Shown piece after piece: positions 1 through 27,638 of a stretch of DNA of 27,638 nt. The stretch is from a virus: the IMG/VR virus record IMGVR_UViG_3300020457_000075, positions 1 to 27,638 of that record; one strand, given 5' to 3'. How positions within the stretch are numbered: the first letter of the stretch is position 1; each line of letters starts with the position of its first letter. Both the position numbers and the translations under genes were made by a program. Below the pieces are notes generated by a model. That model saw nothing but the letters and a program-made list of their open reading frames with translations, did not search any database and had not been told where the DNA came from.

Positions 1-460
1 AGATGGTCTTTGCCTTTTCTTTGAATTCTTCGGAGAGTTCTTCGCCACCGAGGAGAGCATTAACGTCTTCTTCGACATCATACTCAGCAACGACTTCTTC
101 AGTAGTCTCTTCTTCAGCAACTACATCTTCCGTGGAAACTTCTTCCTCTTCGATGGTTTCTTCAGATGAAACTTCTTCTTCTTCTTTCATGCCTTTCATG
201 GGGTCTGCAGATTTTGCACCTTTGTTTACTACATCCTTAACTTGCTTAAGGGTTCCACCAGGTGTCTTCAGTTTTGCTGAATCATCATCGGGTTTGTAGT
301 TTTCTGGGGTAGGACCACCAAGATCCTCTACACCTGCCAACTGGGTTCCTGGATCTGCCATGGTAGGCATAGGATCAGCAGGTTTTGCTCCAGCATTAAC
401 AGCGGTGCGGGATTGTGCTGTCTTTACGTCCATTTCTTGTAATTTTTTACCACGAGACAT
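1..460 (-). CDS. 22: Prohead core scaffolding protein gp22 (partial, C-terminus cut by window edge)
   Basis: This is the major scaffold of the prohead core. In T4 it fills the immature capsid and is digested by gp21 before DNA packaging. About 153 N-terminal residues are visible, starting MSRGKKLQEMD at an ATG (458-460), and the frame stays open to base 1. The middle is strongly acidic, with Glu runs around residues 92-125, followed by GGEELSEEFKEKAKTI, which is typical of gp22 of T4-like phages. An AXPADPM motif occurs twice (near residues 22-28 and 83-88). It lies directly downstream of gp21, as in T4 (21-22-23). A GGAG Shine-Dalgarno sits about 8 nt before the ATG, and a perfect TATAAATA lies 36 nt upstream. 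The identification rests on position, composition and the conserved segment. The major capsid gene 23 would follow outside the window. Confidence 0.9.
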   Translation of the reverse strand, partial: MSRGKKLQEMDVKTAQSRTAVNAGAKPADPMPTMADPGTQLAGVEDLGGPTPENYKPDDDSAKLKTPGGTLKQVKDVVNKGAKSADPMKGMKEEEEVSSEETIEEEEVSTEDVVAEEETTEEVVAEYDVEEDVNALLGGEELSEEFKEKAKTI

Positions 461-496
461 TTGAACTCTCCGTTTTTTCCGTATTAAAACTATATT

Positions 497-504
497 TATT
501 TATA
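497..504 (-). promoter_or_regulatory. T4-type late promoter for gene 22
   Basis: A perfect TATAAATA octamer lies on the minus strand in the 47-nt gap between gp21 and gp22. It starts 3 nt after the gp21 stop and 36 nt before the gp22 ATG. It matches the T4 late promoter consensus read by the gp55 sigma factor. Confidence 0.8.
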
Positions 505-507
505 AAA

Positions 508-1158
508 TTAAAGATTAGATAAGAAATCATTGAATAAGTTTAACTTATTCTCATCTAATTGTTTTTGATCAATAAGTGTATTGATTTGCTTGTATGTTTT
601 TTCAGCAAACTTTTCGCGAAGAATACCACCATCCCATACCCAATCCTTACCTTCCATAATACCTTCAACGAAAGCATCTGGAGCAGAAGGATCTGCAACA
701 ATATCAGCAGCAGTTGCCAACATAAAGTCGTCACCAACTACGTTGACACCTTCACGAGTCATTTTCAAAGAACCAATACCGCGAGAAGAAACGCCGAGTT
801 TTACGCCCTCTTCGATTAAAGAAGATGCAATCTTACCCATTGGAGTATTGAGGATCTTTGCTTTACCAACAAAGTTAGAACCAGACTCTCTCAAAGAGAC
901 AATCTTGTGGGAAACTCTATCGAGATTAACGGTAGGACCATCAGGATGTCCGAGTTCACCAAGTGCTCTACCTGCCTGAACATGGTTTTCGTTGTAGCGA
1001 CCAACCTCACGGCGGAGAGTTTCCATAGGATACATACGACCATTACGGTTTTTGATGTTTCCCTGAAGGAATACTCCCTCAATATACATTGATTTCTTGC
1101 CGTTCTTTTGTTCGACAAGAAACTCAACTGATTCGATTTCTTCTCTAATGAGTTTCAT
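508..1158 (-). CDS. 21: Prohead core protease gp21
   Basis: Serine protease of the phage prohead protease group (herpesvirus assemblin-like fold). It cleaves scaffold, core and capsid proteins during head maturation. The protein has 216 residues, close to T4 gp21. Landmarks are EGVFLQGNIKNRNGR (27-41), a GELGHPDGP segment carrying the likely catalytic His71, and the GVSSRGIGSL segment with the likely nucleophile at Ser124 or Ser125. ATAADIVADPSAPDAF (149-163) follows and contains candidate acidic members of the active site (Asp152, Asp156). It lies between the 85-aa gene and gp22, matching T4 order. The 27-nt gap upstream has no clear late promoter and no good Shine-Dalgarno, so it is probably transcribed from the promoter of the preceding gene. 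The ATG at 1156-1158 gives the conserved N-terminus MKLIREE. Confidence 0.95.
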   Translation of the reverse strand: MKLIREEIESVEFLVEQKNGKKSMYIEGVFLQGNIKNRNGRMYPMETLRREVGRYNENHVQAGRALGELGHPDGPTVNLDRVSHKIVSLRESGSNFVGKAKILNTPMGKIASSLIEEGVKLGVSSRGIGSLKMTREGVNVVGDDFMLATAADIVADPSAPDAFVEGIMEGKDWVWDGGILREKFAEKTYKQINTLIDQKQLDENKLNLFNDFLSNL

Positions 1159-1185
1159 TTGACTAGTGGATTATTTTACTTGAAA

Positions 1186-1443
1186 TTAAGTGCGTGCGTC
1201 TACATTGACTTTGGTTCCCTTCAACGCAGCATTACCTCTCAAACCCTGACCAATGTCTATGTGAATAACAAGAGAACCTGCAGCGGGAACTGTTATAGAT
1301 CCTAGGTCTGCATCATCATCGGTATTCCGAAGAGTCACGTCATAATCATTATCTTTATCGGTATTACCAATATAAACTGCGGTTGAGGTTTTAAATTTGG
1401 TTGTGCCTGTCGCCAACGCAGTGGCATCTCCTAAGATTTTCAT
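1186..1443 (-). CDS. Small beta-rich protein of unknown function in the gp68 position
   Basis: An 85-residue protein (MKILGDATALATG...KVNVDART) that I do not recognise as a characterised family. It is rich in Thr, Asp, Gly and Val and reads like a small beta-sandwich: alternating strands around TAVYIGNTDKDNDYDVTLRN (22-41) and GSLVIHIDIGQGLRGN (56-71). There is no signal peptide, membrane segment or cysteine. It occupies the slot held in T4 by gene 68, a prohead core protein, but T4 gp68 is longer and I recall it as helical, so homology is unlikely. It has its own perfect TATAAATA 23 nt upstream and an AGGA close to the ATG. This suggests strong late expression and a head role such as a minor capsid or decoration protein. 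That role is inferred from context only. Confidence 0.75.
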   Translation of the reverse strand: MKILGDATALATGTTKFKTSTAVYIGNTDKDNDYDVTLRNTDDDADLGSITVPAAGSLVIHIDIGQGLRGNAALKGTKVNVDART

Positions 1444-1466
1444 CTTTCCTAACTTTCAGTATAATT

Positions 1467-1474
1467 TATTTATA
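1467..1474 (-). promoter_or_regulatory. T4-type late promoter for the 85-aa gene
   Basis: A perfect TATAAATA on the minus strand directly abuts the TAA stop (1475-1477) of the gp67-like gene. It lies 23 nt before the ATG of the 85-aa gene. Confidence 0.8.
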
Positions 1475-1687
1475 TTAAACACCATCACTGGTATCAAGTT
1501 CCTCATCATCAACTTCAACTTCATCTTCAACTTCGATGGGATCTTCACCAGCAAACATACCATTAGCAATCACTGGGCGGAAAGCATCAACTCTCTCTCC
1601 AGCTTTAGCATATAGTAAATCTTTGATGGTGTCGCTAATCTGAGATGGTGACTCGTCAGCAATCATCATATCTAATAGGTCATCCAT
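1475..1687 (-). CDS. 67: Prohead core protein gp67-like
   Basis: A 70-residue protein with a helical N-terminal half (MDDLLDMMIADESPSQISDT..., then LLYAKAGERVDAFRPVIANG). An acidic tail rich in Glu, Asp and Val follows (about residues 48-70). T4 gp67 is about 80 aa, has the same layout (short helical head with a run of basic and acidic residues, then a very acidic tail) and lies directly after gene 20, as here. It is an internal core protein of the prohead, later cleaved to an internal peptide in T4. I chose the ATG at 1685-1687 because the only upstream in-frame start is a TTG at 1708 without a ribosome site. A TATAAATA lies 28 nt upstream and overlaps the gp20 stop. Identity rests on position and architecture more than on residue matches. 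Confidence 0.8.
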   Translation of the reverse strand: MDDLLDMMIADESPSQISDTIKDLLYAKAGERVDAFRPVIANGMFAGEDPIEVEDEVEVDDEELDTSDGV

Positions 1688-1715
1688 TATAATTTGTATA
1701 GTAAACAACTAGATG

Positions 1716-1723
1716 TATTTATA
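1716..1723 (-). promoter_or_regulatory. T4-type late promoter for the gp67-like gene
   Basis: A perfect TATAAATA on the minus strand. The gp20 stop codon TAA (1719-1721) is contained inside the octamer. It lies 28 nt before the gp67-like ATG. Confidence 0.8.
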
Positions 1724-3377
1724 TTTCGCCACCCTTGGGTAGTTCTGGTGCCTCAGTGGCAGATCCATCAATTTCAGGTTCCATTTGTGGTTTACCTAAA
1801 TCCATTCCTGCTGCACTATCTAAAGGTTGTCCTGTTGCAGGATCAATAGTTGCAGGATCAGGAATAACACCGTCTTTAATCTCTTTTTTAATCAGTGCAT
1901 CCTGTTCAAGAATTTCAACGTCAGTCTGACGTAGAATCTTACGACGAACGTAATCTTGAGAGTAATACTTACCAATATATGGTTCTGCTGTTGCTGCAAG
2001 AGTCAGTCTCTCATTCATGAGTTCTGCCTCTTTCAGTTCAGAGAAGTGATTATCGTAGAGGAAGTCATATTGAATATGCTCACTCATTGTCTCCCAATCT
2101 TCGGGAGTAATGATATTCTTAAGAATAAGTTGAGTCTTTAGCATGTCGTTAAACATGTTAGAGAATCTTTTTCTAAGACGTGCAACAAATTTAGTAAACT
2201 TAAGTTCGTCTCTCAAGATTTCTGAGGATCTTCCCAAATTAAATCCGCCTTCGCCATCCATTCTAGACGGGGGGACGTTGAGTGATCTGTATAACTTTTT
2301 CTTAAAGTACTCAATGTCCGTGATTTCACCAAGGTTTTGACCTCCAGGAAGAGTAGAAATTTCAGTACCACGTCCTCCCTCTCGTCTAGGAAGCCAGAAA
2401 TCCTCAAGCATTGCCATGTATTTTTTGTCATCACGGATTTCTCCTGTATTTGCATCGTATACAAGTTTGTTGCGATAACGCATCATAACATCACGAAGGT
2501 ATTGTTCTGCCTTTTGCTTAGGAAGATTGCCAACATCAATGTAAAAAATTCTACGCTCTGGTGCTCTGGACAAACGATAAATGACCAGGGAGTCCTCAAT
2601 CATACGAAGTTGATTGAGAGATTTAATTGCCTTGTGAAGATATGAAAGAGTTGATCCCTTATTTCTATCTACTAAACCAGAAGTACAATATGTAATTGCG
2701 TCTCTAGCAATCTTAATACCTTGACTTGCACCCGATTGCATTGGGTTGCCAGTAGGATAAGTTGATTTTGGATTATAAATGAAGTATTCATCAATCTCTG
2801 GAAAGTCATAATCCATGGGATTATTACTCTGCAGTCTTACAACAGTTGAACCATCGTTCTTTGATTTTCTCTGTTGTCTGACATAACGCATTTTCATTGC
2901 GTCAATATAACGAAGTTCTTGAATACCTTCCTGAGGATTTTTTAGATCAATAATTTTATGATAATAGATACGACCGTCAATATACCAATTACGGTAAATT
3001 TCATGCGCTTTTTTATCAAAGTCCAATAAATCTAAGATATATTTAAACTCTTTACGAATTTTAGTTTTAATACCATCGCTGGCGTTAAGGTTAGAAAGTT
3101 CAATTTCTACAGGACTATCGTTAGAGTCTGAAACGATTGCTTCATTTACAATATCTTCAATAGCACTATCCGCTTCAGGATGAAGTGACATTTCACGATA
3201 TCTTTTAATAAGATCAAATTCTGTACGATAAACACCTTCAATGTCTACATAAGAACCAAAAAAACCACTACTCATATAGTGATCAGCCCCGTCCTCATTG
3301 TTAGGAGGAACAGGACTGACTGCACTTGGAGATAGTGGTTCGGTGTCCTCAATAGAGAACCCAAATAACTTGGACAT
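1719..3377 (-). CDS. 20: Portal vertex protein gp20
   Basis: The portal forms a dodecameric ring at one capsid vertex. It nucleates prohead assembly, serves as the DNA channel with gp17 and docks the neck. The protein has 552 residues (T4 gp20: 524). Recognisable portal segments are HPEADSAIEDIVNEAIV (66-82), YRLSRAPERRIFYIDVGNLP (267-286), WLPRREGGRGTEISTLPGG (328-346), and LNVPPSRMDGEGGFNLGRSS (366-385). The C-terminus is acidic and Pro-rich, probably disordered. This is the g20 marker widely used for cyanophage diversity surveys. It is preceded by gp19 and followed by the gp67-like gene, as in T4. The leader carries a TCTAAATA late-promoter-like octamer and a small GAAA-loop hairpin. No good Shine-Dalgarno lies near the ATG (3375-3377). 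Confidence 0.98.
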   Translation of the reverse strand: MSKLFGFSIEDTEPLSPSAVSPVPPNNEDGADHYMSSGFFGSYVDIEGVYRTEFDLIKRYREMSLHPEADSAIEDIVNEAIVSDSNDSPVEIELSNLNASDGIKTKIRKEFKYILDLLDFDKKAHEIYRNWYIDGRIYYHKIIDLKNPQEGIQELRYIDAMKMRYVRQQRKSKNDGSTVVRLQSNNPMDYDFPEIDEYFIYNPKSTYPTGNPMQSGASQGIKIARDAITYCTSGLVDRNKGSTLSYLHKAIKSLNQLRMIEDSLVIYRLSRAPERRIFYIDVGNLPKQKAEQYLRDVMMRYRNKLVYDANTGEIRDDKKYMAMLEDFWLPRREGGRGTEISTLPGGQNLGEITDIEYFKKKLYRSLNVPPSRMDGEGGFNLGRSSEILRDELKFTKFVARLRKRFSNMFNDMLKTQLILKNIITPEDWETMSEHIQYDFLYDNHFSELKEAELMNERLTLAATAEPYIGKYYSQDYVRRKILRQTDVEILEQDALIKKEIKDGVIPDPATIDPATGQPLDSAAGMDLGKPQMEPEIDGSATEAPELPKGGEI

Positions 3378-3388
3378 GATTATATGAA

Positions 3389-3404
3389 TCTAAGTTTCCT
3401 TAGA
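3389..3404 (-). other. Perfect 6-bp hairpin with GAAA tetraloop in the gp20 leader
   Basis: The minus strand reads TCTAAG GAAA CTTAGA, a perfect inverted repeat closing a GNRA-type tetraloop. It starts 1 nt after the TCTAAATA octamer and ends 11 nt before the gp20 ATG. Depending on the transcription start it would form at or near the 5' end of the gp20 mRNA. Its function is not known from the sequence. Confidence 0.45.
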
Positions 3405-3405
3405 C

Positions 3406-3413
3406 TATTTAGA
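3406..3413 (-). promoter_or_regulatory. Variant late promoter TCTAAATA for gene 20
   Basis: TCTAAATA on the minus strand, 10 nt after the gp19 TGA stop and 28 nt before the gp20 ATG. It differs from T4 TATAAATA at one base, and the identical octamer precedes gp19. Confidence 0.6.
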
Positions 3414-3423
3414 TGGTCAAATA

Positions 3424-4068
3424 TCAGGATGTTGCTCCAGATGGACCATTCTTAGATTCAGGATACCAGTAGTTGACTGTAAATTCTACAGTAAACTCTT
3501 CAAGAGTATCAGTGGTGTCATAAGAAAGATCAATTGCAGAGATATTAGTTGGGTAAATATCCACAAACTTGTAAACTGCAATTGTTTCTAATCCAGTTCC
3601 CTTGGAATTTGAAGTACCATCGCCAATATTGGAAGCAAGTCTTCCAAGTTGTCTAACTGTAGCAGTTCCCATGTAGTCAGCAGGGTTTGTTGCACCCGAT
3701 GCTTCCTGGTATTGAGCAACTTTTTGTGCCCACTCTTCCATCGTTCTTCTGATTGCAAAATCAGTGTCATTCAGGATAGTGATAGTCCAAGTGTCGAATG
3801 TACGATCACCAGCAACTTTAAAAGTACGTCCTCTAAAAGGAACATCAATCGAAGCTACGTTAGAAGCAGGTAGGTTTGCTGCTTTACAGAGATACTTAAA
3901 AGTATCAGCATCTAAGGCAGTGATACCAGCAGGAATACCACCAGTTTGACCACCAGCAGCTCCCACCGCTGTTGCATTTGTTCCGTTTGTGAACTCAACC
4001 TCAAATAGGTTGGGGCGTGCGCCCCCTCCCTTGAGTTTTGATTTAAAATCGGAAAGTGAGTGTGCCAT
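3424..4068 (-). CDS. 19: Tail tube protein gp19
   Basis: Gp19 polymerises as stacked hexameric rings to form the inner tail tube through which DNA passes. The protein has 214 residues, longer than T4 gp19 (163). Extra sequence includes a Gly/Ala-rich loop (GAAGGQTGGIPAG, about residues 36-48) and a Gly/Ser/Thr-rich segment (about 144-160). Conserved features are the N-terminus MAHSLSDFKSKLKGGGARPN, FRGRTFKVAGDRTFDTWTIT (78-97) and the C-terminal beta segment LEEFTVEFTVNYWYPES. It lies between sheath and portal as in T4. It has the strongest Shine-Dalgarno in the window (GGAGG, 8 nt before the ATG) and its own TCTAAATA promoter, fitting a protein needed in many copies. Confidence 0.97.
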   Translation of the reverse strand: MAHSLSDFKSKLKGGGARPNLFEVEFTNGTNATAVGAAGGQTGGIPAGITALDADTFKYLCKAANLPASNVASIDVPFRGRTFKVAGDRTFDTWTITILNDTDFAIRRTMEEWAQKVAQYQEASGATNPADYMGTATVRQLGRLASNIGDGTSNSKGTGLETIAVYKFVDIYPTNISAIDLSYDTTDTLEEFTVEFTVNYWYPESKNGPSGATS

Positions 4069-4088
4069 TTTTTAATCCTCCGTATTGT

Positions 4089-4096
4089 TATTTAGA
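4089..4096 (-). promoter_or_regulatory. Variant late promoter TCTAAATA for gene 19
   Basis: TCTAAATA on the minus strand, 8 nt after the gp18 TGA stop and 20 nt before the gp19 ATG. The octamer is the same as at gp20. Confidence 0.6.
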
Positions 4097-4104
4097 TAAT
4101 GTGA

Positions 4105-6321
4105 TCAAACTCTACCTGCTACTTCTTCAAAACTGACGCCAGTTCTGGTAGCAACGAAAGTAAGCGTGATGAAGTTGATGCTTCTAGCAGGCTTCAGGAA
4201 GATGTCTGCTCTAAACTCATTATTATCAATAACATCAGGAGTATTGTTTGTCGAATCACAAACAACTAGGAATCCAGAAAGTCCTCTCTTTGCTTCAATA
4301 TCACGAAGATAAGGTTCAACGATGTTTCTAAAGTTTGCTCTCGTCAACTCATCATTGAGTTCAAAGAGTTGAGCTTGTGCTGCTCTCTCAAGTGCTTGCT
4401 CAATAGTGAGGAACAAACGACGGACGTTGATTCTATCAAATGCGGAAGCAAATCCAAGAGCGGTCTTATCTCCAAACAGAAGTGTTCCGATGCCAGGTGT
4501 GGTGATAAAGGAGTTAATTCTGTTGGGATACAGTTTGTCTCTCTGTGCTTTAGTTGGATTATATGCAAGTTTAATTGCATTGTTGATGACTCCACGCTGC
4601 TGTCCAGCGGGTGAGAACCATGGGAATGCAGTCAAGTTGGTGCGAGTCATCAGACCAGCAACATCTGGATTGCATGGTACGTAACGGAAGATGTTGTTAA
4701 ATCTATCAAATTGATACTTGTAACCACTATCAAAGACAGCATAAGAAGAGGAAGTCAGTGGCGAGAAGTAATTGATAAGATTATTAGTCTGATCCGTGGT
4801 GTTGGTTTTGTTGACGATATTGTCTCTATGTGGACCAACGACAGCAACACAATCTTTTCTTGCATTAGCAACCGAGATAAGATAGTTTGCTTTTGCTTGA
4901 GAATCTGCTTCAGCAGCACAACCAGGACCCATGATCAGATAGTCAACCTCAGTCTCATCTTTGTTGTCGAAGAGACCATAAGAAGTGATGAGATTTGAAA
5001 GTTCTGCTTTCATTCCGCCAGTTGCGGAGTAGTCAACACCACCACCGAGAGTGAATGTTTTATTACCCAGAACAGAGAAGGTTACACCTTGAGCATTAAG
5101 TCCGAAGAGACCGTCTCCAGTTGTAACTTGGGTGAAGTCAGTAGAGAATCCAGACGCTCTAGGAACACAGGTAGAACCGCCACTAGTGGTAATACCAGAG
5201 GAAAGGTTGTAACCAGCATATACATTAGCAGAGAAGTCTGCAATGTAGTCCTTATAGTAGTTCTTGGTGGGAGCGTTAGTGTCAGATACTGCGTCACCTG
5301 CTTTAGACAGATTTACGTGACTCTCAAGCAGATTGCCTTTGATTCCAGTAATGCTTCCGGTATCATCCACTACTGCTACGTGAATACCATCATTCTTACC
5401 ACTTCTATCTTCAGTATATTGTGTAGAAGTTGGTCGTGGAGCGATTGACTTCCAGAACACAGTGGAGTTAGTAAGACCAAGAGTTTGTTGATCATACCAG
5501 TCAATGGCAGTTGCAGGTGTAAGTGCAGCAGCGAGTCTACCGGTGGTATTAACACCAGAATTATTTACGATGTTAAGTGCAGTTCCAGTTCCGAATGCTG
5601 CGAAAGAAGTTCCTTCTGCGTAATCAATCTTTGTTTCGGTTGATCCAGTTCCGACTGTTTCTACACGAGAAACAACTTTAACGTCGATTGTACTGGAGTT
5701 GCCACTTGCATCAGTGGTTAAACCTGTGATGATTCCTTTTAGGAATCCAGTAAACTCAGAAGTAGTTCCAGAACCTGGAATTACAACTCCACTCAAGGAA
5801 GCAGTAACACCAAATCCGATTTGAGCACCAATACCATCGAGAGCAGTGGTTGCGATGCCAACGACCTGATCTGCAAAATCATCAATGTAACAGACTTTCA
5901 GACCGTTGCCCCATGAACCTGGGTTTTTAGCAGCATAGGTGAAAGTGTTGTCACTCTCCTTATGGTTTTGCTGATAGTCGTCGTAGTTATTAATTTTTAA
6001 AGCAGTGGTTGAGGCAATACCAACACCTGCATTAGCATTATTCAGTTGAGTATCATCTGTTCTAACGACTTTAAGAACTCCCCCATAAGTGAGGTAGTTA
6101 GATGCACTCATCCAGTATTCGTACTGTGCATCAGTGGAAATTGGTTTTCCGAACGTGTCAATAAGTTGTTGCTCTGTTTGTATATCAGTAGCTTCGTCAA
6201 CTGGTCCAATGGCAAAAGGTCCTGCAATTGCACCAATATTATCTAATACATTCTCAGCTCTTCCTACTGTAAGGTCAACCTCCCTGACTAATACGCCTGG
6301 AGACAATTGAGGAGTCGCCAT
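4105..6321 (-). CDS. 18: Contractile tail sheath protein gp18
   Basis: This is the sheath subunit that contracts to drive the tail tube through the cell envelope. The protein has 738 residues (T4: 659). The N-terminus LSPGVLVREVDLTVGRAENV is the usual sheath opening (PGVxxREiD). The C-terminal ~105 residues hold the conserved core: RRLFLTIEQALERAAQAQLF, FELNDELTRANFRNIVEPYL, FLVVCDSTNNTPDVIDNNEF, and the closing strands before VSFEEVAGRV. The middle is Gly/Thr/Ser-rich and corresponds to the exposed variable sheath domains, which probably account for the extra length. A GGAG Shine-Dalgarno lies 8 nt upstream, and AATAAATA lies 33 nt upstream in the largest intergenic gap of the window. Confidence 0.98.
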   Translation of the reverse strand: MATPQLSPGVLVREVDLTVGRAENVLDNIGAIAGPFAIGPVDEATDIQTEQQLIDTFGKPISTDAQYEYWMSASNYLTYGGVLKVVRTDDTQLNNANAGVGIASTTALKINNYDDYQQNHKESDNTFTYAAKNPGSWGNGLKVCYIDDFADQVVGIATTALDGIGAQIGFGVTASLSGVVIPGSGTTSEFTGFLKGIITGLTTDASGNSSTIDVKVVSRVETVGTGSTETKIDYAEGTSFAAFGTGTALNIVNNSGVNTTGRLAAALTPATAIDWYDQQTLGLTNSTVFWKSIAPRPTSTQYTEDRSGKNDGIHVAVVDDTGSITGIKGNLLESHVNLSKAGDAVSDTNAPTKNYYKDYIADFSANVYAGYNLSSGITTSGGSTCVPRASGFSTDFTQVTTGDGLFGLNAQGVTFSVLGNKTFTLGGGVDYSATGGMKAELSNLITSYGLFDNKDETEVDYLIMGPGCAAEADSQAKANYLISVANARKDCVAVVGPHRDNIVNKTNTTDQTNNLINYFSPLTSSSYAVFDSGYKYQFDRFNNIFRYVPCNPDVAGLMTRTNLTAFPWFSPAGQQRGVINNAIKLAYNPTKAQRDKLYPNRINSFITTPGIGTLLFGDKTALGFASAFDRINVRRLFLTIEQALERAAQAQLFELNDELTRANFRNIVEPYLRDIEAKRGLSGFLVVCDSTNNTPDVIDNNEFRADIFLKPARSINFITLTFVATRTGVSFEEVAGRV

Positions 6322-6347
6322 GTTTTTTTCTCCGTGGTCTCATGTTA

Positions 6348-6379
6348 CTGAAAATATTTATTAAAAAGCATGTTTTCAG
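6348..6379 (-). repeat. Inverted repeat flanking the gp18 late promoter
   Basis: A perfect 7-bp inverted repeat (CTGAAAA at 6348-6354 and TTTTCAG at 6373-6379) brackets the AATAAATA promoter. The 18-nt loop is too long, and the region lacks a following U-run, for a good intrinsic terminator. It may be incidental. The remainder of the 77-nt gap (6322-6398) shows only the Shine-Dalgarno and an ACGTGACGT direct repeat. Confidence 0.35.
6355..6362 (-). promoter_or_regulatory. Late promoter AATAAATA for gene 18
   Basis: AATAAATA on the minus strand, 33 nt before the gp18 ATG, in the longest intergenic gap (6322-6398). It differs from the T4 late consensus only at the first base and matches the form found before gp8. 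Confidence 0.7.
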
Positions 6380-6398
6380 AGGGGAAACGTGACGTGAA

Positions 6399-6620
6399 CT
6401 ACCAATCTGGATACTCCCATCTGCTGTCTGGTTTTTTATTTGACATTATCCTTTTTATTGTACACTCTTTACATTCATAAGAATAAGATGAAGCAACGGG
6501 ACCTCTATCTTTTCTTGTCCGATAAAAACTCTCAACTAAATTTTTCATTTCACCACAGGATCTACATTTTCTATCTTGTAAGAGAAGATGACCTAATTTT
6601 ATTTGACCATCTAAATCCAC
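6399..6620 (-). CDS. Small zinc-ribbon protein, unknown function
   Basis: A protein of 73 residues (79 if the upstream GTG at 6638 is used). It carries a four-cysteine zinc-ribbon pattern: RKCRSCGEMK, then 27 residues after the second Cys, then ECKECTIKRI. Short ribbons of this CxxC...CxxC form often begin phage HNH endonucleases, but no HNH motif follows, so nuclease function is not supported. It sits between gp17 and gp18, where T4 has no gene. There is no ATG start. The GTG at 6618-6620 overlaps the gp17 stop by one base (TAGTG), like the TAATG junctions elsewhere in the window, and has GGGAG about 10 nt upstream. I therefore prefer it to the GTG at 6638, which lacks a close ribosome site. 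Translation is probably coupled to gp17, hinting at a packaging-related DNA- or protein-binding role (inference). Confidence 0.75.
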   Translation of the reverse strand: MDLDGQIKLGHLLLQDRKCRSCGEMKNLVESFYRTRKDRGPVASSYSYECKECTIKRIMSNKKPDSRWEYPDW

Positions 6621-8269
6621 TAAGAAAGATACTCCCACATATAGGATTTATCTCCATATTCATCCGCTTTAAACCATCTATCATTACCGTCAGAGAAACT
6701 ATCATCATCCAGTCCATCATTTAAAAATCCAAATGGTGCCATATCCTGTTCTATTTGATTTTTTTGTTCTTCATATAATCTTTTGCGGACATCTTGGTCA
6801 GTCAGTTCCTTAAAGTAGTCCATTTGGACTAACCAGGCATAGATGACCAGACACATTGCTAGATCATCGTTACAACCTTCCTCTGCCTCAAACGAATTAT
6901 GTTTTGAGATAAATGTTGTCAACTCTGAGATAATCTCATAATCATTAAAGAATAGTTTATCCTCTTCGATCAAAGTCTTTAGATTAAGAGAACCTACCTT
7001 CTTCACAGTTTTGGACATCTTTACGCCAAGTTGAGTCTTTTTACCAGAGAAACCTTGACCTACGATCTGTCCTGCTCTACCTCTCATAGAGCACATCAAA
7101 AGATTCTGATACTCAAGATCATACTGCAGAATAGAAGCAACCTGATCTCCAATATCGTTCACCTCGCATAGAATGTAAGAACTATTATAACTCTTCGCTA
7201 CTTCGTAAATAATATTAGGGAACAGCATTGGTTTGATATCATTATTCCTATATTTGGCAACAACCTTATGAGGAAACTCCGTAATGTCTACAACTACAAA
7301 GGCAGAGTAATCCTCTCCAACTCCTCTTGCCACGTCAACAGTCATTACATAATCATGATTTTCTTGTGATGGTTCATAAACATCCAATCCAGCATTTCTC
7401 TGAATAGGATTATCATATATTAGTGTTCTCAATTTACTAGGTGCAATCAGGGTGTCAACAGATCCGAGGAACTCACACTCAAACTCAACCTTGAATTGTG
7501 CTTCTGATGTGTTCTTAATAGTTGTCTTTTTCCACTTTTCATCCCTGCCTGGAACTTCTGACCAGTGAACATCTGTAGGAATATAATCATTTTTTTGTTT
7601 TTCTGCATCGTGCCACAAACGGTAGAAGTGATTCATACCATGAGGGGTAGATACAATAATTACCTTGGTGTTTTGACCAGAAGTAATAGTAGGATAAACA
7701 GAGGCAAAGAACGAGTCAGCAACGTGATTTGGGACGAACGCGAACTCGTCAAGAAAGAGGATGTTGAACGACATACCTCGGACAGCACTCGCAGACGTAG
7801 AAGCTGCCAATATCTTACTGCCATTTTCTAACTCCAGAGATCCTTTGTTCCATGCTATAATTCCCTGCTGCATCCATTTAGGTAAGTTCTCATATGCAGT
7901 TTGTAATCTACCAAGAAGTTCCCTTGCGGTTGCTGCTTTGTTTGCAAGTATTCCAATATTAACACTGTCGTTAAAAACAGCATAGTGCAGAAGATACGAG
8001 ACTACAGTTGTTGATTTACCGGTCTGCCGTGGCATCTTACAGATATTGAATCTGTTATTGTGAAAATTATTAATTAATTTTTCTTGAAAGTGATAAGGAT
8101 GAAATTGTGTCAGACCCTCATCAAGAGAAATAATCTTTACATAGTTATTAGCAAAATAAACAGGATCCTCCTTACACCTCATGAATTCACGGATATTATC
8201 TTCCGTAAATTCAATTGCAGTGTTTGCTTTTTTTAGATTTGGATTGCCAAGGTATACATTATCAGACAT
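6620..8269 (-). CDS. 17: Terminase large subunit gp17 (packaging ATPase and nuclease)
   Basis: This is the packaging motor. It hydrolyses ATP to pump DNA into the prohead through gp20 and cuts the concatemer. The protein has 549 residues (T4: 610). The ATPase domain has Walker A at KMPRQTGKST (78-87), Walker B ILFLDE (170-175) and coupling motif VSTPHG (206-211). The C-terminal RNase H-like nuclease has VDVARGVGEDYSAF (311-324) with Asp312 and Asp320, Glu369 in LCEVNDIGD, and the late acidic pair in CNDDLAM (466-472). All expected catalytic residues are present. It starts 7 nt after the stop of the 610-residue gene, without its own promoter, so it is probably cotranscribed with that gene. In T4 gene 17 directly follows and overlaps gene 16; here two genes intervene. 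Confidence 0.98.
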   Translation of the reverse strand: MSDNVYLGNPNLKKANTAIEFTEDNIREFMRCKEDPVYFANNYVKIISLDEGLTQFHPYHFQEKLINNFHNNRFNICKMPRQTGKSTTVVSYLLHYAVFNDSVNIGILANKAATARELLGRLQTAYENLPKWMQQGIIAWNKGSLELENGSKILAASTSASAVRGMSFNILFLDEFAFVPNHVADSFFASVYPTITSGQNTKVIIVSTPHGMNHFYRLWHDAEKQKNDYIPTDVHWSEVPGRDEKWKKTTIKNTSEAQFKVEFECEFLGSVDTLIAPSKLRTLIYDNPIQRNAGLDVYEPSQENHDYVMTVDVARGVGEDYSAFVVVDITEFPHKVVAKYRNNDIKPMLFPNIIYEVAKSYNSSYILCEVNDIGDQVASILQYDLEYQNLLMCSMRGRAGQIVGQGFSGKKTQLGVKMSKTVKKVGSLNLKTLIEEDKLFFNDYEIISELTTFISKHNSFEAEEGCNDDLAMCLVIYAWLVQMDYFKELTDQDVRKRLYEEQKNQIEQDMAPFGFLNDGLDDDSFSDGNDRWFKADEYGDKSYMWEYLS

Positions 8270-8276
8270 AGGTTAC

Positions 8277-10109
8277 TCAGCAATTCCACTTTCTGAGGGA
8301 CTTATTGATTCTGCTGTCTGGATCATTTGCTGTTTTAGATGATGTCAATTTCTTTTTCATTCCCTTCATTCTGGCGCAAAACGATGCCCTACGGGGATTT
8401 CCAACCTTCTTGCTTGGTGCTTTAAGGTTAGATCCTGGATTTTCTCTTTCGTAAGACTTTCGCCCTTTTTCGTTGAGTCCACCTTCTTTATTCTTGCCTG
8501 CTTTTTTTGTCCATGCTGCTCCTTCTGCAACTTGGAGTAATGGTTGTCCTGGGACATAATCGGCGGTTTGGTAACTTTGTACTCTTGCGCCAGGATAAAC
8601 TTTGTCTACTTCAATCTGTACTTCTGCTTTAGTAGGAACTTTGGTTGAGGGGAAGAACATTCTAAGTGCATAATATCTACCTCTCCAATTGATAGAGGTC
8701 ATGATGATATTACCAGTTTTAGCTGGCATTCTGACTGCTTCAGAATACATGCCCATGGGTTTTACATAATTTTTATTAGGACCTGGTTTGCCACCATCTC
8801 CACCTCTAGGACCATCACACTCAGACATACCATGAACAGGACACTCTTTACCTTCATGAGTATGGTTGCATCCTTCCTTCTCTTCAATTTGTTCAACTTC
8901 TTCTTTTTTAACACAGTTGGGATATCTTTTCCCAAACATGGTCTTCATACCTTTCTTTTCATAACCTTTCCAACACTTCTCGTCAAGATTGTCCTCAGAA
9001 ATACCTGCTTTTCTGAGTCTCTTTGCTTGACTCTTGTGCATTTCAACTGCTTTATCTAATTCTTTAGCAATACCCTTCACATTCTTGGGTGTATTATGCA
9101 TTTCGTCAATTTCAAATTCTTCCTTCTTAGTTTTGTTTCCCCAGTTTGCTGCACCTACTTTTCTGCATTTGACTAGTGCTCCTGACGCATACGCACTTGG
9201 CCATACAGAGTAACGTGACTTGACCTTATGATAGCAAGCATCTTTCTTGCCTTCCTCAATATCGATCTCGTCACCTACCTCTACATTATTTTCTGCGAAC
9301 CATCCACGGTTTACTTCTAACGCACACAGCACTTCTCCATCAGAAGCGACTGGACTCTCGTCAAATGGTTCTAACTCTTTGATGCTTTCGATTGTTCCAT
9401 CCTCTTTTATGAAAGCAATATCAAGAGGAATTCTTGTTTCTGTCATGTGGAAAGACTGCTCTGCAACTTCATCAAAGATGAACAGCATTCCACTACTGTT
9501 GTCTAAACTCTCACGGAACATCAATCCTAAGTTAAAATCTCTAATGTTGTTCGGAATTTCAACATTGAGAGGTAAAGTAATGAAATCTGTAGATTCGCTC
9601 ATTTTCTTCTTAGGTTTATCAGTTGATACATATGTGGGTTTTGCCGCACCTGTCTTTTGTGGTTGACCCGGATCTGCAGCTCTTTTTCTTCTTTGAGCAG
9701 ACTGTCTTTCAGATTTGCTCATACTTGCCCTCTTTGCAGAGGACACGCATTTGGGTGTTGACTTCTGTCCCGGTTGACGAGCACAGGGTTTACCTGATAC
9801 TACTTGAACCCAACCTGGTTTTCCTCCTTTTGATTTAGACTTGCCAAACCAATCACGAAGACCCTCCTCGCTTATTCCTCCACCGTTCCCGTTGGATCCA
9901 CCATTGCCACTCCCATTCCCATTACCACCATTGCCATTACCATTGCCATTAGAAACATTACCATTTTTGGGTTCGTCTACAGAGTGTCCATTTTCTTTGC
10001 GGAGATATCCAGCACGACCTACTGCCTTAAATCCTTTAGGGATTGGTTTACACTTTTTATCAGTGTAGCAGTAGTATTGCCCAGCTGGGCATTTGCCGTT
10101 TTTCTTCAT
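8277..10109 (-). CDS. Cys-rich multidomain protein with DUF192-like domain, unknown function
   Basis: A 610-residue mosaic with 15 cysteines, located between the fibre gene and gp17. Modules in order: a Cys motif CPAGQYYCYTDKKCKPIPKG (7-26); an Asn/Gly low-complexity linker (49-78); a basic DUF5872-like segment (80-145: DWFGK...GWVQV...CVSSAKRASMSKS); a DUF192-like beta domain (175-285: NLGLMFRES, GMLFIFDE, MTETRIPLDIAFIKEDG, CALEVNRGWF); ACYHKVKSRYSVWPSAYASG (291-310) with ALVKCRK; a CWKGYEKKGMK...PNCV module (379-400); CNHTHEGKECPVHG (414-427); a WRGRYY...MFFP...VYPGARV domain (475-510); and a DUF6321-like C-terminus (SYERENPGS...NPRRASFCARM...LRKWNC). DUF numbers are from memory. DUF192 is usually found in bacterial envelope proteins. 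It is preceded by a perfect TATAAATA and shares a transcript with gp17. No signal peptide or membrane segment is seen. A virion or packaging-associated role is inferred. Confidence 0.85.
   Translation of the reverse strand: MKKNGKCPAGQYYCYTDKKCKPIPKGFKAVGRAGYLRKENGHSVDEPKNGNVSNGNGNGNGGNGNGSGNGGSNGNGGGISEEGLRDWFGKSKSKGGKPGWVQVVSGKPCARQPGQKSTPKCVSSAKRASMSKSERQSAQRRKRAADPGQPQKTGAAKPTYVSTDKPKKKMSESTDFITLPLNVEIPNNIRDFNLGLMFRESLDNSSGMLFIFDEVAEQSFHMTETRIPLDIAFIKEDGTIESIKELEPFDESPVASDGEVLCALEVNRGWFAENNVEVGDEIDIEEGKKDACYHKVKSRYSVWPSAYASGALVKCRKVGAANWGNKTKKEEFEIDEMHNTPKNVKGIAKELDKAVEMHKSQAKRLRKAGISEDNLDEKCWKGYEKKGMKTMFGKRYPNCVKKEEVEQIEEKEGCNHTHEGKECPVHGMSECDGPRGGDGGKPGPNKNYVKPMGMYSEAVRMPAKTGNIIMTSINWRGRYYALRMFFPSTKVPTKAEVQIEVDKVYPGARVQSYQTADYVPGQPLLQVAEGAAWTKKAGKNKEGGLNEKGRKSYERENPGSNLKAPSKKVGNPRRASFCARMKGMKKKLTSSKTANDPDSRINKSLRKWNC
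9255..9587 (-). other. DUF192-like domain within the 610-residue protein
   Basis: Residues 175-285 follow the DUF192 pattern: a GLMFRESL helix start, GMLFIFDE strand, the HMTETRIPLDIAF core (family usually WMKNTxxPLDI), a hydrophilic strand around the EDG turn, and CALEVNRGWFAENNVEVGDEI (family: vLEvnaGxxxxxgixxGD). The match is clear by eye, although the family Trp before Met is His here. Confidence 0.75.
9876..9965 (-). repeat. Low-complexity Asn/Gly codon repeat
   Basis: An imperfect run of GGTAAT/GGCAATGG-type units encodes an Asn/Gly linker (residues 49-78 of the 610-residue protein). The repeat is in frame and separates the N-terminal Cys motif from the rest. Length variation by slippage in multiples of 3 or 6 is plausible. 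Confidence 0.7.
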
Positions 10110-10130
10110 GTTAGCAAGAGTTCATAGATA

Positions 10131-10138
10131 TATTTATA
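10131..10138 (-). promoter_or_regulatory. T4-type late promoter for the 610-residue gene (and gp17)
   Basis: A perfect TATAAATA on the minus strand, 5 nt after the stop of the fibre gene and 21 nt before the ATG. It is the nearest upstream promoter for gp17 and probably also for the zinc-ribbon gene. Confidence 0.8.
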
Positions 10139-10143
10139 TAATA

Positions 10144-11955
10144 TTATCCGTCTAACGCTACAGTAAGACCAAGAGTCATACCAGGTAGTGATTGCCAGGA
10201 TGTTCCATCATAAAACTCCATTTTTTTAGTTGTTGTATTGTATATCATTGAACCTTCTGTTAAAGTATTTGAACTAGTAGCACTATCTCTAGTGGTAGTT
10301 GTATATTGTGGCATAAAGAATGCTGCTCCAACCGTTGCTATGCCAGTAACATTCCAATTTCTGGCACTTGCTTCATCATAGGTTAAATCTCCACTTACAT
10401 TAAGATTACCTGTGATTGTTGCATCACCCTCAACATATAAAGCAGAATCAGATCTTGCCGTAGTGGCGATGCCAACGTTTTTTGTGGTATGAATACCAAC
10501 CGTATTAGTTGCCCAAGTTCCACCAGCTCCAACTCCACCACTAGCAGCGACTTTCCATTTGTTTGAAGAGTCATTCCATTTTAAAATATAACCATCTTGT
10601 AATCCAGAAATATCTACATCATCCAGGTCTTTAATAAACCCAGCACCACCACCACCAATAGATCCTAGTTGATATTGTACCCTTTCTACAAACCTTTTGT
10701 AGTGCTGTTGTAATTGATCTAGAGTTACAAAATTTTGATCAATAGGAGTAAGCGGATCTGAACTCTTTGTATCAGGAGGATCCATCCCCAGAGGAACATT
10801 TGTCTCTGCTAGAAGTTTTTGTTCTTCCTGTAGTTGTTTTTGAGAAGACTTAATATCTTCTACAAGTTTATAAAGTCCTTTAATATCAGACTTTACGTAA
10901 TCAATGTCTTTATCATAATACTTAATTTCAGGCAGACCAGAAATCTCTTCTTTTAATTCAGTAAAATACTTAAGAAGTAATTCATCAGTTTTTACACTGG
11001 TATAGTTAATTTCCTTAAGTTCCTTATTAATCTTATTCTTGAGTTGATTATATTCTCCAAGAATCTGCTTTTTGAGTTTGCGATCATCATCTTTGAACTC
11101 TTTGTGGTATTCCCACATTTTTATGGAAGAAGATCTCATCTCCTTCCAAATCTTATCTTTCTCTTCGTCAATACGAAAGTTTACTTTACTATTAAGGTCT
11201 TTAATATCAGAATCAATCTTAACTGTATTATTGAAGTGTTTTATGTCTAAATCTTCAGATAGTTGCCCAAGGTCATATTCGACTTTTCCTCTCAATCCTT
11301 CAATTTTATCAGATACTTTTACAAAATCATCATCAATTACGCTAAAAGTCTTACCAATCCAAGAGAAATCTGGAACTTCATTTACTTCATTAACCCACTT
11401 AGGAAACTTGGGAATTGATGCCTTTACCTGATCGATTGCCTCACAAATTGCTTCAATCTCTTTATCATAATACTTTACTTCAGGGAGATTTGCTACATCA
11501 GTTTGAAGACTATCAATTCTATCTTCAATAGCATCTACTTGCTCATCGTAATATTTAACTTCTGGAAGGTCTTTAATCTGATCTCTTACTAAGTCAATCT
11601 GATCGCAGATTGCTTCTACTTCTCTATCATAATACTTTACCTCAGGAAGTTGTGAGATCTGTTCTGCAAGATCTTCAAGTTCTTTGTCATAATATTTAAT
11701 CTCTGGTATATCAGGAATTTCTTCTCTGACATCATTGATTAGACGAATTAATTCTGGAAATGGTGGAACTATATCTTTTACTTCTAAGAAACTATTTCCA
11801 TCAGCGTCTTCAATGGTTTGAGTTTCTTCCTCTATTTCAATATATTCTTCTACAGAAGGGAGTTCCTCTGCGTTCTCTTCTGTATAATAATCTTCTACTG
11901 ACGGCAGACTTTTGTCTCCATCAAAATCCTCATACGAGGGCAAATCCTTTGACAT
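10144..11955 (-). CDS. Coiled-coil fibre-like virion protein with PE(I/V)KYYD repeats
   Basis: A 603-residue fibrous protein, apparently of cyanophage type and not found in T4. The N-terminus is acidic with three LPSVE(D/E)Y-like motifs (5-11, 17-23, 32-38). Next come four PE(I/V)KYYD repeats (84, 104, 131, 158) with heptad-like helices between them and a fifth at 342. A long coiled coil spans about 205-385. The C-terminus changes to a trimeric-fibre style: GSIGGGGAGFIKDLDDVDIS, DGYILKWNDSSNKWKV (454-469), GIHTTKNVGIATT, LYVEGDATITGNLNVSGD (506-523) and MIYNTTTKKMEFYDGTSWQS (570-589). The terminal blocks resemble phage tail-fibre and tail-spike ends. It may be a neck whisker, head fibre or tail fibre. 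Its position beside the neck genes hints at a fibritin-like whisker, but no foldon sequence is recognised. It is preceded by CCTAAATA. Confidence 0.85.
   Translation of the reverse strand: MSKDLPSYEDFDGDKSLPSVEDYYTEENAEELPSVEEYIEIEEETQTIEDADGNSFLEVKDIVPPFPELIRLINDVREEIPDIPEIKYYDKELEDLAEQISQLPEVKYYDREVEAICDQIDLVRDQIKDLPEVKYYDEQVDAIEDRIDSLQTDVANLPEVKYYDKEIEAICEAIDQVKASIPKFPKWVNEVNEVPDFSWIGKTFSVIDDDFVKVSDKIEGLRGKVEYDLGQLSEDLDIKHFNNTVKIDSDIKDLNSKVNFRIDEEKDKIWKEMRSSSIKMWEYHKEFKDDDRKLKKQILGEYNQLKNKINKELKEINYTSVKTDELLLKYFTELKEEISGLPEIKYYDKDIDYVKSDIKGLYKLVEDIKSSQKQLQEEQKLLAETNVPLGMDPPDTKSSDPLTPIDQNFVTLDQLQQHYKRFVERVQYQLGSIGGGGAGFIKDLDDVDISGLQDGYILKWNDSSNKWKVAASGGVGAGGTWATNTVGIHTTKNVGIATTARSDSALYVEGDATITGNLNVSGDLTYDEASARNWNVTGIATVGAAFFMPQYTTTTRDSATSSNTLTEGSMIYNTTTKKMEFYDGTSWQSLPGMTLGLTVALDG
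11464..11706 (-). repeat. Tandem PE(I/V)KYYD protein repeats (units of 20, 27 and 27 residues)
   Basis: Four copies of PE(I/V)KYYD begin at residues 84, 104, 131 and 158, and an isolated fifth copy is encoded at 10912-10932. Unit lengths of 20, 27 and 27 differ by exactly 7, one coiled-coil heptad. The DNA carries recurring copies of a TATTATGA-containing core. Confidence 0.85.
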
Positions 11956-11997
11956 TTTATTAGTAGTTAATACTTCGGGATTTCTCTCCCTTACATA

Positions 11998-12426
11998 TTA
12001 TTTAGGATCCTCTTTAAGTCCATCCTTTAACATCTTTGCGAGATCTGCTGTAGACCCGACAAATAAAGCATTATTAACAGTTGATGGTCCTTTTATTTTT
12101 TCCTCTGCTTCAACATCTTTTAATTTCTTTTGAAGGTCAAGTAATTTATCTGTTGCATCTGCAACGTTTTTTATCAACTGTCCTGCAACTTCATACGCTC
12201 TTGGCATTTCACTTTCTTGTGCAAGTTCAAGGACACCATTTAATGCCTCTTGTCCTTTTTCGATGATTGAGTAAAGATTACCTCTGGTATATTCATAATC
12301 TTTTTTAACATCATCAATACCTTCTTTTACTTTTTCAATTTTGCGTTCGATTACTTCTGGTTGAACGATGTCATCTGAGGTATTGAATGTCTCGTTGAGA
12401 TCGTTGAAGTTCTTTGTCATAGTCAT
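11998..12426 (-). CDS. 16: Terminase small subunit gp16
   Basis: A 142-residue helical protein (T4 gp16: 164). It regulates the gp17 motor and helps recognise viral DNA at the start of packaging. Matching segments to T4 gp16 are: DYEYTRGNLYSIIEKGQEAL (43-62; T4 DDYGVVRRN...), LAQESEMPRAYEV (68-80; T4 AKNADSPRHMEV), LLDLQKKLKDV (95-105; T4 ILKLHKDMKDI) and NNALFVGSTADLAKML (118-133; T4 QNATVFMGSPTELMDEI). The family pattern of two central antiparallel helices with a C-terminal NAxFVGST motif is intact. The ATG overlaps the gp15 TAA by one base (TAATG), suggesting translational coupling; a second ATG lies two codons in. Gp15-gp16 order is as in T4, but gp17 is displaced by two genes. Confidence 0.92.
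   Translation of the reverse strand: MTMTKNFNDLNETFNTSDDIVQPEVIERKIEKVKEGIDDVKKDYEYTRGNLYSIIEKGQEALNGVLELAQESEMPRAYEVAGQLIKNVADATDKLLDLQKKLKDVEAEEKIKGPSTVNNALFVGSTADLAKMLKDGLKEDPK
11999..12006 (-). promoter_or_regulatory. Variant late promoter CCTAAATA for the fibre gene
   Basis: CCTAAATA on the minus strand. Its last two bases are part of the gp16 TAA stop, and it lies 43 nt before the fibre ATG. The same octamer occurs before gp13 and gp15. Confidence 0.55.
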
Positions 12427-13424
12427 TAGAAGGACCCATCAAATCCAAAGTCATCACCCTCTTCAATAAGAGAGTTATCAGCAGCAGTAATCCTTCCAAT
12501 CTCTGCACCTCTTACATGGGCCGTTGCTGTGGTCTTATCCTCTCCACGTCTTACATTTAGTTTATTACCAGTGATAGACTTGATGTAAAGTTCTTCTTCA
12601 CCGATGGCAATATATGAGTCAGCAGTAAGACCACTTGCGTCTGCAACTTCGATATATGTGACTTTTGCGGTAATATCATCTGTGAGTGTAGTTGCGACAT
12701 CTCCAGTGTAATTTTTGATTGCTCTTGGAGTTGCTGAATATGAATACTCTCTAATCGCACCGGAAGAATCTGAACCGGTAAGATAACTGACAGTTGCTTT
12801 TTTGATAATATCTTTTGTGACCTTAGTAGCAGGACCAAACAGATATGTTTTAGCAGTGAACCTTAATGTATAAAGAAGAACTCTTCTGGAAGTGAAATCT
12901 CCTTCATATTCATCAGACATTGTGATATTTTCTAATATCACGGGAATATCTTTTTTCTCTTGTATTGATTCGACTAACTCTACAGTTAGATTATAAGCAG
13001 GTTGAAAATATGGTAAAATTTGTTCTACAATCTGAAGTGCGTCATCATTCAATTTGGTCATTATACTCAACTCAAATGCCATGTTGTAGGGCACAGGCAT
13101 AAATGATTTTTTAACGTCCGTCGAACTATTGGGATCTTTGACAGTGAAAGTTTGAGTTGTCGTTACTTTTCTAGAAGGATCATACGTAAGACCTGTGAAC
13201 TCAAAAGACATCCTTGGCAAAGTAATTGCAAAGGGTTTATTTAGATCTGGAGACTGCTCTAATCTTGCTAGAAACTTTTGTGTTGGACCATAAGCAAGAG
13301 GAACTTTTACAACACTAAAAACATCATCATCACTATCAGTCTTTTTGATAGTTATGTTATTGAAAAGCGTGCCAAACGATACAATGGTCCTCCTCAAAAT
13401 TTCGTTGTAAAAATACTCAAACAT
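12426..13424 (-). CDS. 15: Tail sheath stabiliser / tail terminator gp15
   Basis: Gp15 caps the finished tail, stabilises the sheath and provides the docking site for the gp13/gp14 neck. The protein has 332 residues (T4: 272). T4-like landmarks are MFEYFYNEILRRTIVSFGTL (1-20), the MAFELSIMTKLNDDALQIVE segment (115-134) with EQILPYFQPAYN, and the DFTSRRVLLYTLRF strand. Residues about 248-312 form an extra beta module (YIEVADASGLTADSYIAIGE, ELYIKSITGNKLNVRRGEDK) absent from T4 gp15; a similar module occurs in the giant protein at 16543-24087. The C-terminus ends EEGDDFGFDGSF. The gene has a CCTAAATA promoter and is coupled to gp16 through TAATG. Confidence 0.96.
   Translation of the reverse strand: MFEYFYNEILRRTIVSFGTLFNNITIKKTDSDDDVFSVVKVPLAYGPTQKFLARLEQSPDLNKPFAITLPRMSFEFTGLTYDPSRKVTTTQTFTVKDPNSSTDVKKSFMPVPYNMAFELSIMTKLNDDALQIVEQILPYFQPAYNLTVELVESIQEKKDIPVILENITMSDEYEGDFTSRRVLLYTLRFTAKTYLFGPATKVTKDIIKKATVSYLTGSDSSGAIREYSYSATPRAIKNYTGDVATTLTDDITAKVTYIEVADASGLTADSYIAIGEEELYIKSITGNKLNVRRGEDKTTATAHVRGAEIGRITAADNSLIEEGDDFGFDGSF
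12489..12683 (-). other. Extra beta module in gp15 C-terminal region
   Basis: Residues 248-312 of gp15 form the pattern YIEVxDASG...YIxIGxEELYIKSIxGNxLxVRRGxxxTxAxAHxxGAEI. T4 gp15 lacks it. A similar pattern (LLIEDEIIQYTNVTGN...IVRGSNPRTYPAGTPV) lies in the giant protein around 17590-17690. Confidence 0.6.
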
Positions 13425-13460
13425 GGTTTAGTCCTAAAATCCTAACACGCTATGTGTTTT

Positions 13461-13468
13461 TATTTAGG
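13461..13468 (-). promoter_or_regulatory. Variant late promoter CCTAAATA for genes 15-16
   Basis: CCTAAATA on the minus strand contains the gp14 TAA stop (13464-13466). It lies 36 nt before the gp15 ATG. Confidence 0.6.
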
Positions 13469-14894
13469 GAATACCAAATGGATTCTGTTCTGAGAAGTCT
13501 AAGATTGAATCTGCTTCTGTTTCAATGTTAATATTATCTGCGAATCCATCATCAACAGGTTGAACATCAATCACTCTAAGTTCATATGAAGCACCAGATG
13601 TAGAACCAACAATATTTTCACCAATCAAGAACTCTCCATTGACAGTTCCTAGTTCAAGATTATTTGTGGTGGCATTCCAAGTTCTCACTCTTCCCGTAGT
13701 TCCACTTACAGATCCAGTCACTATTTCATTAAATACAAATGTTCCAGATCCACCTGCAGCAGCTGAACCAATCGTAATAGTAGGAGCAACTGTGTAACCA
13801 AGACCAGCATTAGTAATATGAATTGCTGATATAGTTCCAGCAGCACTTACAATCGCTGTTGCCGCTGCAGATACAGTAGATACACCCGTAAATGTAATTG
13901 ATGGATTTTCCACGTAACCGCCACCACCTGAGGTCACCGTTATAATACCAACTACACCGTCACCTATGGTTGTTGTGGCAGCTGCACCTACTCCACCTTT
14001 TCCACCCCCGCTAAAGGTCACAGAAGGCGCTACAGTGTATCCTGCACCAGATTTGACAACATTAACTGCCTGAACAGATTGATCTCCTGGATTAACATTG
14101 AAATTGCAAACATTAATTCCACCAATCATTGTTGCCACACCTACAGCAGTTATTCCACCTGCTGGCGCAGATGATACTCCAACTGTCGGTATACTACTGT
14201 AACCACCACCTCTATTTGTGATGGTAAAGAATCTTACACCACCATTGAATATTGCTGCTGTTGCGGTTGCAGTTGACGCAGCACCAACAAGAGTGAGAGT
14301 TTGAGTTGGTCCTTGAATGGTATTAATACCATCATCAGTTAGACCATCATAGTTCTCTCCGATGAGATTATTATCTATCTCCTCAATGCCAGTAGATATG
14401 ACCTCATCTTCAAGTCTAAACAGTTCACAATATAGTTCATATACATAAAGATTTTGTAATTGATAATATGGTTTAGCGTATTCTACGTCTTTGATTTCAT
14501 AAATTCTATCATCAAGAGGAAACCAAATTAAATCACCGCCCTTTGGTCTAGTAGATAATTTAATATTTGATTGATCTTCAATAAGAGGAGTAATGTAGTT
14601 TTCAAATCTCTCTCTGGAAATAATCAATCGCACTTCATCTTGAGATTGAACACCAAATTTGGATAAAATATTTCCTGCACCTGAGTATTCATCATAATTG
14701 TCAATATACGCCTCTAATGGAAGTGCCATATCAAATCTTGATTGCACTACTTCTCTTATAACAGTATTCTCTGATAGGTATTTTCTAGGCAGGTAAAAAA
14801 TATCTACCCCATACATTCTTAACTGTTCATTAATTAAATCTTGAACAAGATTTTGCTCACCAGTAGTACCTTGTGTAAAATATGGATTGAGCAT
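13464..14894 (-). CDS. 14: Neck protein gp14 with inserted GxGY beta repeats
   Basis: With gp13 this protein forms the neck that closes the packaged head and joins the tail. The protein has 476 residues against 256 in T4. The N-terminal ~165 residues match gp14: MLNPYFTQ, QLRMYGVDIFYLPRKYLSEN (24-43), ILSKFGVQSQDEVRLII, PKGGDLIWFPLDDRIYEI (117-134) and YAKPYYQLQNLYVYEL. The extreme C-terminus (ADSILDFSEQNPFGIP) resembles the T4 end, which also carries a short S/NPF motif. Between them lies a large insertion: four Gly-rich GxGY repeats (GGGY 229, GAGY 283, GGGY 324, GLGY 364), then a segment around EFLIGENIVGSTSGASYELR (421-440). Similar repeats occur in the gp7-like, gp8 and giant proteins. 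The ATG lies 4 nt after the gp13 stop, so the two genes are cotranscribed. Confidence 0.95.
   Translation of the reverse strand: MLNPYFTQGTTGEQNLVQDLINEQLRMYGVDIFYLPRKYLSENTVIREVVQSRFDMALPLEAYIDNYDEYSGAGNILSKFGVQSQDEVRLIISRERFENYITPLIEDQSNIKLSTRPKGGDLIWFPLDDRIYEIKDVEYAKPYYQLQNLYVYELYCELFRLEDEVISTGIEEIDNNLIGENYDGLTDDGINTIQGPTQTLTLVGAASTATATAAIFNGGVRFFTITNRGGGYSSIPTVGVSSAPAGGITAVGVATMIGGINVCNFNVNPGDQSVQAVNVVKSGAGYTVAPSVTFSGGGKGGVGAAATTTIGDGVVGIITVTSGGGGYVENPSITFTGVSTVSAAATAIVSAAGTISAIHITNAGLGYTVAPTITIGSAAAGGSGTFVFNEIVTGSVSGTTGRVRTWNATTNNLELGTVNGEFLIGENIVGSTSGASYELRVIDVQPVDDGFADNINIETEADSILDFSEQNPFGIP
13770..14231 (-). repeat. GxGY beta-repeat block inside gp14
   Basis: Residues 222-375 contain four units of the form ITNxGxGY(S/T)xxPTVxx followed by Gly/Ala-rich spacers. 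Unit spacing is irregular (about 54, 41 and 40 residues). Confidence 0.8.
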
Positions 14895-14898
14895 TATC

Positions 14899-15744
14899 TT
14901 ATCCTATCATATCTAAGGGTGGCAATTCATAGGTATTGGACATTTGCTCCTTGATCTTATCTAACTCTTTTTCTGCATCATCATATATTTGTCTCCCATT
15001 TAATTCGATTCCACCAGGAAGTTTGACTCCCTGAAACTTCATTAGATTTTGACCCCATTGTCTTTTGATTAGTGCAGTTAGATATCTCTTTAAGAAAGAA
15101 TCGTTATAAACTCTAGTGAAATCATCTGGATCTATAAGTCTATAACAGTCGATAATTAAATAATCGTCAACAGTCACAGATCCCCAATCAATATCAAGAT
15201 ATAATCTATCTTGTCTCATATTAAATCTTATCTGTTTCTCAGTATTCAAAGCAAAGTCCATATCCTCTAGATATCTCTTTGTCATTGCATATGTCAGCAC
15301 CTCTGTTGATCCAAAATAATAAATGTCATTTAAGAACATCTGATATTTAATACTGAACATATTATTTGTTACAGTATTACTTCCGTCAAATCTAAAAACT
15401 TTTGTTATTCCAATAACTTGTGGAGGGACTTGTAAATAGTTGCTATTTTCTTCAAAATTAAAGGTAGTGCTTTGCCCATCGATGGTGGAAGTTGCACTAG
15501 TGGTTACAATCCCAGCGACATTATCTCCTCCTCTTGCTCTCCCCCTGTCTATATCTGCCTGAGTAATTTTATACTTTAAAAAAGTTTGAATACTTCCATC
15601 ATAATCACGCTCATGGAACAATTGAAGGGCATCATCCACCAAGTCGTCTATCTGCTCATCGGCAACATTAATCTCCAGCACCGGTGCCCCTAGCTGTCTC
15701 TTACAATAGTTGATTAAATCTGTCCTACTTGCTGGTTTTGCCAT
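14899..15744 (-). CDS. 13: Neck protein gp13 (head completion)
   Basis: Head-completion protein that binds the portal and, with gp14, prevents DNA leakage before tail attachment. The protein has 281 residues (T4: 309). Family features are the N-terminus RTDLINYCKRQLGAPVLEIN (7-26), VADEQIDDLVDDALQLFHER, the central FGSTEVLTYAMTKRYLEDMD with Phe/Tyr-rich surroundings, IRFNMRQDRLYLDIDW, and the C-terminal FLKRYLTALIKRQWGQNLMK followed by GVKLPGGIELNG. It lies directly before gp14, as in T4. A CCTAAATA octamer overlapping the previous stop codon lies 23 nt upstream. Confidence 0.97.
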   Translation of the reverse strand: MAKPASRTDLINYCKRQLGAPVLEINVADEQIDDLVDDALQLFHERDYDGSIQTFLKYKITQADIDRGRARGGDNVAGIVTTSATSTIDGQSTTFNFEENSNYLQVPPQVIGITKVFRFDGSNTVTNNMFSIKYQMFLNDIYYFGSTEVLTYAMTKRYLEDMDFALNTEKQIRFNMRQDRLYLDIDWGSVTVDDYLIIDCYRLIDPDDFTRVYNDSFLKRYLTALIKRQWGQNLMKFQGVKLPGGIELNGRQIYDDAEKELDKIKEQMSNTYELPPLDMIG

Positions 15745-15767
15745 TTATTCCACAAGTTTCCTAAGTG

Positions 15768-15775
15768 TATTTAGG
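15768..15775 (-). promoter_or_regulatory. Variant late promoter CCTAAATA for genes 13-14
   Basis: CCTAAATA on the minus strand contains the TAA stop (15771-15773) of the 128-aa gene. It lies 23 nt before the gp13 ATG. Confidence 0.6.
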
Positions 15776-16157
15776 GTGCTGCTGAAACTGCATTGTTGAC
15801 GTATATATTTCCATTAGCAAGAGTGTAAAAAGTCCCTCCTGCTGCAACAATTACATCATATACATATCTACCTTCATTTAAGTTTCTAGTAGATGTAGAT
15901 CCAAGCGAAAGTTTCATTTTACCATCAAATGCACTCGTAAATCCAACAGTAAAAGATGTCGTTATTCCAAGTGTCGCACCCACAGCAACACTTTTGGACA
16001 TCGCTGCTGATCCAGAATATCCGGTTAAATCAAACGCAGCGTTAGAAGTAGTAAAGATATTTAAGTTTGCATTAAAGTCTGAACCACCTTGAATGGTAAG
16101 ATTTAGACCGAATGGAACTCCTGAATCTGGATCGAAAGTAATATTTTTAGATGGCAT
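15771..16157 (-). CDS. Putative small virion protein with immunoglobulin/BppU-like domain
   Basis: A 128-residue beta-rich protein. The layout (ITFDPDSGVPFGLNLTIQGG, FDLTGYSGSAAMSK, FDGKMKLSLGSTSTRNLNEG, RYVYDVIVAAGGTFYTLANG, IYVNNAVSAAP) fits the single beta-sandwich domain found at the N-terminus of baseplate-upper (BppU-type) proteins and other phage head-tail or fibre accessory proteins. That family also shows DLTGY, a GxxxLxL strand, LxxGxYxYDV and a final V strand. The assignment is by pattern only. The start overlaps the end of the upstream 60-aa gene by 11 nt, and the gene is followed by the gp13 promoter. It is probably a tail or neck accessory protein made with the preceding small genes. 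Confidence 0.75.
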   Translation of the reverse strand: MPSKNITFDPDSGVPFGLNLTIQGGSDFNANLNIFTTSNAAFDLTGYSGSAAMSKSVAVGATLGITTSFTVGFTSAFDGKMKLSLGSTSTRNLNEGRYVYDVIVAAGGTFYTLANGNIYVNNAVSAAP

Positions 16158-16329
16158 CTGAGAGTCCTATTACCGACATTGTTTCTTGCTGCTTATAATA
16201 TAATTTCGCAAATGATTTTGCAATATTTTTAAGTTCATCATGATCATTACAATTATCTATATCAGTTGCGATTTGTTGGTAAGCAAAACTTTTTGATAAA
16301 TTTTTTAATTCGATATCATTTGGATCCAT
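16147..16329 (-). CDS. Small conserved-looking protein, unknown function
   Basis: A 60-residue protein (MDPNDIELKNLSKSFAYQQI...KLYYKQQETMSVIGLSDAI), hydrophilic and probably two helices. The segments NLSKSFAYQQIATDIDNC and NIAKSFAKLYYKQQET look like a duplicated helix sharing an (L/I)(S/A)KSFA motif. It overlaps the 75-aa gene upstream by 14 nt and the 128-aa gene downstream by 11 nt in different frames, so the three are translationally chained. That layout supports it as a real gene. I do not recognise a T4 counterpart and assign no function. Confidence 0.7.
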   Translation of the reverse strand: MDPNDIELKNLSKSFAYQQIATDIDNCNDHDELKNIAKSFAKLYYKQQETMSVIGLSDAI

Positions 16330-16543
16330 TTAGCAACTCCTTAAGTAAAGATTTTATCTCGTCAAGTTCACCTTTTACATTGGCAAGGTCTTGTTCCATT
16401 GTCTGTACCTTTTCATTCTTTTTGAGTTTTACATTCCTAGTAGAAAGATACTGACTATACTCAAGACCATTGACATTAATGATTGCATTGGTTTCAGGAT
16501 CTCTTGCGAGATCCTTATTTCCCTCTAATTCATAAAATTCCAT
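16316..16543 (-). CDS. Small protein with C-terminal coiled coil, unknown function
   Basis: A 75-residue protein. The N-terminal part (MEFYELEGNKDLARDPETNA, IINVNGLEYSQYLSTRN) is polar. Residues about 44-72 (KVQTMEQDLANVKGELDEIK, SLLKELLNG) form a clear heptad coiled coil. The ATG overlaps the stop of the giant protein by one base (TAATG), so the gene is translationally coupled to it. The coiled coil could bind or chaperone a fibre or baseplate component, as small phage genes behind fibre genes often do, but this is inference. Confidence 0.75.
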   Translation of the reverse strand: MEFYELEGNKDLARDPETNAIINVNGLEYSQYLSTRNVKLKKNEKVQTMEQDLANVKGELDEIKSLLKELLNGSK

Positions 16544-19500
16544 TATGCTAAAGCGATCACTCTAAGTTCCTTGACTCTTGGAACATAACATTGATTTGTA
16601 GATGTTAGATTCAACTTAATTCTATAAGTTTTGAATGAAGGTAAATCATTGATAGAGAAGGTATATTCTCTATAATCTGCCAAAGAAGTGTCATGTACCA
16701 GACTACTTGATTTTACTATAAAAGCGTCTGGTTGACCATTATTATTTTGTGGTGCAATTACCTCACCTTTAATATTAAGATTAGAAAAACCTGGGAAAGG
16801 TGAGAACGTTGGTTCTGCTCCGGGAGTTTTTCCGACTGAGAAGAATGCCCTAATATCTGCATCAACATTTATATGAGCAGAGAGTATAATCTTCAGAGCT
16901 GATGCTGAATTCTCAAGCACAATTTCCTTGGATATGTACTGACATGCTGTAGGATCCTCATCTATACTATCAACTCTAGAGTCTGTTGCATAATCAGTAA
17001 TAACGTTATTGACTCTATTAGATGTAAGAACAGCACTGACTCTTTGAGTATCAATAACTGGTGATACTCTTGTATCAACAGTATTCAAGAATAATCTCAT
17101 ATTCATTGATTTTGATCCTGGTACAGTCGTCAAATTAGCCTCTTCATTAACTTTAGACGCTATCATTCTTGGAGTATCAAAGTAGTTCTTTTGATTGATT
17201 ACAATATCACTAAATCCAGCATTCAAGAATGGCACTTCATTTCCACTGAAACTCTTAGAAGTTGTTGTTCTAATTTCGCCAGTGATGGTTGTTCCAGGAA
17301 CAGTCATATTATGAACATTGGGAGTAATCAATTCAAATGGCATGTTTTGAGTTGCTCTTACATTAGCACCACCAACGGATTTTTTACGTCCAAATTGAAG
17401 TTGAGGGAATCCTACATCACTGTCTCTAGCAGTTCCAGTTTCTGAACTTACATCAATTTTAACTTTATAAGAATCAAATGTAAACGGATCACTTTCACTT
17501 ACATTACTCAGAGAATGAGTTCTGTTAATACGATTAAGACTAATTCCATTTAATTCATATTTAAATACTGGAGTTCCTGCTGGATACGTTCTAGGATTAG
17601 ATCCTCTAACAATATTTCCGCCAATAGTATTACCAGTTACATTAGTGTATTGAATAATTTCATCTTCAATGAGAAGAAGACCAACATTAGTGGTTCCAAC
17701 ACCAACACTCTCAAATGTAGAGAATGTTGCCCCAAGTCCAACTGCAATGCCACTCGTTGAATCTGCAGGATATGCTGCTGTGAGTGTAGTTGGTTTAATA
17801 TCTGGTTTTACTCCAGAAAGTTTAACAGTATTCTCAGCAAAATACATTCCGTGATTTTGATGATCGATATTCATATGCAAACCATCATTGATAGAAATGA
17901 TAGATGCTATTTGAACATCTCCACCAGGAGCTCCGGGAAGATCGTTATTTAAAGTTTGTGCGACTCCAACACTATTAAAGTACCTCATCGATTTGCTGCT
18001 GCCAACAACAAAATTGCCTTGAACATTATCAAGAATTAGTTCGTTTGTGACACCAATTCCAGTAATAGTAAGTTTAGCATCTCTACCAACTGAATTAGTA
18101 CCAAGTGTGGTAATTCCAAGAACGTCACCCACTTGATAACCAGATCCACCTGAATTAATCGTTGCACCAGAAGCAACAATTGATCCATTAAGTATGCTGA
18201 TTGTTGCAGTTGCTCCTCTTCCATTACCTGTCAATGTAACAAGATTAACGTTTTCATACGTTTGAGAACCACTGGCAGGTATATAACCAAGACCAGCGTT
18301 GGTGACTGTCATCTGACCTGTGCAAGAACCGGCAGTTCCAACTAGGTCACCGGTAGCATTAGTTTCATTTTGGAAGAAAGTATTTCCGATTTCATATCCA
18401 GCATCAGCAACTGTGGTTCCAAGACCAACTCTAATTTTCCTGGATGAAATAGATATAGGATCCGGGAGTAATTTAGCAATCTGAGCATTTCCCTCTGTAA
18501 GTTCAGGATTATAAAACTCAATACTACCTGTCTCAACAAAGTCTGCTCTGTAAAGGGTGAATTTAAGATCTTCCCATTGACTTGGTTCCCAAGTGGTATT
18601 ATTTTGAGATTTAAACAGAGACCCAAGATATGGTTGATTAGAAATAAATGCATCTGTCAATAAATCATTTTCACCAATTCTTGAAATATAAACTGTATAC
18701 TTAGTCGAGTTTGATGCTAAACATATTGCATATTCAGTGCCACCCTCAACGTATACTGGTGCCTTAAATTGCACATTTGTAGCAATTGAACCATCTGCTG
18801 AAGTTGAGATGTCAGATGGATCTAAGACAATTTCAGAGCCAGGTAGAACTTTTGTGCTTGGAGATCCATTTATCATAGATCTTATTTGGAAGACCAACGG
18901 AACATCCATATCATCAACTGTTCTAAAGAAGACATCACAACTAGTCAAGAAACATCCCGTTTCATCCTGAACTAAGAAGGATTGTGCTAAAGGATCATAC
19001 CAAGTTATAATTGTTTGAGTTCTACTTTGAGTGCTAAGAACATTAGAATTGATTAACTCAGTGCCAAGCGACTGCTCAACGTTTCTATCTTGAAATTCTC
19101 TCTTTTGCTCAATTCTAGCATTTCTAACTGAGAGAATATTTTCTTGCAGTGTTTCTAAAGTTCCTGATGAAGTAAAATTCTCTTCAGCAATAGTTGATGC
19201 AACATCTTGATTATTGTCAGGATCATTTAGTAAAGTAAACGCTTTAGTTCCTGTTTCAAATTTAGGGAAATTAACGTTATTAGGATTCGGTATGAAGAGA
19301 CTTCCAATAATAGTAGATGAAAGATCTGAAATCAATCTTACATCGGTTAAAGTTGCCTGTGCGCCACTAGTTCTTCCAATAAATACCATTCCAGTTTGAA
19401 CGTATCCAAAAAATTCTCCTTGTGCTTGCTCTGAAAGAGATAAAGTATCAACATTCAATATATTTGAAGTTGAGGAGTATGTATTAGAGAGTGGTCTATT

Positions 19501-22500
19501 TGTATATGGATTTTCCCGGAAAGTTTTTGTTGGACTATCATATGCACCTTCTCTATGGTTTAATTGTGCTGCTCTAAATGTAATACGAGGTGCTTCACTA
19601 GTAGGATCAGAGAGTCCTGTTCTTATAACTCTTCCCTCTATAGTTTCCCCAACTTGGAATGTTCCACTAATCATGGAAATTTCAAGAAGTTTTGGCACAC
19701 AATACTTTGTAACATCTACTCCATCAAAGAATGCGTACATTCTTGTAAGAGGTTTCATTTTCTTTGAAACGAATTCAATGTTTCTAGATCTCATAGTTGC
19801 AATGAGATCTCTACTAACGACTCTATCACCAAGTGAAGAAGTATCAAATTGTTCAGTAATAATGGTTCGAGTTCCATTTCTTGATTGAACACCAGATTGA
19901 GTTCTAGTAACAAATGTCTCTTCAATAACTGCATCAGTTACAGTTCTTCTATCTGTTCTTGTTCTGCTTCTACCACCTGGACCCTGACGATGAATGGTGT
20001 CAGGACCACCTTGAACCGTTCTGGTTCTTGTGGTGGTCTCTTCAGTCACTCCACCCCAATTTGTTTGCCAGGAATCCCAGAGTATAGGACCAAATCCGGT
20101 TTGAGGATCTATACTTCCTCCAGCAACTAATTCATTAAATGTCTCTGTATAATTACCCTCTTGTTGAATAATTTTTGCCTCTAATCTAGTCGTATCAACC
20201 CAACTATCCGTTGCCGGGGTCAGTTCCATTGTTCCATTCCAGAAACTTATAAGGAATGGAGTAACACTTTCAGTTCTTGTTGCAAATGATTGCTTTATGT
20301 ATTCTACTTCGGCATAATCAAGAGTTACAATGTCATCTCCCTTTCTTATATTATTGCCCTCTATTGCAGCAACACTTGAGTCAGCATTTGGATCTCTACC
20401 AACAACAGGACCAAGAATCATGTCAACAGCATTAGTATAATGCTTTGGCCTTAATTCGCCATATTTTCTATCAATAGAGTTTTTGATGTCAGCACTATCT
20501 TCCTGTGTGAGGAAACCTGAGAAATTATCAACAAAGAAACCAGATTTAAATCTATTTAAACCATCAGTATCAGCAATAAACAAGTTTGCAGTTTCTTTCT
20601 CTAATAATGACAAAGTAGTATAAAACTCTAAACTCTTAATTCTGTCCTCAAGTTTCTTGATATCTTGCATTCGATATCTTTTATGTTGAGTGAATGAAAG
20701 TTTTGCATCTTGAACATTAAAAAGATATGGTGGTAATTCGACAGTACAAATTTCAATAGCATCATCAATGGGATTCGGAGTCACTGGGTCATCAGAGGGA
20801 GTTCCATAAACCACTTGAAATCTTCCGTCTTTAGACAAAAATACTCTATCAATTCTGCCTTGATAATAATCAACATCAGCTGTTATTTGCTCATCAGATG
20901 CTAATATATTTTGAACTGACTGACCTGCACTATTGAATGATCTTCCGGCAAATTCAAGGGGAGATCTAACATTTTCGGTCACAGTATATTCAGAAACTCT
21001 TGGTCTCAAATCAATGATATCAGTGTTTCTAAAATTATTAATTGATTTTATTTCTTTGGAATAATCAAAATTTTTGTAAGATTCAACAGTGACAATATCT
21101 CCATTATCAGTTGCTTCAAAAGAAGCAGAGGTAAAATAAATTTTTAGTTGTTTTACAGGAGCATTATTGGTTATCTTTCTTTTTATACTACCATATGAAT
21201 ATGTTGTTTCATCTTGACCAGTCTTAAACACATAGTTGGAAGATATGTTAAAACTTGGAGTATCAAGAACAGAAACCCTTGCAGATATGTTGGATTCTTC
21301 AAATTCTAATGTTTCTCCTTGGATAAATACCGACTCATTTTTGTATATAAAGGAGATGGTTGATGCATCAATAATCTCAGCAACAATAGCGATAGAACCA
21401 CTTGTCTGACCTGTTACTCTTTCACCAATTAAAATATCAGAAGTAGTTGTAGAAGGACTGATAATATTAAGTAAGGATACTTTTGGTGCAGAGGCAGCAG
21501 TATTGTCGGCAGATTCAAATATTCCTTGAATTGAAATAATGTCTGGGGAGTTGAGCGAGATTACCTCATCCTCAACTCTAGTTCCAAATGGAAAATTACC
21601 ATGAGTTAGACCATTATTAAGTGTTGTTGTACCAATTCCAGATCCCTCAAGACGAGATTTGTTGACAATTATAGATTTAACTCTGTTTTTAATTTTTATT
21701 TTTGATGTTGGATTTCTTTTTCTTAAAGTTGCTATTAAAGTTGCACCAGTATCATTAGCACCAAGGTTTCTTATTTGTAAAGATTTTGCGTCACCACCAA
21801 TTTCAAATCTATCTGCAGTCAATTGCTCAGTTAATCCATCAGATCTAATAAGAATATATCTTTCGTCATCGAAGGGAAGGAAAGTTTCATTAGGTCCTGC
21901 AGTCACAGCAACAGAAAGTTGATTGCTGGTAATATCTACACTGAAGGTCTTTTTAATAGTGAAAACAGTTTCAGAGAGATCTATTCCTGCAACGTTTGGT
22001 TTTGGGCATGGAGTGAATAAAGTATTATCGGAAGAATCTGCAAGTTCAGATGAAAGGATTTGTAAATCTGTGACACTTAAAGTTGTAGATGGCAAGAATC
22101 CACTTGAAATTCCAGCAACAGTGGCGACACCTTCGATTGTGACAGCATTTGTTCCTACACTTGTAACTCTAGCAATAATAGGATCAATCGTAAGTCCTGG
22201 AGTAGTGTCAGTATATTTAATTAAATCATTTTCTTTCACAACTGTTCCAGGGAACAATGTATTTGCACTGGTGACCGTGCTTACTCCACCAGACTTAGGA
22301 CTAATTGTAGCAATGCCAACTGAAAAATTGTTCGATTGTAAAATATTTGCACTAAAAGTATTGACACCGGTGATTCCATCTGCTAAATCTAAAGTATTTG
22401 AGGTAGCAAAAACAGATTTAATATTTGAAATTTTATTTTCTGTAACTGCAATGGCAATTCTTCCATTTTCAAGTCCGTTAAATGAAAGTTTTTCATTTGC

Positions 22501-24087
22501 AATGAAAGTTCCGTTAGTATCATAAACAGTGACTGCTGTTCCTGCACTCACAGCATGTCTTAAGAATCCAGTTGCTCCACTTGAATTTCCTTTAACGAAT
22601 GTAGGGACGGTTAAAGTATGTGCTTGATTTAAAGCTAATTCCGTGGTTGTTTGAACATCATATAAAGAAAGATCCCATTGATTTGTATTTGCATTAGTGG
22701 CACTATAACTTCCAGACTCAAGGGTAAAATCATATATTCTAGCAACACCAATCTCTCTTCCTGGAGCAGTCTCTGAATTGACACCAACTCTTTGATCTCT
22801 TAAACTTACTACAAAAGTATTTCCAACTCCAATTGTAGGTGCTCTATAAACACTATTGACTTTAAAAGTTGCACCCGTATTGTAAACAAAGTTCTGATCT
22901 TTTATAGTTTTTGTGGTTCTTGGTTTATCTACGTCAATAAAAGTAGTATTAAGAGTTTCAATTTCATAACCCTTAACAAATGCCTTTCCAGGAGAGAATT
23001 TATATAAAGCAAGATTGTCAGTTGGTGTTACTCCGCCAGGAGTAAATTGACCAGCATTGAAGATTCCATTATTTCCAATCTGATCATTTAAAGATTCTGC
23101 AATTGAAACATCGAAAGGTCTTACGTAGTAATCCCCAGATTCGGCAAAAGTTCTTCTTGCAAGAATATCTGTAATATCATTATATCCAGGACCTCCACCA
23201 AGATCACCCTTTCTGGTTTTTGTTTCCTGAAGAACTCCATTGACTACTGTTGCCAGTAGAATAAAGTTGTCATCAGAAAAATCATCTAATGGTTTTTTAA
23301 AAAGACTCAAACTAATTTGAAGTCTATCGGCACCAGGAGCAGCAAAATTACTAAAACCTTGAGAATTATCGTTGAGATCTTCATCCAAATCTGCGGTGAT
23401 AATTTCTTCTTCAATGAAGAAACCAATTCTATAACTTGGTGTATTACTTAATTGATCTAAAATTAAAGTTTCTCTACTTACATTAACAAAATTACCTCTT
23501 ACAAAATAAACACCAGCATCCACTGAGAATGCAGAACCAGTTCCAGCAGCACCTGACACTAATGTGCTTGCAAAAGGAGATCCAATAGGAATAGTTGTAT
23601 TTCCAAGCAATCCAGATAAAATTATTTCATTGCAGGTTAAATTTTCTGCATCAAAGAAAGTTTGAGTAAGATTATTTGTTGTGCTGGATCCTAGGTAATT
23701 GATATAAAGAGTTAAAACGCCATTTCCAGAATCTTCGGGTAAAACTATACTATCGACAACTGCAGTTACACCAGATCTTACCCCTGTAATTTTTGTACCT
23801 ATTAATTGGTCTGCATATGCAGATACAGGAACCCCTTGGAAATTATTCTCTAACTGAATTGCATAATACAATCTAGTATAAGAAGTGTTTCCAGGAATAA
23901 CCTTAGCACCCTCTTTAAAAAAGTGTTGCCCAAATCGTTCGATCTGATTTTGCAGAATCGATTGTAAGGAAGTTAATTCCCTTGCCTGAACAGGATAACC
24001 AGGTTTAAATAATACCTTATGGTAATCGTTAGCGGGATCAAAATCGTCAAAATATGGCGCTACGTTAAGATTCGTCTGCTGTGGCAT
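16543..24087 (-). CDS. Giant DUF4815-type baseplate/tail fibre-associated protein
   Basis: A 2514-residue virion protein. The N-terminus (YFDDFDPANDYHKVLFKPGY, PVQARELTSLQSILQNQIER, FGQHFFKEGAKVIPG) is typical of DUF4815 proteins of T4-like marine phages. Regions after it are Gly/Thr/Val-rich beta modules. From about residue 1350 an Arg/Thr-rich stretch is followed by a conserved block (KKMKPLTRMYAFFDGVDVTK). Near 1696 is ITWYDPLAQSFLVQDETGCF, LTSCDVFFRTVDDMDVPLVF, QIRSMINGSPSTKVLPGSEI, a fibre/baseplate-like domain. GxGY repeats occur near 1925-1985, and near 2137 LLIEDEIIQYTNVTGN resembles the gp15 C-terminal module. It fills the slot of T4 genes 9-12 and wac, so it probably forms the baseplate periphery or fibre attachment (inference). 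It starts 6 nt after gp8 and is coupled to the next gene by TAATG. Confidence 0.85.
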   Translation of the reverse strand: MPQQTNLNVAPYFDDFDPANDYHKVLFKPGYPVQARELTSLQSILQNQIERFGQHFFKEGAKVIPGNTSYTRLYYAIQLENNFQGVPVSAYADQLIGTKITGVRSGVTAVVDSIVLPEDSGNGVLTLYINYLGSSTTNNLTQTFFDAENLTCNEIILSGLLGNTTIPIGSPFASTLVSGAAGTGSAFSVDAGVYFVRGNFVNVSRETLILDQLSNTPSYRIGFFIEEEIITADLDEDLNDNSQGFSNFAAPGADRLQISLSLFKKPLDDFSDDNFILLATVVNGVLQETKTRKGDLGGGPGYNDITDILARRTFAESGDYYVRPFDVSIAESLNDQIGNNGIFNAGQFTPGGVTPTDNLALYKFSPGKAFVKGYEIETLNTTFIDVDKPRTTKTIKDQNFVYNTGATFKVNSVYRAPTIGVGNTFVVSLRDQRVGVNSETAPGREIGVARIYDFTLESGSYSATNANTNQWDLSLYDVQTTTELALNQAHTLTVPTFVKGNSSGATGFLRHAVSAGTAVTVYDTNGTFIANEKLSFNGLENGRIAIAVTENKISNIKSVFATSNTLDLADGITGVNTFSANILQSNNFSVGIATISPKSGGVSTVTSANTLFPGTVVKENDLIKYTDTTPGLTIDPIIARVTSVGTNAVTIEGVATVAGISSGFLPSTTLSVTDLQILSSELADSSDNTLFTPCPKPNVAGIDLSETVFTIKKTFSVDITSNQLSVAVTAGPNETFLPFDDERYILIRSDGLTEQLTADRFEIGGDAKSLQIRNLGANDTGATLIATLRKRNPTSKIKIKNRVKSIIVNKSRLEGSGIGTTTLNNGLTHGNFPFGTRVEDEVISLNSPDIISIQGIFESADNTAASAPKVSLLNIISPSTTTSDILIGERVTGQTSGSIAIVAEIIDASTISFIYKNESVFIQGETLEFEESNISARVSVLDTPSFNISSNYVFKTGQDETTYSYGSIKRKITNNAPVKQLKIYFTSASFEATDNGDIVTVESYKNFDYSKEIKSINNFRNTDIIDLRPRVSEYTVTENVRSPLEFAGRSFNSAGQSVQNILASDEQITADVDYYQGRIDRVFLSKDGRFQVVYGTPSDDPVTPNPIDDAIEICTVELPPYLFNVQDAKLSFTQHKRYRMQDIKKLEDRIKSLEFYTTLSLLEKETANLFIADTDGLNRFKSGFFVDNFSGFLTQEDSADIKNSIDRKYGELRPKHYTNAVDMILGPVVGRDPNADSSVAAIEGNNIRKGDDIVTLDYAEVEYIKQSFATRTESVTPFLISFWNGTMELTPATDSWVDTTRLEAKIIQQEGNYTETFNELVAGGSIDPQTGFGPILWDSWQTNWGGVTEETTTRTRTVQGGPDTIHRQGPGGRSRTRTDRRTVTDAVIEETFVTRTQSGVQSRNGTRTIITEQFDTSSLGDRVVSRDLIATMRSRNIEFVSKKMKPLTRMYAFFDGVDVTKYCVPKLLEISMISGTFQVGETIEGRVIRTGLSDPTSEAPRITFRAAQLNHREGAYDSPTKTFRENPYTNRPLSNTYSSTSNILNVDTLSLSEQAQGEFFGYVQTGMVFIGRTSGAQATLTDVRLISDLSSTIIGSLFIPNPNNVNFPKFETGTKAFTLLNDPDNNQDVASTIAEENFTSSGTLETLQENILSVRNARIEQKREFQDRNVEQSLGTELINSNVLSTQSRTQTIITWYDPLAQSFLVQDETGCFLTSCDVFFRTVDDMDVPLVFQIRSMINGSPSTKVLPGSEIVLDPSDISTSADGSIATNVQFKAPVYVEGGTEYAICLASNSTKYTVYISRIGENDLLTDAFISNQPYLGSLFKSQNNTTWEPSQWEDLKFTLYRADFVETGSIEFYNPELTEGNAQIAKLLPDPISISSRKIRVGLGTTVADAGYEIGNTFFQNETNATGDLVGTAGSCTGQMTVTNAGLGYIPASGSQTYENVNLVTLTGNGRGATATISILNGSIVASGATINSGGSGYQVGDVLGITTLGTNSVGRDAKLTITGIGVTNELILDNVQGNFVVGSSKSMRYFNSVGVAQTLNNDLPGAPGGDVQIASIISINDGLHMNIDHQNHGMYFAENTVKLSGVKPDIKPTTLTAAYPADSTSGIAVGLGATFSTFESVGVGTTNVGLLLIEDEIIQYTNVTGNTIGGNIVRGSNPRTYPAGTPVFKYELNGISLNRINRTHSLSNVSESDPFTFDSYKVKIDVSSETGTARDSDVGFPQLQFGRKKSVGGANVRATQNMPFELITPNVHNMTVPGTTITGEIRTTTSKSFSGNEVPFLNAGFSDIVINQKNYFDTPRMIASKVNEEANLTTVPGSKSMNMRLFLNTVDTRVSPVIDTQRVSAVLTSNRVNNVITDYATDSRVDSIDEDPTACQYISKEIVLENSASALKIILSAHINVDADIRAFFSVGKTPGAEPTFSPFPGFSNLNIKGEVIAPQNNNGQPDAFIVKSSSLVHDTSLADYREYTFSINDLPSFKTYRIKLNLTSTNQCYVPRVKELRVIALA
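19940..20050 (-). other. Arg/Thr-rich segment in the giant protein
   Basis: The coding stretch for about residues 1345-1382 of the giant protein contains ETTTRTRTVQGG, then RQGPGGRSRTRTDRRTVT. It is strongly basic and lacks hydrophobic residues, suggesting a flexible linker or a binding surface between the N-terminal and C-terminal halves. Confidence 0.5.
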
Positions 24088-24093
24088 AATTCT

Positions 24094-25647
24094 TTAGAAC
24101 TGCAAAATAACTTTTATGTCTTCCTTTTGGTTCGACGATCTGGTGATAGATGGTCTATTGTCAACGTAGATAATGTTTCCAGAGTGTTTTTTGACCTCAG
24201 GATTGGCAATACCACTCGTGAAATTCTGACCAAGATAGTATGTACGATTATTTATTACGGTAGATATACCAGAAAAAGCAGAATCAATAGTTAAGTTTGA
24301 TCCTGTAGATGGTGTAATTGTTAAACTACCACTGCCCGAAGGTGTTGACGTAAACTCCTGCAACTCAAACCCATATTGGGGTTGAGTTTGTGCTGTCCCA
24401 ACCGTGTTAAATCCAGCTAAACTCCTATCCTGCCAAAACTTTAAAACTCCTGTAATTTGATCATAACTAACAACTCTTCCAACAGCAGTGACACCAGTTC
24501 CAACTGTTTGTGTAAAGTAGGAATCTGATGTAAAAGTAGCAGTGCTATATCCTGTTCCAACTAATCTTAGAGCACTAACAGCAGATGCTTTATCCAGTGT
24601 TAAAACAGATGAAGATCCAAATTGTTCAGGATTTTCTACAACTCCAATTCTTGCAATTTGGTTCCCCGTAATAAAGTCGGGGTTTTCATTATCATTTTCT
24701 ATTCTGGAATATAAAAGTATATTATATGCTCCCAATTCTCTATAAATGTCCGCTCCGTGTCCTCCTTGTGGTGGGATTATTACGTCAAAGGTTGGTCTAG
24801 TTGTTCCTGTAGGAACTCCTCCAGCAACAAGGTCAAGATTACCATATGTATATCCTGAACCCTGAGTTGAAACTATAACTTGTCCTACTTGTTGGTTGCC
24901 ATCAATAACAACTGTGCATTCTGCTCCGCTACCATCGCCTTTAATAGGAACTCGTGTGTAAGTAGCATTAGCAGTTCCTAAACCTACACCACGATTAGTA
25001 ATGGTGACAATTTTGATACTTCCATCAACAGAATTGTCCCTAACTGCTGCATTATCTGTTGAGGTTGACCAGTCTCTGGGAACTGGCATATATTGTGTAG
25101 ATTCAAATTTTACAACTTCACTTGGTTTGATTGTATAGAGATACTTCCAAATATAACCATCACCACTGGTTCCTGCGCTTCTTGGTTCTAAATCAATAAA
25201 AGTTGGTTCATCCAAAGATGCTCTGCCTGTTGGATTATCTGGATCGGTTCCGTTTTGTAGACAAATATAAACTCTAAAGTCACTATTCATTACAAAATAA
25301 TTTGCAAGATATAAAGATGTAGATCCCGATACTTTTGCAGTGTTAGTTCTACTATAATCATGACGATACATGTCAAACGTTGTTCCAGAACCCCAAGATC
25401 TTTTTGGAACTACTTGACTCGCATCAGTAATATTAATTTTTTTAAGAGCAACCATTGTATCCCAATAGTCATTCTCTTGGTCAAAATTATCTTTAGGTGC
25501 AGGAGGATTAGTGTCCCAATCACTCTGATAATCTGTTGGATTAGGTAAACCAACAAAAGAATAATATGAATTGTTGGAGTTATTGACCCCAGCAATAAAA
25601 TTCTTTGCGTTTAATATCCTAATCTGATCCGTTATAATTGCAGCCAT
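24094..25647 (-). CDS. 8: Baseplate wedge protein gp8
   Basis: Structural component of the baseplate wedge; in T4 a dimer bound to gp7 and gp10. The protein has 517 residues against 334 in T4. T4-like landmarks are the N-terminal helix ITDQIRILNAKNFIAGVNNS, VVPKRSWGSGTTFDMYRHDY (79-98; T4 has VIPRRDWG), SGDGYIWKYLYTIKPSEVVK (T4: GDGYVWEYLFEI), YMPVPRDW and the closing EVKKHSGNIIYVDNRPSITR...EDIKVILQF (T4: MRHSGEMIYMENRPPI). An inserted region (about 205-300 and 350-460) carries a STQGSGYTYGNLDLV unit and Gly-rich beta segments not in T4. Two overlapping AATAAATA octamers lie just upstream. The leader is short and lacks a clear Shine-Dalgarno. The giant gene follows after 6 nt. Confidence 0.96.
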   Translation of the reverse strand: MAAIITDQIRILNAKNFIAGVNNSNNSYYSFVGLPNPTDYQSDWDTNPPAPKDNFDQENDYWDTMVALKKINITDASQVVPKRSWGSGTTFDMYRHDYSRTNTAKVSGSTSLYLANYFVMNSDFRVYICLQNGTDPDNPTGRASLDEPTFIDLEPRSAGTSGDGYIWKYLYTIKPSEVVKFESTQYMPVPRDWSTSTDNAAVRDNSVDGSIKIVTITNRGVGLGTANATYTRVPIKGDGSGAECTVVIDGNQQVGQVIVSTQGSGYTYGNLDLVAGGVPTGTTRPTFDVIIPPQGGHGADIYRELGAYNILLYSRIENDNENPDFITGNQIARIGVVENPEQFGSSSVLTLDKASAVSALRLVGTGYSTATFTSDSYFTQTVGTGVTAVGRVVSYDQITGVLKFWQDRSLAGFNTVGTAQTQPQYGFELQEFTSTPSGSGSLTITPSTGSNLTIDSAFSGISTVINNRTYYLGQNFTSGIANPEVKKHSGNIIYVDNRPSITRSSNQKEDIKVILQF

Positions 25648-25661
25648 TTGACGCGAGTTTT

Positions 25662-25673
25662 TATTTATTTATT
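25662..25673 (-). promoter_or_regulatory. Late promoter, two overlapping AATAAATA octamers, for gene 8
   Basis: The minus strand reads AATAAATAAATA; two AATAAATA copies are offset by 4 nt. The upstream copy shares two bases with the TAA stop of the gp7-like gene. The octamers end 14 and 18 nt before the gp8 ATG, the shortest spacing in the window. Confidence 0.65.
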
Positions 25674-27638
25674 AGGAGTTTGCTGTATAATTTTTGGACT
25701 TCAAGAAATTAGTCCTAATTACTCTAGCAGAGGTAGTTATACCCGAAGTATAAGCGTTATAAGATCTCAATTGAGATCTAACAGGAACATTTATTCTTCC
25801 GTAACTAAAATCACCAAATCCAGTATCTGACGTTGTAATTCCAGCACTGAATCCAGAAGGAACACTTGAAGCATCTACAAACAATCTCTTGACAGTTGTA
25901 GATATACCAACAACATCTCTCTCAAGTGTTTCAATACTAGAGACTTCATATATTCCATCTACAAATGTAGATCCAACTCCAACGTTAGAATTTTTAATCA
26001 TAAAATAGTCATTCGCCAAAATAGAAGAAATGGTCACAGCAGTTCCTGCAACGACAGGATTTCTTAAGAAAGAATCATATGGAATATGTATATCAAAGAT
26101 TAACTTTGGTCCAACGGTAGTTCCAAATCCAACGATGACACCATTATCGCCAAAGTAATCCGATACAGTAGCGTCCTCTGAATTGACCCCTGGAGGGGAT
26201 ATAAGGACAGTTGGTACGTCCGTGTATGTATAACCAACTCCGGGAGAAGTTATCGCAACACCAGTAACGGTTCCGCCTGCACTTATAGTGACTGTTCCTA
26301 ACGCTCTAGATGCTGAAGTGTATCCAAAACTTACAGTAGCAGTTGTGTATCCAACACCACCATCAGAAATGACTACGGATGATATTGTTCCAAATCCAGA
26401 AACAACTGCAGTTGCTGATGCACCAACTTTAGGTTCTTGAGGAATAAAAGTAATTTTATTTTGGAACTGTTTATCTGCTGCTTCGTTTTGAGGATTAAAC
26501 AGAGGTCTCAAACTATCAACGTATATTATAGTAGAACCAATTCCGACATTATTAATGATATACGAAGTAGGATTAATAACAGGTTCATACAGTTCTCTGT
26601 CCTTACCAGTGGGAGCACCATTGATAATTTTATCCTCAGTCTGTCTACACCAAATAACTCTTCTCTCTAATGTTACATCATTTGTGAGTCCAGGTCCATT
26701 ATAAGCATTTGTTCTAACGTTTCCTGTTGAGAGCAAACTGAGCACACTTCTTTTTTCTTCATCAAGATTTGGATGTTGGGATTCTGGAATGTGTTGAAGT
26801 TGTAAAGTATCACCTACTTTTACAGTTTCGATTACATCTTTGAAACTAACATCAGTATCACCATTTCCTTTGTAGAAAATAATTGACACCTTATCTTCTA
26901 ACTTTAGTGGTTCAGAGAATGTAACCGTGCTGCCACCGTTAAAGGAATATCCCACTCCTGGTTCTTGTAAAACATCATTGACAAAAATAATCAATACATC
27001 TTGAACGTTAATTTTTGAACCTTGAGAAGCAACGATAGAAGTCAACGCACCATTTAATTTAAGAGGGAAGTCTCTTCTTATTCCATCAATTAAATCTTCA
27101 ATATTGTCAAGAACTTGAAGTGTTCCAACAGACCATCCTGCAAATTTATCTTCTGCAATTTCATCAACTGTTATTTGAAATTCATTTCCAGAGAAAGATG
27201 ACGTAGTTGGAATACCAGTAGTTCCACCGATGGCGACAGTGAGTATATTACCATCTCTATATCCATATCCAGTGTTTTTAATCTCAAAATCAATTACACT
27301 AGAACCATTACCCACGACAACATCGACTGTTGCCTCAGTTCCAACTCCAGCAACAGAGGAGGAACTATAGAATAAACGCATGTTAGAATAAGAAACAGGA
27401 TCATCAATCACGACGAATGGTTGATTTGTATGTGTATAACCCGTTCCTGGATTTGTGATAGCAACACTTACAATGTGACCGTTACTTATAGAAGCAACTC
27501 CAACAAATTGAATGTTTCCGGTTCCTGTGCTAGATGTTCCCACACCAACATTAACGGTCGTCTGAATACCAGATCTGTATCCAGATCCACTATTACCAAT
27601 ACTAATTGAAGAGATAGTGCCAAATCCAGAGATGATCG
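25672..27638 (-). CDS. Large baseplate wedge protein, gp7-like (partial, N-terminus outside window)
   Basis: The frame is open to the right edge, so the true start is outside. About 655 C-terminal residues are visible. The protein is Gly/Thr/Val/Ser-rich with repeated GxGY units (SGSGYRSG, PGTGYTHT, TGYGYRDG, GGVGYTTA, PGVGYTYT). A central segment reads NDVLQEPGVGYSFNGGSTVT, FSEPLKLEDKVSIIFYKGNG, VIETVKVGDTLQLQHI. The C-terminus has GDFSYGRINVPVRSQLRSYN and ends NFLKSKNYTANS. It lies directly before gp8, where T4 has gp7 (1032 aa), the wedge protein that starts wedge assembly. The assignment to gp7 rests on position and size, because the visible part is mostly repeat sequence. The GTG at 27541-27543 is an internal Val codon: GNSGSGYRSGIQTTVNVG precedes it in frame. 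Confidence 0.8.
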   Translation of the reverse strand, partial: IISGFGTISSISIGNSGSGYRSGIQTTVNVGVGTSSTGTGNIQFVGVASISNGHIVSVAITNPGTGYTHTNQPFVVIDDPVSYSNMRLFYSSSSVAGVGTEATVDVVVGNGSSVIDFEIKNTGYGYRDGNILTVAIGGTTGIPTTSSFSGNEFQITVDEIAEDKFAGWSVGTLQVLDNIEDLIDGIRRDFPLKLNGALTSIVASQGSKINVQDVLIIFVNDVLQEPGVGYSFNGGSTVTFSEPLKLEDKVSIIFYKGNGDTDVSFKDVIETVKVGDTLQLQHIPESQHPNLDEEKRSVLSLLSTGNVRTNAYNGPGLTNDVTLERRVIWCRQTEDKIINGAPTGKDRELYEPVINPTSYIINNVGIGSTIIYVDSLRPLFNPQNEAADKQFQNKITFIPQEPKVGASATAVVSGFGTISSVVISDGGVGYTTATVSFGYTSASRALGTVTISAGGTVTGVAITSPGVGYTYTDVPTVLISPPGVNSEDATVSDYFGDNGVIVGFGTTVGPKLIFDIHIPYDSFLRNPVVAGTAVTISSILANDYFMIKNSNVGVGSTFVDGIYEVSSIETLERDVVGISTTVKRLFVDASSVPSGFSAGITTSDTGFGDFSYGRINVPVRSQLRSYNAYTSGITTSARVIRTNFLKSKNYTANS

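Follow-up and report, generated by a model that had tools for sequence, protein, structure and literature searches.

A cyanophage protein built of shuffled cysteine-paired modules, and T4-type capsid-targeting leaders on its sister proteins

Leader peptides that fit the capsid-targeting rule of bacteriophage T4 stand at the start of cyanophage proteins sharing modules with a 610-residue, cysteine-rich open reading frame (ORF), and of the NMNAT-like cytidylyltransferase of cyanophage virions, and this is the most interesting result of the present analysis. The ORF (8277..10109, minus strand) lies in a 27.6-kb virus record, analysed over its full 27,638 nucleotides (hereafter the window), whose nearest named relatives are the Kyanoviridae (T4-like cyanophages) S-SM2, Bellamy and SynMITS9220M01. 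With moderate confidence, we read its product as a minor component of the virion, made late and housed in the head interior, in which a flexible string of small, mostly basic, Cys-paired modules would bind the prohead core, the packaged DNA or both; the protein may pass into the host along with the genome. Little is known of what T4-like cyanophages carry in their heads, and hence of what they could deliver to marine picocyanobacteria within a minute of the onset of infection; virions have yielded NMNAT, kinases and further enzymes for which no loading mechanism had been given. The T4-rule leaders of NMNAT and the sister proteins point to a direct loading mechanism and to a sequence rule for listing candidate head cargo in many genomes, and in the 610-residue ORF the same module kit is found shuffled through proteins that have virion-associated members.

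Modules, composition and locus of the 610-residue protein

Nine modules, A to I, all encoded on the minus strand, were delimited with iterated HMMs; Pfam alone recognises DUF192 and DUF6321. Module A (CPxGQYYCYTDKKCKPIPKGF; residues 4-34; 10008..10100), whose HMM gave 59 domain hits in the fetched loci, is followed by a Gly/Asn-rich linker (residues 36-80, also delimited as 46-80; 9870..10004) predicted mostly at pLDDT 30-41. Imperfect 27/12-nt repeats at window positions 9898-9965 encode this linker, the length of which differs between homologues. Module B, of the form DWFGKSKSK...CxxQPGQ...PKC...RRKRAADP (residues 81-172; 9594..9869), is present in 360 phage records, and the basic segment of residues 81-175 has a net charge of +15. 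Module C, a DUF192 domain (residues 182-284; 9258..9566), scores 92.7 bits against a Pfam cut-off of 27 (E=1.6e-26), and its predicted structure is matched by Foldseek to 3pjy and 3m7a (E about 5e-6, TM 0.59-0.62 by target). Module D, CYHKVKSRY.VWPSAYASGALVKCRKVGAANWG (residues 288-328; 9126..9248), was defined by its HMM and resembles the Pfam family DUF5872 only weakly, below the cut-off (16.2 bits vs 27.5, E=0.016). The most mobile module is E, a MHxTPKxV...MHKSQAKRL helix (residues 333-369; 9003..9113), and it is followed by module F, a CWKGYEKKGMKTMFGKRYPNCV hairpin common to proteins encoded near the cytidyltransferase gene (residues 374-403; 8901..8990), and by the optional module G, CxHTHxGxxCPxHGxxxC (residues 410-436; 8802..8882), a possible metal site. 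Module H, a WRGRYY...MFFP...VYPGARV bb-a-b domain (residues 455-525; 8535..8747), precedes the C-terminal module I (FCARM...LRKWNC; residues 538-610; 8280..8498), which is found in 552 phage records and in which DUF6321 (PF19846) covers residues 538-608, the C-terminal 71 residues, with 80 bits against a gathering cut-off of 28.5 (E=2e-22).

When four of the modules were searched one by one, each matched 45 to 552 phage records, and therefore the modules lie far beyond chance. An AlphaFold model built on a 59-sequence alignment gave separate beads (mean pLDDT 57, pTM 0.27), with H at about 90 and DUF192 at about 78 pLDDT, which rules out one continuous known fold, the outcome that would have spoken against the modular description in the initial annotation. 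Every element of that description is present: the DUF192, WRGRYY/MFFP/VYPGARV and FCARM...LRKWNC domains, a basic segment, all four Cys motifs and the 15 Cys. As the confident bb-a-b model of H had no significant match in the PDB (best E=0.73, to the RNAP-interacting protein YkzG), no function is drawn for this module. A PADLOC search, whose models cover defence and not counter-defence, returned no match to the protein, and no packaging- or terminase-related similarity was found in it with Pfam, PHROGs or NCBIfam.

The 15 Cys (positions 7, 14, 20, 109, 121, 262, 292, 315, 379, 399, 414, 423, 431, 578 and 610) make up 2.46% of the protein, the range in the other proteins examined from the window being 0-1.28%. 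Among homologues having residues at these places, 98-100% keep the Cys that belong to A, B, D, F and I. The net charge is +33, with a median of +31 among homologues, and the other late proteins examined in the window are acidic.

The genes named here are all on the minus strand. The gene for the small terminase subunit gp16 (11998..12426; PHROG 445, E=8.6e-56) and that for a tail-fibre-like 603-residue protein (10144..11955; PHROG tail fibre matches) lie upstream of the ORF, and that for the large terminase subunit gp17 (6620..8269) lies downstream, its start at 8269 being 7 nt past the stop codon of the ORF. A perfect T4-type late promoter, TATAAATA (10131..10138), is located 21 nt upstream of the ATG, a box of the form NATAAATA precedes 19 of 26 homologues, and no box of the TATAAATA kind was seen immediately upstream of gp17; the matches from a sigma-70 promoter scan were no better than chance. 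As to the promoter that the initial annotation had the ORF share with gp17, the two genes are probably co-transcribed. The position directly before gp17 is kept as well, being found in 49 of 53 loci of close homologues with a gap of 7-8 nt in most of them.

Module shuffling, family membership and virion association

Among 80 homologues on viral contigs, modules have been gained, lost, re-ordered and split off as separate genes, which answers the question of shuffling raised in the initial annotation. The commonest architecture is A-B-C-D-F-G-H-I (n=23). Module E occurs at varying places (A-E-B-C-D-F-I, A-B-E-C-D-F-G-H-I and F-E-I), F and D change places (B-E-F-D-H-I, and B-F-D in S-CREM2 gp160), some homologues do without DUF192, and genes of their own may encode H or I; in S-CAM9, S-PRM1 and S-8S53, H is at the opposite end of the region matched. 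All nine modules, E and G among them, are present in the window copy, and most relatives are without one or more. An N-terminal extension (PRIPRKPGQPANSKKHSDLYTDENPKGTIHGLGF...HAHKIQAAVAMEQRA) in two of the collected loci (L001:4512-4997 and L002:4701-4988) and in many viral homologues constitutes a further module that is missing from the window copy. We also noted that a standalone 81-residue DUF6321 protein of MinM2 (L100:5962-6207) is annotated as a 'RecA-like recombination protein', apparently in error.

The protein belongs to a family that has been catalogued before. It matches PHROG 727 with E=1.9e-142, and S-SM2_109, annotated as T4-like GC 119, is about 70% identical over 100%. T4-GC119 of Sullivan et al. 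(2010) includes S-SM2_109 and P-SSM4_160, and these authors listed it as hypothetical within a mobile zwf/gnd/petE/PTOX carbon-metabolism cassette (PMC3037559). In P-SSM4 the gene is outside the gp16-gp17 interval, adjoining the genes for cytidyltransferase and nrdA. The library searched contained no paper on DUF6321, and T4-GC119 / PHROG 727 is an uncharacterised family. The word 'unknown' in the initial annotation slightly overstated the novelty, as T4-GC119 / PHROG 727, DUF192 and DUF6321 are all on record.

Relatives of the protein have been listed in virions of three cyanophages. The S-SCSM1 homologue, SSCSM1_29, carries a 'virion protein' label in GenBank, a close but not exact proxy, since the record has 48 such labels vs 45 proteins detected by mass spectrometry (MS) in the corresponding paper. 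The MS tables include S-CREM2 gp137 (H-I, 4 peptides), S-CREM2 gp160 (7 peptides) and S-SZBM1_139 (module F, 4 peptides). Taken together, 4 of the 7 module-bearing proteins of these phages are in the virion lists, vs 130/719 (18%) of the background (Fisher p=0.023), in a comparison of seven proteins only that is biased toward large ones and combines a GenBank label for S-SCSM1 with MS tables for S-CREM2 and S-SZBM1. Above 150 residues the count is 4 of 5 (p=0.004), and the three module proteins missed by MS are the three smallest. S-SZBM1_190, considered as a positional homologue and detected by MS, was left out of the count, as it has none of the modules. What MS reports is association with the virion; it does not show location, and some entries may be contaminants, a possibility that the authors of the S-CREM2 study acknowledged for some of their non-structural proteins. 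Homologues are neither consistently outside the packaging cluster nor absent from virions, and we consider it likely that the 610-residue protein is itself a member of the virion. In the S-CREM2 virion proteome we also encountered gp12, annotated as Cas9/Csn1 (L096:7704-10313; 28 peptides), in which our scans found no module and no leader.

Capsid-targeting leaders on sister proteins

The neighbour of the S-SCSM1 homologue, SSCSM1_30 (PHROG 1742), consists of module H alone and starts with MKTFKQFMSE; in the T4 record, ipII and ipIII begin with MKTYQEFIAE. For T4 IPIII, the first ten residues are enough for head targeting, residues 4 and 7 being required for targeting and residues 8 and 10 for processing (PMC9026906). 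The standalone H gene, of about 105 codons in relatives, fits this rule in all 17 copies of a first locus set, gathered without any leader pattern, and starts with MK[SNT]F..F[ILM].E in 92/97 copies of a second set, gathered partly with the leader peptide pattern and therefore mildly biased. Eight standalone DUF6321 proteins have a similar leader, and the background frequency is 0/1,412 ORFs. Furthermore, the NMNAT-like cytidylyltransferase begins with MK[SN][FLY]xxFLxE in 47/47 loci (L106-L153), 41 of them under the strict aromatic rule; examples are SSCSM1_91 (L008:38819-40048), SSZBM1_140 and S-CREM2 gp154. This enzyme has repeatedly been found in cyanophage virions without explanation, and the leader, as read from the sequence, is likely to be its loading mechanism. 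Two other MS-detected virion proteins of S-CREM2 have starts of this type, the S-adenosylmethionine hydrolase gp6 (MKDFDSFLEE; L096:3837-5081) and the hypothetical protein gp136 (MQTFSMFFSE; L098:7301-8014).

The occurrence of H as a standalone gene with a T4-type capsid-targeting sequence (CTS), and of the same leader on some DUF6321 proteins and on NMNAT, is new in this analysis. The literature search on capsid targeting in cyanophages returned only a T4 review, in which cyanophages are mentioned in one reference title, and no paper in the library searched connects such a leader with the virion NMNAT. Standalone DUF6321 genes are also placed close to head genes: in pelagiphage HTVC304P one lies between the scaffold gene and that for the major capsid protein, and in P-SCSP1c one directly follows the latter gene; nothing on the DUF6321 protein was found in the cryo-EM paper on P-SCSP1u. 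The proximity of standalone H to gp17 was dropped as evidence of co-function, as it is found in only 31/63 loci, at 0.7-1.8 kb.

The 610-residue protein begins with MKKNGKCPAGQYYC, which does not fit the CTS pattern of aromatic residues at 4 and 7, an aliphatic residue at 8 and Glu at 10, and no CTS was found on any of the multi-module proteins examined. As this test failed, no membership of the internal protein (IP) family is claimed for the window protein. Since standalone H and some DUF6321 proteins carry a CTS, its modules H and I are therefore shared with proteins tagged for head entry. The suggestion of the initial annotation that the protein could be delivered with the DNA gains plausibility from this leader, because standalone H has it in 92 of 97 copies.

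Place in the virion and relation to known systems

In the head-interior reading, the protein would be expressed late, might be taken up into the prohead core via its basic modules or via contact with CTS-tagged sister proteins, and would be retained amid the packaged DNA, presumably by binding it; it may then leave with the genome, and the optional DUF192 module, with whatever activity it may have, would be cargo. These steps build on the late-promoter context, the charge, the module sharing and the virion listing of relatives. An interior location of the multi-module form, which has no CTS of its own, is moderately likely, and by analogy the protein might also be injected into the host. The tail-fibre-like neighbour, the failure of MS to detect the three smallest module proteins and the lack of a CTS on multi-module proteins speak against this reading.

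The same neighbour, which is found in S-SM2, Bellamy and S-SCSM1 as well as in the window, would suit a protein on the outside of the virion, serving as decoration or associated with the fibres, with disulfide-stabilised mini-domains exposed to seawater and with DUF192 or other modules that bind host surface sugars. The flexible Gly/Asn linkers would also suit it, as would the conserved, widely spaced Cys pairs, whose even conservation could reflect disulfides, a trait typical of exposed proteins; in addition, a putative part in extracellular sugar processing has been ascribed to DUF192 (PMC3597751). However, modules H and I are found again on proteins that bear capsid-targeting leaders, module I adjoins scaffold or capsid genes in podoviruses, the protein is strongly positive in charge, and T4-GC119 is away from fibre genes in P-SSM4, so we give this explanation only tentative credence.

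The gap of 7-8 nt to gp17 in most close homologues, with probable co-transcription, would accord with an accessory role in assembly or packaging, in which the protein contacts the terminase or the prohead core during morphogenesis and is merely trapped in virions. We judge this unlikely, and the packaging link suggested in the initial annotation is not supported, as the gp16-gp17 interval is a recognised variable region, or hot spot, in the cited literature, the family also occurs outside it (in P-SSM4 and with the zwf/gnd cassette), and nothing, including a terminase-related domain in Pfam or PHROGs, ties the protein to the terminase. The listing of T4-GC119 in the carbon-metabolism cassette would in turn be expected of a regulatory or metabolic accessory that is not a virion protein and moves with that cassette; the late promoter and the appearance of module-bearing proteins in the virion lists of three phages argue against it, and we regard it as very improbable.

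Under the head-interior reading, a broader and more speculative extension, which we put forward with low confidence, is a combinatorial kit, in which head-packaged, host-delivered cyanophage proteins would be assembled from common small basic Cys modules. Entry into the prohead would be gained by a T4-type leader (standalone H and DUF6321, as in NMNAT and the SAM hydrolase) or by the modules themselves (the 610-residue protein), the modules would serve as tags for cargo loading or DNA binding, and optional domains such as DUF192 would be the delivered effectors.

Among known families, the closest is T4-GC119 / PHROG 727 itself, with the full-length homologues S-SM2_109, Bellamy gp123 and that of SynMITS9220M01 at about 70% identity. 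DUF192 / COG1430 (3m7a, 3pjy) agrees with module C in sequence and predicted fold, but its solved relatives are single-domain cellular proteins, whereas in the phage protein it is an insert that some homologues lack; DUF6321 (PF19846), which in other proteins often stands alone or at the C-terminus, is here one of nine modules. The virion NMNAT-like cytidylyltransferase (T4-GC190) has a module-bearing protein, mostly with module F, less than 3 kb away in 8/49 loci, and differs from the 610-residue protein in having its own CTS-like leader and an enzymatic domain. A DUF192-like region was also matched in a cytidyltransferase-like protein of an uncultured virus (BFVD A0A218MMM0), which links DUF192 to an NMNAT-type virion enzyme. 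With T4 IPI, IPII and IPIII (and Alt) no sequence homology was seen, and the 610-residue protein is much larger than these and has no CTS. The T4 internal proteins are likewise late, basic (PMC9026906), non-conserved and interchangeable head cargo, the charge of +33 fits this description, and the sister proteins built of the same modules bear the CTS; the best reading, by analogy, is that the protein would be a counterpart of the T4 internal proteins and not a part of the packaging motor.
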